From Acidobacteriota bacterium (GTDB lineage Bacteria; Acidobacteriota; UBA6911; RPQK01; JAJDTT01): a stretch of 64,000 bases of DNA. A program made the translations under genes and the position numbers. The stretch's first letter is position 1. Every line of letters starts with the position of its first letter. Location: positions 1 through 64,000 of the forward strand of contig JAPPLF010000080.1 of assembly GCA_028874215.1 (NCBI GenBank), written 5' to 3'. Under the pieces are notes generated by a model. That model was given only the letters and a program-made list of their open reading frames with translations. It did not search any database and was not told where the DNA came from. Positions 1-64,000 of this stretch are shown here, one piece after another.

Positions 1-16
1 GAAACAATAACGGCTC

Positions 17-157
17 TCACGTCCCTTGAATCGACTTGTTCAGACCTTCCTTAACGCTCCCGCAATGGCCGCAGCAGCGCTCATCCCCCCAGGCGGCATC
101 TTCCATCCACTTCACGGCGGATTCCTCCGTGGGGAACATGTCGGCGAGCTCCAGCAT
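17..157 (-). pseudogene. IS1595-type transposase, N-terminal remnant (46 aa)
   Basis: Reading the minus strand from ATG at 157 to TGA at 17 gives a 46-residue protein beginning MLELADMFPTEESAVKWMED and continuing AAWGDERCCGHCGS. The sequence FPTEE, then an acidic/aromatic helix, then a CxHCGS half of a zinc ribbon is the usual start of IS1595-family transposases. Those proteins are normally around 300 residues. Here the frame leaves the family pattern after CGHCGS and stops 12 residues later, so the rest of the ribbon and the catalytic domain are absent. It is a dead fragment, consistent with the integrase and inverted repeats nearby. The family call rests on about 35 residues. Confidence 0.6.
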
Positions 158-733
158 TCCGGTTCTACCATTGCGATGCACTGCCTTGCTGGCACAAGCG
201 CAAGCACCTGGAGCACTGGAAGCCAGCGTTGGACACGGCCCGCGAAATCAACCCGGCCAGCACGAAAGCGACACCGGGAGCCAAGGAGTGCCAAGCCTGG
301 TTTCTGAACGGCGATCAGATCCAGTACGGGATTGTCTCCAGGCCCGGAAAAAGATCATATTCGGTCCTCCAGATCACTCCGCCCAGCCAGCGGGGCCGTC
401 CACAGACGATTGTACGAGCACTGGGACGCGGCGGCTTGCCCACCGCGCCGTTCCGCACCGCACCGCCACGCGCTCAGACGATCCAAACCCCTTCCCGGCA
501 GGGATAATTTGGACGGGAGCGACCCCCCAAGGCGATGGCACGGTCAGTGCACATCAGCCTGCCCCGCATTGCCGCTCCGGGAGGCAAAAAGGGGGGGTCG
601 CTCCCGTCCACCTCCGCTTTCCCCGTGCGGGCACGGCGAAGCCGGGAATGTGGCCGTAACGGCATGAGCGACAAAGAGATCGGGGAAATCGGAGGTGTAA
701 GTCAAAAGGCTTCCGGAATGTAACTCGCGTCCT
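158..733. other. Gap without a convincing gene; contains inverted repeats
   Basis: Several frames stay open here by chance of high GC, but none shows a recognisable family, ribosome-binding site or consistent codon pattern. One plus-strand stretch (about 193-420) reads as a plausible protein fragment with KRKHLEHWKPALDTAREINP. It has no start and degenerates into Pro/Arg-rich sequence, so it may be a gene remnant. The repeat pairs at 510-610 and 688-756 are listed separately. Confidence 0.5.
510..610. repeat. 19-bp perfect inverted repeat, copy 1 of a shared-core pair
   Basis: TGGACGGGAGCGACCCCCC at 510-528 is exactly the reverse complement of 592-610, with 63 bp between the arms. The inner core GAGCGACCCCCC recurs in both arms of a second inverted pair at 1322-1431. 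Two short inverted palindromic units separated by a few tens of bases, repeated in noncoding DNA, resemble REPIN or MITE architecture. No transposase that would move them was recognised in the window. Confidence 0.75.
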
Positions 734-756
734 TTGTCTCCCTTACACCTCCCGAT
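688..756. repeat. Near-perfect inverted repeat upstream of the 785 gene
   Basis: ATCGGAGGTGTAAG at 688-701 pairs with CTTACACCTCCCGAT at 742-756, with one unpaired base and a 40-bp loop. It lies directly upstream of the small gene at 785. It could be a leader structure, an element end or an operator. The sequence does not decide between these. Confidence 0.5.
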
Positions 757-784
757 CGACACCGGGAAGCCCTTTCGCCTCCCC

Positions 785-1186
785 ATGAACCTCGTCGATC
801 CGCAGGTGACGCAGCTGTTGCAGGCGCTGGAGGCGCTGGGCCTTTCCCGGCGGCTGTTCCCGTACCGCCACTATTCCGGCCATGCCCAGGGACGGAGCCG
901 GTACTTCCCCCGCAAGCTCCCCCTGGCCTTGGAGGAGGACCGGGCGACCTTCGTCTACGTCGACCCCGGCCGGGACACCGACTCGGAACTGCTCTCGTGG
1001 GAGGCGGAGCACGCCCGGCTCTGGGCCGCGCTATGCGTACAAGACCATCCGGTGCACGTGGTCGCGGTGGCCCGCGACGACCTCCGCCGGGAGCGGGCCG
1101 GGAAGGTCCTGCGCCGCTGGGCCAGCCCGGGTCCCGAGGCCGTGTTCCACCTCCGGGGGCCTGTCCGGCGAAGTCCCGGGGTGTGA
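785..1186 (+). CDS. Small protein of unknown function (133 aa) in mobile island
   Basis: I do not recognise this family. From ATG at 785 it encodes MNLVDPQVTQLLQALEAL followed by a basic, aromatic-rich segment (RHYSGHAQGRSRYFPRKLPL), then LALEEDRATFVYVDPGR and an acidic/Trp segment. It has no membrane segment or signal peptide. The amino-acid composition is that of a folded soluble protein, unlike the other open frames nearby, and the codon pattern favours this frame. An in-frame ATG at 734 lies within the inverted repeat and is less likely to be the start; neither start has a good Shine-Dalgarno. The position between an IS remnant and an integrase suggests mobile-element cargo. Confidence 0.5.
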   Translation: MNLVDPQVTQLLQALEALGLSRRLFPYRHYSGHAQGRSRYFPRKLPLALEEDRATFVYVDPGRDTDSELLSWEAEHARLWAALCVQDHPVHVVAVARDDLRRERAGKVLRRWASPGPEAVFHLRGPVRRSPGV

Positions 1187-1321
1187 AACACACATGGGGG
1201 GGTGTGTTCCACTCCCGGAGCGGCGAGTGTTGCAAGCTCCCTTTCCGCCATCTTGTTGAGCCCCTTCGGGTTGTCCCCGCCCTTCCGGAGAAGGCGCGCC
1301 CGGACGGGGAGTCCGGGGAGG

Positions 1322-1431
1322 AGAAGTGAGCGACCCCCCTGTTTTCGTGCCTCGCACGTCACGCAAGCGCTGCCAGTGTTCCACTCCGTTGGACACCGGC
1401 GCGGCATGCGCGGGGGGGGTCGCTCACTTCT
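1322..1431. repeat. 18-bp perfect inverted repeat, copy 2 of a shared-core pair
   Basis: AGAAGTGAGCGACCCCCC at 1322-1339 pairs exactly with 1414-1431, with 74 bp between the arms. It shares the core GAGCGACCCCCC with the pair at 510-610. The phrase GTGTTCCACTCC also occurs twice nearby, at about 1203 and 1376, so the surroundings are repetitive too. Confidence 0.75.
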
Positions 1432-1528
1432 TCATTGATCCCTGCGGGAAGGCCTCTGCGAAGATGGGGAGGGGAGAATTCCAGTCTGTCGTGAGAGAAT
1501 GCGCCGCATAGGAGAGGACAACGGAAAC

Positions 1529-1834
1529 TTACAATGGGAGGCCAAGCAAGCGTCTCAGGCGCTTGTCGATGGTCACCCCGACGGCGCGACCTGTTGCCAA
1601 CGGTTCCAACTCGATCACCCGCTTCAGAGCGGGCCTCACCCCACCGTAGGATTCGAGCCGCGTGTGCTGGATCGCTTGCGGAAACGCGAGTAACATCAAG
1701 TTGGTGATGCAGAGTTCGCAGACCACAAAACGGACTGCGGCCGTTTGGAGATATCCCCGCTCCGGCAGCGCCTCGCGGTGGATCCTGGACAACGTCCAAG
1801 GGCCTATCCCGAACCCTTGGTCCGCCCTCACCAA
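1529..1834 (-). CDS. Doubtful open frame, unrecognised (about 101 aa)
   Basis: From a TTG at 1834 the minus strand reads a soluble protein with segments such as GIGPWTLSRIHREALPERGY and KRVIELEPLATGRAVG. The frame extends further upstream as QARHFACVGLV before a stop. I recognise no domain and see no ribosome-binding site. The composition is more protein-like than the competing frames, so this may be a fragment of a former gene in the island. It could equally be spurious. Confidence 0.2.
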   Translation of the reverse strand: MVRADQGFGIGPWTLSRIHREALPERGYLQTAAVRFVVCELCITNLMLLAFPQAIQHTRLESYGGVRPALKRVIELEPLATGRAVGVTIDKRLRRLLGLPL

Positions 1835-1967
1835 GCCAACACAGGCGAAATGGCGGGCTTGTTTTTTCGGGAGTTCTCAAAGATTGCGCCTGAGTGGGTT
1901 TCAGGCGGCATATCGGCGGACTATGGCTTCGCGTAGACCTTCAAGCTGGCGCTCTACGCACGGCGTA

Positions 1968-3191
1968 TCAATGGAGCCGTCCGGCCGCCGGGTCTCGACT
2001 CTCGCCAGCCAGGTAGTCCGCCCAGTCGTCCATAAGTCGGCGCCGGCGTTCGAACAGGTCCGTGCGCCGGTAGGCGGCCTCGATCGGGTTGCGCACCTTG
2101 TGCGCCAGCGCCGCCTCCGCCACTTCGCGCGGATGATCCGTCTCCTCCGCCGCCCAGTCCCGGAAACTCGACCGGAAGCCGTGCGGCACGGCCGCGATCC
2201 TCAACCTCCGGAGCAACTCCGCCATCGCCGTGTTCCCGACTGGCTTGCCGCGCACGCTCGGAAACACGAATGGGCCGACGCCACCGACCGCCCGCGCCTC
2301 CTTGAGGATCTCCAACGCACGGCGACTGAGCGGGACCCGGTGCTCCCGATTCCCCTTCGTGCGTCGGGCAGGGATGGTCCACACCCCTTCGTCCCGATCG
2401 ATCTCCGTCCAAGCCGCCCTGCGGACCTCGCCGGAGCGTGTCGCCGTCAGCACCAGGAACTCGAAGGCCAGCTTCAACACCGGCCGCGCGTTGGATGCCT
2501 GCACCGACTGGAGCGCGGCCGCCACCTTCCGGTGGGGCAACGCCCGCATGTGACGCACCACCTTCCCCTGCGCACCGAGCACCGGGCCGATCCGGTCACA
2601 GGGGTTGTCGGGCCGAAGATCCATCGCCACGGCCCACTCCAGGACCGCGCGGATGCGCTGGCGCAGCTTGCGGGCGGTGGAGGCCTTCTCGTGCCAGATC
2701 GGAGCGAGGATGCCGATCAGGTCGGCGCTCGTCACCTCCGCAATCGGCATCTTCCCGATATGAGGCAGGACGTGGCGCTCCAGGCTTCCCAGCCAGAGCT
2801 GCGCATGCCGGGGGGAGCGCCAGCCCGGACGCAGCTGCTTCCAGACCGTCCGGGTGGCGTCCGCGAAGGTGGGCATCGACTTGGACTCCCGCTTCCCGGC
2901 CCGGGGGTCGCCCCCCTCGCGGGCCAGCTTCCGGTTGGCGAACGCCTTCTCGCGCGCTTCCTTGAGCGAGACGAGGGGGAATCCACCGAGTCCGAGTTCG
3001 GCTCGGCGGCCACGGATGGTGAGACGTTGAATCCAGCCCCGGCTGCCCGTGGGCCGGACGTCGAGATAAAGGCCCTGGCCGTCGCAGTAGCGTCCGGCCT
3101 GATTCACATTGCGGACGAAGACCGGGGTCAGGGCGTTGAGGGGATGCCGCCCGCGCGGCTTGCGTTTCGGGGGACGTTTCACAAGTGTCAT
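1968..3191 (-). CDS. Tyrosine recombinase/integrase, P4-type (DUF4102 + catalytic domain)
   Basis: A site-specific recombinase of 407 residues. The N-terminal part (about 10-100) matches the DUF4102 arm-binding domain (CDGQGLYLDVRPTGSRGW, LGLGGFPLVSLKEAREKA). A SAM-like core-binding segment follows (about 105-205), then the catalytic domain. All six catalytic positions are visible: Arg252 in TATRSGEVR, Lys279 in RRTKGN, His337 and Arg340 in HGFRSSFRD, His364 in ALAHK, and the nucleophile Tyr374 in AAYRRTDLF. It therefore looks intact and active. ATG at 3191 (MTLVKRPPKRKPRG) is preferred; an in-frame ATG at 3248 would add 19 residues. No adjacent tRNA gene or attachment duplication was found. 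Confidence 0.93.
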   Translation of the reverse strand: MTLVKRPPKRKPRGRHPLNALTPVFVRNVNQAGRYCDGQGLYLDVRPTGSRGWIQRLTIRGRRAELGLGGFPLVSLKEAREKAFANRKLAREGGDPRAGKRESKSMPTFADATRTVWKQLRPGWRSPRHAQLWLGSLERHVLPHIGKMPIAEVTSADLIGILAPIWHEKASTARKLRQRIRAVLEWAVAMDLRPDNPCDRIGPVLGAQGKVVRHMRALPHRKVAAALQSVQASNARPVLKLAFEFLVLTATRSGEVRRAAWTEIDRDEGVWTIPARRTKGNREHRVPLSRRALEILKEARAVGGVGPFVFPSVRGKPVGNTAMAELLRRLRIAAVPHGFRSSFRDWAAEETDHPREVAEAALAHKVRNPIEAAYRRTDLFERRRRLMDDWADYLAGESRDPAAGRLH

Positions 3192-3466
3192 ACCCACCAC
3201 TATACCCCCACAATATCGTGGATGCAAGGGGATGGAGCGGATCGGCATGGGACATCAGCAGACGTCAGAAATCCTGGTAAGTCACGGATAAACAGACACT
3301 TATGTACAGTACTGGACATATCTGGACGTTATGTCCATCTCACAAACTACAGCCCGGCGGACTGCGTTGCTCCTCGGTCACATATTCCCGATATGCTCCC
3401 TCAGAGCGCCTTGTCCGGCGGGCGCAGCCCCGGTCTCGGTGCTCGCGGGACTTTTTCCACGGACTG
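3192..3466. other. Integrase upstream region with short inverted repeat
   Basis: This noncoding gap between the integrase start and the symporter end is more AT-rich than its surroundings. It contains TGGACATA at 3313-3320 and its exact complement at 3330-3337, separated by 9 bp, with a further GGAC between them. Such a site could be a recombination core, an arm-binding site or an operator for the integrase. No gene is visible here. Confidence 0.45.
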
Positions 3467-4990
3467 TTAACCATCAGACCGGCGGAGCTTCTGGTGAAGG
3501 GCGCTCACCAGGATTCCCACGAGCAGATTCGCCGCCAAGGCGAATGGTCCGATCCAGATGAAACTCACCGGGTCGTATCCGGTTTCCGGGTCGAATCCGA
3601 AGATCGGTCCGGAGTAGGCCACCAGGACCGCCGTCGTGATGCCGGTCACGGTGCCGAAGACCACTCCCAGAGTGGTCGCGAAGCGGACGAAAAAGGCGAA
3701 ACAAAAGAGACCGAACAGGGGTGTCGAGAGCAACCCCGACGTCTTCTGGCCGACCGCCCAGATGTTTCCCGGCACGTTGTCAATGAGGGAGCCGACCAAC
3801 ACCACGATCGCCCCGACGGAGAACGCAATGATCTTGGCCAAGCGGGTCCGGGCGCGCCGGCTGGCCGGCAATCTCCCGAAACGGTGCAGAAAATCGCGGC
3901 TGACCACGGCGGTAATGGAGTTCACGCCCGAGTCGACGCTGGACATGCCGGCGGCGAACATCGCCGACACCACGAGACCCGAGATGCCGGGGGGCAGCAC
4001 GTAGGCAATGAAATAGGGAAAGACACTGTCGGCGCCTTGACCGACGTTGATGTGGGAAGGAAGCGTCTGGGCCGCCTGCTGCACGTACCCCAGAAGGGCG
4101 AGCCCGGTGATCCAGAGAGTGAGGACGACGGCGAGACCCGAAAGAATATTGGCAATCATGGAGCGCCGGGCGGCCTTCAGGCTCCCCGTGGCCATGTATC
4201 TCTGGACATGGGTCTGGTCGGAGGCGGCTCCACAGATGCCCTCGAGGGCGACGTAAATCACCGATCCGAAGACGGTGACCCGGACTGCCGGGTCGAGGCT
4301 GAACCACGGCTGGTGGTCCCAATGAGGCTGCCAGGAGGTTGGGACCCAGGTGACGCCCCCCAGGTGGTAGGTCACGATCCCGATCACGAGCCAAGCTCCC
4401 CCCAGCATGAGGGTCAGTTGGAGGGTGTCCGTAATGACGACGGTTCTCAGACCCCCCACCGACGTGTAGAGCACGGCGACGAATCCCGTGACCAGAATAA
4501 CGACGGGCACCCACGATTCGTCCACGCCCAGCATGACGACCATGGCCCGGGCGGAGAGGTAGACGAGAAGCGACATCCAGATCAGACGCGAAAAGACGAA
4601 TATGACGGCTCCCAGGAGCCGGATCCGCAGCCCCAGCCTCTCTTCCAGGTATTCGTAGGCACTGGTGACGCGCCGGCGCATGTAGAGGGGTAGGAAGACG
4701 TAGCCGATGACCAGGTAGAGGATGGGATAGACCATGAAGTTGTTGAACATGGCGCCCGGACCCTTGCCGATGGCCTCGCCGGGGACCGCCAGGTAGGAGA
4801 TGGTGCTCAGGCCGGTGGCGAAGATGGAGAACCCCACCACGATGGAATTCATGCGTCCGCCGCCGGTGAAATACTCCTTGAGGCTGTTCTGACGGCGCCC
4901 GTAGAAATATCCCAAGGCGACCGTGCCCAGCGCGTAGAGGACGATGATCGCCCAGTCCACGGCTGCGAGTCCGCCGCCCGGACTATTCAT
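3467..4990 (-). CDS. Sodium:solute symporter (SSS family, TC 2.A.21)
   Basis: A 507-residue polytopic membrane protein with about 13 hydrophobic helices, the usual size and topology of SSS cotransporters, which import sugars, amino acids, sialic acids or vitamins with sodium. The N-terminal pattern (WAIIVLYALGTVALGYFYGRRQ, then EYFTGGGRMN, then STISYLAVPGEAIGKGPG) and the central GISGLVVSAMFAAGMSSVDSG are family hallmarks. The substrate cannot be read from the sequence. The start at 4990 has an AGGAGG Shine-Dalgarno. It overlaps the end of the upstream DUF2784-like gene by 8 bases, so the two are probably cotranslated. A paralogue lies at 35250-36779. Confidence 0.93.
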   Translation of the reverse strand: MNSPGGGLAAVDWAIIVLYALGTVALGYFYGRRQNSLKEYFTGGGRMNSIVVGFSIFATGLSTISYLAVPGEAIGKGPGAMFNNFMVYPILYLVIGYVFLPLYMRRRVTSAYEYLEERLGLRIRLLGAVIFVFSRLIWMSLLVYLSARAMVVMLGVDESWVPVVILVTGFVAVLYTSVGGLRTVVITDTLQLTLMLGGAWLVIGIVTYHLGGVTWVPTSWQPHWDHQPWFSLDPAVRVTVFGSVIYVALEGICGAASDQTHVQRYMATGSLKAARRSMIANILSGLAVVLTLWITGLALLGYVQQAAQTLPSHINVGQGADSVFPYFIAYVLPPGISGLVVSAMFAAGMSSVDSGVNSITAVVSRDFLHRFGRLPASRRARTRLAKIIAFSVGAIVVLVGSLIDNVPGNIWAVGQKTSGLLSTPLFGLFCFAFFVRFATTLGVVFGTVTGITTAVLVAYSGPIFGFDPETGYDPVSFIWIGPFALAANLLVGILVSALHQKLRRSDG

Positions 4991-5432
4991 GGAGGTCCTC
5001 CTGCTCTCCGGTGGGGGACTCGGGAGCGGCGACGTTCTTGTCGCCGTCTTCGGTGCCGGCTTTCAGGGAGCGGTCCCGCAGGCTGAGACCAACGCCCCCG
5101 GCTACGGACGCCAGGAAGGCGCCCAGGATGACCGGTTCCAGAACCGGATCCGGGACCTCCAGGCCGGTCCCTTCCCTGATCAGAAAGCCGATGTAGTTGT
5201 GGGGCAGGTTGAGGTCACCCAGCGACCGCCGCACCTGCCAGTGCCAGTCAGTGCAGATGCAGTAGCCCCACCCCCGCCAGTAGCCGAATCCGAACCACGA
5301 AATCGTGGTCAGCGCCAGCGCCGCCAGGCACAGGCGGCGGGTCCGGGACCAGATCCAACCCAGGATCACCAGGAGGATCCAGAGGGAGTGGAAGAGGAGG
5401 AAGAAGATGTCCAGAAGATGGAGAAGACTCAT
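4983..5432 (-). CDS. Small membrane protein, DUF2784-like (149 aa)
   Basis: Two N-terminal hydrophobic helices (LLDIFFLLFHSLWILLVILG and LCLAALALTTISWFGFGY) are followed by a Trp/Cys segment (GWGYCICTDWHWQVRRSLG) and HNYIGFLIREGTG. A third helix follows near residue 100, then a charged tail. The order of helices, Cys-Trp loop and NYI-F segment resembles DUF2784 membrane proteins, whose function is unknown. It precedes the symporter with an 8-base overlap, so it may be an accessory subunit; that is inference. The start at 5432 has a GGAAGG ribosome-binding site. Confidence 0.65.
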   Translation of the reverse strand: MSLLHLLDIFFLLFHSLWILLVILGWIWSRTRRLCLAALALTTISWFGFGYWRGWGYCICTDWHWQVRRSLGDLNLPHNYIGFLIREGTGLEVPDPVLEPVILGAFLASVAGGVGLSLRDRSLKAGTEDGDKNVAAPESPTGEQEDLHE

Positions 5433-5508
5433 CGTTTCCTTCCATCCGCAACGCCGCCTCTCGTTCCAGCCAGTTCACCTGGTCGTGGTCGAAAGATACT
5501 GTACGGAA

Positions 5509-5576
5509 GGGCGATTTCCAATCGCCCGGTCTGCGTCGCCAAGTTGTCACACAGGAGTTCGTCGGTTAGGAAACCG
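5509..5576. repeat. Intergenic hairpin modules upstream of frdA
   Basis: GGGCGATTTCCAATCGCCC at 5509-5527 is a perfect 8-bp stem with a TCC loop. The identical 19-mer occurs at 16901-16919. A second small hairpin, CGGTT-agga-AACCG (5563-5576), is followed by CGCCGCTCC, the same tail seen after hairpins at 9022, 16997 and 17024. These look like a dispersed intergenic repeat family. Confidence 0.75.
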
Positions 5577-5641
5577 CCGCTCCCATCCTCATCCGCGCCT
5601 TGAATTCGGCCCGCGAAATGTGGCAAGATTCGCGCCCAAAT

Positions 5642-7351
5642 ATGGACGCATTGAAGTGTGATCTTCTGATCGTGGGCGGCGGGGCGGCCGGGCTGCGGGC
5701 GGCGGTGGCGGCGGTCGAGGTCCAGCCGGACCTGGATATCGTCGTGGTCTCCAAGGTCTACCCCATGCGCAGCCATACCGTGTCGGCCGAGGGCGGCACG
5801 GCAGCCGTGCTGCGCGATTACGACAGCCACGACCTGCATTGTTTCGACACGATTCGCGGAAGCGACTACTTGGCGGACCAGGACGCCGTGGAGCTTTTCG
5901 TGGACACCGCTCCGAAAGAGGTCCTTCAACTGGAGCACTGGGGCTGTCCGTGGAGCCGGGACCGGGACGGGCGCATCAGCGTTCGGGCGTTCGGGGGCAT
6001 GAGCGTCAAGCGGACCGTGTTCGCCTCGGACAAGACCGGGTTCCACATGCTCCACAGCCTCTTCCAGCACTCGCTGCGTTTTGCCAGGATCCGCCGGTAC
6101 GACGAGTGGTTCGTCACGTCTCTGCTGGTGGACGACGGCGAATGCGTGGGGGTGACCGGCTTGGATCTGGCCACCGGACGGATCCAACCCATCCTGGCCA
6201 GGTCCGTCATGCTCTGCACCGGCGGCGGCGGCCGGATCTTCCCCTTCACCACCAACGGCAACATCAAGACCGGCGACGGGATGGCCATGGCCTACCGGGC
6301 GGGAGCGCCGTTGAAGGACATGGAGTTCGTCCAATACCATCCCACAGGCCTGCCCGGGACCGGGATCCTGATCACGGAAGCCTCGCGCGGCGAAGGAGGA
6401 TATCTCTTCAACAGCGAGGGCGAGAGGTTCCTGGAGCGCTATATCCCCGGGAAGATGGAACTGGGACCCAGGGACATCCTCTCTCGCGCCATCATCTCTG
6501 AGCGCCAGGCGGGCCGGACCTATGAAGGCCGACACGGCGAGTACGTCCATCTCGATCTCACCCATCTGGGTGAAAAGGTCATCGACGAGAAGCTTCCCTT
6601 CGTCCGGGAGCTGGCGTCCAAGTACGTGGGGATCGACCCAGTCTATCAACCCATTCCGGTCCGGCCGGTGGTGCACTATATGATGGGAGGCGTGAGTACC
6701 GGAAACGATGGGAGCACACCCCTGCGAGGCCTCTACGCAGCCGGCGAAGTCGCTTGTGTCACCATCAACGGCGCCAATCGTCTGGGGTCGAATTCCCTGA
6801 CCGAATGCCTGGTCTTCGGCGGATTCGCCGGCGAGGCGGCTGCCCGCCACGCCCAGTCCACCGGCCTCGTCGATCCGAGCCGGGTCCGGGCGGCGGCCCG
6901 CAGGGAGGAGCAGCGGATCGAGCAGGGATTCCTCCGTCGGGAAGACGGGACCGAGCGCATCAGCGGTCTGCGGGGCGAGATGCAGACGGCCATGGAAAAG
7001 GGTTGCGGGGTCTTCCGCACCCGGGAGAGCCTGCTGGAGACCACCAGGGAGCTGGCGGAGTTGAGAGAGCGATTCGCCGACGTGCGCATCGACGACCGGG
7101 GCAAGGTCTTCAACACCGACCTGGTGGCGGCCCTGGAGCTGGACTTCATGCTGGACGTGGCCCGCTGCATTGCCGGCGCCGCCTTGACCCGCGAGGAGTC
7201 ACGCGGGGCTCAGGCCAGGGTCGACTTTCCCGAGCGCGACGACGAGCGGTTCCTGCATCACCAACTGTCCCTCATCTCCGAGGAAGGTCCAAGGTTGGAG
7301 ACCCAGCCGGTGCCCATCACCCGTTGGGCGCCCGAGGAGCGGAAATATTGA
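5642..7351 (+). CDS. frdA: Quinol:fumarate reductase flavoprotein subunit
   Basis: The 569-residue catalytic subunit interconverts fumarate and succinate with covalently bound FAD on the cytoplasmic side. A Rossmann motif ([15 protein letters not shown]) opens the protein. His45 in SHTVSAEGG is the covalent flavin attachment site, as at His44 of E. coli FrdA. The active-site signatures [31 protein letters not shown] and [11 protein letters not shown] are present. ATG at 5642 aligns with family N-termini; a TTG at 5600 would add 14 unconserved residues. It is followed by frdB, frdC and frdD. The homology is closest in pattern to the four-subunit enterobacterial type rather than the haem-containing three-subunit type. 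SdhA is the alternative name, but the four-gene layout favours Frd. Confidence 0.95.
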
Positions 7352-7371
7352 GCCAGGAGCGAGATTCCGGC

Positions 7372-8109
7372 ATGAAGACCATCGACATCACCGTCACCCG
7401 GTACGATCCGGAGAATAGTCCCGTCCCGTACGAGCAGACCTACACCATCCCCTACGACGATGAGATGGTGGTCCTGGACGGCCTCAACTACATCAAGGAC
7501 CACGTCGACGGGAGCCTGAGCTACCGTTGGTCCTGCCGCATGGGGGTGTGCGGAAGCTGCGGCATGACGGTCAACGGAGTTCCCAAGCTGACCTGCGCCG
7601 TCTTCCTGAAGGACTATCCCCAGGGCGTGCGGGTGGGTCCCATGGACCATTTCCCGGTGGTCCGGGATCTGGTCATCGAGATGGACGATTTCATGGACAA
7701 GCTCCGGGCGGTGAAGCCCTGGATGATTCGTGAGCAGGAAAAGCCGGTTGAAGAGGGGGAGTATCTCCAGTCTCCCGAGGAGTTGCAGCTCTTTCGGCAG
7801 TTCAGCATGTGCATCAATTGCGGTCTCTGCTACGCGGCCTGCCCGGTCTACGCGGCTGACAAGAGCTTCATCGGACCTGCCGCCATCGCTTTGGCGCACC
7901 GGTATGACATGGATTCCAGGGAGGAGGGCCAGGACCAGCGGGCCGAGGTCATCGGAAGCCACGAGGGGATCTGGGAATGCTCCTTTGTCGGCGAGTGCTC
8001 CGTGGTGTGTCCCAAGCATGTGGACCCGGCGGCGGCGATCCAGCGTTCCAAGGTGCAGTTGACCAAGGACCATATCCTTGGGTTGCTCTGGCCCTGGGGG
8101 AAATCGTGA
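7372..8109 (+). CDS. frdB: Fumarate reductase iron-sulfur subunit
   Basis: A 245-residue electron-transfer subunit carrying three iron-sulfur centres between the flavin subunit and the membrane quinol site. The plant-type 2Fe-2S ligands are Cys55, Cys60, Cys63 and Cys75 (CRMGVCGSCG...KLTC). The ferredoxin-like clusters use CINCGLCYAACPV (Cys147, 150, 153, 157) and CSFVGECSVVCPKH (Cys203, 209, 213). Length and spacing match E. coli FrdB. ATG at 7372 has AGGAG upstream; a TTG at 7348 overlapping the frdA stop is an alternative start. The stop overlaps the GTG of frdC by four bases. Confidence 0.95.
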   Translation: MKTIDITVTRYDPENSPVPYEQTYTIPYDDEMVVLDGLNYIKDHVDGSLSYRWSCRMGVCGSCGMTVNGVPKLTCAVFLKDYPQGVRVGPMDHFPVVRDLVIEMDDFMDKLRAVKPWMIREQEKPVEEGEYLQSPEELQLFRQFSMCINCGLCYAACPVYAADKSFIGPAAIALAHRYDMDSREEGQDQRAEVIGSHEGIWECSFVGECSVVCPKHVDPAAAIQRSKVQLTKDHILGLLWPWGKS

Positions 8110-8510
8110 GCGTGACTCCGGCACCAGGTCCGCCCCGCCATCAGCCCCGGCGGTCGTCCCTCTGGTGGCTGAGCAACGGACGGTATTTTCTGTTCATGCT
8201 CCGGGAGCTGTCGGCGGTGTTCGTAGCGCTCTACGCGCTCAGTTACCTGGGGGGCCTGTACCGGCTGTCCCAAGGGAAGGACAGCTATGAGGCGTACCTG
8301 GCCATGCTCCACCACCCGGCCGTCCTCGTCTTCCTGGGAGTGTCCCTGGCGTTCTGCCTGCTTCACACGGTGACCTGGATCCACCTGACGCCCATCGTGA
8401 TGGTGGTTCGGATGGGCCGCAAGGTGATCCCTGCCAAGTTGGTGCTGGCGGGGAATTATTTGGTCTGGATCCTGCTTTCCGGGGTCCTCTGGTATCTGGT
8501 GGTGAACTGA
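8106..8510 (+). CDS. frdC: Fumarate reductase membrane anchor subunit C
   Basis: A 134-residue integral membrane protein with three hydrophobic helices after a basic N-terminus. The segments SLWWLSNGRYFLFMLRELSAVFVALYAL, HHPAVLVFLGVSLAFCLLHTVTWI and GNYLVWILLSGVLWYLV follow the FrdC pattern, and the length equals that of E. coli FrdC (131). It would anchor FrdAB and, with FrdD, form the quinol site without haem. The GTG start at 8106 overlaps the frdB stop (GTGA), implying translational coupling. One base separates its stop from frdD. Confidence 0.88.
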   Translation: MSVTPAPGPPRHQPRRSSLWWLSNGRYFLFMLRELSAVFVALYALSYLGGLYRLSQGKDSYEAYLAMLHHPAVLVFLGVSLAFCLLHTVTWIHLTPIVMVVRMGRKVIPAKLVLAGNYLVWILLSGVLWYLVVN

Positions 8511-8511
8511 G

Positions 8512-8865
8512 ATGGGGGTCCGGCTCAAGACAACCGACCCCATCTGGTGGGGACTCTTTTCGGCGGGCGGCACGGTGGCGGCCTTCCTGGTCCCGGTCCA
8601 CATCCTGGTGACCGGCTTGGGCATCGGCCTGGGCTGGATTCCAATCGAGACGCTTTCCTACGAACGGGTTCGGGAACTCCTGGAGAACCCGTTGGTTCGG
8701 CTCTACCTGCTGGTTCTCATTTCATTGCCTCTCTTTCACGCGGCCCACCGTCTCCGGCACATCCTGATCGACCTGGGAGGCGGAGCCGTCAAGACGCCCA
8801 TTTCGGTCCTCTGTTACGGTTCCGCCATTGCGGGGACGGCGGCTGCCGTCTGGCTGCTCCTGTAG
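8512..8865 (+). CDS. frdD: Fumarate reductase membrane anchor subunit D
   Basis: A 117-residue membrane protein (E. coli FrdD has 119) with three helices: DPIWWGLFSAGGTVAAFLVPVHIL, LVRLYLLVLISLPLFHAAHRLRHIL and ISVLCYGSAIAGTAAAVWLLL. The N-terminal DPIWWGLFSAGG and the HAAHRLRH loop are typical of FrdD. It closes a complete frdABCD operon, which would allow fumarate respiration or reverse succinate oxidation with menaquinol. Confidence 0.88.
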   Translation: MGVRLKTTDPIWWGLFSAGGTVAAFLVPVHILVTGLGIGLGWIPIETLSYERVRELLENPLVRLYLLVLISLPLFHAAHRLRHILIDLGGGAVKTPISVLCYGSAIAGTAAAVWLLL

Positions 8866-9103
8866 AGAGGGGCGAAATCCCGGTGACCGGGTGGGGGGAC
8901 GTGCGTGTCCGCCCGTATTCTCTGTTGTTGCGCGATTCGGCGTCCGGGAAGCGTCGAGGGCGGAAGTCGTAAAGGGGGACTGCCGTCCCCCATGATCCCC
9001 TTCCGGCGACAAGAAAGTCGCCGCTCCTTCTCCATCGAAACGAAACCTTTTCTGCCGAGAATCCGTCTACTACACAGGACGTCATTCAAGGCAGGTGACC
9101 GAT
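8866..9103. repeat. Intergenic hairpin modules between frdD and the sigma-factor gene
   Basis: A gap of about 240 bases with no gene. It contains GGGGGAC-tgcc-GTCCCCC at 8974-8991 and GGCGAC-aagaaa-GTCGCC at 9005-9022, the latter followed by GCTCC. The first 18-mer is repeated exactly at 16946-16963, and the second has a near twin at 17007-17024. No promoter box was confidently assigned. Confidence 0.7.
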
Positions 9104-10612
9104 ATGATGAAATCGAGATTTGGCGCGAATCGTGGCGGCTACGGGAGCGCGGGCTCTGTCTGGCGACGGAATACCGGCTCGAATCCATGGGATCAGGACG
9201 GAGTCCTGGGGCGGGCGTCGGATGCGAACCGGGGAAGCCACGGGGACGACACCATCTTTGCCTACCTCAAGGAGATGGGATCGATCCCTCTGTTGACGGC
9301 CAGGCAGGAGACCGAGATCGCCAGCCGGTTGGCAAAAGGAAGGGAGCGGCTCGCCGATAGTCTCTACCGTTGTCCGCTGGCCGTCGGAGAACTGATTTCC
9401 TGGGGGCCGCGGCTGCAGGTCGGAGAGATGCGGATCCGGGAGATCGCCCGCCCGGATGCCAAGGCCACCTCCGGGGTCAAGGCGGGGGAGTGGTTCCGGA
9501 TCCAACTGGGGGCCATCGCCCGTTTGGACCAACGCGCCCGGCGGCTCTGGCGCCGATGGCGGCAGGTTGTGCAGGAGGGCGAGCCCGGCTTCCGGGAACT
9601 GCTGGGATTGGCCCGCGTCCGCCGCGCCATCGCCGGGCGGATTCGCACTCTGGGACTGAAGGAGGAAGCGAGAGACCGCCTGCTCAAGTCGCTCAAGGCC
9701 TCTCTGGAACCGATGCTGGACCTGGTCAACACGAGCGAGCGGCTCCGGGAGAGTCCCGCGGCGGAGGACCAGGGCAGATATCGGCAGGTATGCAGCGAAC
9801 TGGAGCGGTGGGAGCAGTCCCAGTGCGTGACCCGGGAACAGGCGCGCCGAACCTTCGGCCGCATCTGCGACGCGGAGGCCCGGGCCACCGATGCCAAGCA
9901 GGAGCTGGTGCAGTCGAACCTGCGGCTGGTCGTGTCCGTGGCCAAGAAATACCGGGGCCGCGGGCTGGCTTTCCTGGATCTGATCCAGGAGGGGAACATC
10001 GGCCTGATGAAGGCGGTCGACCGCTTCAACTACCGTCTGGGCTTCAAGTTCTCCACCTACGCCCACTGGTGGATCCGGCAGGCGATCCAAAGATCCATCT
10101 CCGAGAAGGGGAGAACCATTCGACTTCCCGTCCACATCTCCGAAGTCGTCTACAAGTCCGTCCGAACGGCACGCGAGTGGACCCGGATCTATGGCCGCAA
10201 GCCCAGTACGGAAGAGCTCGCCGGAGCCGTGGGACTACCGGCGGACCGGGTCCAGCGCATCCTGGAAATCGCGCGAAAACCGGTGTCCCTGGAAGCCCCC
10301 ATCGGCCGTGACGAGGAGGGTAAGCTGCAGGATATCCTCGAGGACTGCAGCAGCGAGTCTCCTTCCGACGAGTTCCTGCGTCTGAGCCTGGCGGATGAGA
10401 CTTCAGGCATCCTCAAGAACCTGGATTCCCGGGAGGAGCGAGTGCTGCGCCTGAGGTTCGGGATTGAAGAAGGCCGGGAGCATACGCTGGAGCAGATCGG
10501 GCGCGTTTTCTCCCTGACGCGGGAGCGAATCCGGCAGATCGAGGCCTCCGCTCTCCGGAAGTTGCGGCGCGCATACGTCGAGCGGGAGCCGATTCACGCG
10601 GATTCGCGATAG
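9104..10612 (+). CDS. RNA polymerase sigma factor, sigma-70 primary/group 2 type
   Basis: A 502-residue sigma factor. Region 1.2 is [18 protein letters not shown] long nonconserved insert of about 170 residues follows. Region 2 is [20 protein letters not shown], with [36 protein letters not shown] for -10 recognition and melting. Region 3 is [10 protein letters not shown], and region 4 has a helix-turn-helix ([21 protein letters not shown]). Region 1.1 is lacking, which can mean either a primary factor of this phylum or an alternative RpoD-like (group 2) factor. ATG at 9104 sits behind AAGGCAGG; a GTG at 9095 is possible. It is transcribed alone, after the frd operon. Confidence 0.93.
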
Positions 10613-10623
10613 TTGGATCCGCC

Positions 10624-10645
10624 TTCCCCTTCCTGCGGAGGGGAA
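10624..10645. terminator. Possible bidirectional terminator hairpin
   Basis: TTCCCCT at 10624-10630 pairs with AGGGGAA at 10639-10645 around an 8-base loop. It lies in the 39-base gap between the convergent sigma-factor and PPC-protein genes. There is no clear U-tract, so the call is tentative. Confidence 0.35.
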
Positions 10646-10651
10646 ACCGCC

Positions 10652-13042
10652 CTATTCGATGGTCACCAGGACAGGGTAAGAGGCGTAGTCGACCGACTCT
10701 TCCAGGATTCCCAATCCTCGCATCTTCTCGGTGCGTTCGCTGCGGTGCCGGGTGACGACGTAGATGGGCACGGTCATGGGCTCCAGCGATTCCTCCGCCA
10801 GAATATTCAGGATGCGGGAGTGTTCGCCCTTGCTGATGACCAGACCCGCATTGGTGGACCGACCGTCGACGAACAGGCCGGGGGGGCGATTTTTCACTTC
10901 GATGCCCACCTCATGAGCGAAGTCATCCGGACAGGCGATCCGGACATGGAGGCGGCCCTGGGAACCCCGCTTCAGGACCAGGTGTTCCGGTTCGACGAGA
11001 GGCCGGATGGTGGGGGGAGGGACCACGGTGACCAGGTTCAGCCCACTGTCCGGGTCCACCGCGGCGTGGATTCTCTCCACACCTCCGATTCGGGCGCGCC
11101 CTTGGATCTTGAGCCTGTGATCCGGTGGCGCCGGAGGCGCTGAAGCGTCCGCGGTGAAAATCAGCGTCGTCTGGAACTCGTCCCGGCGAATGGCTCCCGG
11201 TTCGGACCCGACGCCGGGCGGCAGATCCAGGGCTTCGATCCGGATTTCATCCCGGAACCCGTCCATCCGCAGTGCCGACACCACCAGAGGCACGCTCCCG
11301 TCGCGGGGGACGTTGGGGCTCCTGGCGCCTGCTCCCCTCAAGTCCCGCTGTTGCATGAAGCCGTCGTCCAGGTAGAGGCGGAAATCGGGTCTGGCGGGGC
11401 GGACCGTGAGGCGGTAGGTATGCCGGAGTCCTCCCGAACCGCTCAGATCCCGCAGGCGAACCAGGTATTCTCCGTCCGCCGGAGGGTCGAACAGTAGATA
11501 CGAGTCCTTGCCGTAGACGGGACCACCGTCGTCGTTTCGATAGAAGAGGGTCAGGATGGAGGAATCTCCCGGGGCCGGAGCCTCGGGAGGGAGGATTTCC
11601 ACTTTTCGGGCGTTGTAGTTCTTGGGATGGTTCTGGGGGCTGGTTCCCAACCAGGCCAACCGCTGTCCCATGAGGCCCTGGGCCAGGGAGAAATCGTCCG
11701 AGTGGCGGAGCCCCTCTTCCAGGCGGACCAGCTCACGCTCGCTCAGGAGGACGAAGTCTCTTCCCCGAAACGCCGTTCCGTTGGCCAGGTCGAACCGCTG
11801 CAGTTGCAGGGAACGGGACGCCAGGGGTTCCAGGTGGCTTCCTTCGAAGACGGTCCTGAGCCGGGCCCGGGGCAGGGAACCTCCCTGGAGGTCCAGGATT
11901 TCGATATGGGAATCCAGCGGAGAATCGAGCCGCTGAGCCGCCACCTCCAAGGCCAGAGGCCTCCCCCGGCGAGCCGGAAACCGGAAGACGTCAACGTCCT
12001 GCGACGAATCGATCCGGCCGTTGACGATGATGGGAACGGAGACCGGCTGGGCCGTCTCCGGGTCGTCGTTGTGCTCCGACTCCAGGGTCTCGTCATGGTT
12101 CCCCACGGCGATCCGGACGGGGTTGAGGGACGGTCCGTGGGCCGTGCGGATTGTCAGGTCCCGAAAGCCGTCCTCCCGGGGTGGCCGATCCCCGCGGAGC
12201 CGGATCCGGGTCTGACCTCCCAGATTGAAGCCCTCCAGCCGCGCTTCCACCTCTTCACCCCGGCGCACGCCCGCGGGAAACAGGTGGGTCACATAGGGTA
12301 CTGCGCCCAACGTCAGGCGGTAGAAGCGTCGCGAGCCGCCACCGCCGGGGAAATCGGTGACCCGGACGGTGTAGCGGCCTGATCGGGGCAGACGCATTCC
12401 CAGCATGGCGTCGAGGTTTCGTGGAGAGGCGTTGTTGCTGGTGGCCAGGACGCGCCCATCCGGTCCCATGAGCGTGAGAGCCGCGTCCATCCGGGACCCC
12501 AAGGGGTGGGCTTGTAGTTGGAGCACCAGCTCTTCACCCTGGCGCCCATCCAATTGGAAGTAGTCTTCCTCTCCTCCCTTGGCGATCCGGCCGTTCACCG
12601 TCACGGGAAGGGTGACGGATTGGGCTTCGGAAACGGTGTGGTTGCCGTCGGACTCGCGGATCTCGGGGAACCGCCCGACGGCGAAGGGAATCCAGTTGCT
12701 GGCTCCGTGCCCGGTCTTGACTCGAAATCCGTAGATAGCGGGAGGCGTATCCTTGTGAACTTCGACTTCCAGTCGCAACCGCTCCAGCGGGGTCTGGAAC
12801 CGCCCGTTGGGACCGTCCCATTCCTCGAGGATGCTCGCCGAAATGTTCGAGGAGTTAAAAACTATATTATCCGACCCTTTGAGATGTATTCCCTCCAAAT
12901 TCACTTCAACTGTGGATCCGGCCCGGGCTCCGTTGGGGTCGGCGAAGTAGATCACCGGAACAAAAGGATAGTAGGTCGTGGCCATGCCCCACGAAAGGGT
13001 TCCGAGAAGGATGAGGATCAGAGTTGCGGGTTTCGCCTGCAT
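10652..13042 (-). CDS. Secreted PPC-domain (pre-peptidase C-terminal) multidomain protein
   Basis: A 796-residue exported protein beginning with a signal peptide (LILILLGTLSWGMA). An Ig/TIG-like segment follows (FADPNGARAGSTVEVNLEGIHLKG), then repeated PPC-type beta domains. Markers are VNGRIAKGGEEDYFQLDGRQGEELVLQLQA (about 155-250) and VNGRIDSSQDVDVFRFPARRGRPLALEVAA (about 340-440), both with the family's D-x-[FY]-x-F core. A further copy lies near residues 480-555. Such proteins regularly accompany DUF1549/DUF1553 and DUF1501 genes. Their role is unknown, and surface carbohydrate or matrix binding is only a suggestion. Its ATG overlaps the preceding gene's stop by one base (TGATG), so it is the third gene of that operon. 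Confidence 0.85.
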   Translation of the reverse strand: MQAKPATLILILLGTLSWGMATTYYPFVPVIYFADPNGARAGSTVEVNLEGIHLKGSDNIVFNSSNISASILEEWDGPNGRFQTPLERLRLEVEVHKDTPPAIYGFRVKTGHGASNWIPFAVGRFPEIRESDGNHTVSEAQSVTLPVTVNGRIAKGGEEDYFQLDGRQGEELVLQLQAHPLGSRMDAALTLMGPDGRVLATSNNASPRNLDAMLGMRLPRSGRYTVRVTDFPGGGGSRRFYRLTLGAVPYVTHLFPAGVRRGEEVEARLEGFNLGGQTRIRLRGDRPPREDGFRDLTIRTAHGPSLNPVRIAVGNHDETLESEHNDDPETAQPVSVPIIVNGRIDSSQDVDVFRFPARRGRPLALEVAAQRLDSPLDSHIEILDLQGGSLPRARLRTVFEGSHLEPLASRSLQLQRFDLANGTAFRGRDFVLLSERELVRLEEGLRHSDDFSLAQGLMGQRLAWLGTSPQNHPKNYNARKVEILPPEAPAPGDSSILTLFYRNDDGGPVYGKDSYLLFDPPADGEYLVRLRDLSGSGGLRHTYRLTVRPARPDFRLYLDDGFMQQRDLRGAGARSPNVPRDGSVPLVVSALRMDGFRDEIRIEALDLPPGVGSEPGAIRRDEFQTTLIFTADASAPPAPPDHRLKIQGRARIGGVERIHAAVDPDSGLNLVTVVPPPTIRPLVEPEHLVLKRGSQGRLHVRIACPDDFAHEVGIEVKNRPPGLFVDGRSTNAGLVISKGEHSRILNILAEESLEPMTVPIYVVTRHRSERTEKMRGLGILEESVDYASYPVLVTIE

Positions 13043-15507
13043 CAGTGATTGAAGAGGAATTCCTTGCTCATCATCACGCCCGCCCAGAAATCCTCCAGGA
13101 GTTCCCGGCGGACCCGATCACCGGAGGAGGCCGAGCCTCCATCCGGGCCGAACATTTCCAGGACCTCCGCCTCTTCGCTCGGGGACGGCGGCCGGGAAAG
13201 CGAACTCCAGAAGATCCGGCGGACGATCTCCCGATCCGTGAACCCCTGGTCGAGCATCCGCTGAAGGTTTCCTTCGGGGGAGCGTAGCTTGGCGCTCAGG
13301 AGCTCCCCGTTGAGGAGGTGCAGGACCTGGGGAACCGTGGAGCTTCGGACCCGCTCCGAGTAGGCGTTGATTTCTCTGGAAGGGCGTCCGAAGAGGGTCA
13401 GGGCATAGGAGCTCACGCGGGAGTCGGGCAGTTGCAGGGCCCGGACGCCCTCAGGATGCCCGGCGAAGCTCTCGGGCACCCCCAGGGCCTGGGACACCAC
13501 GTCCAGCAGGACCTCGGCGGGGAGTCTCCGGATCAGATAGTGGGAGTAATACTTCCGGTCATGGCTGTTGTCCTGGGGCCGGGAGCTCCTCTGGTAGGCG
13601 GCCGAGTTCACTATGGTTCGGATCAGAGACTTGAGATCGAATCCGCTCCGCACGAACTCGCGCCCCAGGGCGTCCAGGAGGCGCGGGTTGGAGGCCACAT
13701 TGGTTTCCCGCATGTCGTCGGCGGGATGGACGAGGCCCCGGCCCATTAAGTGATGCCAGACGCGGTTCACGACCGCACGGACGAAGTAGCGATTCTCGCC
13801 CGATGTGAGCCACTGGGCGAGAGGGAGGCGCCGGTCTCTCCCCGGCCGGTCGCTGATCGTCTCCGCCGACTCCAGAGGACGGGGAGGCAGGGGCCGGCCC
13901 AAGAGCGGGTGGATCACCTCGCCGCGGCTGGCGGTGAAAATGGTGGTCTCCTTCAAAGAGTTGGGATTGTCGGTAAAACCGTAGCCCAGGTCGTTCTTGC
14001 GGCCGACTCGGGAAAAGAAGCTGGAGAGGTGGTAGTAGTCGTCCTGCGTCCATTTGTCCAGGGGGTGGTTGTGGCACCGGGCGCAGTTGATGGCGATCCC
14101 CATGAAGGTGAGGGTCATGTTCTCCGCCAGCACGGTGGGCCCGTCGTGAAGCAGGTAGTAGTTGGCGGCGCCGTTGGTCAAATTGCTTCCGGAGGCGGTG
14201 ATGATCTCCCGGACGAAGCGGTCCCAGGGCTTGTTTTCGGCGACCGCCTGTCGAATCCAACCATGGAAGGTGCGGGTCGCGGCCGGAGTGAGCTTGGAAC
14301 TGGAGACGAGAAGGAGGTCGGACCACTTGTAGGCCCAGAGGTCCACGAACTCGGACCGTTCCAGCAACGCGTCCACAAGACGGCGTCGTTTTCCAGGGTC
14401 CGGATCGGCCGCGAACCGTTTCGCTTCTTCGCCGCTGGGCAGGATTCCCGCCGCGTCCAGGTAGGCTCGCCGGAGAAACTCCGAATCGGTGCAGAGCTCC
14501 GACGGGGGAATCCTCATCTGTTGCAGCTTCTCCAGGACCAGGTCGTCGATGAAGTTGTGGCGTGCCGCCTTGCGGAAGACCTGCTCCCGAAGCCGGGCCG
14601 GAAAGGGAACGGAAACTCTCGCCGTGGCGATCCGATCCAGGTACCAAACTGAAAGGTTGGCCTCGCCGTGACCCGATGTCTCCACCATTCCATCCGGCCC
14701 AACCTTGGCCACGGAGGCGTCGCTGCTGGTGTACTTGCCCCAGCGGGTGACGTCCTCGGTCCGTCCGTCGGAATAGAACGCCCGGACCACCAGCCGGTGC
14801 CGGACCCCGGGCCGCAGCATCGCCTGCGAAGGGTAGACCTCCAACCGCTCGACCCTGGGATCGTCGGGAGCGGGACCCTTGGCTCCGCCCGCGATCCAGT
14901 CGGCCATGATTCGATAGTCGAGGGAGTCCGGTTCCAGCAGCTTTCCGCCCCCGTGGGAGACGGCCAGGGTGGGTTTCAGCAGGACCAGACTCCGCGACGG
15001 CTCCCGGCGGGAGATTCTGCGGCCCCCGGCTTCCCGGGTCAGGGCTCGGAAGTCCTCCTGCAGGGAATAGCCTCTCAGCGAGAGCTTGAAGAAGTTCTGT
15101 CCCGCTCCCGCGCCGTGGCAGGGTCCCGAGTTGCAACCCGACTTGGTCATGACCGAGCGGACCTGGTTCCGAAAGTCCCGGCGCGGCGGTTGGCCGGCCG
15201 ATTTTACCTGGACAAGGACGGATGTCTGGCGGCCGTCGGGCAGCCGGGCGGTGATTCGGGCCTCTCCGTCGCCCACCGCCCGCACCACCCCTTGAGCGTC
15301 CACTCGGACGACGCCGGGAGAAGAAGAGGTAAAAGCCGCTTCCGGGGTCATGTCGGCCTCGGAGCCGCGTTGGGGCGTCCGCTGGATCAGGATGAGCCGC
15401 TGTGTCGCATCCTGTCCCTCAAGCGTGATGTCGGATGGGATCAGCGCCAGCGGACCGGCTCCGGAAACCGTGAGAGTGGACGCGGCCAGCAGCAGAGTCG
15501 CGATCAT
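13042..15507 (-). CDS. DUF1549/DUF1553 secreted cytochrome-c-like protein with Ig-like domain
   Basis: An 821-residue exported protein. After a short signal (MIATLLLAASTLTVSGAG) comes a bacterial Ig-like beta domain (about 25-100), then a cysteine motif CNSGPCHG at Cys125/Cys130 like the PSCyt1 domain, and a second Big-like segment near 220-290. DUF1549 follows, including CARCHNHPLDKW, a CxxCH-type sequence that could bind haem c. DUF1553 is C-terminal (NRYFVRAVVNRVWHHLMGRGLV to VLHLLNGELL). The biochemical role is unproven; the domains are common in Planctomycetota and Acidobacteriota secretomes. The ATG overlaps the DUF1501 stop (ATGA), showing tight coupling. A longer in-frame extension upstream merely reads the antisense of the neighbour. 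Confidence 0.92.
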   Translation of the reverse strand: MIATLLLAASTLTVSGAGPLALIPSDITLEGQDATQRLILIQRTPQRGSEADMTPEAAFTSSSPGVVRVDAQGVVRAVGDGEARITARLPDGRQTSVLVQVKSAGQPPRRDFRNQVRSVMTKSGCNSGPCHGAGAGQNFFKLSLRGYSLQEDFRALTREAGGRRISRREPSRSLVLLKPTLAVSHGGGKLLEPDSLDYRIMADWIAGGAKGPAPDDPRVERLEVYPSQAMLRPGVRHRLVVRAFYSDGRTEDVTRWGKYTSSDASVAKVGPDGMVETSGHGEANLSVWYLDRIATARVSVPFPARLREQVFRKAARHNFIDDLVLEKLQQMRIPPSELCTDSEFLRRAYLDAAGILPSGEEAKRFAADPDPGKRRRLVDALLERSEFVDLWAYKWSDLLLVSSSKLTPAATRTFHGWIRQAVAENKPWDRFVREIITASGSNLTNGAANYYLLHDGPTVLAENMTLTFMGIAINCARCHNHPLDKWTQDDYYHLSSFFSRVGRKNDLGYGFTDNPNSLKETTIFTASRGEVIHPLLGRPLPPRPLESAETISDRPGRDRRLPLAQWLTSGENRYFVRAVVNRVWHHLMGRGLVHPADDMRETNVASNPRLLDALGREFVRSGFDLKSLIRTIVNSAAYQRSSRPQDNSHDRKYYSHYLIRRLPAEVLLDVVSQALGVPESFAGHPEGVRALQLPDSRVSSYALTLFGRPSREINAYSERVRSSTVPQVLHLLNGELLSAKLRSPEGNLQRMLDQGFTDREIVRRIFWSSLSRPPSPSEEAEVLEMFGPDGGSASSGDRVRRELLEDFWAGVMMSKEFLFNH

Positions 15508-16856
15508 GCGGTGCCGAATAGCTCCCGGATCGGCTCCACACCGATCTCCACCACGGGAACGGGCCGGTTGCCCGGTCCGTCCAGTTCGGTGTGAACGCTG
15601 ATGCCGAGGGCCTGATACAGGCTGGCGAGAATTTCCATGGGTTCGACGGGACGGTCCCTGGGTTCGCTGGCCGTGCGGTCGGAGGAACCGATGACCTGCC
15701 CCCCCACGACGCCTCCGCCGGCGAGGATGAGCGTGCCGCAGGCCGGCCAGTGATCCCGGCCGCCCGCGGGGTTGATCTTGGGAGACCGGCCGAACTCTCC
15801 CATGGCCACCACCAGGGTCTGTTCCAACAGGCCGCGCTGCTGGAGGTCTTCGAGCAGGGAAGAGAAGGCGTGGTCGAACATGGGCCCCAGCGTGTCGAGT
15901 GCGCTCAGGGAGGTGAAAGGCGACTGGCCATGGATGTCCCAGGACCCGGCCAGATCGTCGAACATGTTGACGGTCACGAAGCGGACGCCGCGCTCCACGA
16001 GGCGGCGGGCCAGGAGGCAACTCTGCCCGAATCGGTTCATGCCATAGCTTCGCCGAAGCGGCTCCGGCTCGCCGGTCAGATCGAAGGACTGGCGGGCCTG
16101 ACGTGAGGAGACGATCCGGTAGGCCTGGGAGAAATTGGCGTCCAGGAGCCGGCTCTCGGCACAGTTCTCCTCGAAATCGCGGAAGCTCCGGTCGATGAGC
16201 CGGCGGAAGGAAATCCGTCTCCCGGCTCGAACCGCCGAAACGTAATCGGGTGGCCGGAGGTCCCGGACCCGAAAGGAAGGGTCGGAAGGGTCGGAGTCGA
16301 TGACGAACGGCTCGTGGGTCTTGCCCAGGAAACCGGGCCCCTGACCGTCGTCCGGCCGGTAGGGGAGAAGGACGTGCGCGGGCAGGTCGCCCCGGGCTCC
16401 CTTCAGCTTGTCGACGACGCATCCCGGATGAGGGTACTGAATTCCGGGGAGCGGAGGCCGTCCGGTTTGCATCCAGGTCTTGGCCTGGGGATGGGCCGGA
16501 TTGGTGTGGTAGTAGGAGCGGATCAACGCGAACTTGTCGGCGTGGCGGGCCATGCGGGGAAACAGTTCGGTGATCCGTACCCCGGCCACGTTGGTGGGAA
16601 TCGGCTTGTAGGGTCCCCGAATCTCGGCCGGTGCATCCGGCTTCGGGTCCCAGGTGTCCATTTGGGGGGCGCCCCCCTCCAGGAACAGGAGGATGCAGTT
16701 CACGTCCTTGTCGGAGCTGGTCCGGCCCGCGGCCTTGAGCTCCAGGAAGCCGGGCAGGGTGAGGCCCAGGAACGCCAGAGAGCCGGCGTGAAGGAAGTCC
16801 CTGCGGTGGACTGCCTGGCAAAGATGGGGCGATGTCGGGCCGTCGAGACGAAGCAT
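15504..16856 (-). CDS. DUF1501 secreted protein (sulfatase-like fold), Tat signal
   Basis: A 450-residue protein whose N-terminus carries a twin-arginine signal (HRRDFLHAGSLAFLGLTLPGF). The body shows the DUF1501 pattern: NCILLFLEGGAPQMDTWDPKP, RITELFPRMARHADKFALIRS, VRFVTVNMF...WDIHG, then a C-terminal GEFGRSPKIN and GRDHWPACGT. DUF1501 is related to the alkaline phosphatase/sulfatase superfamily, but its reaction is unknown. ATG at 16856 places the Tat motif 16-20 residues in. An in-frame ATG at 16913 would add 19 residues and lies close to the hairpin repeats. It is the first gene of a three-gene operon with the DUF1549/1553 and PPC proteins. Confidence 0.92.
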   Translation of the reverse strand: MLRLDGPTSPHLCQAVHRRDFLHAGSLAFLGLTLPGFLELKAAGRTSSDKDVNCILLFLEGGAPQMDTWDPKPDAPAEIRGPYKPIPTNVAGVRITELFPRMARHADKFALIRSYYHTNPAHPQAKTWMQTGRPPLPGIQYPHPGCVVDKLKGARGDLPAHVLLPYRPDDGQGPGFLGKTHEPFVIDSDPSDPSFRVRDLRPPDYVSAVRAGRRISFRRLIDRSFRDFEENCAESRLLDANFSQAYRIVSSRQARQSFDLTGEPEPLRRSYGMNRFGQSCLLARRLVERGVRFVTVNMFDDLAGSWDIHGQSPFTSLSALDTLGPMFDHAFSSLLEDLQQRGLLEQTLVVAMGEFGRSPKINPAGGRDHWPACGTLILAGGGVVGGQVIGSSDRTASEPRDRPVEPMEILASLYQALGISVHTELDGPGNRPVPVVEIGVEPIRELFGTA

Positions 16857-16900
16857 GGATCCGGATCCCAAGTTTAGCAGTCCATGGCAAATGTCGGGAG

Positions 16901-17024
16901 GGGCGATTTCCAATCGCCCGCTCTTCGGTCACCGGATTGGTAGAGGGGGGACTGCCGTCCCCCATACCCCCCCCTCATCGGCGGTAGGAAAACCGCCGCT
17001 CCAGTCGGCGACAGGAGAGTCGCC
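16901..17024. repeat. Cluster of four intergenic hairpin modules
   Basis: Four perfect hairpins lie head to tail between divergent genes: GGGCGATTTCCAATCGCCC (16901-16919), GGGGGAC-tgcc-GTCCCCC (16946-16963), GGCGGT-aggaaa-ACCGCC (16980-16997) and GGCGAC-aggaga-GTCGCC (17007-17024). The last two are each followed by GCTCC. The first two match hairpins at 5509 and 8974 exactly. This is the fullest version of the family in the window. It may also shape transcription from the divergent promoters. Confidence 0.8.
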
Positions 17025-17067
17025 GCTCCATGACCTGCGTGTTATGATCCCCGCCGGGAGTGACGGC

Positions 17068-18570
17068 ATGAGATTGAATTCCACCCTATGCTCGGCAATT
17101 TTCCTGGGAGGCGTCCTGTTGCCCGGAGTCTCCTGCGCTCCGGGTCCCGCGGCGGATCCTCCCATTCGGCTGGACGATCGGGTCCAACTGTTCGCGGATG
17201 ACCTGCTCGTCGAACGGATGGACCGGGTCTGGCGGAGTCTGGGGCGGGGAGGAAAGGTAGCCGGGAACCCCCTGATCCGGTCCGACCGTCCCTGGGAAGG
17301 TTATCTGATACTTCAACCGGGGAGTGTTATCTACTCTCCGGAAAAGAAAATTTTCGAGATGTGGTACAACACGTTGCCGCGAACCGGAGAATCCGGCATC
17401 GATCAGTTCGTCTGTTACGCCACCTCCGAGGACGGGATCCGGTGGGAGAAGCCGGAGTTGAACCACCTGGAGTTCCGCGGCTCCAAGGCCAACAACATTG
17501 TCCTGCGTTGGAACAATTGGAACCATTCGGTGATCCTGGACCCGGAGGACCCGGACCCCTCCCGCCGCTACAAGATGGGCTACTGGCAGACCCGGGACCG
17601 GGAACGGTGCGGCATCTGGGCCGCCTTCTCACCTGACGGCATCCGCTGGACCGACTACGAAAAGAATCCGGTGGTGCCCTGCTGGGCCACGGGAGACACC
17701 TTCGCGGTGATGCGGGATCCCGTTTCCCGGCAGTACTGGCTCTATCACAAGACCAATCCCGGAGGTCCCCGGAAGGTGTCACGGCTGGTCAGCGACGACT
17801 TCATCCACTGGACCGACGATCGCCTGGTGCTGGAGCCGGATGCCCATGACCGTCCCGGGACCGAGTTCTACGGGCTTTCGGCCTTCCCCTACGGCAGCCA
17901 GACCCTGGGTCTGCTCTGGGTCTTTCACACCAACATCCAGACCATGGACGTCCAGTTGGTCTCCAGCCGGGATGGCATCAAGTGGGATCGGAGCGTCTAC
18001 CGGCGGCCGCTGATCTACCTCGGCTACCAGAGAAACGAGTATTCGGGCAAGAGCTTCGACAGCGGGATGATCTGGCCCATCACGGCTCCCGTGGTCAAGG
18101 ATGGAATGGTCTGGATCTACTACTCCGGGTTCGACAACCTCCACAACGCCCCGTCGGAGGACCACACGGGAGAGATCGGATTGGCCCGCATGCGGCAGGA
18201 CGGCTTCGTTGCCCTCGACGCCACTGCCGAGGGCTCGGTTCTAACCAAGCCGCTGCAGTTCTCGGGGAGCACACTCCAAGTGAACGCCCGCCTGCTCCGG
18301 CGGGAGGGGGACGCGTCGGAGGCGCCGGGGGAGGTGACCTTCAACGACAGCCCCAACCAGGAAGGCTATCTGAAGGTGGAGATCCAGGACGCGGCAGGGA
18401 ACCCCATTCCCGGGTACGAAGCCGATGCTTCCAGTCTGGCACCGGCAGACGGGGTCTATTCCAAGGTCTCGTGGGAGGGGAAGGAGAGCCTGGAAGAGCT
18501 TCAAGATCGACCGGTTCGTTTGAAGTTTATTCTGAGCAGAACCCGTCTATATTCCTTCCAAATCAACTGA
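17068..18570 (+). CDS. Glycosidase-like beta-propeller lipoprotein, paralogue 1 of 4
   Basis: A 500-residue exported protein, probably a lipoprotein (LLPGVSC). Repeated blade-like motifs (FEMWYNT, VCYATSEDGIRWEKPELN, IWAAFSPDGIRWTDYE, VSRLVSDDFIHWTDDR, VQLVSSRDGIKWDR) have the S-x-D-G-[IL]-x-W form found in five-bladed glycosidases of the GH32/GH43/GH130 type. A C-terminal beta domain (YLKVEIQDAAGNPIPGYEADAS to RTRLYSFQIN) is shared with three other proteins here. No catalytic triad can be assigned, so the substrate is unknown. GGGAG precedes ATG at 17068; an ATG at 17044 is possible. It heads a run with an FG-GAP protein and a sulfatase. Confidence 0.75.
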   Translation: MRLNSTLCSAIFLGGVLLPGVSCAPGPAADPPIRLDDRVQLFADDLLVERMDRVWRSLGRGGKVAGNPLIRSDRPWEGYLILQPGSVIYSPEKKIFEMWYNTLPRTGESGIDQFVCYATSEDGIRWEKPELNHLEFRGSKANNIVLRWNNWNHSVILDPEDPDPSRRYKMGYWQTRDRERCGIWAAFSPDGIRWTDYEKNPVVPCWATGDTFAVMRDPVSRQYWLYHKTNPGGPRKVSRLVSDDFIHWTDDRLVLEPDAHDRPGTEFYGLSAFPYGSQTLGLLWVFHTNIQTMDVQLVSSRDGIKWDRSVYRRPLIYLGYQRNEYSGKSFDSGMIWPITAPVVKDGMVWIYYSGFDNLHNAPSEDHTGEIGLARMRQDGFVALDATAEGSVLTKPLQFSGSTLQVNARLLRREGDASEAPGEVTFNDSPNQEGYLKVEIQDAAGNPIPGYEADASSLAPADGVYSKVSWEGKESLEELQDRPVRLKFILSRTRLYSFQIN

Positions 18571-18571
18571 A

Positions 18572-20992
18572 TTGAGGGGGGCGTTCCTGGCGGCGAAAGT
18601 AACATTCTCCCTGGTGCTCATGATCCTGGCGGCCCTGGCCCGGGCCGGTGCGGAGCCGGCTGGCCGCGAGTGCTCGGTGGAGCTTCGCATCACCTCGTCC
18701 CTCCCCTTTGCCCAGATCCCCGTCGACCCCTGGATCGATTTCGCCTCCCTGGCTGCGGACGCCGGAATCGAAGGCGTTCTCGATCCCAACTCGATTCAGG
18801 TCGTGGATGCGGTATCGGGGGGTCCTGTGCCTCATGCGCTGAGCCGCGACTTCCACCACGGACATCAGGGACGGGTCCAGTGGGTCGTGGAGGACCCGGA
18901 GCGACGAGATTACCGAATCCGGTTTCGGACGGATCCCGTCCGGCCGCCTCTGAACCCCCGCCCGTACATCCCCATGATCGGTACCGGCGATCTGCTTCGC
19001 TACAACGCGGGGAAACCGAAACCCATTTCACTCCCCATTCTGGGCGCCTTGGTGGACTTGACGGGGGACGGCAAGCGGGACTTGGTGGGAACGGTGATCT
19101 ACACGTATTCGCCTGACCGTCCGCCTGGAGGAATCGTTTGCTATCCCCGGGTCGGCGGTGTCGACGAGTTCCAGTTCGGAGAACCGGTCGCCATTCGCTA
19201 CCTGGAAGAAGCCGGCTCGCCGGAGCCGCGTCACCTGCGGGCCGGTTATCTCCATCTGGACGCGGGAGACCTGAACGGCGACGGCCTGGTGGACCTCGTC
19301 TATTCCTCGCCTGCCGACGGCTCACATCAGAATCCCCGCAGCGCCGAAGGTTGGATCGTCTTCCTCATCAACACCGGGCGCCGGGACGATGGAGGACTTC
19401 CCCTCTTCCGGGACCACGGCCGCATTTCCCGTCCGCCGGACTGGTGGGGTCCAGTGAGAATCGTGGACCTGGACCAGGACGGAACCCAGGACCTGTTCGT
19501 CGGATCCATGTTTCGAGGTCAGGACATTCCACCTGACGGCCGGGGTTACTTCATTAGAAATAGGAATCCCGAGGGCTGGCCCTTTCGGCCGGGGTCTCCT
19601 GTACGAATCGATCCGGGAGTCCGGGCCAGTTTCTACGACGTGGACCAGGACGGCCGTCCGGACAGCGTCTGCCTGGTCACCGATCCCGACGCCGAGAGGA
19701 AGAAACATTTCTACCGGGTGGCGTGGCGCCGGAACCAGGGTGGAACGGTTCCAAGGTTTGGTTCGCCTCGCCTGTTGGAACAGATCGGAGCCCGGGCCGC
19801 CTATTTCACCGCGTCCGTCCCGTCGGGCCGCCGCCAGGGGTTGCTGGTGGCCTACGACCACCTCCGAAAGTTGGCCTTCTTCGAACATCTTCAGGATGAT
19901 GCCGAAAAGGAACCGGCTTTCCGCCGCCACGAGGCACTGTCGTTGTCTGCGCATGCGATTCTGGGAGAACAATCGACGCCTTATCCCTGCGACTGGGACG
20001 GAGACGGGGACTGGGATCTGCTGGCCGGCGACGGATTCGGCTTCGTCCGCGTCCTGATCAACCAAGGCACCGAGTCCCGGCCGGTATTCGTCCGGGAAGA
20101 GCCGGTCCGGTCCCAGGGGGAACCGATCCGCCTCTTCATGAGCCAGGTCTTTCCCGGGCTGGAGGACTACGGGCACAATATGGGCTACACGCACCCGGTC
20201 TACGTCGACTGGGACGGAGACCGGCTGCCGGACCTGTTGTTGCCCAACCTCACCAACCGGATCTACTGGTACCGGAACATCGGCACCCGGAGCCGCCCCA
20301 GGTTCGGTCCCCGGCTCCAGGTTTTGTGCGAGGGGTATCCGGACGGAAAGGACCTCTTGCGCGCGACGGCCAAATTGTTGGGGGCCGGAACCGGCCAGTG
20401 GAGGAAACGGGTTCCCAACCGCCATCAGCCGTTTCGCTGGAGGGCCCGGGCCGCCTTTGCCGACCTTACCGGTGACGGTCTCACCGATCTCGTGACGGCT
20501 GCGTCCGTCACTTGGGATACCCGCCTGTTCCGAAGGTTCCGGGACGGGGAGGGGAGGCTTCGGCTCCGGGACGACGGACCCTTTCGCCTTCCCGGAGGCG
20601 AAACCATCCAGGCAGTCGATCTCCAGCCGAGCCAGTTCTTCCTGGTGGACTGGAACGGGGACGGACTGCTGGACCTCTTCTTCAACGAATGTTGGCGAAG
20701 GACGGCGGAGTGGGACCACAATCCAACCCGGCCTCTGATCTATCCCAACATCGGCACCCCCACGGAACCGCGCTTCGGACGCCCGCAGGTTCTGTCCCTC
20801 TTCGGAAAACCGTTGGAAGGGCTTGGCTCGCACGGTCCCTACTACGGATTTCGGGACCTGGACGGCGACGCAAAACCGGACATCCTGGCCTCGCCGGAAA
20901 TGGGAACCTACTACTTCTACCGGCACACGGCGCTGGAACTGGACGAACGCCCCGCCGTCCGCCTGGGCCGCACCGTGGTGTCGGATCGCTAA
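18572..20992 (+). CDS. Secreted FG-GAP/VCBS repeat protein
   Basis: An 806-residue exported protein with an N-terminal hydrophobic signal (TFSLVLMILAALARAGA) and multiple calcium-binding-like FG-GAP/VCBS repeats. Visible copies include DLTGDGKRDLVGTV, DLNGDGLVDLVYSS, DLDQDGTQDLFVGS, DVDQDGRPDSVCLV, DWDGDGDWDLLAGD, DWDGDRLPDLLLPN, DLTGDGLTDLVTAA, DWNGDGLLDLFFN and DLDGDAKPDILASP. These build a beta-propeller used for ligand or surface binding; no catalytic role is visible. The most upstream start is TTG at 18572, one base after the preceding stop. Its Shine-Dalgarno is poor, so the start may lie further in. It is in line with the sulfatase, six bases upstream of it. Confidence 0.88.
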   Translation: MRGAFLAAKVTFSLVLMILAALARAGAEPAGRECSVELRITSSLPFAQIPVDPWIDFASLAADAGIEGVLDPNSIQVVDAVSGGPVPHALSRDFHHGHQGRVQWVVEDPERRDYRIRFRTDPVRPPLNPRPYIPMIGTGDLLRYNAGKPKPISLPILGALVDLTGDGKRDLVGTVIYTYSPDRPPGGIVCYPRVGGVDEFQFGEPVAIRYLEEAGSPEPRHLRAGYLHLDAGDLNGDGLVDLVYSSPADGSHQNPRSAEGWIVFLINTGRRDDGGLPLFRDHGRISRPPDWWGPVRIVDLDQDGTQDLFVGSMFRGQDIPPDGRGYFIRNRNPEGWPFRPGSPVRIDPGVRASFYDVDQDGRPDSVCLVTDPDAERKKHFYRVAWRRNQGGTVPRFGSPRLLEQIGARAAYFTASVPSGRRQGLLVAYDHLRKLAFFEHLQDDAEKEPAFRRHEALSLSAHAILGEQSTPYPCDWDGDGDWDLLAGDGFGFVRVLINQGTESRPVFVREEPVRSQGEPIRLFMSQVFPGLEDYGHNMGYTHPVYVDWDGDRLPDLLLPNLTNRIYWYRNIGTRSRPRFGPRLQVLCEGYPDGKDLLRATAKLLGAGTGQWRKRVPNRHQPFRWRARAAFADLTGDGLTDLVTAASVTWDTRLFRRFRDGEGRLRLRDDGPFRLPGGETIQAVDLQPSQFFLVDWNGDGLLDLFFNECWRRTAEWDHNPTRPLIYPNIGTPTEPRFGRPQVLSLFGKPLEGLGSHGPYYGFRDLDGDAKPDILASPEMGTYYFYRHTALELDERPAVRLGRTVVSDR

Positions 20993-20998
20993 GCACGG

Positions 20999-22681
20999 AT
21001 GCAGGTTCCCGAGAGACGCCCGTTCGCATCACGAAGGGTGAGGGCCGCCGCCCGCACCATCATCCGAACGTTGCTGTTGGCCCTTCTCACCGGCTCGGCG
21101 GCGGAGTCTGCATCGCCGCCACGGCCGAACATCATCCTGATCATGGCGGACGATCTGGGCTACTCGGACCTGGGCTGCTACGGGGGGGAGATCCGGACGC
21201 CGAATCTGGACCGCCTGGCCCGCGACGGGCTCCGTTTCTCGCAGTTCTACAACAACGCCATCTGTCCGGCCAGCCGGGCGTCGTTGCTCAGCGGACTCTA
21301 TTCCCAACAGGTGGGAGATCGGCGTTTCCTGGGATGCGTCACCTTGGCGGAAGCACTCAAGGCCGCCGGCTACCGGACCCTCATGTCGGGCAAGTGGCAC
21401 CTGGACGGCCATCCGTTGAAACGGGGGTTCGAGCGTTACTACGGACTCCTGACGGGAACCTGCAATCACTTCAATCCGGGCCGGAGACGATCCGGTGAGC
21501 CGGAGCCGGGCAAGAAGTTTGCCGGCGACGAGCAACCCTTCTCCATCGAAGGGAAGGTCTTTCGCCCCTACACGCCGGACGACCGCCGGTTCTACAGCAC
21601 CGACGCCTTCACCGACCACGCCATCGGCTATCTGAAGCAGTACGGCCGGGAGAAACGCCCCTTCTTTCTCTACCTCGCCTACACCGTTCCCCATTATCCG
21701 CTGCATGCCTGGCCGGAAGACATTGCCCGCTACCGGGGCCGTTTCATGGCGGGTTGGGACACTCTCCGCCGGGAACGCCACCGGCGTCTGGTCCGCGAAG
21801 GTTTGATCTCCGACCAATCGGAACTGCCTCCTCGCAGCCCCCACGCGCCGGCCTGGGACGAGGTGCCGGACAAGGAAGCCTGGGACCTGAAGATGGCGGT
21901 CTACGCCGCCATGGTGGACCGAATGGACCAGAACATCGGCCGCCTCATGGAGACCGTGCGGTCGCTGGGCAAGGAGAGGAACACTCTGGTTCTGTTTCTG
22001 TCCGACAACGGCGCCAGCGACGAGGACCGGACCCGGACGCCCGGCCTGCGGCCGGGTCCGGTGGAATCCTACCGATCTGTGGACCTCCCATGGGCCAATC
22101 TCAGCAACACGCCATTCCGCCAGTTCAAGCGATGGAACCACGAAGGCGGCATCGCCACGCCCCTGGTGGCGTACTGGCCCCGGGGAATTGCGCGGCCGGG
22201 AAGGATCAGCCCGGAACTCGGCCACCTCATCGACATCATGGCCACCTGCCTGGAGGTCGCCGGAGCCGACTATCCGTCAGAGGTGAACGGGATGAAGATC
22301 CCGCCGTTGGAGGGCCGGAGCCTGCTTCCCATCTTCCAGGGAAGCACTCGGGAGGGCCACGAGGCGCTCTTCTGGAATCAACGGGGTCTCTGGCGGGCGG
22401 TGCGGCAGGGGAGGTGGAAGCTGGTTTCGCCCGACCACTGGATTCGCTACCAGCCTTGGCGGCCTTCGGGGACAGACTGGACCGTTCCTCCCGCCCCGGA
22501 AGATGCGGAAAGCCTGTGGCAGCTCTTCGACATGGACGCGGACCGAACCGAGAAGCGAAACCTTGCGTCCCGGCATCCAAAGCGGGTGAAGGCGATGGGC
22601 CGCCTCTATCAGGCTTGGAAACAGAGGGTTTCGAAAGATGGAGAATCGGCCCTGGAAGGAGAAATGAGGGGGGAGGAGTGA
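20999..22681 (+). CDS. Sulfatase (formylglycine-dependent)
   Basis: A 560-residue type I sulfatase expected to hydrolyse sulfate esters outside the cytoplasm; an N-terminal hydrophobic segment (IIRTLLLALLTGSAAESA) follows a basic region. RPNIILIMADDLGYSDLGCYG supplies metal ligands. CPASRASLLSG gives the formylglycine motif at Cys89 in the C-x-A-S-R form rather than the commoner C-x-P-S-R. GKWHLDGHPLKRGFERYYG and VLFLSDNGASDE are further family signatures. Activation needs a formylglycine-generating or anaerobic sulfatase-maturating enzyme, which is not in this window. It ends the run that begins with the glycosidase-like lipoprotein, suggesting action on a sulfated glycan. Confidence 0.93.
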   Translation: MQVPERRPFASRRVRAAARTIIRTLLLALLTGSAAESASPPRPNIILIMADDLGYSDLGCYGGEIRTPNLDRLARDGLRFSQFYNNAICPASRASLLSGLYSQQVGDRRFLGCVTLAEALKAAGYRTLMSGKWHLDGHPLKRGFERYYGLLTGTCNHFNPGRRRSGEPEPGKKFAGDEQPFSIEGKVFRPYTPDDRRFYSTDAFTDHAIGYLKQYGREKRPFFLYLAYTVPHYPLHAWPEDIARYRGRFMAGWDTLRRERHRRLVREGLISDQSELPPRSPHAPAWDEVPDKEAWDLKMAVYAAMVDRMDQNIGRLMETVRSLGKERNTLVLFLSDNGASDEDRTRTPGLRPGPVESYRSVDLPWANLSNTPFRQFKRWNHEGGIATPLVAYWPRGIARPGRISPELGHLIDIMATCLEVAGADYPSEVNGMKIPPLEGRSLLPIFQGSTREGHEALFWNQRGLWRAVRQGRWKLVSPDHWIRYQPWRPSGTDWTVPPAPEDAESLWQLFDMDADRTEKRNLASRHPKRVKAMGRLYQAWKQRVSKDGESALEGEMRGEE

Positions 22682-22742
22682 GGAGTTCCCCGCCTCCTTT
22701 CTTGAGATTTGGAATTTGTGATTTTCCCCGGATGGAGGGCGT

Positions 22743-24587
22743 ATGTTTCCCATATTCATGAGTCCTTACGGAATACATACTAAGAATGTTTCGAGAAGTC
22801 TGATCGGAACCGTGTGCCCTCTCGTGTCCGTCCTCGCGCTGGGGACCGGCCTGTTTGCGGAGATTCGGATCGAGCCCGAAGCGCCGCGCTGGGGTCAAGA
22901 CTTTGTCGTTCGGGTCACTCCGGATTTCCCGCGGGGACGGCTTTTCCCGAATGATCGTGTATTCATCAACATGTCGACTTGGCATCAGGATGTCCTTTCC
23001 ACATTCAATGAGAAGGCCGTTTGGAACGGAGAGGAGTTCATCGCTCGGCTGACGTTGCCCGGCAACTGCGAATGGGCGTCGGTCAGGGTCCGGACGCCGG
23101 AAAAGATTTTTCGTGGCAAGGGTTTTGCGCCTCGGGCGGATAGTGGAGAAATGCCGCTCGGAACCCAGGTCTTGGCGTCATGCAGGCCGCGTACGGACCT
23201 CTCGACGTGCAATGAGTCCATCGTTAGCGCACTCGCTGAACATCCGAATCTTTGGTGGCTCTATCCCAAGATCTGGGGGCTGAGACAAAGGCTGTTGAAG
23301 AATCTCGACAGCGATGAAGTCATTTCACAGCTTCGCAAGATGGAACTCCACGAAACGGGACCGTCGTTGCTTCGGACCCTGTCCATGGGCTATTGGCTTG
23401 CAGATCGGTCCGGTCGCGCGTTTGAGAATTTGACCGAACTCTGCACTCGGTTTCCTGAATCGAGATACTCAGTGCAGGCCCTCAACGAAGCCATGTTCTG
23501 GATATCGACTCAGGGACTGGACCACTTGAACTCTCCGCTGGAAATGCTGCAAGCGAAGGTCGTAAGCGACGCACCGGCCAATTCACGACTGTGGAAGGAC
23601 AGGAAATCCGTCCTCTGGCTCACGAGCAACACAAAGATGAGCCTGGAGGCCACTCGCCACCTTTTTGCCGTATGGGTCGACGAGGACCCGGCAGACCCCC
23701 ATCCCTATCTTCTGCTGGCAAATGCGCTGTACCGGGAAGGGAACTCGGACGAAGAGGCTGAGCGGCTCATCGACCGGTCGCTTGAGCTCTACTACACGCC
23801 GCAAGCCTTTGTTTCCGACAAGCGCCTGAGGGATCAGGCCTTCAGGATTCGCGCCCGGCTTCGGCTCCGGAACGGGAATGCTGAAGGGGCCCTGGCCGAC
23901 GTCAAGATGGCTCAAGCGGACGCACGAGGGCGATCGACGGAGGACCTGGAAATCGAGGCGGCAATCTGGACGAACGTCGGCCACCTCCGCCGCGCCGAGG
24001 AGATTCTCGTAGAAGCCTATCGAATGGGATCCGCGACGGCCGCGGAGATGTTAAAGAACGCCTTCGTTGCCCGCACCGGAGACAGCCGCGGTTTTGACGA
24101 TTACCTCATGACCCGGTTGACCGGTGAATCTCCGGAACTGGAACCTGCCCCGCAGATCCGAGGGACGACACTGGAGGGCGTCCGGCTGACGCCCGAGTTG
24201 TTGAGGGGAAAGCCGGTGGTGGTGAACTTCTGGTTCACCAGTTGCGGGCCGTGCATCAAGGAAATCCCCGAGTTGAACGCTTTGGCGACCGAGTTTTCGG
24301 GCAAGGCCAGATTTCTGGCCTTCGCCACGGATGACGCGGAACCGATCAAGGAGTTCCTGAAGCGCCGGGAGTTCCGCTACGAGATCATTCCATCCTCCAG
24401 CCGGCTGGCACGGGCATTCGGGGTTGAGGCCTACCCGAGCCACTACATCATCGACGGCGAAGGCAACATCGTCTGGAGTGCCCTCGGTGCCGCTCCGAAA
24501 ACCGTGGAGATTCTGGGAAACATCCTGCAAAGGCTCTTGAGCGATAAGCCGTTTCCGGTGAAAGGGTTGAGGAAACGGCAAGGGTAG
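22743..24587 (+). CDS. TPR protein with C-terminal TlpA-like thioredoxin domain
   Basis: A 614-residue exported protein. A signal-like helix (LVSVLALGTGLFAE) is followed by a beta domain (about 40-125), a helical TPR-like region (about 180-450; HPYLLLANALYREGNSDEEAERLIDRSLELYY, AEGALADVKMAQADA) and a redoxin domain (about 460-600). The redoxin domain contains VVNFWFTSCGPCIKEIPEL, with Cys501 and Cys504 in a CGPC active site, and the cis-Pro segment EAYPSHYIID. It probably reduces or shuffles disulfides in the periplasm. ATG at 22743 or 22758 could be the start. It precedes the BlaI/M56 operon in the same direction but is separated by 156 bases that include the operator. Confidence 0.85.
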   Translation: MFPIFMSPYGIHTKNVSRSLIGTVCPLVSVLALGTGLFAEIRIEPEAPRWGQDFVVRVTPDFPRGRLFPNDRVFINMSTWHQDVLSTFNEKAVWNGEEFIARLTLPGNCEWASVRVRTPEKIFRGKGFAPRADSGEMPLGTQVLASCRPRTDLSTCNESIVSALAEHPNLWWLYPKIWGLRQRLLKNLDSDEVISQLRKMELHETGPSLLRTLSMGYWLADRSGRAFENLTELCTRFPESRYSVQALNEAMFWISTQGLDHLNSPLEMLQAKVVSDAPANSRLWKDRKSVLWLTSNTKMSLEATRHLFAVWVDEDPADPHPYLLLANALYREGNSDEEAERLIDRSLELYYTPQAFVSDKRLRDQAFRIRARLRLRNGNAEGALADVKMAQADARGRSTEDLEIEAAIWTNVGHLRRAEEILVEAYRMGSATAAEMLKNAFVARTGDSRGFDDYLMTRLTGESPELEPAPQIRGTTLEGVRLTPELLRGKPVVVNFWFTSCGPCIKEIPELNALATEFSGKARFLAFATDDAEPIKEFLKRREFRYEIIPSSSRLARAFGVEAYPSHYIIDGEGNIVWSALGAAPKTVEILGNILQRLLSDKPFPVKGLRKRQG

Positions 24588-24728
24588 CCGCCATTTCGTT
24601 GCCGCCGCCCCGAAGCAGGAGGACCCGGCGAGCGCATCTCCGAACGGCCTTTCAAGCACAGATGTCACGGTGAATTCTCGACGTGATTTCAAAAATCCCG
24701 ATTTCCGGTTGAAATAAGGTATCTACCG

Positions 24729-24745
24729 TACTAGTATATACGTAT
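24729..24745. promoter_or_regulatory. Putative BlaI-type operator overlapping the repressor start
   Basis: Two adjacent palindromes, TACTAGTA (24729-24736) and ATACGTAT (24738-24745), lie in an unusually AT-rich stretch, and the second covers the start codon of the BlaI-type gene. BlaI/MecI repressors bind short palindromes with TAC/GTA half-sites at their own promoters, so autoregulation of the operon is likely. Assignment is by position and pattern only. Confidence 0.5.
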
Positions 24746-25112
24746 GTCCAAATCCTTAAGTCGGCAGGAACTGGAGATCATGAAGCTGATCTGGCGTCTG
24801 GACAAGGAAGAGGTCACCGTCCGAGACGTCTACGAGGAGCTGCGCCTGCGGCGCCGGATCGCCTACACGTCCGTCATGGGCACCATGCAGAGCCTGGATC
24901 GGAAAGGGTTTCTCCGGAAGTGGAGAGAGGGCCGGGCACACATCTATCAACCCACCCGTCCCCGGGAAGAAGTGATTCGTGAGGTGGTGGCGGATCTGGT
25001 GGAGCGGGTATTCGGAGGGTCCAGCGAGGCGCTCATGCTGCACCTGGTCGAGCGGCACGACATCTCCAAGGAGAAGCTTCGAGAACTGGAAGAAATGATC
25101 GAGGAGGGGTAA
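24744..25112 (+). CDS. BlaI/MecI/CopY-family transcriptional repressor
   Basis: A 122-residue winged-helix repressor. SLSRQELEIMKLIWRLDKEEVTVRDVYEEL and IAYTSVMGTMQSLDRKGFLRKWREGRAHIYQPT give the characteristic helix-turn-helix and wing. The C-terminal dimerisation helices end in EKLRELEEMIEEG. In the family, the repressor is released when a partner M56 membrane protease cleaves it or causes it to be cleaved. That partner is the next gene, whose ATG overlaps this stop codon by one base (TAATG). Confidence 0.95.
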   Translation: MSKSLSRQELEIMKLIWRLDKEEVTVRDVYEELRLRRRIAYTSVMGTMQSLDRKGFLRKWREGRAHIYQPTRPREEVIREVVADLVERVFGGSSEALMLHLVERHDISKEKLRELEEMIEEG

Positions 25113-27397
25113 TGAGCCTGGAACTGTCGTTATCCAATCTCTGGTTCTACAGCCTGCAGACCGGAATCCTGATTCTGGCGGCTGGCCTCCTGGTCCGATT
25201 CCTTCGACTTCGAGAGCCCCGCAGTTTGTACCTTTTCTGGAGGGTTCTGCTGGCAGTCTGTCTGCTTCTGGGTTTCCAACCTGGAGTACCGGACCCCTTG
25301 TCCGATCCCGTACCGGTACCTCCGGCCGAAGAACTGACGCTTCCTGTTTCTCCGGTGACGGTGAGTGAGACGGACCAAGCTGCTGACGTATTTCCGGTGT
25401 TGGGGGTCCTTTTCGTCGCCGGCATTCTACTCCGCCTGATCTGGCTGGGGAACGGCTTCTACAGGCTCCACCGCTTGAGGCGGAGAACTCGACGGCTGGT
25501 CCTGCCCCCGCATCTTCAACCGCTGACCGGGGAGATGAGAGTTTCTAGCCGGTTTCGTGTGTCATCCGAGGTCACCGGGCCCGTTACCTTTGGTTGGTTC
25601 CGCCCGGTCATCATCTTCCCTGATTCGTTTGCCGAACTGGACCCGGCAATGCAGAAGGCCGTCGCTTGCCATGAGTTGCTGCACGTGAAGAGGAGGGACT
25701 GGGTCTGGAATACATTCGAGGAGTTGGTGCGGACCGTGTTCTGGTTCCATCCGGGTTTCTACTGGCTGATCGGCCGAATTCAGTTGACCCGGGAGCAAGT
25801 CGTGGATGAACAGGCGGTCGGGCTGCTGGGCTCGAGGAAGACCTACCTCCATTCATTGGTGGAGATCGCAAGGTGGAAGAATTCCGCCGCATCCGTCCCC
25901 GCTCCCCTTTTTCTCCGGGAATGCCAGTTCAGCCGCCGGGTGCGGCACTTGATCCAATTGCGGGAGGTACGTATGTCCAAGAATAAATCGACCGTTTTTT
26001 GGAGCTTCTGCGTCGCGCTGCTCTTGGCAACCGGATGGTGGAGCCTGGCTGCACTGCCTTTGACGGCCACTCCGCCGGCTCGGATGCCGCAAGAGGAACC
26101 AGCTGCCGGGCAGCCGGTTCGAGTCGGTAGCCGGGTCATGGCGAACAAGCTGGTCCACCAGGTTGATCCGGAGATCCCTGGGCAACCGGGGAGTTCCCGC
26201 CCGTTGATTCAGTTCATATTGTCCATCGTCATCGACAAAAACGGAGAAGTTCAGCGGGTTGAAGTCTTGCAAGGCGATGAAGCCCATCCCCCCTCGAATT
26301 CCGCCGTAGCGGATGCGGTGAAACAGTGGCGCTATGAGCCGTTTCTCCTGGACGGGAAGCCCGTTCCGGTGAGAACCACCGTGTTTCTTCTCTTGCCGCG
26401 CGCTGAACCAGTGGGAACCACCGGTTCCCACGCATCGCCGCACCCGGAACCAGCTTTCGATGAGCCTATTCATGTGGGCACCAATATCATGGCGGACAAG
26501 CTGATCCACCGGGTCGATCCCGAGATCCCATCGGGCCTGGAAGGCGACGGCCCACTGGGCCTGATCATCTTGTCCGTCGTGGTTGGCAAGAATGGCAAAG
26601 TTCAGCAGGTGACTGTCGTTCGGGGTGACAAGGGCGATCCCCGCCTGGATTCTGCCGCTGTGAAGGCCGTAAAGCAGTGGCGTTATGAACCGTATGTCTA
26701 CCAGGGGAAACCTATAACCGTGAGAACGACCATCCTGCTTCGGATGCCCAAACCAGAATCAGCCGTCGAGGAGCCGGTTCGAGTGGGAGGACGGGTCATG
26801 GAGAGCCACCTGATCCACCGGGTTGATCCTGAGTTTTCGACAGAGCTCAAAGAAGCCCGTCCATCGGGTCAGGTCATACTGTCCATCGTGATCGGCAAGA
26901 ATGGAGAGGTTCAGCAGGTGGAGGTCCTGAAAGGAGACGAGGGAGATCCCGGCTTGAACTCCGCGGCTGCGAACGCCGTCAGCCAATGGCGCTATAAACC
27001 CTTTCTCTTGAACGGCATACCCGTTCCCGTAAAAGCCACCGTAGTCGTCCGCTTCCTGCGCGATGCGTCCGTTCCGCAATCGGTCAATCTCAATAATGAG
27101 ACCCGGAGCCAGATCCGGCACAGGCTTGACAGTGCGTTGAAGGAAGTGGACCGTGCCACAAATGAAATGAGAGCAATCGACATGACGGAGTTCCGGAGCC
27201 AGCTTGGGAGCGCTCGGAAAGAATTGGAGCGTGCCAGAAGCAAGTTGGCGGGGATCGACATGAAGGAGCTCCGGCACCGATTTGAAATGGCGCAGAAGAA
27301 ACTAGAGCGCGCCAGAAGCGAGATGGCAGAAATCGACGTGAGAGAGTTCCGGAGAAAGCTTCAGGAACTGGAGAAAATGATCGAGAGAGAAGAATGA
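25112..27397 (+). CDS. BlaR1-like M56 membrane protease with three TonB-like domains and coiled coil
   Basis: A 761-residue protein. Membrane helices (about 10-32, 38-56, 92-112) surround the M56 protease domain with zinc motif CHELLHVKRRDW (His187, Glu188, His191) and a further acidic site in REQVVDEQAVGLLG. A fourth helix follows (about 292-312). The outer part lacks the penicillin-binding sensor of BlaR1. It carries three tandem TonB C-terminal-like domains at about 336-430, 454-545 and 557-650, each with LSIVIxKNGEVQ and AVKQWRYEPF. The tail (about 662-760) is a repeated charged coiled coil with three copies of an [ML]-x-E-[FL]-[RR] period. The stop overlaps the next start (ATGA). It probably senses an envelope signal and inactivates the BlaI-type repressor. 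Confidence 0.88.
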   Translation: MSLELSLSNLWFYSLQTGILILAAGLLVRFLRLREPRSLYLFWRVLLAVCLLLGFQPGVPDPLSDPVPVPPAEELTLPVSPVTVSETDQAADVFPVLGVLFVAGILLRLIWLGNGFYRLHRLRRRTRRLVLPPHLQPLTGEMRVSSRFRVSSEVTGPVTFGWFRPVIIFPDSFAELDPAMQKAVACHELLHVKRRDWVWNTFEELVRTVFWFHPGFYWLIGRIQLTREQVVDEQAVGLLGSRKTYLHSLVEIARWKNSAASVPAPLFLRECQFSRRVRHLIQLREVRMSKNKSTVFWSFCVALLLATGWWSLAALPLTATPPARMPQEEPAAGQPVRVGSRVMANKLVHQVDPEIPGQPGSSRPLIQFILSIVIDKNGEVQRVEVLQGDEAHPPSNSAVADAVKQWRYEPFLLDGKPVPVRTTVFLLLPRAEPVGTTGSHASPHPEPAFDEPIHVGTNIMADKLIHRVDPEIPSGLEGDGPLGLIILSVVVGKNGKVQQVTVVRGDKGDPRLDSAAVKAVKQWRYEPYVYQGKPITVRTTILLRMPKPESAVEEPVRVGGRVMESHLIHRVDPEFSTELKEARPSGQVILSIVIGKNGEVQQVEVLKGDEGDPGLNSAAANAVSQWRYKPFLLNGIPVPVKATVVVRFLRDASVPQSVNLNNETRSQIRHRLDSALKEVDRATNEMRAIDMTEFRSQLGSARKELERARSKLAGIDMKELRHRFEMAQKKLERARSEMAEIDVREFRRKLQELEKMIEREE

Positions 27398-28920
27398 GCC
27401 TTGAACTGTGGGTGTCCAACCTCTGGTTCTTCAGCCTTCAGACTGGAATTCTGATTCTGGTCGGGGGAATTCTTCCCTGGGTCTTTCGTTTGCGGGCACC
27501 TGGCATCCTGCATCTCTACTGGCGGCTACTCATGGTCGCCTGCCTGCTATTGGCGCTCCAGCCGCTGGCGCCAATACCCGTGCCGGAACCAATTTCCGTT
27601 CCATTGGTCGAGGAACTGGTTGCTACCGCCAATCCGTCGCCGGCGGTCCAGGGCAGCACCTCTGCCAATCCGTACGCGTGGCTGGCTGGCCTACTGGTCA
27701 CCGGCATGCTGCTGCGTCTCATCTGGCTCGGAGTCGGGTTCTACCGGCTCCACCGCCTACAGCGTAGAACCACGCGCCAATCTCTACCGCCGCATCTACA
27801 CGCTCTTGCGGAAGAGCTGGGAGTCTCCGCGGAATACCGCATGTCGGGCGAAGTTGCCGGGCCCGTCACGTTCGGCTGGTTGCGGCCGGTGATCATCCTC
27901 CCCGAATCGTTCGGCCAATTGGAGCAGGGGATGCAGAGAGCCGTGGTCTGCCATGAGCTGTTGCATGTGAAGAGAAGGGACTGGCTTTGGAATACGGTGG
28001 ACGAATTGGTGCGGTCCCTTTTCTGGTTTCATCCAGCCTTTCACTGGTTGATGGCCCGGATTCAGTTGACCCGGGAGCAGGTGGTGGACGAACAGGCTGT
28101 GAGGCTCCTGGGGGCCAGAAAGACCTATCTTCAATCGTTGGTGGAGATTGTTAAGCGGGGAAATAGCGCGTCCTCGTTGCCGGCTCCACTTTTTCTCAAG
28201 GAATCTCAGTTCAGCCATCGCGTACGGTTGCTGCTCCAGCTCCGGGAGGTGAAATTGTCCAAGACGAAAACCATCGTTTCTCTGGCCATGTGTTTCGGGT
28301 TGCTTGCCGTGGCTGGATGGTGGAGCGTCTTGGCATTGCCGCTGGCACGTCCATCCGTGGGCCGTCTCGCGCAAGCGGAATCTGAGGAAAAAGTGGTCGA
28401 CCAGATTCTTTTGTTAGGCCATGTCATGGCCAACAGATTGCTTCATCGGGACGAACCCGAATATCCGCTGGCCGCCAAAGAGGCCGGTGTCGAAGGAGTT
28501 GTCGTATTGCGGGTCCTCATCGGCAGGAGCGGTGCAATGCAGGAGGCAGAAGTGGTTCGAGGTCACCCCGCGTTGCGGAATGCGGCTTTGGAAGCATTGA
28601 AGAGTTGGCACTGGGAGCCGATCAAGGTCGATGGGGAAGCCGTCCCGGTAAGCACAACCGTCGCTATCAATTTTGTCCTCAGGCCAGGCGCTCGAGAGCC
28701 GCAGCTCTGGCTCTGGATCGACGCTTCCGGAACCCTCTGGGACGGACAGCGGGAATTGGACGTGGAACTCATTGTCCAGCGGGCCAAGGATTTTGGAAAT
28801 GTGGTGTTGCTCTGGCCAGGTCCTGACGTTCCCAGGACCCTTCTCGTGGACACGGTCGAGCGTCTGAAGCAGTCGGGAATCGACCATGTCTTTGTACCCA
28901 GCGCCACGATGGAGCATTGA
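27394..28920 (+). CDS. Second BlaR1-like M56 protease, with TonB-like and ExbD-like C-terminal domains
   Basis: A 508-residue paralogue of the upstream gene: the first 320 residues share almost the same helices, zinc motif (CHELLHVKRRDWLWN, His187, Glu188, His191) and REQVVDEQAVRLLG. After the last helix (about 298-315) comes one TonB-like domain (about 343-430; LLHRDEPEYPLAAKEAGVEG, VVLRVLIGRSGAMQEAEV, LKSWHWEPIKV). The remaining 67 residues (441-508; LWIDASGTLWDGQRELD, VERLKQSGIDHVFVPS) resemble the periplasmic domain of ExbD/TolR. The pair clearly arose by tandem duplication followed by different outer domains. The ATG overlaps the previous stop by four bases. Confidence 0.85.
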   Translation: MSLELWVSNLWFFSLQTGILILVGGILPWVFRLRAPGILHLYWRLLMVACLLLALQPLAPIPVPEPISVPLVEELVATANPSPAVQGSTSANPYAWLAGLLVTGMLLRLIWLGVGFYRLHRLQRRTTRQSLPPHLHALAEELGVSAEYRMSGEVAGPVTFGWLRPVIILPESFGQLEQGMQRAVVCHELLHVKRRDWLWNTVDELVRSLFWFHPAFHWLMARIQLTREQVVDEQAVRLLGARKTYLQSLVEIVKRGNSASSLPAPLFLKESQFSHRVRLLLQLREVKLSKTKTIVSLAMCFGLLAVAGWWSVLALPLARPSVGRLAQAESEEKVVDQILLLGHVMANRLLHRDEPEYPLAAKEAGVEGVVVLRVLIGRSGAMQEAEVVRGHPALRNAALEALKSWHWEPIKVDGEAVPVSTTVAINFVLRPGAREPQLWLWIDASGTLWDGQRELDVELIVQRAKDFGNVVLLWPGPDVPRTLLVDTVERLKQSGIDHVFVPSATMEH

Positions 28921-28977
28921 TCCGACTTCCTGGCATGCCTTGAATTGACAATCGGATCGTAAGGCGGAGGCAAGAGC

Positions 28978-29784
28978 ATGAACAGTTTGATTTTGTTTTC
29001 GGCGTTCTTGGGCCTGCTCGGGGCGGAGTACACCGTCGAAGAAGTGCAACAGGAATATAGAGAAATTTTCCGGATCAAGGTCGGGGATCACCCGGAATTC
29101 GGCCCGTATATGAATAGTGAAACCAGCAAATTGCCCCGGGGTCACTTCCTTCATGATTTTGTCGAAGAAAATTATTGGTTAATTCACTACCTACAACAGA
29201 ACAGACCAAAGGTTGACCACGAAAAGCTCGACGAATTGAGGGACGAGCCGGCTACGCTCGCGGAGTTTCACCACCGCTCGTTGGTAGAGGATGAGACCTT
29301 TAATACTTCTCTTCTCGCTCTCGTCGGCAGGTACCTTGGAAACCATGGGTTGGAACTGGTTGGCCATGCGGATGCAGCCAGAGAAACGGTCACTGCCGAG
29401 CGTTTGACCGGGATCGCAGTGCGTTTCTTTTTTCCGACCACGATCATGGAAGACGGGAGGATCAAAGCATCGGTTTGTGCCGGACTTCACGGTCTGAAGG
29501 ACTTCGAGGGCGAACGCGATTTGATGCTGGAAGCGTTCTGCTACGAAGCCATCTTCAACGAGTTTGGATCCCGTCAGTACGGCATGATGGACGAGTTCAC
29601 ATCGATCCTGGGCCGAGTCAGAGGTCTTCAACTGTCCACGGACAAGGAGATGAAACTCACCCGTGCTCAAGGGGCAGTGTGGGCACTGCTTGCTTCCAAT
29701 GAGACGCTCCGGGAAGTGCTTTCAAACGCGTACAAATCGAAGAAAGGGATTTTGCCCTTTGTGGTCGAAGGCCTGGCGCCTTGA
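28978..29784 (+). CDS. Exported protein of unknown function (268 aa), last gene of the M56 operon
   Basis: I do not recognise this family. It starts with a short hydrophobic segment (LILFSAFLGLLGAE) that may be a signal peptide and continues as a mostly helical, acidic protein with no cysteine pair or metal motif. Notable segments are DEPATLAEFHHRSLVEDETFNTSLLALVGRYLG and MLEAFCYEAIFNEFGSRQYGMMDEF. GGCGGAGG precedes the ATG at good spacing, and it lies 57 bases after the second M56 gene in the same direction. It may therefore be the output or a target of that regulatory system. Confidence 0.75.
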   Translation: MNSLILFSAFLGLLGAEYTVEEVQQEYREIFRIKVGDHPEFGPYMNSETSKLPRGHFLHDFVEENYWLIHYLQQNRPKVDHEKLDELRDEPATLAEFHHRSLVEDETFNTSLLALVGRYLGNHGLELVGHADAARETVTAERLTGIAVRFFFPTTIMEDGRIKASVCAGLHGLKDFEGERDLMLEAFCYEAIFNEFGSRQYGMMDEFTSILGRVRGLQLSTDKEMKLTRAQGAVWALLASNETLREVLSNAYKSKKGILPFVVEGLAP

Positions 29785-29816
29785 ACGAGAAGTGCCTCCG
29801 AGGCCGGCTTGGCACC

Positions 29817-30365
29817 TTATCCCCCGTAGTCGTCGCGGTACGTGACCTTCAGGGCGTTGTTGAACAGGTTCAACAGATTGATCAGACCAATCAGGAACGT
29901 GAGCTCCACGATCTCCTCGTCCGAGAATTCCTGCCGGAGCCGATCGAAGAAGTCTTCCCCGATACCGTTGGCATCCCGGATCGCTCGCGTCGTATAGTCC
30001 AGCGCCAACGCCTCCCTGCGGCTCAGATGCTCCGGCGCGTCCAGGTTCTCGATCTGCGCGTCCGGGATGCCGATCATCCGCATGATGGCCCGGTGGGAGT
30101 TGATGCAGAACTGGCATTCGTTGTGGAGCGAGGCATTCAGAATCACCTTCTCCTTGAGCTCCCGCTCCAGAATCCCGCCGGGGTAGACCCCTTCGCCGGT
30201 GGCTCCGAACGCCTTCAGGATCTCGGGCCGCAACGACATGGCCTGAAGCATCTCGACCGGAAGCCCGCCGGCCTCGGCGAGGGCCCGGCTCTCCTGGAAC
30301 GCGGACGAGCCGCTCAATTCGTGGAAGACCTGTCTGACTCGATCGGGATCGACACGGACTCGCAT
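29817..30365 (-). CDS. Carboxymuconolactone decarboxylase/AhpD-like protein
   Basis: A 182-residue helical protein with the AhpD-type redox signature HNECQFCINSHRAIM (Cys84, Cys87, His91), which acts as a thiol peroxidase or reductant partner in the family. ILNASLHNECQFC and YTTRAIRDANGIGEDFFDRLRQEFSDEEIVELTFLIGLINLLNLFNNAL complete the domain. GGGAGG lies five bases before the ATG at 30365, which fixes the start; an in-frame ATG at 30437 is unlikely. It is a single gene, divergent from the oxidoreductase at 30497. Confidence 0.88.
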   Translation of the reverse strand: MRVRVDPDRVRQVFHELSGSSAFQESRALAEAGGLPVEMLQAMSLRPEILKAFGATGEGVYPGGILERELKEKVILNASLHNECQFCINSHRAIMRMIGIPDAQIENLDAPEHLSRREALALDYTTRAIRDANGIGEDFFDRLRQEFSDEEIVELTFLIGLINLLNLFNNALKVTYRDDYGG

Positions 30366-30496
30366 GGACGCCTCCCATTGAACGGTCCCCTCATCGGGAC
30401 CGGAGCACTGGAATTCTCTCAGTTTCGGATCTAGCATTCATACGAGGCGACGGTACAGTCCTTTTTTCCGGTCCGCACAGCCGAGGAGGTGAGCAG

Positions 30497-31795
30497 ATGT
30501 CCCCTACGAATCGTCGAGCGTTCTTGAAGGAATCGAGCCTGGGCCTGACGGCGGCGGCCGTGGGATTGACTCCCGCGGTGGGCAGCGTTCTCGGGGCCAA
30601 CGACCGTCTCAACGTCGGAGTCATCGGCTGCGGAGGCCGGGGACGCCGCCTGGGCGAGAATTTCGCCGCTCTGGAAGGATGCCGGGTGACCTACGTCTGC
30701 GATCCGGACTCCGAGCGCGTCGCCCAAGCCATCGAGCAGACCGGCGCGGAGCGCGGCGTCGCGGATCTCCGGTACATCCTCGACGACCCGGAGGTGGACG
30801 CGGTGGTGATCGCTACTTGCGATCACTGGCATGCTCCGGCCGCCATTCTGGCCTGCCAGGCGGGCAAGCACGTCTACGTCGAAAAGCCCTGCTCCCACAA
30901 CGTCCGGGAAGGACGGCAGATGATCGATGCCGCGCGCCGGCACGGGCGGGTCATGCAGCATGGCACCCAGAGCCGGTCGAGCGACGGCGTGATCCGGGCC
31001 ATCGGCATGCTCCGGGAAGGGGTGATCGGCGACGTTCTGGTGGCCAAGCACGTAAACAGCCAGAAACGGCGCAATATCGGGCACGTCGAGCCGTCCGCGC
31101 CACCGGCCAACCTGGAATACGACCTTTGGGTCGGCCCCGCCGAATGGGCGGACTACCAGTCCAACTACGTCCACTACCATTGGCATTGGTTCTACAACTT
31201 CGGCACCGGGGACATCGGCAACGACGGGGTCCACGGCATCGACCTCGCCCGCTGGGGACTGGGGGTAAAGACCCATCCCAGCCTGGTGACCGGCTACGGG
31301 TCCAAGCTCTTCTTCGACGACGATCAGGAGTTTCCCGACACCTACACGGTGACGTTCGTCTATCCCGGAGGCACCGGCGACTCGGGGCAACGATTGCTGG
31401 TCTACGAGCAGCGCATCTGGTCGCCCTATCGAAACGACGCTCAGGGAAACAATCTCTACTTCTACGGAACCGAGGGGATGATGACGCTGGGAGGGCAGGG
31501 AATCCGGATCTACGGCAAGAAGAACGAGTTGATCCGCCAGGAGGGGCGGTACGAGCTCACCAGGGGAGTCCACCAGAAGGACTTCGTAGACGCCATTCGA
31601 TCCGGGGGACGCCCGGTAGCGGACATCGAGGTGGGCCACCTCTCCTCCACTCTCCCCCATCTGGGGAACATCGTGGCCCGGACGAATCGAAGCGTCCGGT
31701 TCGACGCGGACCGGGAGCAGATCGTGGGAGACGAGGAGGCCAATACCCTGCTGGGCCGCCGTTACCGGCCGGGCCACTGGGCCGTGCCCAGTTGA
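30497..31795 (+). CDS. Gfo/Idh/MocA-family oxidoreductase, Tat-exported
   Basis: A 432-residue NAD(P)-dependent sugar or inositol-type dehydrogenase. A twin-arginine signal (NRRAFLKESSLGLTAAAVG) is followed by the Rossmann domain (RLNVGVIGCGGRGRRLG, VTYVCDPDSERV) and the EKPCSHN loop containing the usual catalytic-region Lys. The C-terminal alpha/beta domain includes WHWFYNFGTGDIGNDGVHGIDLARWGLG. Exported members are common in Acidobacteriota, Planctomycetota and Bacteroidota; some use tightly bound NAD in glycan cleavage. GAGGAGG precedes ATG at 30497. It heads a run with a dioxygenase and an acetyltransferase. Confidence 0.92.
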   Translation: MSPTNRRAFLKESSLGLTAAAVGLTPAVGSVLGANDRLNVGVIGCGGRGRRLGENFAALEGCRVTYVCDPDSERVAQAIEQTGAERGVADLRYILDDPEVDAVVIATCDHWHAPAAILACQAGKHVYVEKPCSHNVREGRQMIDAARRHGRVMQHGTQSRSSDGVIRAIGMLREGVIGDVLVAKHVNSQKRRNIGHVEPSAPPANLEYDLWVGPAEWADYQSNYVHYHWHWFYNFGTGDIGNDGVHGIDLARWGLGVKTHPSLVTGYGSKLFFDDDQEFPDTYTVTFVYPGGTGDSGQRLLVYEQRIWSPYRNDAQGNNLYFYGTEGMMTLGGQGIRIYGKKNELIRQEGRYELTRGVHQKDFVDAIRSGGRPVADIEVGHLSSTLPHLGNIVARTNRSVRFDADREQIVGDEEANTLLGRRYRPGHWAVPS

Positions 31796-31835
31796 GGCCC
31801 AGGATCACCGAATCTATGTAGAAAATGGGTACGCT

Positions 31836-32588
31836 ATGGACTACGACGCGATCGCGCGTGAATACCACGAGAACGGATTCGGGGTCGTTCCCGGATTCTT
31901 CTCGCCGGAGGAGCTGGCAGAGGTGGATCGGCAACTCGGCCGGTACCTGCAGCAGTCCCTTTCCGATCTGGAACCGGGCGAAGCCTACTACGAGGATGGC
32001 GGCGGTGGCGCGGTGCGGTGCGTTTTCAGGATCAACCAGCGCTCCGGTTATTTTGCGGGGTTGATGCGGGATCCTCGTCTGATGGCGCTGGTCGAAGCGC
32101 TCTATCCCGGCGCGGCGGCCGAGGCGGATGGCGTGATGCTCATCGACAAGGCCCCCTTCGCCGCCTACGAGTTCCCCTATCATCAGGACAACGCCTACCA
32201 GTTCTGGAATCCGGCGGAGGCCGTAGCCGTCACCCTGGCCCTGGATGCAGCCAATGACGACAACGGGACCATCGTCTGCCTGAAGGGCTCGCACCGCGCT
32301 CCGATCCTGCCGCACCAGCCTTCAGGCGTCACCGGGGCGAGCCTGGGCCTTCTGGAGAAGCCGGACCTCAGCCGTTACCCGGAGGTGGCGCTCGACCTGA
32401 AGCCCGGGGATCTTTCGCTGCACCACGTCAACGTGATCCATCGAACCGGACCGAATCGCACTGCCCATCACCGGCGCAACCTCGGCTTCGCCTACCATTC
32501 TTCCCGGGCGCGGCGGGACCCGGAGGCCCACGCCCGCTACCAGGAACATCTGGGCCGGGTCAACTCGTCGATCGGACAAGCGAACTAG
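31836..32588 (+). CDS. Phytanoyl-CoA dioxygenase (PhyH) family protein
   Basis: A 250-residue Fe(II)/2-oxoglutarate-dependent oxygenase. The iron triad is His116 and Asp118 in YHQDNAYQFW and His202 in HHVNVIHRTGPN; the following Arg near 208 would bind 2-oxoglutarate. The fold pattern EYHENGFGVVPGFFSPEEL at the N-terminus and LKGSHR near the middle is typical. The family hydroxylates diverse small molecules, so the substrate is unknown. It lies 40 bases after the oxidoreductase and one base before the acetyltransferase, so the three are probably one transcript. Confidence 0.9.
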   Translation: MDYDAIAREYHENGFGVVPGFFSPEELAEVDRQLGRYLQQSLSDLEPGEAYYEDGGGGAVRCVFRINQRSGYFAGLMRDPRLMALVEALYPGAAAEADGVMLIDKAPFAAYEFPYHQDNAYQFWNPAEAVAVTLALDAANDDNGTIVCLKGSHRAPILPHQPSGVTGASLGLLEKPDLSRYPEVALDLKPGDLSLHHVNVIHRTGPNRTAHHRRNLGFAYHSSRARRDPEAHARYQEHLGRVNSSIGQAN

Positions 32589-32589
32589 G

Positions 32590-33702
32590 ATGCCAGAGAC
32601 CTCTCCCGACGCCGCGTCCACGCCTCAAACCATCACCAGGAGCCGCCTGACGCGGGATCTCACTCGGCTCGGGGTGCGAAACGGGGACTGCGTCATGCTG
32701 CACAGTTCCCTGAGCCGCCTGGGATGGGTCGAGGGTGGCGCGGCCACGGTGGTGGAGGCCTTCCTGGACGCCATGGGACCGGAGGGGACGTTGCTGACAC
32801 CGGCCTTCACGGGAGGCGCCTGGACCGAGCATATGGCCCTCCCGGACTGCCGCGGGGTCTGCCCGCAGGACTTCTGCCCCAGCCGGTGGGCCAGCCGGGA
32901 GGGGGCGATCCCCAACGCCGCGCTCCAACGCCCCGGCCGTCTGCGAGGCTGCCATCCCACCCACTCCTGGATCGCCAACGGGGCTCGGCGGAGGGATGCC
33001 CTGCGGGGACAGCGGGAGTGCCCGACGCCGTGCGGCCCGGGGAACCCCTTTGAGAAGGTGGTGGAGTGGGACGGTTGCATCGTCATCCTGGGAGTCGGAG
33101 TCGACACCATCACGCTCTGGCACTATTACGAGGACCTCCTGGAGGTGGGCTACCTGGGCTACTACCATCCGGAGGCCCGCCATCTTTCCTACTGCGCCAC
33201 GGGAAAGCGGATCCAGTACGATTTTCCCGGGATCATGCAGGACGTGGTCCGGGCCTCGGGGATCATGACCACCGGCAAGGTCGGACGCAGCGAGTCAGGG
33301 TTGATCCGGGCCCGCGTCTTCCGCCGGTTCATGGCCACCATCATGGCCGACGATCCCGATTGCTTCGTGTTGCGGCCGGCGGATGCCGCGAATGGCGATC
33401 TGGCCGTCGATGCCCTGGCCAAGGGAGCCGGCATGCTGCGGGCCTGGCGCCGGGGACCGGCGGAACTGCCCGAGCGCATCGATCTTCCACAGGACGGTGA
33501 CGGCGTGGTCCGGGAGGACTGTCCATCGTTTGCCGGCTACCACGAGGCGGACGGCCGGAGATGGCCTCTCTGCCGGGCCAACGACCGGCATCCGGAACTG
33601 CACCACCACGGCGGAATCTTCGATCGTCTGGGCAAGACCTGCTGTGGCCGGTGTTCCTGGCATCTTCGCTTTCCCGAAGAGCCGGCTCAGACGGGGGATT
33701 GA
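32590..33702 (+). CDS. AAC(3)-type N-acetyltransferase with Cys/His-rich tail
   Basis: A 370-residue protein with the antibiotic_NAT fold: RSRLTRDLTRLGVRNGDCVMLHSSLSRLGWVEGG at the start, AFTGGAW and GCHPTHSWIANG with the active-site His, then VVEWDGCIVILGVGVDTITLWHYYED. Family members acetylate the 3-amino group of aminoglycosides using acetyl-CoA, but most environmental homologues act on unknown amines and confer no known resistance. The last 80 residues exceed the family core and are rich in Cys and His (CPSF, CRANDRH, LHHHGG, CCGRCSWH), possibly binding a metal. The start lies one base after the dioxygenase stop. Confidence 0.9.
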   Translation: MPETSPDAASTPQTITRSRLTRDLTRLGVRNGDCVMLHSSLSRLGWVEGGAATVVEAFLDAMGPEGTLLTPAFTGGAWTEHMALPDCRGVCPQDFCPSRWASREGAIPNAALQRPGRLRGCHPTHSWIANGARRRDALRGQRECPTPCGPGNPFEKVVEWDGCIVILGVGVDTITLWHYYEDLLEVGYLGYYHPEARHLSYCATGKRIQYDFPGIMQDVVRASGIMTTGKVGRSESGLIRARVFRRFMATIMADDPDCFVLRPADAANGDLAVDALAKGAGMLRAWRRGPAELPERIDLPQDGDGVVREDCPSFAGYHEADGRRWPLCRANDRHPELHHHGGIFDRLGKTCCGRCSWHLRFPEEPAQTGD

Positions 33703-33712
33703 CGCGAATTCC

Positions 33713-35253
33713 TCACCGGGCGGTGAAACGAAAGGCGAAGAGGTCCGCGTCCTTCAGAACGAAGCGAAGACGCACGGTTTGACCCGCCAGGCCGCCGACG
33801 TCCGGACCCTGCTTCCAGCGGACCTCCCGCTCCAGCTTGTCGCCGAACGTGGGAGGGCAATCCTCCAGGCCGTAGCCCTCCAGGGGTCTTCCCGCGGCGT
33901 CCTGGATCTCGACCCTCAGGCTTCCTGCCGCCGATGTGGAGAAGTTCAGCAACAGGCGGTCTCCCTGGAAGCGAATGGGGCGAGTGACCATCTCTCCGCC
34001 TGACATGGGCGCGGAAACGGCCACGAAACCGTCGAGCCGAAGGGTGAAACGCCGCAGGTTGAGACTCTTGCCTCTCCAATAGCCCTCGGTGGCGTACATG
34101 GAGATCTCGTTGGGAGCCCCCCGGATGTGGCTGGGGTTTCCACCAGGCCCCAGTTCTGGACGTTGTCCCCGTAGGTCCAGTTGTCCACCGGTCTCAGGCC
34201 GGGCCGGATGAAGGCCTCCGGCCAGCGGTGGAATCGGACCCGGTCGCGGCTTGCCATCAGGAGGCCCTCGGTCAATGCGGTGCCGTATCGGAGACTGACA
34301 CCAGCCCGCAGCCGGCGGTGCTCGAAACCCGGGAGGGCTCTCATGGAGTCGGACCATCCCCGTTCGATGTAGCGGTTGGGAAACCCCAACAGGATGTGGG
34401 GGGCCCGGTAGTACGGGATGATCTGGTTGGTGTAGAGCTGCACGTCGGCGGAGCCCCGATAGCAGAGCCAGACCGGGTCGGTCCAATTCAGAAAGTCCTG
34501 GGAGGTTCCGGTCATGACGTCCCGGATGCCCTTGGTCCTCGGCTGATTCTCCGCGGTCGGCCGGAAGTCGCGGTGGTATTCGCGGTACTCGTTCCGGAAC
34601 GAATCCCAGAACGCCAGGTTCTGGGAGTCGAAGTAGCCCTGGGTGATGACCAGGCGGTCCGCCATCAGCTCCCAATGGATGGCGTCGGCCGACTTCCACG
34701 CGTAGAGCCCCCGGAGCCGGCTCCAGGAGAGGGCCTTGTAGCGTGCGTCGGGCGAGGCGGCCGGATTGGGGTCCTTGAAGGGGACGAAGTTGCGGATGAT
34801 GTCGCCGTCTGCAAGCCGATCCATGAGGATGTTGTTCCGCTTGGATCCCTCGAACTCCACCAGGCCCAGTTGGGGCCGGTACCAGTGGATCCCGTCCAGG
34901 CTCTCGGCATAGCAGGTCACCTGCCGGCGTGGAAATTCGAGCCTCTTCCCGGTCTCGAAGTGCCAGCCCCGGTAGTACATCCGGTAGCGGTTTCCGTCCT
35001 GGAAGATGGTGAAGGTGAAGCAGGCGTTCCCCTCCCAGGGCCGGTCGGTCACCAGGACCGCCTCCCTGCGAATCGGACGCTGCAGTTGGAGCCGGGCCTC
35101 GCCCCGAAGCTCTTCCACCAGGGAAGGTTCCACGAACAACTCCAGCCGCAAACCGACATCCAGGACCTCCGAGTGGAGGCTCCAGCAGAACGTGGGGAAG
35201 AGAAGCGCCAGAACCGGGGGCCTCATGAGGATCGGCGTCCACCTGCGTTTCAT
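33713..35253 (-). pseudogene. Glycosidase-like protein, paralogue 2 of 4, interrupted by a frameshift
   Basis: The ATG at 35253 overlaps the symporter stop (ATGA). The protein starts with a signal (PVLALLFPTFCWS), then shows VTCYAESLDGIHWYRPQLGLVEFEGSKRNNILM, LYAWKSADAIHWELM and LLMASRDRVRFHRWPEAF, matching the paralogues. Near 34133-34136 the frame breaks: frame one runs on into unrelated sequence to a stop at 33946. The adjacent frame supplies the missing IRGAPNEISMYATEGYWRGK and the whole C-terminal beta domain (LRVEIQDAAGRPLEGYGLED to DADLFAFRF) down to 33713. Adding one base to the four-base G run at 34133-34136 (C run on the coding strand) restores one frame of about 514 residues. Everything else looks intact, so an assembly error is as likely as a true mutation. 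Confidence 0.8.
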
Positions 35254-36779
35254 TCCACGAACTCCTGGTTTGATCGCTCCCGAGTCCGGGCGGGACAAAT
35301 TCGGGACAGGACCAGCGCCGATCCGAACGTGATCAGCGAGGAGACCGGGATCACCCACATCCAGGCCAACCGCGGGAGCCCGAAGAGCCAGTGGCCCTGG
35401 GCCCAGACCAGGCCCGCCGACATCCCCGCAAGCGCGGACACGATGACCGCTCGGCCGCTGGCCGGGACCTTCAGGATGGCCAGAAACATCATCGCCCCCA
35501 GGGTGCCCACCAGGAAGCTGCTGATTCGGCCCGTCAGGTCGAAGAGGTTTCCACGCTGATCGTCGGGGATGGAATCCAACAGGAAACAGATCATGATGGC
35601 TGCGACTCCCGCGGCGACGGTCACGGCCCGGGCCAGCTTCAACTCGCCGCGGGGGGTGACGGCCACGGTCCGGAGACGCCGGTAGTAGTCGGTGATGATC
35701 ACTGAGGAGATGGAGTTGATCCCCGAATCCAGGCTCGACATGGCGGCGGAGAAGAGAGCCGCCACCACCAGCCCGGCCAGGCCCCGGGGGAGGACGTGAC
35801 CGATGAAGTGCGGGAAGACGCTGTCCGTGTCTGCGGGGAGATGGGTCTGGTAGTAGGAATAGAGCGCCATTCCGCACAGGCTCAGAAGGAGAGTGATGAC
35901 GACGCTCGCCGTCAGGTTGCAGGCGAACGAGCGCCGTGCCGACGCTTCCGAGCCGGTGCTGAGATAGCGCTGGACGGCCACCTGGTCTCCGGCCGCGGTG
36001 CAGATCCACCAGAAGAGGGTCCATAGGATCATGCCGAACCAGGTCAACCGGACCGTCGGGTCGAGGCTGAAGAGAGGCTGGGGCTCCATGTCCGCCGCCG
36101 CCATCTGGCCGTACCAGGTGAGCGGTCCGGTCCCGGCGTCAAGGGCGACATACGCGATGGTGAAGAGGGCGCCGGCCAGGAGGATGAAGAACTGGACCAC
36201 GTCGGTCCAGATCACGGCCCGGATCCCGCCCAGGGTCGTATAGACGGTGCCCACGGCCGCTACCCCCAGGACCACCGTGGCGAAGGGGAGGCCGCTGATG
36301 GTGGCCAGGGCGCCGGCTGCCGTGAAGACGATGGTCCCCATCCACGCCAGCCGGATCAGGACGAAGATGGTGGCCCCGAAGAGGCGTGTGGAGAGGTCGA
36401 ATTGCCGCTCCAGGCACTCGTAGGCCGAGGTGATTTTCAGCCGCATCAGGAAGGGAACCACCAGGTACCCCACCAGAAGGAAGACGATGGGATAGGAGAG
36501 CAACTGGGAGTTGGCGCCCAGCCCGTGCTTGATGATCTCGCCGGGGTGGGAGAGATAGGTGATGGTGGAGAGGATGGAGGCCAGCAGGCTCAGCCCCACG
36601 GCGAACCAGGGCATGTTCCGCCCCGCCAGGAAGTACTCCTCGGTGTCGCTCTGGCGCCGGCTGAAGGTGTAGCCGAGTAGGACGACTGCGGCCAGGTAGA
36701 GGAGGATGGCCGCGTAGTCGACGCCGTGGAGCCCCTCGAATCGGCCCGGCGGACCGCCCATGGCCAGAAACGGCGTCAT
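35250..36779 (-). CDS. Sodium:solute symporter (SSS family), second copy
   Basis: A 509-residue cotransporter with about 13 hydrophobic helices. LLYLAAVVLLGYTFSRRQSDTEEYFLAGRNMPWFAVGLSLLASILSTITYLSHPGEI and GLAGLVVAALFSAAMSSLDSGINSISSV match the family and the gene at 3467-4990, of which it is a paralogue. ATG at 36779 (MTPFLAMGG) follows AGGGGAA; the frame extends to 36860 without family similarity. Its stop overlaps the start of the glycosidase-like gene, so transport and glycan processing are translationally coupled. This suggests that the transporter takes up the product released by that protein or its relatives. Confidence 0.92.
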   Translation of the reverse strand: MTPFLAMGGPPGRFEGLHGVDYAAILLYLAAVVLLGYTFSRRQSDTEEYFLAGRNMPWFAVGLSLLASILSTITYLSHPGEIIKHGLGANSQLLSYPIVFLLVGYLVVPFLMRLKITSAYECLERQFDLSTRLFGATIFVLIRLAWMGTIVFTAAGALATISGLPFATVVLGVAAVGTVYTTLGGIRAVIWTDVVQFFILLAGALFTIAYVALDAGTGPLTWYGQMAAADMEPQPLFSLDPTVRLTWFGMILWTLFWWICTAAGDQVAVQRYLSTGSEASARRSFACNLTASVVITLLLSLCGMALYSYYQTHLPADTDSVFPHFIGHVLPRGLAGLVVAALFSAAMSSLDSGINSISSVIITDYYRRLRTVAVTPRGELKLARAVTVAAGVAAIMICFLLDSIPDDQRGNLFDLTGRISSFLVGTLGAMMFLAILKVPASGRAVIVSALAGMSAGLVWAQGHWLFGLPRLAWMWVIPVSSLITFGSALVLSRICPARTRERSNQEFVE

Positions 36780-36936
36780 CGCCAGGTTCCCCTCAAGAAG
36801 CCGCAACGCAGCGGAGTGCCAGTTGAATCGCCGCTGGCCGGCGCAGTAGCCTGACCGCACGCGGCAACTTCCGTGACGGATTTTGCCTTCGGCACGTTAG
36901 GGTAAGTGGTGACCGCCAACTGCATGGAAGAGGACC

Positions 36937-38068
36937 ATGGGAGAAATTCGACATCAGGAAATGCCTGAATCAGCGTTTGTCGACAACCGGGTCGAAGAGG
37001 ACGTAGATGTCCTCGACGAAGCAGATGAGGTCATTCCGTATACCCATAGCATCACGTTCTATGGTGCGGACTGCCCTGTGGATTCCCTCGTAAAACAACT
37101 TGATCGCGGCGACATCATTGTACCGACATTTGACTGGGTTTCCGAAGAAGACAGCAGGATCGTCGGATTTCAACGCGAATACGTATGGCCGAAGCCGAAG
37201 GCGGACAAGTTCATTGAGTCCCTCCTCCTTGGTCTGCCTGTTCCCGGTATTTTTCTGGTCAGGGAAGCGTCGGGTCGCTTACTGGTGCTCGATGGACACC
37301 AACGGCTCCACACCCTCCACCGGTATTACAAAGGACTGATCAACGGTCGGGAATACCGCCTCGAAAACGTACAAAGGCGTTTCGTGGGAATGCGTTTCAC
37401 GGATCTGGATATGGAGGACCGTCGAAGACTCGACGACAGTATCATTCACGCCACCGTCGTCAGGCAGGACGAGCCGAGTCAGGACCATTTACATTATTTT
37501 CGAGCGCCTGAATGCCGGAGGCGTCAATCTCCAGCCCCAGGAGATCCGTGTGGCGCTCTATCATGGCCAACTGGTGCGGGTTCTGAAGAGCCTCAACGAA
37601 GAGCGGGCATGGCGAGAACTGTACGGCAAAAAATCCCGGCGTCTGAAGGACATGGAGATGATCCTCCGATTCTTTGCCTTCTACTATCGCTTCGATCAGT
37701 ATCGCAGCCCGATGAAGGATTTCCTGAATCGGTACATGGCTGAGAACCGGAACCTTGCCAGGCAGTCAGAGGCAGAACTGCGACAGGTTTTCTGTAAGAC
37801 CACTTCGGTATTGAACCGCATTCTGGGGCGGCGAGCATTCCGACCCAAGAGAGCTGTGAACGCCGCTGTCGTGGACTCCTTGATGACGGGAGTTGCCAAA
37901 CGTCTCAGGTCTGGAGAGATAGGGGATGCCGAGCAATTCCTGCGCCGGTACCGGTCGTTGCTCAGTAGTCACGAGTACCTCGCAGCGACTGACAAGGGGA
38001 CTTCGCAAGAGGCCAATGTCCGGACTCGAATGAAGCTCGCGAAGGATATCTTTGTGGATGTCAGATGA
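36937..38068 (+). pseudogene. DUF262 (GmrSD-like N-domain) protein, interrupted by a frame change
   Basis: The first part (36937 to about 37489) carries the DUF262 pattern: VPTFDWVSEEDSRIVGFQREYVWPKPKADKFIESLLLGLPVPGIFLVREASGRLLVLDGHQRLHTL. This ParB/sulfiredoxin-like nucleotide-binding motif occurs in type IV restriction and phosphorothioate-linked defence proteins, with DGHQRL in place of the usual DGQQRL. After IIHATVVRQDEPSQD the frame changes at about 37490. The adjacent frame continues the family as IYIIFERLNAGGVNLQPQEIRVALYHG and runs to 38068 (helical region, RFFAFYYRF). Two residues of the usual loop also appear missing, so a small deletion fits better than a single-base error. The stop overlaps the HEPN gene (ATGA). 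Confidence 0.8.
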
Positions 38069-38547
38069 CAGGCCGTGCTGAGGTTTCCATGATGAAGCAG
38101 CGGCTTGACGCGACCTTCAACCGAGCGAACGTCGTCGGGCCAGACCTCAAGTTGCAGGCGGACTTCGCCAGATACCTTTGTGTTTTGGTTTCGGGCTATA
38201 TCGAGAAGGCTGTGGTTGCGTTTGTACTGGAACATGCGCGGCAAAAGGGCGGGCCGACACTGCAACGATTTGTCGAGCTGCGAACGAAGAGATTCACGAA
38301 CGCGAAGGCCTCGCGCGTCCAACAGCTCTTGGGCAGTTTCGACCCGAATTGGCAGCAGGAACTGGAGGAATTCCTGGTCGAAGAACGTAAGGTGGCGGTC
38401 GACAGTATCGTGAGCCTGCGCAATGTCATCGCTCACGGAGGTTCCGTCGGACTGACCTATAGCCGCATCCGTGAGTATTACGAGCATGCCCAGCGTGTAG
38501 TTGATCGCGTGGGGGACCTTTGCGTTCCCGGTGCCGATGGTGCCTGA
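38065..38547 (+). CDS. HEPN-domain protein (RiboL-PSP-HEPN type)
   Basis: A 160-residue all-helical protein with the HEPN signature LRNVIAHGG (Arg119, Asn120, His124, the R-N-x(3)-H ribonuclease motif). An N-terminal segment (LKLQADFARYLCVLVSGYIEKAVVAFVLEHARQK) resembles the HEPN domain found beside DUF262 proteins. HEPN proteins of this form cleave RNA as toxins or defence effectors. The ATG overlaps the DUF262 stop by four bases, so the two are a fixed pair. With the partner broken, the HEPN protein may be uncontrolled, inactive, or the frame change may be an artefact. Confidence 0.85.
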   Translation: MTGRAEVSMMKQRLDATFNRANVVGPDLKLQADFARYLCVLVSGYIEKAVVAFVLEHARQKGGPTLQRFVELRTKRFTNAKASRVQQLLGSFDPNWQQELEEFLVEERKVAVDSIVSLRNVIAHGGSVGLTYSRIREYYEHAQRVVDRVGDLCVPGADGA

Positions 38548-38607
38548 GGCAACGACCTCCGACAGCAAACATGAGAGCCGATTTGTGGAAGGTGCGGTGC
38601 CATTAGC

Positions 38608-39915
38608 CTACTCCTCGTTGGCCCGGAGCACGCGCAGAAAATTCCCGCTCAGGATCTTGACGATATCCTCCTCCGGGTATCCCCGTTCCAGCAGCCCGCC
38701 GACGAACTGCTGGTAGAGCCACGTGTAGTCTTCCCGCCCGATGTCCGTGTCGGTTCCGATGCTCACGTGGTCGATGCCCACCAGTTTCACGATGTAGTCG
38801 ATGTGGTCCAGGGTGCCTTCCACGGTCGCCCCTTGGGTGATGACTCCCGACCGGGGCCGGACTCTGTGGAGGGAAGACAGAGGTTCCAGATCCAAGGCCT
38901 GGCGAGCTGCCTGCTTCTCCGCCGGGTTGCGGATGGCCGCAGCCAGCCGGAAGGGGTCCGGATAGCGTTCCAACAGATAGTTGTTGACCTTGGCCATCGT
39001 GATCCACGCACCCGTCTTGCGGATCGGTTCCAGGTGTTTGGGGTCGTACATGGCGCCGACGGCGATCAATCCGCCCTTTTGGGCCAGTGCCTTGATCTGG
39101 TCGTCGGTGAGGTTGCGAACCGCGTCGACGACGCCACGGGCCCCTGAATGGGACGCGATGACCGGTTTCCCGGAGGCCTCGATGGCCTCGTCCATGGTCT
39201 GGTCCGAGGAATGGGACAGATCCACCAGGATTCCCAGGCGGTTGCACTCCCGCACCACCTCCAGACCGAAGTCGTTCAGTCCCAGGTCGTCGTCGTCCAG
39301 GATTCCGGAGCAGGCATCGGCCCAGGAGGCGGGGAAGGCGTGAGCCAGTTCCAGGCGCCTGAGGCCCAGCTTGTGGTAGACGCGAAGCGTGGCCAGGTCC
39401 TCGACCACGATGCCGCTGTCCACGCCCAGCATGAGGGAGAGCTTGCCTTCGGCACGGTGACGTTCCAGATCATCCGCGGTGAGAGCCACCTCCACCTCGG
39501 GATGGGCAGTGGCGGTTTCGTGGACGGCATCGATTTCCCAGAGGAAACGTTTGACGGCATCGGCGCCGGTGAAGACGCTGTGAGCGATGACGTACCCCGG
39601 CGGGGGAGAGGTGTACCAATAGTCACTCAGGTCTCCTATCAGGAGCGCCTCGGTGACGGTGCCGACGCCCAAAACGGCCACGTCGATCCCTTCCGCCAGC
39701 AATGCCGACGGATCGAAGGAGGTCTCCGGTTCCTCGGGAAAGCGAAAAAACCGCGTGGTGACCGCCGGATCGATCACCATGTGCCGCTGGAGAATCTCGG
39801 CGACCGGGTCCGCATCCGGCGCCTCGGGAGGGGGTCCGGCGCAGGCTGCGCACAGCAGAACGATGGAAAACGCGGTTCGAAAAGGGACGGAAACCCGGAT
39901 TCTGTTCAGGTGCAT
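38608..39915 (-). CDS. M19 (renal dipeptidase-like) lipoprotein, copy 2 of a tandem pair
   Basis: A 435-residue lipoprotein (lipobox LLCAAC) of the membrane dipeptidase family, which hydrolyse dipeptides with two zinc ions. LGILVDLSHSSDQTMDEAIEASGKPVIASHSGAR provides two metal-binding His segments. The bridging acidic residue appears as GVDSG rather than the usual EG pair. The N-terminal D-x-H-x-D of classical members is replaced by MVIDPAVTTRFF. Metal binding may therefore differ, and the substrate may not be a dipeptide. The C-terminus (HVSIGTDTDIGREDYTWLYQQFVGGLLERGY) is canonical. It lies 43 bases downstream of a close duplicate. Confidence 0.88.
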   Translation of the reverse strand: MHLNRIRVSVPFRTAFSIVLLCAACAGPPPEAPDADPVAEILQRHMVIDPAVTTRFFRFPEEPETSFDPSALLAEGIDVAVLGVGTVTEALLIGDLSDYWYTSPPPGYVIAHSVFTGADAVKRFLWEIDAVHETATAHPEVEVALTADDLERHRAEGKLSLMLGVDSGIVVEDLATLRVYHKLGLRRLELAHAFPASWADACSGILDDDDLGLNDFGLEVVRECNRLGILVDLSHSSDQTMDEAIEASGKPVIASHSGARGVVDAVRNLTDDQIKALAQKGGLIAVGAMYDPKHLEPIRKTGAWITMAKVNNYLLERYPDPFRLAAAIRNPAEKQAARQALDLEPLSSLHRVRPRSGVITQGATVEGTLDHIDYIVKLVGIDHVSIGTDTDIGREDYTWLYQQFVGGLLERGYPEEDIVKILSGNFLRVLRANEE

Positions 39916-39958
39916 GGGAAAGTCGTCTCCTTGATTGATGAGAAGAATGCGGCGCTGA

Positions 39959-41266
39959 TTACCCCTCGTTGGCCCGGAGCACGCGCAGGAAGTTCCCGCC
40001 CAGGATCTTGGCGATCTCCTCCACCGAATAACCTCGCTCCAGGAGGCCGCCCGCGAACTGCCGGTAGAGCCAGGTGTAGTCTTCCCGGTTCATGTCGATG
40101 TCGGTCCCGATGCCCACGTGGTCGATCCCGACCAGCTTGACGATGTGATCGATGTGGTCCAGGGTGCCTTCCACGTTGGAGCCGTGAGTGATGAGTCCCG
40201 AGTAGGGTTGGACGGTCAGCAGGGGAGTCAGAGGAGGCAGGCCCAGGACCTTGAGAGCCTTCTGCTTCTCGGCGGGGTCGCGGATGGCAGCGGCCAGGCG
40301 GTAGGGATCCGGATATTGTTGGGCCAGGTAGTTTCCGATCCGGGCCTGAGCGGTCCAGGTTCCCACCGTCCGGATCGCTTCCAGGTGTTGGGGGTCGTAG
40401 TAGGCTCCGACGGCGATCAATCCGCCTTTTCGGGCCAACGCCTTGATCAGATCGTCGGTGAGGTTTCGGACCGCATCGACCAGGGCCCGGGCTCCCGAAT
40501 GGGACGCGATGACCGGTTTCTCGGACGCCTCGATGGCCTCTTTCATGGTCTGGTCCGAGGAATGGGAGAGGTCCACCAGGATCCCCAGGCGATTGCACTC
40601 CCGCACCACCTCCAGCCCGAAGTCGTTCAGTCCCAGGTCGTCGTCGTCCAGGATTCCGGAGCAGGCATCGGCCCAGGAGGCGGGGAAGGCGTGAGCCAGT
40701 TCCAGGCGCCGGAGTCCCAGCTTGTGGTAGACGCGCAGGGTGGCCAGGTCCTCCACCACGATTCCGCTGTCCACGCCCAGCATGAGGGAGAGCTTGCCTT
40801 CCGCGCGGAAACGTTCCAGGTCATCCGCGGTAAGAGCCAGGCCCACGTTGGGGTGGGCGGCGGCCGTCTCGTGAACGGCGTCCACTTCCCAGAGGAAACG
40901 CTTGACGGCGTCGGCGCCAGTGAAGACACTTCGAGCCAGGACATGCCCCGGTTCGGGGGACGTGTAGATGTAGGGGGTGAAGTCTCCCACGATGAGCGCC
41001 TCGGTGACCGTCCCGATGCCCAAGACGGCGACGTCGATCCCTTCCGCCAGCAGGGCCGCCGGATCGAACGGGGTTTCCGGCTCCTTGGGAAAGCGGAAAA
41101 ACCGCGTGGTGACGGCAGGGTCGACGACCATGTTCTGCCGGAGGATTTTCGTGACCGGGTCCGTCTCCGGGGCTTTGGTTGCGGGACCGGCGCAGGCCGC
41201 GCACAACAACAGCACCGGCAGGATGGAGCGTAGGAAATCGGAAAACGCCGCAGGTTTCTGTTTCAT
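39959..41266 (-). CDS. M19 (renal dipeptidase-like) lipoprotein, copy 1 of a tandem pair
   Basis: 435 residues, the same length as the copy downstream, and identical over long blocks (from VDSGIVVEDLATLRVYHKLG through FGLEVVRECNRLGILVDLSHSSDQTM), showing a recent duplication. The lipobox is LLCAAC. The same departures from classical M19 metal ligands occur (MVVDPAVTTRFF; GVDSG), so they are inherited rather than accidental. ATG at 41266 has GGAGG about ten bases upstream; the frame stays open much further upstream, but that part is antisense to the Rieske gene. The copies differ mainly after residue 300, a likely substrate-loop region. Confidence 0.88.
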   Translation of the reverse strand: MKQKPAAFSDFLRSILPVLLLCAACAGPATKAPETDPVTKILRQNMVVDPAVTTRFFRFPKEPETPFDPAALLAEGIDVAVLGIGTVTEALIVGDFTPYIYTSPEPGHVLARSVFTGADAVKRFLWEVDAVHETAAAHPNVGLALTADDLERFRAEGKLSLMLGVDSGIVVEDLATLRVYHKLGLRRLELAHAFPASWADACSGILDDDDLGLNDFGLEVVRECNRLGILVDLSHSSDQTMKEAIEASEKPVIASHSGARALVDAVRNLTDDLIKALARKGGLIAVGAYYDPQHLEAIRTVGTWTAQARIGNYLAQQYPDPYRLAAAIRDPAEKQKALKVLGLPPLTPLLTVQPYSGLITHGSNVEGTLDHIDHIVKLVGIDHVGIGTDIDMNREDYTWLYRQFAGGLLERGYSVEEIAKILGGNFLRVLRANEG

Positions 41267-41335
41267 GGGTGAATCGCCTCCCGTCTTGCCGAAGGGAAGT
41301 GTAGCGGAATCGTACGTGAACGAGGAGAGAGAACA

Positions 41336-43084
41336 ATGATTCATGTCGGATCGCTGGAGGAAGTTCGGTCCAGGAGTCCCCTGGTGGTGTCCAAGGGTCC
41401 GGTCCCCATCGTGATCTTCGACCACGACGGAGAGCTGCGCGCCGTCGACAACCGCTGTCCGCACATGGGTTTTCCACTGCACCGCGGCACCGTGGAGGAC
41501 GGCATCCTCACCTGCTACTGGCACCATGCGCGCTTCGACCTGGTGAGCGGATGCACCTTCAACCTGTTCGCGGACGACGTGGATTCCTTCCGTGTGGAGG
41601 TCCGGGGCGGCGAGGTCTACCTGGACGTCACGCCGCCGCCGGTCGATCCGGTCCAGCGCTGGAGCCAGCGGCTCCAGGAGGGAATGGAGCAGAACCTCAG
41701 CTTGATCATGGGCAAGTCGGTGGTGGGACTGCACCACAGCGGCGTCTCCCACCATAAGGTCGCACGGCAGGGCGCGCTCTACGGCGTCCGGCATCGCCGG
41801 GACTGGAGTTCCGGCCTCACCATCCTCAGCGCCATGGCCAACGTCTGCGACCTCCTGGAGGGGACGGAGCGGATCCCGCCCCTGTACCATGGCCTGGTCC
41901 ACATCGCCCGGGACTGCGCCGGCCGCACCCCCAAATTCGAGATCCCGCCCCTTCGAAATCAGGAAATCCCGGCAGAGCATCTCAAACGCTGGTTCCGCTA
42001 CTTCGTGGAGGTCCGCAGCACCGAGGGCGCCGAGCGTTGCCTTCTGACCGCCGTCCACAAGGGGATGACGAGCGCGCAACTGACCGACCTGGTCGGGGCC
42101 GCGGCTACGGACCACGTCTACCTGGATGGGGGTCACGTCGTCGACTTCGTGAACAAGGCTTTCGAACTGCTGGACCGCATCGGCTGGGAACATGCCGGCC
42201 GGTTGCTGCCCGCCCTGATCCAGCCTCTGTGCCTGGCGGTTCGAAGCGAGGAGAGGAACCCGTGGCGGCACCCCATCGATCTGGTGCCGGTGCTGCGCCA
42301 GGCCGTGGCTCAGATTCCCGAGGCTCTGGAATCGGGGCAGGGGAAGATCTGGACCAAGCCGCCGGACTTCACCGAAACCCTTTTCAGCGACGATCCTCAC
42401 GCCCCGATCGAGGCACTGCTGGGGGCGTTGCGTGGGGGCGCCCAGCCGGTGGAGTTGGCCCAGGCGGTGGCCTATGCCGCGGCGCTGCGCATCGTCCACT
42501 TTCACGTCCAGAACGAGTTGGCCGACTGGATCGCCGTCCTTCACACCTTCACCTATTCCAATGCCCTGCATCAACTGCTTAAACGCAACCAGTCGCCGGA
42601 CCTGACAAGGGGCGTGTTTCACGGAGCCATGCGGGTCTACCTGGACCGTTTCTTCAACATCCCGCCCGCAAGACTGCCTTCAAGCCAAGGCTCGGCTGGC
42701 GCGGAATCGGGGAAGAATTCGATTCGGTCCCGCCTTCTGACACTCATGAACCACCAGCAGGAGACGGACCGGGCCGGACAGATGGTCTGGACCTACCTGG
42801 AGGGCGGCGGGTCCGGAGGCTCGCTCATCTCGGCCCTGACCGAGAGCCTGATGCGCGAAGACGCCAACTTCCACACCTTCCAGATGCTGGAGGCGGCCGT
42901 TCGCCAATACGGTGAGACCGAGGATCGGGAGGAAAGGAATCTGGTGATGGTCGGAGCGGCCCGTTATCTGGCGGCTCACGCTCCGACGCAAAGGGCCATG
43001 AACCAGACCCTCCGTGTGGCCATCCGCCTTCATCGGGGCGACCCCGTCTACGAACCGGAAACGGATGGAGCAGCGGCTTTCTAG
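41336..43084 (+). CDS. Rieske [2Fe-2S] protein with a large helical C-terminal domain
   Basis: A 582-residue cytoplasmic protein. Residues 1-100 form a Rieske ferredoxin domain with ligands in CPHMGFPLH and CYWHHARFD (C-x-H and C-x2-H). It is like the small ferredoxins of oxygenases rather than the bc1-type, as no disulfide cysteines are present. The remaining 480 residues are helical and rich in His and Trp (LHHSGVSHHK, ALRIVHFHVQNELADWIAVLHTFTYSNALHQLL, HGAMRVYLDRFFNIPPARL) and do not match a family I know. The domain may bind a metal or substrate; that is inference. GAGGAGAGAG precedes ATG at 41336. It is divergent from the M19 pair and appears to be a single gene. Confidence 0.8.
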   Translation: MIHVGSLEEVRSRSPLVVSKGPVPIVIFDHDGELRAVDNRCPHMGFPLHRGTVEDGILTCYWHHARFDLVSGCTFNLFADDVDSFRVEVRGGEVYLDVTPPPVDPVQRWSQRLQEGMEQNLSLIMGKSVVGLHHSGVSHHKVARQGALYGVRHRRDWSSGLTILSAMANVCDLLEGTERIPPLYHGLVHIARDCAGRTPKFEIPPLRNQEIPAEHLKRWFRYFVEVRSTEGAERCLLTAVHKGMTSAQLTDLVGAAATDHVYLDGGHVVDFVNKAFELLDRIGWEHAGRLLPALIQPLCLAVRSEERNPWRHPIDLVPVLRQAVAQIPEALESGQGKIWTKPPDFTETLFSDDPHAPIEALLGALRGGAQPVELAQAVAYAAALRIVHFHVQNELADWIAVLHTFTYSNALHQLLKRNQSPDLTRGVFHGAMRVYLDRFFNIPPARLPSSQGSAGAESGKNSIRSRLLTLMNHQQETDRAGQMVWTYLEGGGSGGSLISALTESLMREDANFHTFQMLEAAVRQYGETEDREERNLVMVGAARYLAAHAPTQRAMNQTLRVAIRLHRGDPVYEPETDGAAAF

Positions 43085-43217
43085 CCGCCGAGGGGGTGGC
43101 GACATCCTGTCGCCGAACAGGGCGGATAGGGGGACGGAATCCCGCTATACACATTCACTTACGACCCATCGCATCCAGTTGCGACAGTAAGGAATGGGGG
43201 ACTGACAGTCCCCCCTC
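43085..43217. repeat. Intergenic hairpin modules between convergent genes
   Basis: GGCGACA-tcc-TGTCGCC (43098-43114) and GGGGGACT-gac-AGTCCCCC (43196-43214) are perfect hairpins of the same kind as those at 5509, 8974 and 16901. Both lie between the Rieske gene and the convergent FG-GAP gene, where they may also serve as terminators. No gene is visible. Confidence 0.7.
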
Positions 43218-44429
43218 CTACGGACCCAGGTTCCGCCACCAGCGCAGCTCCAGACCCCTCTCGTTCACCGCGACGACGTCGGACCACCCGTTGCCGTCCA
43301 TGTCGGCCACGATAACGGTGGCGCCCAGGATCCAGTGCTCCTTCAGCGGGTGCTTCTTCCAGGGATCTTTGGGATCTCCGGAATTCTCGAACCAGACAAT
43401 CTGCCCCTTCTGGCCGAAGCTGGTGGCCACCACGTCCAGATCGCCGTCCTTGTCCAGATCGTGGGGGACACCCTCGAAGCCGGACCAGAAACCTTCCTGG
43501 ATGTTGTGCATGCGCCAGCGGTGACCCCGGCCGGGTTCGCCGGTGTTCTCGTACCAGACCAGGTAGTGGCGCTCCGGAGCATCTCTCCCCAGCAGCCCGC
43601 CCGCCATGATCAGATCCAGGTCGCCGTCCCGGTCGAGGTCGACAGGCGTGCCATGCATGGGCAGGTGGCGGAGGCTGATGACGTGCCGCCGCCAGGGACC
43701 GGCGGCCGGATGACCGCTGTTCTCGTACCAGAGGACCATGCCGGCCACCCGGGCCGAACCCACCAGGTCGATCAGTCCATCTCCGTTGAAGTCGCCCGCG
43801 CGGATCATCCGGGTCTCGAATCGGCCTTCGTCCACGACGTGGGCGGGCCATTCTTCGTGCTGCCACGGACCGGGATTCCGATACCAGGTGAACTTGTTCC
43901 CGAGCCGCCAACTGGAGGCGGCCACGTCCGGGCGGCCGTCCCCGTCCAGATCGGCCACGTCCACGTCGTAGGCTCCCATGAGGCCGCCGCTGGTGATGGA
44001 GTGTCTCTTCCATGAATCGGTCTGCGCCGGGTTGCCCGGGTTCTCGAACCAGAAGACGTCGCCGTAAAAATTGTCGATCCCCACCAGATCGATATGCCCG
44101 TCCTGGTCGATGTCCGCCAGCCGGTGCCGTTCGTAACGGCCTTGCCAGTCCTCGTTGGCGATGTAATGGCGCCGGAACTTGCCGGATCCGTCGTTCTCGT
44201 ACCAATAGAAGGCGTTGTGGATGCGGGATCCCTTGGTCCCGCAATCGGAGCTGGAAAGATCCAGGTCGCCGTCGCCGTCCAGGTCGGCCGCGGCCACGGC
44301 ATAGGCGTAGGTGTAGTCGTTGGAGATGAGGTGTTCCTCGAACTTCAGGTCCCTGGCCTGGAGGGCCAGGCTCGCGGTGGCGAGTCCGAGAAAAATTCCA
44401 TAGGAACTCCGATATCCGGTCCAGTTCAT
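43218..44429 (-). CDS. Secreted FG-GAP/VCBS repeat protein
   Basis: A 403-residue exported protein with a signal-like helix (YGIFLGLATASLALQA) and a ring of FG-GAP/VCBS repeats: DLDGDGDLDLSSSD, DIDQDGHIDLVGID, DLDGDGRPDVAASS, DFNGDGLIDLVGSA, DLDRDGDLDLIMAG, DLDKDGDLDVVATS and DMDGNGWSDVVAVN. Alternating segments read WYEN or WFEN, giving a seven-bladed propeller probably binding calcium. The function would be binding or scaffolding. GGGAGG precedes ATG at 44429; the frame is open to 44615 but without a signal. It is divergent from the ECF sigma gene. Confidence 0.9.
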   Translation of the reverse strand: MNWTGYRSSYGIFLGLATASLALQARDLKFEEHLISNDYTYAYAVAAADLDGDGDLDLSSSDCGTKGSRIHNAFYWYENDGSGKFRRHYIANEDWQGRYERHRLADIDQDGHIDLVGIDNFYGDVFWFENPGNPAQTDSWKRHSITSGGLMGAYDVDVADLDGDGRPDVAASSWRLGNKFTWYRNPGPWQHEEWPAHVVDEGRFETRMIRAGDFNGDGLIDLVGSARVAGMVLWYENSGHPAAGPWRRHVISLRHLPMHGTPVDLDRDGDLDLIMAGGLLGRDAPERHYLVWYENTGEPGRGHRWRMHNIQEGFWSGFEGVPHDLDKDGDLDVVATSFGQKGQIVWFENSGDPKDPWKKHPLKEHWILGATVIVADMDGNGWSDVVAVNERGLELRWWRNLGP

Positions 44430-44604
44430 GGCGCCTCCCGTTGTCTTGCAGCTCACCCGGATTATCGTCCGGATCGCTGAGCACATGATGCAAGAGATCA
44501 TCTCAAGTCTGAAGTTTGAATCAAGTATTTCGACGAACGAATGCAACTTTCGCCGGCCTTCGGGGTTTCCTATATGACGATGATTCCGCGGACGCCGGAG
44601 AGTA

Positions 44605-45147
44605 ATGGTCGACAACAGCGCGTTTGAGACGTTCGTCTACGAGCACCAGGATCGGGTCTTCGGCATCGCCGTGCGGTTGCTGGGGAACGAGACCGAAGCC
44701 GAAGACGTGTCCCAGACGGTGTTTCTGAGGGCGTTCGAACACTTCGACCGGCTGGGCGGCAACCCCGCTGCGGGAGGTTGGCTGCGAACCGTGACCACGA
44801 ACCTGTGCCTGAACCATCTCTCCCGGTATCGGGCTCGCTGGCGATTGTTCAGTCAGCGTTCGACCGCCGGAGCCGCGGCCGGACGGAGTTACGAAGAGAG
44901 GATGGTGGCGCCGGGATCGCAGGCCGAAGACTTGGAACGTGCCGGCGAGCAGGCGCGGTTGGAGCAGGGAATTCGTGGGTTGCCGCCTCACCAGCGGGTG
45001 CCTCTGGTGCTGTTTCATTTCGAGGATCGAAGCTATAAGGAAATCGCCGGAATCCTGGACGTTACCCTGGCCAAGGTCAAGACCGATATTCACCGGGGCC
45101 GCCAGGCTCTCCGCCGCTTGATGGAGACGGATGATGAAGCACGATGA
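44605..45147 (+). CDS. ECF-type RNA polymerase sigma factor
   Basis: A 180-residue sigma factor with region 2 (FETFVYEHQDRVFGIAVRLLGNETEAEDVSQTVFLRAFEHFDRL, WLRTVTTNLCLNHLSRYRAR) and region 4 (LPPHQRVPLVLFHFEDRSYKEIAGILDVTLAKVKTDIHRGRQALRRLM), and nothing between except a variable linker. It would direct an envelope or stress regulon. GGAG lies before ATG at 44605. The last 17 bases overlap the next gene, a small membrane protein that is a likely anti-sigma factor. Confidence 0.93.
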   Translation: MVDNSAFETFVYEHQDRVFGIAVRLLGNETEAEDVSQTVFLRAFEHFDRLGGNPAAGGWLRTVTTNLCLNHLSRYRARWRLFSQRSTAGAAAGRSYEERMVAPGSQAEDLERAGEQARLEQGIRGLPPHQRVPLVLFHFEDRSYKEIAGILDVTLAKVKTDIHRGRQALRRLMETDDEAR

Positions 45148-45586
45148 TTTGGAGTCCCTGACCCATCGAAGGCTGGCCGAACTCCAGCCGCCGCGGGCGC
45201 CGCGAACGCTCGCTCCGCGGGTGATGGCTCAGATTCGGAGACGGCAGCAGAGTCCTTGGTATGGCCAGCCCTGGATCGCATGGCCCTGGGTGTGCCAGAT
45301 GGTGTCGGTTACCTTGCTTTTGGGACTCGCCGGTTTGGCTTGGTACTTGCTGAATTGGAGGGCTGGCGTTTCCGATGTCTTGGGAACCGGAAGAGTGGAG
45401 ACGAGCATAGTGGCCGTCACCGATGCGGTTGTGACGCTGGCGGAGAGTGGGCGCGTCCTGCAGCGTGTGATTCTGCAACCGATTGCCGGACATCTCATGT
45501 TCGTGATGGCATTTTTGGGTATGGCGAGCGCGTTGCTCTGTGCGGCGCTGGCCCGTTTGCTCCAGGAAAGGGAGGCTGGACAATGA
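45131..45586 (+). CDS. Small membrane protein, probable anti-sigma factor (151 aa)
   Basis: It overlaps the sigma gene by 17 bases and the next gene by four (ATGA). The N-terminal 40 residues (LESLTHRRLAELQPPRAPRTLAPRVMAQIRRR) are cytoplasmic and basic, as in anti-sigma factors. A membrane helix follows (about 58-76), then a short periplasmic segment and a second helix (about 118-142). No zinc-binding ZAS motif is present. The role is inferred from gene order and topology, not from a recognised domain. Confidence 0.65.
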   Translation: MMKHDDLESLTHRRLAELQPPRAPRTLAPRVMAQIRRRQQSPWYGQPWIAWPWVCQMVSVTLLLGLAGLAWYLLNWRAGVSDVLGTGRVETSIVAVTDAVVTLAESGRVLQRVILQPIAGHLMFVMAFLGMASALLCAALARLLQEREAGQ

Positions 45587-47061
45587 AGATCGCTTGGGGA
45601 GTTTCGGGACTTTTGGTGGTGGCGCTGGTGGGTTTTTCTGCTGGCTGTGGCGACGATTCCAGCGGCCCTGACTCGCCGCCGATTCCAGGGGTGCTCGAGA
45701 TCGGCGGTGATGACGGTGAAGTCGTCAAGATCGGAGGGAACTACGTTCTTCGAAGCGACCAGGAGGTCGGAGAGCTCGTCGTGATCTCGGGTATGGCGCG
45801 GATCGAAGGGACGGTCAGAGATGAAATGGTGGTCATTGCCGGCGGAGCGACACTCGCCGGCAGCGCCCGCGTCCAAGGCGACGCAGTAGTCTTGGGAGGA
45901 ACGGTCAAGGTGGAGGAAGGAGCCACCGTAGAAGGAGATTTGGTGGTTCTCGGCGGCGGTGTGGATGTGCCCCCGAACTTCGAACCGGGTGGGGAGCAGG
46001 TCTCTGTCGGGACGATCCCAGCGGGCGGGATATTGGCAGAATTGATTCCCTGGTTCACCCACGGACTGTTGATTGGCCGCCCGATCGTGCCGAGTCTTCT
46101 CTGGATCTGGGTTGTGGTCGGGGTTCTGGCAGTCTTGTACCTGCTGATCAATTTTATTTTCCCGGGTCCGGTCCACGCCTGCGCACAGGCTCTGGAGGAC
46201 AAACCGCTGAGTGTGGGTCTGGTGGGAATGTTGGTGGTGCTGCTGATCGCGCCCGTCTCGCTGATGCTGACAGTGACCGTCATCGGGCTGGTGCTGATCC
46301 CATTCCTTTGGGTTTTGCTTCTGGTCGGCGGACTCGTCGGTAGCGTCGGCGTTGCCCGCTGGATCGGAGCCCGAATTCTGGCCGAGGAGTCTCCGGAGAA
46401 CCGGGTCGAGGCGGCGCGGTCGCTGCTTATCGGATTTGCCTTGATCACTCTGGTCTACATGGTTCCGGTTCTCGGCTTCGTGGCATGGTCCGTGTTGGGC
46501 GTGTTGGCGTTGGGCGCTGCGGCAACCGAATCCTTTGCAGGGTTGCGGAAAGAGCATCCGGCTGCTCCGTCCCCAGCCCCACCGTCCCCGCCTCCGGCCG
46601 GCATTGAAACGGCTGGTGTCGGAACAGCGGGGCCTCCAGATAATACGGCACTTCCAGACGAACCCGCACCGGCGGTAGACCTCTCGGCGTTTCGCCGTGC
46701 GAGATTCCTTACCCGGGTCGGAGCGCTCCTGATCGATCTCGCCATGGTGGCCTTCGTCACCTACCTGCTGGAGATTCATGGCGGGAAAACGATTCTGCTG
46801 TTGTTGATCTACCGCGTCGCTCACTGGAGTTTGAGGGGAACGACTGTCGGCGGCATCATCTGCCGTTTGCGCGTCGTGCGCACCGATGGAGCGCCGATCC
46901 GCTTCGCCGAGGCGGCGGTGCGTGGACTTGCCACCATCCTTTCGACGTTGGTCGTGGGACTGGGTTGGCTCTGGATCCTCTGGGATCCGGAGCGGCAGGC
47001 GTGGCACGACAAGATCGCAGGAACCGCCGTAGTCCAGGTCCCGTCCGATTGGCCCCGGTAG
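45583..47061 (+). CDS. Lipoprotein-type membrane protein with bactofilin-like repeats and RDD domain
   Basis: A 492-residue protein. A lipobox SAGC at Cys22 is followed by a parallel-beta segment (about 35-135) of short repeats (GELVVISGMARIEGTVRDEMVVIAGG, SARVQGDAVVLGGTVKVEEGATVEGD) resembling bactofilin or polymer-forming domains. Four or five membrane helices follow (about 165-310). After a Pro-rich linker (SPAPPSPPP) comes an RDD domain (about 365-490; RARFLTRVGALLIDLAMV, WSLRGTTVGGIICRLRVV, WHDKIAGTAVV). The combination is unusual. As the third gene of the ECF operon it may be the membrane target or sensor. Its ATG overlaps the previous stop by four bases. Confidence 0.8.
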   Translation: MKIAWGVSGLLVVALVGFSAGCGDDSSGPDSPPIPGVLEIGGDDGEVVKIGGNYVLRSDQEVGELVVISGMARIEGTVRDEMVVIAGGATLAGSARVQGDAVVLGGTVKVEEGATVEGDLVVLGGGVDVPPNFEPGGEQVSVGTIPAGGILAELIPWFTHGLLIGRPIVPSLLWIWVVVGVLAVLYLLINFIFPGPVHACAQALEDKPLSVGLVGMLVVLLIAPVSLMLTVTVIGLVLIPFLWVLLLVGGLVGSVGVARWIGARILAEESPENRVEAARSLLIGFALITLVYMVPVLGFVAWSVLGVLALGAAATESFAGLRKEHPAAPSPAPPSPPPAGIETAGVGTAGPPDNTALPDEPAPAVDLSAFRRARFLTRVGALLIDLAMVAFVTYLLEIHGGKTILLLLIYRVAHWSLRGTTVGGIICRLRVVRTDGAPIRFAEAAVRGLATILSTLVVGLGWLWILWDPERQAWHDKIAGTAVVQVPSDWPR

Positions 47062-47084
47062 AACCCGAAATGATACCAACGAAC

Positions 47085-47119
47085 TGTCCGGAATCGGACA
47101 ATCTGTCCGATTCCGGACA
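47085..47119. repeat. Perfect 16-bp inverted repeat made of two TGTCCG-n4-CGGACA palindromes
   Basis: TGTCCGGAATCGGACA (47085-47100) and its exact reverse complement (47104-47119) are separated by three bases. Each arm is itself a TGTCCG-GAAT/ATTC-CGGACA palindrome. This could be a very stable hairpin terminating the ECF operon, or a double operator site. No U-tract follows it. Confidence 0.75.
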
Positions 47120-47210
47120 CCTGCAACGGACTCGGTATGGGGTCAGGCATTCCGGCACTCATCGTCTTCCTGTTCCCGAACAGCTGACGTGAATTCATGA
47201 ACGGTATGTC

Positions 47211-47230
47211 ATGGTAGAGTTAATGGTAGA
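47211..47230 (+). promoter_or_regulatory. Direct repeat upstream of vapB, possible autoregulatory site
   Basis: ATGGTAGA occurs at 47211-47218 and again at 47223-47230, 12 bp apart start to start, just before the antitoxin start codon and in AT-rich sequence. AbrB-like antitoxins commonly bind repeated sites at their own promoters. The assignment is by position only. Confidence 0.35.
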
Positions 47231-47239
47231 ATATATGCC

Positions 47240-47512
47240 ATGAAATCAACCATAGATAAAGCTGGTCGCATCGTGATTCCAAAGCCGATTCGAGACGCGG
47301 CGCGGCTGAAGCCGGGTACGAGGGTTGGCTTTCGGGTCATTTCCGGACGTGTGGAGATTGAGCCGGTTCCGCTTGAAGTTACGCTTGAGCAACGCGGCCC
47401 ACTAGTTGTCGCCGTTCCAAGTCAGCAGCAGCCAGTCTTGAAGGCGTCCACGGTCGAGCGCACGATAGATGTGGTCCGTGATCGCGGAACCGCGAAGGGG
47501 GCTCCTGATTGA
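47240..47512 (+). CDS. vapB: AbrB/MazE-type antitoxin (VapB)
   Basis: A 90-residue protein with an N-terminal swapped-hairpin DNA-binding domain (STIDKAGRIVIPKPIRDAARLKPGTRVGFRVISGRVEIEPV) typical of AbrB/SpoVT antitoxins. The C-terminal tail would bind and block the toxin. It precedes a PIN-domain gene whose TTG start overlaps this stop codon. No strong Shine-Dalgarno is present, and the start lies close to the likely operator. Confidence 0.9.
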   Translation: MKSTIDKAGRIVIPKPIRDAARLKPGTRVGFRVISGRVEIEPVPLEVTLEQRGPLVVAVPSQQQPVLKASTVERTIDVVRDRGTAKGAPD

Positions 47513-47940
47513 GCCGGTATCTATGCGACACCAGTTGTCTCGTCGCAGCGGTCTGCACCTGGCACGAACACCATGCCCGCACCCGTGCCGAGATAGAGAG
47601 CCGCAGCCGCGATCATGAAGACATGGTCCTTGCAGCCCATACGCTCGCGGAAACCTATGCGGTCCTCACTCGGCTCCCTCCGCTTCATCGACTGAGAGCC
47701 GCCGACGCCCTTTCCCTGATTGAAATGAATTGGGGTGGTGCACCCGTCATTCAACTGACGGACTCGGACACATGGCGAGCGCTACGAGAAGCGCCGCAAT
47801 TCGGAATCGCTGGCGGTCAGACGTACGACGCGCTTGTTGTGGCTGCTGCGATCAAGGCCGGCGCGTCGGTGCTTCTTACCTGGAACCTGCGCAACTTCTC
47901 TCAGTTTTCGGGGAGAATCAGCATCTGTGCGCCGGTTTGA
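47509..47940 (+). CDS. vapC: PIN-domain toxin (VapC)
   Basis: A 143-residue ribonuclease of the PIN fold. Acidic active-site residues are visible as Asp7 (YLCDTSCLV), Glu48 (TLAETYAVL) and Asp107 (TYDALVVAAAI), in the usual order for VapC enzymes that cut tRNA or rRNA. The start is TTG at 47509, overlapping the antitoxin stop by three bases; this ties toxin synthesis to antitoxin translation and keeps its level low. The downstream neighbour, creD, is convergent. Confidence 0.9.
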   Translation: MSRYLCDTSCLVAAVCTWHEHHARTRAEIESRSRDHEDMVLAAHTLAETYAVLTRLPPLHRLRAADALSLIEMNWGGAPVIQLTDSDTWRALREAPQFGIAGGQTYDALVVAAAIKAGASVLLTWNLRNFSQFSGRISICAPV

Positions 47941-48031
47941 ATTGTCTACGCGTATTCCAATCGAAATACTTGCCGGAAGCTGCCAATTGCAGGCAACTTC
48001 AGCGGGCGTGTCTCTCGGCTCGTTCTCACGG

Positions 48032-49396
48032 CTACGAAGTCCGGGGTGATTCCGGAGGTGCGGAACCTGTCCTGTACCAGTCCACGCGCCGGGTGGCGTA
48101 CATGATGGCCGCGAGGATGCCGAAGAGGCCGAGGGATCCGATAAGCAGGGCAAAGTCCTCGTTCACGAGGAGGACGTACAGGTAGGCGTAAAGGGAGGTG
48201 ACGCCGGCGGCGACAAGCAAAGCGGGCCGCAAGCGGCGCAGCACCGCGGCCGAGTACGCGGCTACCAACCCGATGATCGAAATACTGGCCAGGGAGTAGG
48301 CAAGTGGGAAGCCGATGTGCTCGGACAGCGAGAGCTCCAGAAGGTAGAAGAGGCAGAGAGCACCTCCCAGCATGAGGTATTGGATCGGATGGACGCGAAC
48401 GCCTACCAGGACTTCGATCAGCCAGACGAAGGCGAAAGGGAGGAGGGCAAAGAGGAAGGCGTACTTTAGGCTGCGTTCCGCCATACGGTAGTGATCGACC
48501 GGATGGACCAGCTCGACACCGAAACGTGAGCCGTCGACGGATTCATTCATCCTGTCCTCAGCCCTCCACGCCTGCGGATAGTTTCGGCCCAGAGACGGGA
48601 TCGACCACTTGGCCTGAAAGTCCGAGGCCGACACGGAGCGCTCGGCTGGGAGCCAATTTCCCTGAAAGCTGGGATGGCCGTAATCCGACCGGAGTTCGAT
48701 GACAGTCTGCTGTCCGAAGGGAGTGAGGTAGAGACCGAGGCTGCCATTCAGGGAGAGCGGGAAAGAGAATCTGAACCGCTCAGTTGCGTCCGCCGCTCCG
48801 ACCACCGCGTGGATCCCCGCGACCCCGCCCAGGAAGGCTCCGGTTCCGGGAAGGAAAGACGCGGGCCGGCCATTCCACGATACGGAGGTTTCTTCCTGGA
48901 TTGCGCGCGCGTCCGATATTCCGACGGCCAGATAGGCTCGATCCCAGTTGACCGCCTCGGGCTCGACATCGAACTCGGCGAAGCCGGGACGTGCAAACTC
49001 GCCCTCGACCGTCAGGCTGACGCGGTAGACCGGGATCGAGAAGATCCCCCGAAAGCGGGTCTCGGTGTCGATGGAGCCGCGAGAGTGGAGGCGCTCGGGG
49101 AGGAATACGGCGTGTCGGACCTCGGCTCGGGTGACTTCCTGGCCGCCGGTTGCGACCTCGGTCCAACGATGAGTGTAGGGCACGACCAGCGCCGGACCGG
49201 TGATGATCTGGTCGTTTCCCCACTTTGACGAAACCTCGGCCACCGCCTCCCGGCGCCTCTCCTGGCGCTCCGAGACCAGCTCCGCGATCATCTCGATGGG
49301 AATCTGAAGCAGTAAGGCCAGGAACCCGACCAGGAGGAGGCGCAGCATCTGCGAGCTTCGAAGCGAAGATGTCAACCGCTCGAGAGAATCTTGCAT
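48032..49396 (-). CDS. creD: CreD-family inner membrane protein
   Basis: A 454-residue membrane protein. An N-terminal helix (MLRLLLVGFLALLLQIPIEMIAELV) leads to the diagnostic ERQERRREAVAEVSSKWGNDQIITGPALVVPY, a large periplasmic domain (about 75-290; VFLPERLHSRGSIDTETRFRGIFSIPVYR) and five or six C-terminal helices (KYAFLFALLPFAFVWLIEVL, HPIQYLMLGGALCLFYLLELSLSEHIGF). CreD proteins affect envelope integrity and beta-lactam or colicin sensitivity; the molecular function is unknown. ATG at 49396 gives the family N-terminus; the frame is open to 49612. Confidence 0.93.
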   Translation of the reverse strand: MQDSLERLTSSLRSSQMLRLLLVGFLALLLQIPIEMIAELVSERQERRREAVAEVSSKWGNDQIITGPALVVPYTHRWTEVATGGQEVTRAEVRHAVFLPERLHSRGSIDTETRFRGIFSIPVYRVSLTVEGEFARPGFAEFDVEPEAVNWDRAYLAVGISDARAIQEETSVSWNGRPASFLPGTGAFLGGVAGIHAVVGAADATERFRFSFPLSLNGSLGLYLTPFGQQTVIELRSDYGHPSFQGNWLPAERSVSASDFQAKWSIPSLGRNYPQAWRAEDRMNESVDGSRFGVELVHPVDHYRMAERSLKYAFLFALLPFAFVWLIEVLVGVRVHPIQYLMLGGALCLFYLLELSLSEHIGFPLAYSLASISIIGLVAAYSAAVLRRLRPALLVAAGVTSLYAYLYVLLVNEDFALLIGSLGLFGILAAIMYATRRVDWYRTGSAPPESPRTS

Positions 49397-49514
49397 CGAG
49401 TGCGCTCCATCGATTGGGAGATTCCCGAAACATAGCAGGAACACGGGTTCCTTGTAACCGATCCGGTTTTCATCGGACAATCTGTTAGAAATCGAAAACT
49501 GGAGATGGATCCCC

Positions 49515-51137
49515 ATGAGACGATTCACGATTCTGCTGTTTCCGGCGTCCCTTGCGGTTCTCTTCGGCACCGCCGATGACACCTGTGCGGAGGGAGGCGA
49601 GAACTCCCTCAAGCCGTCTCCGGACGCCGCCCTCTACGCCTACGGCTACCATCAGCGCCCCTACCCGCTGGAACCGGGACCCCATCTCTTCGTGGATTGG
49701 CGCTACGTCAATCCGGGCCATGTGACCTACAGGTACCGGGGGCGGCGGATCCAGCGGGATCGGCCCGAAGAATACGGCCCGGAGATCAACTCCGAGGTCC
49801 AGGGCCTTCCCCGGGAGGTTCCCACCGGAATCCGGATCGAGGTGCAGACGGCGGGCAAGCTGGGACCCGTGATCAGCAACGACCGGCCCTGGGAGTACTT
49901 CACGCCCTACGTCAACCTGATCCACCATGACGGGAAGTACATTCTCTTTTACAACACCACCACCTACCGGCTCGGCCGGAGCTCGGAAGGCTACATGGTC
50001 TGCTATGCCGAGTCCGAAGACGGCCTGAACTACCGCAAGCCGCCGCTGGGGCAGGTGGAGTTCCAGGGAAGCCGCGAGAACAACATCGTCCTGGGGCCGG
50101 GGGTCTGCAGGTACGGGATTCACGGTCCGGCCATCTTCGTGGATCCCACCGCCGAGCCCGACGAGCGATTCAAGGCCGTCTACCAGGCCGCCGTCGACCA
50201 GGCGACCGTCGAGCGGATGCAGGCCGCCCATCCCGAATCGGTGACTCCCGCCTCGAAAGACGGGACGGCTCTCATGGGGGCGGTCTCTCCGGACGGCATC
50301 CGGTGGCGGGAACTGGAGGAGCCGTTGATGGGCCACGTCAGCGACACCGGAACCACGGCCTACTGGGACGAACGTCTGGGCCGCTACGTGGGTTACTTCC
50401 GGATGGGGGTCTGGGGCCGGCGCATGATCGGCCGGGCCGAAACCACCGATTTCCGGCGCTGGCCCCGCCCGGAGATGGTTCTGGCCCCCGACCCTTCAGA
50501 GTCGGCGTGGGTCGACTACTACACCAACGGCAGGGCGTTCTACCCGGGCACCAGCACCATGCACCTCATGTTTCCCATGATCTACCACCGCAACCTGGAC
50601 ACCAGCACAGTGCGGGTCGCCGCCAGCCTGGCTGGACGGATCTGGAACTTCCTTCCGGGAGGACCGGTCCTGGAGCCCGGTTCGGAAGGGTCGTTCGACG
50701 CCGGATGCCTCTTCCCCGGCGCCGGTCTGGCCGAAATCTCCGGAAACCGGGTCATCCTGCCCTACGTCGGATTCGCCGTCCCTCACAAGTTTCCCCGGCT
50801 GAGCCCCCTGGGAGAGATTGCTTTCGCCGTCTGGCCCAAGCAGCGGCTCAGCGCCCTGGTGGCGGACGAGGAGGGGAGGTTCGTCACGAACCCCCTCTCC
50901 AGCCGTGGAAAGTCCCTCTGGCTTAATTTCGACACGGGCCGGAACGGATCCGTGCAAGTGGAGGTGGTTGGCGTGGAGGGCAGAAGCCTGGCCGAGTGCG
51001 ATATCCTGTCTGGTGACCGGCTCTCGAAGCAGGTGACCTGGAAGGGGCGTCCGGATCTGGGAGTCGATCCGGGTCAAGCCTTTCGCCTGCGGTTCCAACT
51101 GCGAGGCGCCAAGCTCTTCGCCTTCGAGATGCGTTGA
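49515..51137 (+). CDS. Glycosidase-like exported protein, paralogue 3 of 4
   Basis: A 540-residue protein with a signal peptide (ILLFPASLAVLFGTADDTCA). It shares with its paralogues the propeller motifs VCYAESEDGLNYRKPPLGQVEFQGSRENNIVLG, LMGAVSPDGIRWRELE and IGRAETTDFRRWPRPE, and the C-terminal beta domain (SVQVEVVGVEGRSLAECDI to GAKLFAFEM). The tyrosine-rich YAYGYHQRPYPLEPGPHLFVDWRYVNPG N-terminus is longer than in paralogue 1. Catalytic acids cannot be fixed, so hydrolase activity is inferred from fold only. It precedes an insulinase-type peptidase by 38 bases in the same direction. Confidence 0.75.
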   Translation: MRRFTILLFPASLAVLFGTADDTCAEGGENSLKPSPDAALYAYGYHQRPYPLEPGPHLFVDWRYVNPGHVTYRYRGRRIQRDRPEEYGPEINSEVQGLPREVPTGIRIEVQTAGKLGPVISNDRPWEYFTPYVNLIHHDGKYILFYNTTTYRLGRSSEGYMVCYAESEDGLNYRKPPLGQVEFQGSRENNIVLGPGVCRYGIHGPAIFVDPTAEPDERFKAVYQAAVDQATVERMQAAHPESVTPASKDGTALMGAVSPDGIRWRELEEPLMGHVSDTGTTAYWDERLGRYVGYFRMGVWGRRMIGRAETTDFRRWPRPEMVLAPDPSESAWVDYYTNGRAFYPGTSTMHLMFPMIYHRNLDTSTVRVAASLAGRIWNFLPGGPVLEPGSEGSFDAGCLFPGAGLAEISGNRVILPYVGFAVPHKFPRLSPLGEIAFAVWPKQRLSALVADEEGRFVTNPLSSRGKSLWLNFDTGRNGSVQVEVVGVEGRSLAECDILSGDRLSKQVTWKGRPDLGVDPGQAFRLRFQLRGAKLFAFEMR

Positions 51138-51175
51138 GCCCGGCGGTTGTTCGGAAACCCTGGAGGTTGAATTCC

Positions 51176-53938
51176 ATGAAGACACTGGCCCTCATGATCT
51201 CTCTGGCCCTGGTCTGGCCCGGCGTCGCCTTCCCTGCGAAGAGCGCCGACGGCTCCATGGCGTCTCAGATCGACATCCCCTTCGAGAAGTTCGTCCTGCC
51301 CAACGGCCTCACCCTCATCGTCCACGAGGACCACAAGGCGCCCATCGTGGGCGTGAACGTCTGGTACCACGTGGGGTCCAAGAACGAGAAGCCGGGACGG
51401 ACGGGCTTTGCCCACCTCTTCGAGCACCTCATGTTCAACGGGACGGAACACTGGCCCGGCGAGTTCTTCGAGCCTCTTGAGGAGGTTGGCGCCACCGGAA
51501 TGAACGGCACCACCAACGCCGATCGCACCAACTACTTCGAGAACGTCCCCAAGAACGCCCTGGACCTGGCCCTGTGGCTGGAGTCGGACCGCATGGGGCA
51601 CATGCTGGGCGCCATCTCCAAGGAGAAGCTGGACGAGCAGCGCGGGGTGGTCCAGAACGAGAAGCGCCAAGGGGAGAATCAACCGTACGGCCGGGCCTGG
51701 ACCCTCCTGACCGAGAATACCTACCCGGCGGGTCATCCCTATTCCTGGACCACCATCGGCTCCATGGAGGATCTGGATGCCGCCGAGCTGGACGACGTCA
51801 AGGAATGGTTCAAGACCTACTACGGCGCCGCCAACGCCGTGCTGTCCATCGCCGGCGACGTGGACGCCCAGGAGGTGAAGAAGAAGGTCGAGCACTACTT
51901 CGGAGACATTCCCTCCGGTCCTCCGGTGGACAAACAGGAAGCCTGGATCGCCAAGATGACGGGGACCCACCGGCAGCAGATGCAGGACCGCGTGCCCCAG
52001 GCACGAATCTACCGGGCCTGGAACGTTCCTCAGTGGGGAACCCGGGAAGCGGCTCTCCTGGACCTGGTGGCCGATATTCTGGGCGGAGGCAAGACCTCAC
52101 GGTTCTACAAACGGCTGGTCTACCAGGACCAGATCGCCACGGACGCGTCCAGTTTCCTCTACGCCCGGGAATTGAGCGGCCGATTCCAGGTGATGTCCAC
52201 GGCTCACCCGTCGAAGACACTGGGTGAAGTGGAGCGGGCCCTGGCCGAAGAGTTGGAGAAACTCATCCAGGAGGGGCCCACCCAAGCCGAATTGGATCTG
52301 GCCAGAACGCAGACGTTTGCCAGTTTCGTAAGGGGCCTGGAACGGGTCGGCGGGTTCGGCGGCAAGTCCGATATCCTGGCGTCCAACGAGGTCTACGGCG
52401 GTTCTCCCGATACCTACAAGAAATATTTCCGGTACCTGGAGGAAGCGACTCCGGAGGCCCTCCGCGACGTGGCTCGCGACTGGCTGTCCGACGGCGACTT
52501 CATCCTGGAAGTCCACCCGTTCCCCAAATACTCGACGGCTGATTCGGGAGCCGATCGGGACCGGTTGCCCGACGTGGGCGAGCCGCCGCCCGCCGAGTTT
52601 CCCCGCCTCCGGAAGGCGACCCTCTCCAACGGTCTGAAGGTGATTCTGGCCGAGCGTCACGCGGTGCCCGTCATCAACTTCAGGTTGCTCATGGATGCCG
52701 GCTATGCCGCCGATCTGGGCGGACTGGCGGGGACAGCCGACCTGGCGGCGGACATGATGGACGAAGGGACCTCGACCCGGAGCGCGCTTGAGATCAGCGA
52801 GGAAGCGGCCCGTCTTGGGGCCAATATCGGCAGCACCGCTTCCCTCGACGACTCGACGGTTTCACTGTCGGCGCTCAAATCGAATCTCGCCGGGTCGCTG
52901 GATCTCTATGCCGACGTTGTTTTGAATCCCTCCTTCCCGGAGAAAGAGCTGGAGCGGCTCCGGCGCCAGCTCCTGGCCCGGATCCAACGGGAAAAGGTCA
53001 GTCCCGTTCCCATGGCTCTGCGGGTGATGCCCAAGCTGATTTACGGACCCGATCACGCCTACGGGAACCCGCTGACCGGATCCGGAACCGAAGAGTCGGC
53101 GAAGGCCATCACCCGGGACCAGCTCAAGGATTTCCACGCCACCTGGTACCGGCCCAACAACGCCACCCTGATCGTGGTGGGGGACACGACCTTGGCCGAG
53201 ATCCAGCCTCATTTGGAGCGGGTCTTCAAGGCTTGGAAAAGCGGACCGGTTCCGGAAAAGAAGGTCGGGCGAGTGGACCACCACACCCGGTCCCAGGTCT
53301 ACCTCATGGACCGGCCCGGATCTCAACAGTCGCTGATCTTCGCCGGGCACGTGGCGCCGCCCACCAACAATCCCGACGAGATCTCCCACATCACCATGAA
53401 CCGCATCATCGGCGGCAGCTTCACCTCCCGCATCAACATGAACCTGCGGGAAGAAAAGCACTGGTCGTACGGGGCACGGACTCTCCTTTACGGCGCCCGG
53501 GGCCAGCGGCCCTTCATCGTCTACGCGCCGGTTCAGACGGACAAGACCAAGGAATCTGCAGCGGAGATTGATCGGGAGCTACGGGAGTACCGGGGAGAGC
53601 GGCCCGCCACGGCGGAGGAGCTGGACCGGGCCAAGAAGGCCCAGACGCTCAGCCTTCCCGGACGGTGGGAGACCTCGGGTGCGGTGGGAAGGACCATCGC
53701 CGAGATCGTCCGCTACGGGCTGGCCGACGACTACTACCGGACCTACCCCGGCAAGGTCCGGGCGCTTGACATCCCGGCCATCCTGGCGTCGGCCACCGAG
53801 GTGATTCGGCCGGACCAGTTGGTGTGGGTCATCGTCGGCGACCTTTCGAAGATCGAGGAGGGGGTCCGGGAGCTCAATCTCGGGGACGTGAAACGACTCG
53901 ACCAGGACGGAAACTTGATCGACGCTGCCGGGTCGTAG
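51176..53938 (+). CDS. M16 zinc peptidase (insulinase/PqqL-like), exported
   Basis: A 920-residue protein with a signal peptide (MKTLALMISLALVWPGVAFP) and four M16 domains. The inverted zinc motif HLFEH (His80, Glu83, His84) and the distal Glu162 in VQNEKRQGEN form the active site. The second half (LSNGLKVILAERHAVPVINFRLLMDAG) is the usual inactive copy, and RPNNATLIVVGD precedes the last domain. It would degrade peptides in the periplasm. TGGAGG precedes ATG at 51176; a longer frame begins at 51134 inside the previous gene's end. A lipoprotein gene follows. Confidence 0.94.
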   Translation: MKTLALMISLALVWPGVAFPAKSADGSMASQIDIPFEKFVLPNGLTLIVHEDHKAPIVGVNVWYHVGSKNEKPGRTGFAHLFEHLMFNGTEHWPGEFFEPLEEVGATGMNGTTNADRTNYFENVPKNALDLALWLESDRMGHMLGAISKEKLDEQRGVVQNEKRQGENQPYGRAWTLLTENTYPAGHPYSWTTIGSMEDLDAAELDDVKEWFKTYYGAANAVLSIAGDVDAQEVKKKVEHYFGDIPSGPPVDKQEAWIAKMTGTHRQQMQDRVPQARIYRAWNVPQWGTREAALLDLVADILGGGKTSRFYKRLVYQDQIATDASSFLYARELSGRFQVMSTAHPSKTLGEVERALAEELEKLIQEGPTQAELDLARTQTFASFVRGLERVGGFGGKSDILASNEVYGGSPDTYKKYFRYLEEATPEALRDVARDWLSDGDFILEVHPFPKYSTADSGADRDRLPDVGEPPPAEFPRLRKATLSNGLKVILAERHAVPVINFRLLMDAGYAADLGGLAGTADLAADMMDEGTSTRSALEISEEAARLGANIGSTASLDDSTVSLSALKSNLAGSLDLYADVVLNPSFPEKELERLRRQLLARIQREKVSPVPMALRVMPKLIYGPDHAYGNPLTGSGTEESAKAITRDQLKDFHATWYRPNNATLIVVGDTTLAEIQPHLERVFKAWKSGPVPEKKVGRVDHHTRSQVYLMDRPGSQQSLIFAGHVAPPTNNPDEISHITMNRIIGGSFTSRINMNLREEKHWSYGARTLLYGARGQRPFIVYAPVQTDKTKESAAEIDRELREYRGERPATAEELDRAKKAQTLSLPGRWETSGAVGRTIAEIVRYGLADDYYRTYPGKVRALDIPAILASATEVIRPDQLVWVIVGDLSKIEEGVRELNLGDVKRLDQDGNLIDAAGS

Positions 53939-53958
53939 CCGCGGATGGGGGAGAGTCT

Positions 53959-54660
53959 ATGAAAATCGGAATTCTGGCGGCTTTACTGCTCATCTCCATC
54001 GGGTGCGGGGGGATGGAATCGATGCCGACGACCACGGAGCGGATCAACACTTTCGACGCCGGCCGGGAGAGTTGGCAGATCTACGACTACAACGGCGGAA
54101 GCGGCAACGAGAACGTCTTTTTCCTGACCAGTTGGGAAGAGGCCGGTGGAGTGGGGAATTCCGGCTATGTCTGGGGGGACGACTCCCGGTGGCGGATCGA
54201 TACTCCGGAGGACCCCCATTCGATTCTGCCTCTGATCCTCTATCACCGGTGGATTGCCGAGGACCTCGAGGAAGGGCCGAGTACGACTCCCCGGCCCACG
54301 GGATTTCGCCAGGAGGAAGCCCTCGACCTGCGGGGCGCCCGGGTGTCGGTTCACCTTCGAGGCGACGACCTGGATCTGAAGGGCGCCCGGTGCTTCTTCT
54401 GGGTCCACTCCGGCGGCACCAGGTGGCACTACACGGGCCGGCCTCTCAAGATCCAGCAGGGGGAATGGGGCCCGCCCGAGCACTTCGTCCTGGTCAACGA
54501 CGAATCTCTTTGGCACCGGAGCTGGGCCCCGTCCAAGACCTCCCTGAACGATCTTCTCAAGAACAGCGCCAGCTACGGGTTTTCTTTCGTAGGGTTCTCG
54601 GAAGAGGTGACGGGTAAGCTCTCCATGGACCAGTTCGAGATCCATCTGGCGTCCCAATAA
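53959..54660 (+). CDS. Lipoprotein of unknown function (233 aa)
   Basis: The signal sequence LLISIGC gives a lipobox at Cys16. The rest is a beta-rich, Trp-rich protein (RINTFDAGRESWQIYDYNGGSGNENVFFL, WVHSGGTRWHYTGRPLKIQQGEWGPPEHFVL, LLKNSASYGFSFVGFS) that looks like a jelly-roll or carbohydrate-binding fold. I recognise no named family. It lies 20 bases after the M16 peptidase with GGGGGAGAG upstream, so the two are probably cotranscribed. Confidence 0.7.
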   Translation: MKIGILAALLLISIGCGGMESMPTTTERINTFDAGRESWQIYDYNGGSGNENVFFLTSWEEAGGVGNSGYVWGDDSRWRIDTPEDPHSILPLILYHRWIAEDLEEGPSTTPRPTGFRQEEALDLRGARVSVHLRGDDLDLKGARCFFWVHSGGTRWHYTGRPLKIQQGEWGPPEHFVLVNDESLWHRSWAPSKTSLNDLLKNSASYGFSFVGFSEEVTGKLSMDQFEIHLASQ

Positions 54661-54731
54661 CCGCGACTGTCCAGCCGCCGAAGTCAAAGGCCACAAGCGT
54701 AAGCCACTGTCGTGATGGGTAAAGCAATCTA

Positions 54732-54749
54732 TGAGATACTTGTATCACA
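54732..54749 (+). promoter_or_regulatory. Palindrome upstream of the RHH antitoxin gene
   Basis: GATAC-TT-GTATC (54735-54746), extended to TG and CA at the ends with one mismatch, lies 25 bases before the antitoxin start. RHH antitoxins bind such palindromes to autoregulate. Inferred from position. Confidence 0.45.
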
Positions 54750-54773
54750 CAAACCACGCGAAGGAGGATCCTC

Positions 54774-55004
54774 ATGGCTCCTGTCTCTCTACGCTTGCCG
54801 GATGAAGTCTCGCAACGCCTGCAACGGTTGGCCGACCTTACAGGGCGCAGCAAGACCTTCTACATGATCGAGGCCATTCGGGAACACTTGGACGACCTCG
54901 AGGATTTATACCTTGCCGAACAACGGCTGATCGCCCTTCGATCCGGACAGTCTCGGACCGTGTCGCTGGAAGAAGTAATGCAGCGCTATGGGTTGGAGGA
55001 TTGA
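54774..55004 (+). CDS. Ribbon-helix-helix antitoxin (RelB/CopG type)
   Basis: A 76-residue protein: SLRLPDEVSQRLQRLADLTGRSKTFYMIEAIREHLDDLEDLYLAEQRL is a ribbon-helix-helix domain, and RTVSLEEVMQRYGLED is the toxin-binding tail found in this subgroup. AAGGAGG lies seven bases before the ATG, one of the strongest ribosome-binding sites in the window, as expected for an antitoxin. Its last 17 bases overlap the toxin gene. Confidence 0.92.
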   Translation: MAPVSLRLPDEVSQRLQRLADLTGRSKTFYMIEAIREHLDDLEDLYLAEQRLIALRSGQSRTVSLEEVMQRYGLED

Positions 55005-55257
55005 ACTGGATCGGGAGGCGGTCCGCGACTTGGAAAAGTTGGATCGGCCTGCGGCACGGCGGATTCTTGCCTTTTTGCATAGTCGTGTTGGGGCTTTGGA
55101 TGACCCACGCCGCATTGGAAAGGCCCTCAAGGGAGCCAAAATGGGCGATTTCTGGAGGTGCCGGGTTGGCAAATTCCGCATCGTCGCCCACCTTGAGGAC
55201 GGCGTGTTCCGCGTGCTGGTGGTGAGGATCGGTCGCCGGGACAAGGTGTACCGGTGA
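54988..55257 (+). CDS. RelE/ParE-family toxin
   Basis: An 89-residue protein (GWRIELDREAVRDLEKLDRPAARRILAFL, LKGAKMGDFWRCRVGKFRIVAHLEDGVFRVLVVRIGRRDKVYR) with the RelE fold and the basic residues (Arg/Lys near 60-65, C-terminal KVYR) used for mRNA cleavage on the ribosome. It starts within the end of the antitoxin gene. A ParE-type gyrase poison is an alternative, but the WRCRVGKFRI and RRDKVYR pattern favours RelE. Confidence 0.92.
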   Translation: MGWRIELDREAVRDLEKLDRPAARRILAFLHSRVGALDDPRRIGKALKGAKMGDFWRCRVGKFRIVAHLEDGVFRVLVVRIGRRDKVYR

Positions 55258-55354
55258 CGTGAGAATGCCGCCAACCATTCACGGACTACACTGGACGGGC
55301 CCACCGAAAGAGATCAGGGTCGAGAATCCATGCCCATCACCTGCCGATTCCTCA

Positions 55355-57106
55355 TCATTTCTTGTTGCGAATCGATTCCTGCATCCGCTTCCCGAAGTCT
55401 TTCTGGCCTCCGGCGGGGTTGGACTGGTGGCGCGGATGTGGGGGAACCCCCATCGCCGGCTCGTTGGAGTCGCGGCCCCAGTGACCGGACCGGTGAGTGA
55501 TCACGTCCAGCCAGCGGGCGTTGGCCTGGCGCCGGGCCAGATCGCCGTCGGGATCGGGCAGCGTGTAGGTGTAGGAGTAGAGCTTCGCCCGCTTGAGATA
55601 CAGTTTGAGGCAGACCCCGCCGTACTGTTCCACGCTCAGATCGTAGGGAGACCGTCCGCTTTTCCAGGTCAGCTTCTGGGCGTTTCCGTCTGACGTCAAT
55701 GGAACCGAATCGGCCCGGGTGAAGTCCTGGATCGGTTCCCCGTAGGGCGTGACCAGCTCCGCCTCGATGGAGCCGCCCTCGGCGTCGGCGTTCACCAGGA
55801 TCTCGTAGGCCGGACCCCACGGCTTGGTCATCAACCAGCCCTCTTCCTCTCCGGCGTCCAGGGAGATCCAGTGGTCCTCGGGCATGCGGGCCACCATCAG
55901 CACGCACAGGTCACGGGTCCCTTGGGACAGGTCGTAGGAGAGCCAGTCCCACCAGGTGTGGTTCAGGCGGCTGGCCGTGTAATAGATCCAGGTCTCGCCG
56001 TCGCGCACCAGGGGGTTCTCGGCCGGGTAGAGCATGCCGCCGTCCTGGTCGCCCGGCTTACCCACAGGCACCACCGGCGAGCGGTCGTCGGGACGATGCC
56101 AGGTTCTGCCGTCGCGGCTGTAGGCCAGGGAGATTTCCAACTGGCCCACCTTGCCCCGGGGGTAGTCGGGCGGCTTGTGGTAGGCGCCGTAGGTGGGGGC
56201 GAAGGGGTGAACGTAGTAGGGATTGATGATGCCCAGGAAGAAGTTCTCGTAGCGGAAGACCGGCATGTCGTAGATGTTGTAGAGCTCCGGCGGGTCCAGA
56301 TCGTCGCCGGCCACCAGGACGCGGCCCGTGTCCTCCCAGTTGACCAGGTCGTAGCTCTCGTACTGCGAGATGTCCCGCGGAGCGTTGGGTACCCGCCTGG
56401 TCATTAGAACGTATTTCCGGCGGTCCGGGTCGTAGAAGAGGGTGCAGTTGTCGTCGCTGATGCCACGTATTACCGGGTTGACGTGGCGGGGACGCTGCCA
56501 GTGCAGTCCGTCGTGGGAATAGGCCAGGTTCAGCGCCGAGTGGTGCCGGGCCCAGAGCGACTCTTCACCGAAGGTGTTGAAGATCATCTTGTAGCGGCGG
56601 GCGGCGATGTCGCTGGGGTCTTTGATGATGGAGTAGACGAATGTCCGCTTGAAGTCGATGACCATGTTGTGCTCGCGCGAACCGTTCACCTCCACCAGGC
56701 CCAGTTTCGGTTTCTCCCAGGTGAGTCCATCCCGGCTGACGGCGTAGGCCACGCCCCGGGGACCGTCGGACGTCTCTCCCTGCCAGCGCATGAGCGTGTA
56801 CCACATCTTGAAGATCTGCTCTTCCTCGTCGTACATCACCGAGACGTAGTTGAGCATGTCCCGTTCCGTCTCCCAGGGGGCGTCGAGACGCAACACCGGC
56901 TCCTTGTGCTTGGCCGCCTGATTCACCTTGCGGCGCAAGTTGTGGTGCTCCACCAGGGGGTCGTCGTCGATGAGGAGAAACTTGTAGCGGGCGAACTGCC
57001 GGTCCGGGCTCGCAGCCGTTTCAGCGGTAGCCGTGTTTCCGCCAAGGAACGCCGCCGAGACCAGAATCGAGAGCACACTGCGACGGATTCGGGAGAGTGG
57101 GAGCAT
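55355..57106 (-). CDS. Glycosidase-like exported protein, paralogue 4 of 4
   Basis: A 583-residue protein with a signal (RRSVLSILVSAAFLGGNTATA). Its propeller motifs VAYAVSRDGLTWEKPKLGLVEVNGSREHNMVI, LNLAYSHDGLHWQRPRHVN and ISLAYSRDGRTWHRPDD, and the C-terminal domain (SIEAELVTPYGEPIQDFTRADSV to RAKLYSYTY), align with paralogues 1-3. A polar tail of about 55 residues is unique. AAGGAGG precedes the ATG. It lies 42 bases downstream of the TonB-type receptor in the same direction, a pairing typical of glycan uptake loci, so it may process the ligand that the receptor imports. Confidence 0.78.
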   Translation of the reverse strand: MLPLSRIRRSVLSILVSAAFLGGNTATAETAASPDRQFARYKFLLIDDDPLVEHHNLRRKVNQAAKHKEPVLRLDAPWETERDMLNYVSVMYDEEEQIFKMWYTLMRWQGETSDGPRGVAYAVSRDGLTWEKPKLGLVEVNGSREHNMVIDFKRTFVYSIIKDPSDIAARRYKMIFNTFGEESLWARHHSALNLAYSHDGLHWQRPRHVNPVIRGISDDNCTLFYDPDRRKYVLMTRRVPNAPRDISQYESYDLVNWEDTGRVLVAGDDLDPPELYNIYDMPVFRYENFFLGIINPYYVHPFAPTYGAYHKPPDYPRGKVGQLEISLAYSRDGRTWHRPDDRSPVVPVGKPGDQDGGMLYPAENPLVRDGETWIYYTASRLNHTWWDWLSYDLSQGTRDLCVLMVARMPEDHWISLDAGEEEGWLMTKPWGPAYEILVNADAEGGSIEAELVTPYGEPIQDFTRADSVPLTSDGNAQKLTWKSGRSPYDLSVEQYGGVCLKLYLKRAKLYSYTYTLPDPDGDLARRQANARWLDVITHRSGHWGRDSNEPAMGVPPHPRHQSNPAGGQKDFGKRMQESIRNKK

Positions 57107-57148
57107 GGAGTGGTCCTCCTTCGTTCTGTTTGAAAATGATGATTCGAG

Positions 57149-60100
57149 TCAGAAGTAAAACTTCAGGGCCAACTGGATCTGCCGGGCGGCCAGCGTCTGG
57201 GCCAGGACGCCAAATCCGGCGGTTCCGTAGAGGAGAGTCTGCTGTCTTGAGTTGACCACAAAGTTGGGCCGGTTGGTGGCGTTGAAGGCTTCCACCCGGG
57301 CCTCCAGCCGTTGAGTCTCGGCCAGACGGAAGGTCCGGCGCAGGGAGATGTCCAGGTTGAAGAGGCCGGGGGCCTCGACGACGCCGCGGCCGGAGTTTCC
57401 ATATTCAAACGCTGCCGGCAGAGCGAACGCGCTGGTGTCGAACCAGCGGGCGGGAGTCCGCTCGTGGCCGGGCAGATTCGCGTCCCGGATGCGGTCCGGC
57501 CACTGGGACGCTTCCGACCCGGCGTCCAAGGGGTCGCCGGGCAGAGAGACCGTGCGCCAGCCGCCCTCCTGGAAATTGGCGATGGCCCGGATCGACCATC
57601 CCCTCAACAACTGTGAGGCCAAGCCGCTCTGGAGCAGAGTCCGGTTAGGGCCAAAGGGCAGATCGAATCCGCCCGAAAGCATCAAACGCACCGGAATATG
57701 GAAGTCCGCCACTCCCCGGGTCGCCTCCAGAGGCAGATTGCGGGACCGGTAAATTCGCCGGGAAGTGTATCCGGTAGTTCCCCCTCCGGTCTGAATCAGG
57801 CGCGACCAGCTCAATGAGGCCAGCAGGTACAGGCCGTCGGCGCCCGCGGCCTTTTCCACCTGGAAGTGCATGCCCTGGTACCAGGAATCGCCGGCTGCAA
57901 ACGGGAAATAGACCGCTTGAAGATGAGGCCAAGGCCGCCGAAGCTGCCGGTCTCCGGTCCCCGGAACCGCGTCGTTCCAGGAGACCGTCTCCAGGAGATC
58001 GGTCGATCGGGAGCCATGGTAGCCGGTGTCCAGCAGCCAGCGGGAAGTGAATTCGTGCTGGAGGCTGAGGCCCCAGGAATGGGTCCGGGACAAGGGCAGG
58101 GGCGTCTGGAATCCGTAGTGGTCGGGAATGGCCGTGTCCCGGTTCTCGTCGGGAAATGGGTCCGACAAGCGCAGGGAAGGGATCTCCAGAGGGCTGTTGA
58201 AAATGAGCCGTTCGGCTCCGGGCCGGGGATTCCGGCTCAGGCGGAGAATCATGTTCAGGTCCGGCTCGTTGCCATGAAGACCGTATCCGGTGCGCAGAAC
58301 GGTCTTGTCCGCCAGGCGAAGCGACACGCCCAGGCGCGGCAATATTCCGTCCAGAGGGTTCCATCGGACCAGTGGATAGTTGGGTTGGAAGCGGCCCGTT
58401 TCCCAAGGTTTCAGATCCAGCTCGAGCAAGGCGGGGACCGTCTGTCCGGTCAGGGGATCCAGGTTCGACATGAAGCCCCGCCTTTCCCTCCATGGCAGCC
58501 GCAGCTCGTAGCGCAGGCCCAGGTTCAGCGTCAGCCGGGGGCTGGCCTTCCAGGTGTCCTGCAGGTAGAGGTAGTAGCTGTCCTGATGGAATCGCCCCCG
58601 GGAGCCCTCCCCTCCCAAACGGCTTTGAGACACGTAGCCCAGCAGAAAATCGGCGAAACCGTTGCCCGTATACCGGTCGAAGAAGTTGAACCGGCTGCGA
58701 CGGGACGTCACGTAAAGGTTGTAGTGCCGGCGGAAGTGGATGCCGGTTTTCAGGGAATGGTCTCCTTCCACCACCGTCAGGTCCTGATTCGCCTGCCAGT
58801 TGCCCAGGCTGCTGGGGCCGAGGAAGGAATAGTCGCCGATTCTGGTGTAACCCTGGATCTCGACGATCGGCACCCCGATTCGATCCACGTCGCTCTGCAG
58901 GAGTTCCGGAATTCCCAGATCCAACTCCCTGGCGTGGGAGGATATCCGGGACTTGTAGGGACGGCGGAACCAATGGAGGCTGGTCACGGCCTGGACTCTC
59001 GGGCTCAGGCTGCGAGTGTGGGAGAGGGACTGTCCCCATGTGGCCAGGGGGTGGCGGGTGGAGAAGATGCTGATGGGCTGGGTCGAGGTCCAGTGGTTGG
59101 AGTCCAGGACGAAACGGCCGGCCCAACGGCTCACGTCGGATTGTCTCACGTCGATGCGGGCGATGACCTGCGAATTGTCCAAGGGACTGTGGGAGTCGGG
59201 ACTGGTGAAGTTCAGGGCTCCGGGTGTGTTGGGTTCGGGCCAGTAACGGAGGAGTTTCAAGGCGACGGGGTCCAGCCGATTTGCCGGGATCCGGTTTTCC
59301 GGGAAAGAGCCTCCCGTCAACGGGTCCCGGATGGGAACGGCGAACCGGCCCTGTTTTTCGCCGGCAGTCGGGACCACTCCGGTGAGAGGCTTGGTCTCCC
59401 GGATCGCACGCAACTGGTAGGAGACGAAGAACCAGGCCCGGTCCCGCCCGTTCAGCAGGCCGGGAAAAAGAAGGGGTCCTCCGAGAGTGGCCCCCAACTG
59501 GTTGCGCTTGAACTCCGCCTTTCGCTGCTCGAAGAAATTGCGGGCGTCCAGGTTGTCGTTCCGGTGAAACCAGAACCAGCCGCCGTGGAATTCGTTTGTG
59601 CCGCTCTTGGTCACCGCCACGATCTGGCCTCCGGGCCGGATGCCGAATTCCGCGGAATAGAGTCCGGTCTTGACATCGAATTCCCTGAGGGCGTCGGTGC
59701 TGGCGTTGAAGGAGGGGGTTCCGTCGCCGTGGGTGAAGAGGGTGCCGTCGATGAAGATCAGGTTGTCCTTGCGCCTCATGCCCAACACTTTGACGCTGCG
59801 GCTGCGGCTTTCGTGGCTGGTCGCGGCCCCGGCCGCCAAAGTGACCAACTGGCCCACGTCACGGGTATTGACCGGCATGCTCTCCAGCTTTTCCTGGTCG
59901 ATCAGTTGCCCCCGGTCCTCCCGGCCGGTCCCCGCCAGCACCGTACCGCTGCGGATCGACTGCCGGATCCCGGGATCTCCGGGGACCAGGAGAAAATCTT
60001 CCTCACGAATCTGTTCCACGAGAAGCCGAATGTGGGTTCGGACCTGGGTTTCGTAGCCCGGGAGCGACGCCGTAATCTCGTAGTGGCCGGGAGGCAGACC

Positions 60101-60376
60101 GCTTCGCCGGTAGTTTCCGTTGGCGTTGGTCAGCAGCAGGAAGGCCTCGTTGGTGTCGACGCGGTGGATTGCCACCTCAACTCCGGCCGCGGCCTCGCCG
60201 TTCTTCTTGCCCACGTGCCCCACCAGGGTTCCGGTGCCCATCTGGGCCAGAGCCTCACCGGGACTCGAGAAGAGAAAGGCGGGCAGTAGAGCCAGGAGCC
60301 GGAGCTGCTGCGCGCGCCGGCGGACGAACGCCGCTGCACGACCGGAGCGCTGCGTAAACCGCATCTGGGGAATCAT
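57149..60376 (-). CDS. TonB-dependent receptor-like protein with carboxypeptidase-regulatory domain (Oar-like)
   Basis: A 1075-residue outer-membrane protein. A signal (LRLLALLPAFLFSSPGEALA) leads into a CarboxypepD_reg-like beta sandwich (about 50-130; GTLVGHVGKKNGEAAAGVEVAIHRVDTNEAFLLLTNANGNYRRSGLPPGHYEIT). A plug domain follows (about 165-270; MPVNTRDVGQLVTLAAG, FIDGTLFTHGDGTPSFNASTDALREFDVKTGLYSAEFGIRPGGQIVAVTKSGTNEFHGGWFWFHRND). A long barrel ends in IQLALKFYF with the usual C-terminal aromatic. This architecture is expanded in Acidobacteriota. It probably imports or binds oligosaccharides or peptides. It is first in a two-gene unit with paralogue 4. Confidence 0.93.
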   Translation of the reverse strand: MIPQMRFTQRSGRAAAFVRRRAQQLRLLALLPAFLFSSPGEALAQMGTGTLVGHVGKKNGEAAAGVEVAIHRVDTNEAFLLLTNANGNYRRSGLPPGHYEITASLPGYETQVRTHIRLLVEQIREEDFLLVPGDPGIRQSIRSGTVLAGTGREDRGQLIDQEKLESMPVNTRDVGQLVTLAAGAATSHESRSRSVKVLGMRRKDNLIFIDGTLFTHGDGTPSFNASTDALREFDVKTGLYSAEFGIRPGGQIVAVTKSGTNEFHGGWFWFHRNDNLDARNFFEQRKAEFKRNQLGATLGGPLLFPGLLNGRDRAWFFVSYQLRAIRETKPLTGVVPTAGEKQGRFAVPIRDPLTGGSFPENRIPANRLDPVALKLLRYWPEPNTPGALNFTSPDSHSPLDNSQVIARIDVRQSDVSRWAGRFVLDSNHWTSTQPISIFSTRHPLATWGQSLSHTRSLSPRVQAVTSLHWFRRPYKSRISSHARELDLGIPELLQSDVDRIGVPIVEIQGYTRIGDYSFLGPSSLGNWQANQDLTVVEGDHSLKTGIHFRRHYNLYVTSRRSRFNFFDRYTGNGFADFLLGYVSQSRLGGEGSRGRFHQDSYYLYLQDTWKASPRLTLNLGLRYELRLPWRERRGFMSNLDPLTGQTVPALLELDLKPWETGRFQPNYPLVRWNPLDGILPRLGVSLRLADKTVLRTGYGLHGNEPDLNMILRLSRNPRPGAERLIFNSPLEIPSLRLSDPFPDENRDTAIPDHYGFQTPLPLSRTHSWGLSLQHEFTSRWLLDTGYHGSRSTDLLETVSWNDAVPGTGDRQLRRPWPHLQAVYFPFAAGDSWYQGMHFQVEKAAGADGLYLLASLSWSRLIQTGGGTTGYTSRRIYRSRNLPLEATRGVADFHIPVRLMLSGGFDLPFGPNRTLLQSGLASQLLRGWSIRAIANFQEGGWRTVSLPGDPLDAGSEASQWPDRIRDANLPGHERTPARWFDTSAFALPAAFEYGNSGRGVVEAPGLFNLDISLRRTFRLAETQRLEARVEAFNATNRPNFVVNSRQQTLLYGTAGFGVLAQTLAARQIQLALKFYF

Positions 60377-60496
60377 TTGTCGACCGTGGCATCTCCGCGG
60401 CGCCGTTTCGCACTGTGTGACGGCGAGCGAAAACCGCGCGTCAGTCTACCACGCAGGGGGTGCGGTTCCGGTGCGGACAACTCCCGGCTGGCCGCT

Positions 60497-61870
60497 TCAG
60501 TCAAAGAGATGGGCCAGGATGAGATCTCGGACTCCGGACGCCGGGACGCCGCCGTCGGGGACAAGTCCGGGTTCCGTGCTCAGGAAAACCGGTCCCTGGT
60601 TCGGATCTTCCGTGGGCCTGCCGTGGGAACCCTGGACCAGGTTTGCGTCCAGCGGGATGAGGTCCATCAGGTAGCGGAAGCCCAGCGCCTTCTGCAACAG
60701 TCTCAGACCGACCTTGAGGAAGGGAAGCCGGATCCCCGGGTCCACGAAAAGTTCCGCGGGATCGTAGCCCGGCTTGCGGTGGATGTCCACGGTGCGGGCG
60801 AAATCGGGCGCCGACTTATCGTCGAGCCAGTAGTAGTAGGAGAACCACTTGTCGGCGTGGCTGATGGCCACCAGGTCTCCCGACCGCCGGTGATCGAGCC
60901 CCAATTCCCGCTGGTCCTCCCGGTCCAGGATCCGCTCGATGCCCGGAACCTGCTCCAGCAGTTTTCGGACCTGGGACCGGTGGGCCGGATCCGCAACGTA
61001 GACGTGGGCGATCTGGTGATCTGCCACGGCGAAGGCGGGGCTGGCGCCCGGGTCCAGGATCTCCAGCCCCAGCTCCGGCCGGACGCGAATCCATCCGGCC
61101 TCGCGAAGGACCCGGTTGATGTGGATGGCGCCGGCTACAGGGGTGATCCCATACTCGGAGAGCACGATGACCCGCGTGTCCCGTTCCCGGAAGTAGTCCA
61201 GCAATCGGCCGCAGACGGCGTCGATTTCCCGGACGTCCTGGTGGACGCCGGGATGACCCGGTCCCAACCGCTGGAGGTTGTAATCCAAATGCGGCAGGTA
61301 GACCAGAGTCAGAGTGGGCCGGTGCCACTCCCAGACCCGCCGCCCCGCCCGGGCGATCCATTGGCTCGAGGCGATGCCGGCGCGGGGACCCCAGAAATCG
61401 AAGAACGGAAAGGGTCCGATGTCCGACTCCAGGCGCTGGGCCAGGTCGGCCGGGTGGGAGTAGATGGCCGGGATCTTCCTGCCGTCGGCCGGGTACATGG
61501 GACGCGGGGTCACGCTCCATTCGGCGCTGCTGTACATGTTGTACCACCAGAAGAGCTTGGCGCAGGTGACGCGGGGGTCGCGCCGACGGGCGGTTTCCCA
61601 GACCTTCTCTCCCGAAACCAGACGGTTGGATTGCCGCCAGAACCAGACCTCGGACAGATCGCGAAAATACCATCCGTTTCCCACGATGCCGTGGCCGGAG
61701 GGGGGGAGGCCGGTCAGGAAGGTGCTCTGGACGGTGGAGGTGACGGCCGGAGTCACCGTGCGCAGGGACCGGATGGCGCCGTTTTGCGCCAAGGCGCTCA
61801 GGTGGGGCGTGTCCGGTCCCAGGAGGGCCCGGGTGAGTCCGACGACGTTGATGACCGCGGTGCGGTGCAC
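60497..61870 (-). CDS. Alkaline-phosphatase-superfamily phosphodiesterase/pyrophosphatase
   Basis: A 457-residue cytoplasmic protein of the type I phosphodiesterase/nucleotide pyrophosphatase family. VTPAVTSTVQSTFLTGLPPSGHGIVGNGW contains the nucleophile Thr region. LVYLPHLDYNLQRLGPGHPGVHQDVREID and VIVLSEYGITPV carry metal ligands, although SEYG replaces the usual SDHG. The first Asp ligand expected in the N-terminal strand is missing (INVVGLTRAL). The altered ligands suggest a different metal or substrate. The start is GTG at 61870. It lies upstream of the receptor gene in the same direction with a 120-base gap. Confidence 0.82.
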   Translation of the reverse strand: MHRTAVINVVGLTRALLGPDTPHLSALAQNGAIRSLRTVTPAVTSTVQSTFLTGLPPSGHGIVGNGWYFRDLSEVWFWRQSNRLVSGEKVWETARRRDPRVTCAKLFWWYNMYSSAEWSVTPRPMYPADGRKIPAIYSHPADLAQRLESDIGPFPFFDFWGPRAGIASSQWIARAGRRVWEWHRPTLTLVYLPHLDYNLQRLGPGHPGVHQDVREIDAVCGRLLDYFRERDTRVIVLSEYGITPVAGAIHINRVLREAGWIRVRPELGLEILDPGASPAFAVADHQIAHVYVADPAHRSQVRKLLEQVPGIERILDREDQRELGLDHRRSGDLVAISHADKWFSYYYWLDDKSAPDFARTVDIHRKPGYDPAELFVDPGIRLPFLKVGLRLLQKALGFRYLMDLIPLDANLVQGSHGRPTEDPNQGPVFLSTEPGLVPDGGVPASGVRDLILAHLFD

Positions 61871-61932
61871 GAGGAGCTATTCCGGATCTATCACGACATG
61901 ATGGTGGAGACGGGGCGCCGGATGGGGCTGCC

Positions 61933-62538
61933 TCACGTGGCGTCCGTTCGCTTGAGACTGCCGAGCAATCGCTGCAGACCCGCGACGACCTCGCGGTGAG
62001 CCTTTCCGGGGTCCCCGGCCGAGGCGATCATCAGAGCTCCCTCGCTGATCGCGCCGAGAAGCAGGTGGGCCATCGCTCGTACCGGCAGAGGCTTCATCCT
62101 TTCCGCTTTCATGATCGCCTCGAGGCCCCGACTCAGTAATCCCAGTCCGTATTCGGCTTCGACCGTCCGCCAGCGTTCGACACCGAGTACGGCAGGCGCA
62201 TCCAGGAGCAGAATCTGCCGGATTCCCGGCTCGGTGCAAGCATCGAGAACGGCCAGATACCCAGCCTCGAGACGCGCCCAAGGCTCCGCTTCGGCGTCCA
62301 CCGCCGCCTGGATGTGCCCGGCCATCTCGCGCTCCGACGCCTCCACGACGGCGACGAAAAGCGCCTTCTTGTCCCGAAACTGATGATAGAGGGCGCCGCG
62401 GGTGACGCCGGCTCGACGGACGATCTCCTCCGTACCCGTCCCCGCATAGCCCTTCGCTTCAAAAAGTTTCCGCGCTACGCGGACGATCTCTCCGCGCGTC
62501 TTCTCGGACTGAAGGGCTTTTTTGGTCTTTACATGCAT
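61933..62538 (-). CDS. TetR/AcrR-family transcriptional regulator
   Basis: A 201-residue regulator. The N-terminal helix-turn-helix is SEKTRGEIVRVARKLFEAKGYAGTGTEEIVRRAGVTRGALYHQFRDKKALFVAVV. The C-terminal helical domain would bind a small ligand; its LLLDAPAVLGVERWR segment matches a common TetR subgroup. ATG at 62538 lies inside one arm of the perfect inverted repeat 62535-62573, so the protein probably represses its own synthesis and that of the divergent ketoacyl-synthase gene. Confidence 0.93.
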   Translation of the reverse strand: MHVKTKKALQSEKTRGEIVRVARKLFEAKGYAGTGTEEIVRRAGVTRGALYHQFRDKKALFVAVVEASEREMAGHIQAAVDAEAEPWARLEAGYLAVLDACTEPGIRQILLLDAPAVLGVERWRTVEAEYGLGLLSRGLEAIMKAERMKPLPVRAMAHLLLGAISEGALMIASAGDPGKAHREVVAGLQRLLGSLKRTDAT

Positions 62539-62573
62539 ACAGCCTGTATGTATAATGCGTACAGGCTGTATGC
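62535..62573. promoter_or_regulatory. TetR operator: perfect 14-bp inverted repeat in divergent promoter
   Basis: GCATACAGCCTGTA (62535-62548) is exactly mirrored by TACAGGCTGTATGC (62560-62573) around 11 bp. Each half contains TACAG/CTGTA, a usual TetR half-site. The site overlaps the regulator's start codon and lies 37 bases before the divergent gene's start, a position suited to controlling both. Confidence 0.8.
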
Positions 62574-62609
62574 TATCGCAAGCGGAGTCAGGAATCAACG
62601 GAGTTATCG

Positions 62610-64000
62610 ATGATGAATGGATCTGTGTCCGGTGTGGTCATTGCCGCCATCAGCGAGGTCGTGCCCGATCTCGAGGTGAGCAATGAGTTCTTGCTTCAAG
62701 AGGGACGGCTGGTTCGGCCGCGCGCCCAGCGCGCCCTGGAGAAAATGGGCGTGGAAGGCCGAAGGCAATTCTCGGCCGAGCATTCGGATCCGATGGAACT
62801 GCTTGAGGTCTGCGCCCGGCGATGCCTCGACCCTTACGGACCGGACGAAATCGGTCTGATCGCCACTTCCACCTGCAGCATCAAACGGCCCTCAGCCCGT
62901 CTCGTTCCCAATCCGGCCTCCGATCTTCGCGTGCGCCTGGGATTGCCCAATGCGGGCACGTTGAGCTCGTATGGCGGCTGCACCTCTTTTCTCGGTCTCC
63001 TCGGCGCGGCTGCGGACTTTGTTCGGCTGAATCAACTCGCTGCGTTCGTCGGCGTCGTCGAATTGGATAACCGGAATGTTCCCATTGGGGTTCCCCGCTA
63101 TCTATTTGGCGATGGATGCGTAGGAGTGCTGCTGAGACCATCCGAGGAGCCGGATTCGGGATTCGTCGCGTACGACCGGCGCACGGGAACCGATGGCAGC
63201 GCAGAGTCCGATCGCATTGAGCGCGATATGAATGAGGGGCTCGTTTTCCAAAGCTGGGGGCGCTATGCCAACGCGCTGTACATGAATGGAGCGGCAGTAA
63301 ACAATTTCATCCAAAAAAAGGTCGCCCCGGCGCTGACAGGTTTTCTCGAGCGGTGCAACGCTTCTCCGGACAGTGTCGACGTCTTCGTCCCGCATCAGGC
63401 CAACCTGAGGGCCATTCGTTTTTTGCATCGCCGGTGCCTTCCCAACTCTCTGCTGGTGGAAACGGTCCGGCGCCGAGGAAACAACGCGGGAGCCAGCCTC
63501 GGCATCGCGATGGCCAAGGCCTTCACCGATCTGATCCGGCGGGGCCAGCGGATCCTGCTGAGTGCCTTTGGATCCGGACCCAACATCGTCAATATGCTGT
63601 ACCACGCAACCGGGCAGGAGGTTGTTGTCCGCGAGACGCTTACGCCAAGTGATGCCGGCGCCGGTAACCGGCCGACCGAATGGTTGGTGTCCCCGGGGAA
63701 TTCGGCTCCCCGTTATGCGCTGCTCACCCCGCCGGTTTTCGACCGCTACGAAGGAACCGGGATCCGGGTCCTGGTGGAGGATCCATGGCAGATCGACTTT
63801 TTCACCCGAATCCTGCCTGGCCCCTGTTGGCTCATCGGCGCCAGCGCTCCCGCATCCGAGACCGAGTTCCGGCTGCAGCGGTGGGCAAACGGTCGCAAGC
63901 GAGAGCGGACAATTCGAACGGAGCCCGAGGTTGCGGGCGACTACGACGATAAGATTCAAGGTTTGCTCCTTCGCGTTTCCCCATTCGATGCGCCCTCCCT
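62610..64000 (+). CDS. Ketoacyl-ACP synthase III-like protein with C-terminal extension (partial, runs off window)
   Basis: The frame is open from ATG at 62610 (CGGAG at good spacing) to the window end, 463 codons without a stop. Residues 1-330 are a FabH-type thiolase fold. The nucleophile is Cys124 in SSYGGCTSFLGLLGAA, His262 lies in VFVPHQANLRAI, and Asn291 in RRRGNNAGASLG, the full Cys-His-Asn triad, with SAFGSGPNIVNML closing the domain. Family members end near residue 330. Here at least 130 more residues follow (VEDPWQIDFFTRILPGPCWLIGASAPASETEFRLQRW) with no family I know. The start of a TetR-controlled lipid or polyketide cluster is likely. Confidence 0.85.
   Translation, partial: MMNGSVSGVVIAAISEVVPDLEVSNEFLLQEGRLVRPRAQRALEKMGVEGRRQFSAEHSDPMELLEVCARRCLDPYGPDEIGLIATSTCSIKRPSARLVPNPASDLRVRLGLPNAGTLSSYGGCTSFLGLLGAAADFVRLNQLAAFVGVVELDNRNVPIGVPRYLFGDGCVGVLLRPSEEPDSGFVAYDRRTGTDGSAESDRIERDMNEGLVFQSWGRYANALYMNGAAVNNFIQKKVAPALTGFLERCNASPDSVDVFVPHQANLRAIRFLHRRCLPNSLLVETVRRRGNNAGASLGIAMAKAFTDLIRRGQRILLSAFGSGPNIVNMLYHATGQEVVVRETLTPSDAGAGNRPTEWLVSPGNSAPRYALLTPPVFDRYEGTGIRVLVEDPWQIDFFTRILPGPCWLIGASAPASETEFRLQRWANGRKRERTIRTEPEVAGDYDDKIQGLLLRVSPFDAPS

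Follow-up and report, generated by a model that had tools for sequence, protein, structure and literature searches.

An Acidobacteriota BlaI operon encodes two M56 proteases with predicted periplasmic TonB-like and ExbD-like domains

The window, that is, the whole 64,000-nucleotide stretch of DNA analyzed here, comes from an uncultured Acidobacteriota bacterium and contains an operon consisting of blaI, two M56 protease genes (M56a and M56b) that share an ATGA overlap, and an uncharacterized gene. A single promoter and a single dyad lie at the start of blaI. The coordinates originally given were correct, and the features are as follows.

24709..24737, + strand: blaI promoter, TTGAAA-17-TAGTAT (sigma-70-like scan and conservation)
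24728..24746, no strand: imperfect dyad GTACTAGTATATACGTATG, overlapping the -10 element and the blaI start codon
24744..25112, + strand: blaI, BlaI/MecI-type winged-helix repressor, 122 aa (PF03965)
25112..27397, + strand: M56a, BlaR1-type M56 metalloprotease with three TonB_C domains and helical repeats, 761 aa
25139..25885, + strand: M56a protease domain, membrane and cytoplasmic (PF05569)
26216..26380, + strand: M56a TonB_C domain 1, core match (PF03544, 1.1e-7)
26558..26731, + strand: M56a TonB_C domain 2, core match (PF03544, 4.6e-13)
26828..27055, + strand: M56a TonB_C domain 3 (PF03544, 4.2e-15)
27083..27394, + strand: M56a C-terminal helical/coiled-coil 26-residue repeats, read from the translation
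27394..28920, + strand: M56b, BlaR1-type M56 metalloprotease with TonB_C and an ExbD-like tail, 508 aa
27430..28224, + strand: M56b protease domain (PF05569, 2.5e-24)
28453..28680, + strand: M56b TonB_C domain (PF03544, 1.6e-18)
28699..28905, + strand: M56b ExbD/TolR-like periplasmic domain, residues 436-504 (hhalign, profile search, AF2 and Foldseek)
28978..29784, + strand: orphan protein gene, 268 aa, product probably exported, candidate operon output

The genome contains two M56 genes, both in this operon, and one clear BlaI gene. A second Penicillinase_R match is weak and lies inside a 929-aa frame. Pfam searches identified thioredoxin-like, carboxymuconolactone-decarboxylase-like and GFO/IDH/MocA oxidoreductase genes as operon neighbors, with no exbB or tolQ among them. 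None of the operon genes was recognized as a beta-lactamase, penicillin-binding protein (PBP) or wall gene in these searches.

The blaI product is a Penicillinase_R winged-helix protein (5.2e-28 to PF03965) that aligns with MecI/BlaI structures. Its promoter was the sole sigma-70-like site found between positions 24500 and 30000, where such scans are expected to return 1.4 sites by chance, and it is unchanged or nearly so across four genomes of the genus whose flanking sequences diverge. The dyad is kept in the same four genomes, and related loci carry an equivalent, AGTACTA-N5-TAGTACT, right at the blaI ATG. The dyad, imperfect in the window, is likely the BlaI autoregulatory operator, as predicted from motif and conservation, and the operon transcript would be leaderless. 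Genome-wide, the only exact copy of the dyad lies at blaI, as do all exact operator sites in three related genomes (G026, G034 and G025). When 2 to 3 mismatches were allowed, sites in the genome were no more numerous than those of a reversed-pattern control; 2-mismatch sites in most relatives likewise showed no excess, and these counts give no grounds for claiming a wider regulon. The genome-wide operator search found no regulatory targets outside the operon. In another genome (G033:C31), an operator-like site with one mismatch sits between convergent gene ends. The location of nearly all of the BlaI sites found at blaI itself points to local autoregulation.

Both proteases carry a Peptidase_M56 domain (1e-23 in Pfam for M56a), with the catalytic motifs HELLH and EQVVD at residues 187 and 228 of M56a and at residues 187-191 and 228-232 of M56b. 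D196 and Y245 of M56b are the sequence equivalents of the BlaR1 accessory residues D210 and Y261 (PMC9834060), and the AF2 model of M56b matched the BlaR1 structures 8exs, 8exq and 8exp with Foldseek E values of 2e-6 to 3e-6. The NCBIfam BlaR1 model matched residues 95-305 only and scored 53-58 bits, far short of its cut-off of 400. Four transmembrane (TM) helices are predicted from the AF2 helices and the charge distribution, which follows the positive-inside rule: the 55-96 loop contains no K/R, and the flanks of the protease loop are K/R-rich. The predicted topology is Nout/Cout, like that of BlaR1, and the TonB/ExbD parts are therefore predicted to be periplasmic, in keeping with the original prediction for both C-termini. 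Its claim that a penicillin-binding sensor is absent was likewise borne out, since no transpeptidase-like domain was matched in Pfam at E<=1.

Pfam recognized three TonB_C stretches in M56a (6e-39 in total) and one in M56b, the numbers of TonB-like domains noted originally, and the M56b domain matched the C-terminal domain (CTD) of a Pseudomonas TonB (6i97_D) with a Foldseek TM score of 0.83 by target. An orthologue of M56a (in G001) lacks TonB_C domain 2, and the copy number is 2 or 3 among close relatives. A search for DNA tandem repeats in the operon returned none, and the TonB copies are therefore diverged duplications. The C-terminal repeats of M56a are of the type IDM.E.R..L..A.KELERARS.MA., in which a putative coiled coil was read from the sequence, and they gave no significant family match in Pfam.

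The last ~70 residues of M56b matched no Pfam or NCBIfam family, and a PDB sequence-profile search with a three-member tail alignment yielded no ExbD match, so that sequence searching alone would have led us to dismiss an ExbD-like tail. A single-profile hmmsearch with the ExbDs of the same genome against the tails did not cleanly separate M56b from shuffled sequences, and profile-profile comparison and structure were therefore needed. Using hhalign, the M56b tail aligned with the seven ExbD proteins of its own genome at 77-87% probability over 68-69 columns, a score reached by none of 200 column shuffles; the ExbD-like tail of the original prediction thus withstood the profile-profile check. 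A profile built solely from M56/TonB tails recovered true ExbDs in other Acidobacteriota (11 of the 13 weak hits inspected). The AF2 model of M56b matched the ExbD periplasmic domains 8pek, 8p9r and 8vgc with a Foldseek probability of 1.00; for the tail, the TM score by target was 0.53-0.66, with an rmsd of about 2.8-2.9 Å to 8vgc and 8p9r. Three separate tests support the ExbD periplasmic fold of the M56b tail, which we regard as confirmed at the level of profile and structural modeling. An ExbD-like domain on an M56 protease lies below the Pfam ExbD model, and a search of the available literature for M56 or BlaR1 proteins with TonB or ExbD domains found no relevant report.

Among the fold matches of the tail was also the periplasmic domain of TolR (5by4), and TolR has been reported to bind peptidoglycan. 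The TonB_C and ExbD-like modules might thus bind the cell wall directly, with damage or beta-lactam action altering this contact, which would make the operon a wall-stress switch like BlaR1 but without a PBP domain. BlaI/BlaR1 systems do respond to wall-targeting antibiotics (PMC9834060). However, these domains resemble ExbD and TonB structures most closely, and the operon lacks a beta-lactamase, PBP or wall gene; we consider peptidoglycan sensing unlikely.

The occurrence of TonB_C and ExbD folds within one protein would also suit a scheme in which an ExbB motor drives M56a and M56b as TonB/ExbD-like components and so couples the proton-motive force directly to repressor cleavage, and the seven ExbD genes of the genome suggest that there are probably motors to join. 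Against this, the M56b tail lacks the N-terminal TM helix with the conserved Asp of ExbD and, in the AF2 model, follows TonB_C on the periplasmic side; neither protease has a His in TM4, nor the SHLS/His motif through which TonB contacts its motor, and exbB is missing from the neighborhood. Because the TM Asp and the motor-binding motif are absent, motor function is unlikely, and direct energization seems to us highly improbable. We rejected a motor or stator function, and with it the “energy-transducing or stator-like” role first proposed. The TonB_C and ExbD-like domains are most likely sensor or docking modules that control BlaI cleavage.

The ExbD-like tail and the duplication had been singled out as distinguishing features of this locus, but the tail is also present in several BlaI-M56-TonB proteins from a second family of the same class, where BlaI-M56 pairs have the same order of TonB_C followed by an ExbD-like domain (five M56 proteins: one each in G034, G037 and G026, and two in G030). 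Other M56 proteins there carry secretin N0, CarboxypepD, DUF3738, EF-hand, HEAT or propeller domains C-terminally, and the domain palette of this family is wide. Most relatives have a two-gene blaI-M56 unit with no evident output. The C-terminal domains could instead have a mainly structural role, dimerizing the paralogues or tethering them in the periplasm, with signal perception left to the membrane domain or to a different protein. The presence of two paralogues in one operon and a TonB_C copy number that varies, as scaffolds can, agree with such a role; moreover, BlaR1 is a domain-swapped dimer (PMC9834060), and ExbD periplasmic domains dimerize (PMC10907165). Widely differing C-terminal domains in M56 proteins of the class are nevertheless easier to reconcile with input specificity than with a constant scaffold, and a mainly structural role appears improbable. 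We count this apparent pattern of swappable sensors in favor of a switch.

The orphan gene lies 57 bp downstream of M56b and keeps its place after an M56 gene across the four genomes of the genus, consistent with the earlier suggestion that it is a candidate output. Its product matched no Pfam or NCBIfam family, and its AF2 model (pLDDT 85) had no fold match in the PDB. Distant homologues elsewhere in the phylum have N-termini resembling signal peptides; the protein is probably exported and is a candidate effector of the operon.

BlaI/BlaR1 is a textbook antibiotic-resistance switch. With moderate confidence, we favor the view that the operon encodes an autoregulated BlaI/BlaR1-type proteolytic switch with Ton/Tol-type periplasmic sensor modules. 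BlaI bound to the dyad at its own promoter would repress the four-gene operon, as motif and conservation suggest. M56a and M56b would span the inner membrane with their zinc-protease sites, whose catalytic motifs are present, in the cytoplasm, and would expose three TonB_C domains (M56a) or one TonB_C and one ExbD-like domain (M56b) to the periplasm. These domains would act as ligand-binding or dimerizing modules rather than as proton-driven motor parts. By analogy with BlaR1 acylation, partner binding would alter the membrane domain and lead to the cutting of BlaI by M56a and M56b. Strand addition is the binding mode of both TonB_C domains, to the Ton box, and ExbD domains, to the D-box (PMC10907165); the likeliest partner would therefore be a strand exposed by an outer-membrane transporter, by TonB or by some other envelope protein, with peptidoglycan as the alternative. 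Once derepressed, the operon would produce additional sensors together with the exported orphan protein. Several observations count against this view: where MecI has its scissile N-F, this BlaI has H-L (H-L or similar in relatives); the dyad of the window is imperfect; the operator search gave no targets outside the operon; and the blaI-M56 units of most relatives have no evident output. Both the signal and the output of the switch are what we infer from these comparisons.

The M56 proteins may sense periplasmic load or Ton activity, as originally suggested. In a more specific form, M56b would read the Ton working state through competition, either of its ExbD-like domain with ExbD for the strand motif of TonB or of its TonB_C domain for Ton boxes on loaded transporters. 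BlaI cleavage would then be set by transport activity or load; we think this quite unlikely. If true, it would constitute a cytoplasmic readout of Ton-motor engagement via repressor proteolysis, unlike anti-sigma cell-surface signaling, which is already known. More generally, Ton-type modules that sense transporters or motors would allow a direct proteolytic reading of the outer-membrane transport state. With Ton/Tol parts here and many other C-terminal domains elsewhere in the class, the BlaI/BlaR1 repressor-protease core is more aptly regarded as a general platform for sensing the envelope.

Other Acidobacteriota M56 proteins with TonB_C share with the window the combination of BlaI, M56 and TonB_C, including the five with an ExbD-like tail, but have a further segment after the tail, and their loci are mostly two-gene blaI-M56 units lacking a paralogue or orphan gene. 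Compared with TonB, the window copies of the C-terminal domain (PF03544) are clear family members, but their anchor is an M56 TM helix that lacks a motor-binding motif, and they occur in tandem. With ExbD/TolR, the M56b tail shares the predicted fold and profile similarity across the whole periplasmic domain, yet it falls below the Pfam ExbD threshold, lacks the N-terminal TM helix and proton-binding Asp, and is fused to the C-terminal side of an M56 protease and TonB_C. With BlaR1/MecR1-BlaI/MecI of Staphylococcus aureus, the operon shares the adjacent BlaI repressor, the dyad at the blaI promoter and the four-TM M56 protease with HExxH, ExxxD, the accessory Asp/Tyr, the Nout/Cout topology and an outside C-terminal sensor. 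It differs in having two M56 paralogues, in lacking a beta-lactamase or PBP target, and in carrying H-L where MecI has its N-F scissile site; and whereas the BlaR1/MecR1 sensor is a penicillin-binding domain, the predicted sensor here comprises three TonB_C domains, or one together with an ExbD-like domain.

The 5.7-Mb draft assembly of this Acidobacteriota bacterium contains just two M56 genes and one clear blaI gene, and all three lie in a single unit of four plus-strand genes:

24744-25112, plus strand, blaI, gene 1 of the unit
25112-27397, plus strand, M56a, gene 2
27394-28920, plus strand, M56b, gene 3
28978-29784, plus strand, orphan gene, gene 4

The ends of blaI, M56a and M56b overlap, and the orphan gene follows M56b by 57 bp. 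A thioredoxin-like gene lies 5' of the operon and a convergent gene (29817-30437) lies 3'. In the same genome, an identical CTACTATAATATACGAA occurs at three contig ends (C28 end, C89 start and C100 end; loci L098, L099 and L101) and is probably the terminus of a repeated mobile element.

Pfam assigned BlaI to Penicillinase_R, M56a to M56 with three TonB_C stretches, and M56b to M56 with one TonB_C. Read from its sequence, M56a closes with charged helical repeats of 26 residues each, ~104 residues in all. Neither Pfam nor NCBIfam matched the last 70 residues of M56b, which we examined by profile-profile alignment, a tail-only profile search, and an AlphaFold model searched with Foldseek. Alignment of the tails to this genome's own seven ExbD proteins spanned 68 to 69 columns, with a probability of 77% when three orthologues were used and 87% when eight tails were used. 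The scores were 32.8 and 37.7, compared with 11.4 ± 2.3 and 10.0 ± 1.8 for column-shuffled tails; none of 200 shuffles matched the observed score in either case, and reversed tails scored at background. A profile built from M56/TonB tails alone and run over 396 Acidobacteriota genomes gave, beyond the tails themselves, weak matches (E 8e-5 to 0.01), and 11 of the 13 inspected were true ExbD proteins. In the M56b model (mean pLDDT 82.6; tail mostly 85 to 95), the tail has the strand-helix-strand-helix-strand order of ExbD. Foldseek matched it with probability 1.00 to ExbD periplasmic domains (8pek, 8p9r, 8vgc and 8vgd) and TolR (5by4), the protease to BlaR1, and the TonB domain to TonB C-terminal domains (CTDs); the E-values for ExbD were modest (0.008 to 0.05), as would be expected when the tail supplies 70 of the query's 508 residues. 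The ExbD-like tail of the original prediction was thus borne out.

The AF2 model places M56 transmembrane helices at about residues 5-27, 36-54, 97-118 and 291-313. The 28-35 loop and the flanks of the protease loop contain lysine and arginine and the 55-96 loop has none; the protease is therefore predicted to lie inside and both termini outside, with the TonB-like domains in the periplasm. Both proteins retain intact HELLH and EQVVD motifs; M56b has equivalents of BlaR1 Asp210 and Tyr261. The segment of M56b that aligns to the BlaR1 autocleavage loop (LSHSF) reads PAPLF, is conserved in most relatives of this protein, and may be the M56b autocleavage site.

Two other genomes of the genus share the gene order, each split across contigs. 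The third has one M56 gene (L037:7004-8884, G002), whose protease domain groups with M56b and whose TonB repeats group with M56a; it would be either a chimera or a pre-duplication form. Within M56a, TonB_C domain 2 (26537-26761) is 99% identical to the orthologue in the relative G003 (L038), with third codon positions 100% identical, compared with 83 to 97% for the remainder of the gene, and it is absent from G001, which suggests that a single TonB module was recently exchanged.

Outside the genus, BlaI-M56-TonB_C with an ExbD-like tail was found in G034, G037 and G026 and twice in G030; G028 encodes a TonB_C-ExbD-like protein without M56, and other BlaI-M56 relatives combine a GspD-type N0 domain with TonB_C. 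A further 16 M56 proteins from the class were picked by M56 score: three carry TonB_C, one of them also with CarboxypepD_reg, and C-termini seen in the others include DUF3738, DUF4412, HEAT, EF-hand, PD40 propeller and ankyrin-repeat domains. Secretin N0, CarboxypepD_reg and other variants were seen at L041, L043, L045, L134, L136, L139, L142-L144, L147 and L159-L161. From this variety we conclude that the C-terminal domains of M56 proteins are many and exchangeable, the TonB/ExbD set being one among them. At L044:10188-10943 (G030), a TonB gene with an S-x3-H motif in its transmembrane helix is divergent to the adjoining blaI-M56 and is a possible regulated neighbour.

Upstream of blaI is a TTGAAA-17-TAGTAT promoter whose dyad extends to the ATG. 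The promoter/dyad core is kept across four genomes of the genus, while the flanks diverge, strongly in one, and related BlaI-M56 loci of the class have AGTACTA-N5-TAGTACT or a weaker version at the equivalent place. At L040, L043, L045, L046 and L119, a TTGACA-like -35 is followed by this dyad or a close variant covering the -10, with the ATG directly behind; judging from sequence, the whole group seems to make leaderless blaI mRNAs. In whole-genome searches, which would miss degenerate sites, exact dyads occurred solely at blaI in G026, G034 and G025 and once in the bacterium's own genome; the sole single-mismatch site in G037 was at another blaI-M56 pair, and one of two in G033 was at blaI. 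Because sites sit almost only at blaI, the repressor seems to act as a local switch in this system.

Within the class, the orphan gene is confined to this genus. Five other, scattered Acidobacteriota encode distant homologues whose N-termini resemble signal peptides and whose genes do not adjoin BlaI or M56. The AF2 model of the orphan protein is confident (pLDDT 85.3, pTM 0.84) and matched no PDB fold below E 0.7 (best E 0.73), so it possibly has a new fold.

Architecture, predicted topology, catalytic motifs, the ExbD-like fold, promoter/dyad conservation and gene linkage form the basis of our model. BlaI would bind the dyad at its own promoter, M56a and M56b would cut BlaI once their periplasmic domains meet a partner, and the orphan protein would be the output. 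Since ExbD binds the TonB D-box and the TonB CTD binds the Ton box, both by strand addition (PMC10907165), the natural guess is that the sensor binds strands too; the main rival is that these domains bind peptidoglycan. The energy-transducing or stator-like role first suggested is unlikely as a motor function, because the parts contacting ExbB are missing.

Our literature search found no report of such a sensor variant within the literature searched. BlaR1 is reported to be Nout/Cout (PMC9834060), as predicted for the M56 proteins here, and the operon is well supported as a sensor variant of the BlaI/BlaR1 type, providing evidence for the BlaI/BlaR1 switch as a general envelope-sensing platform.
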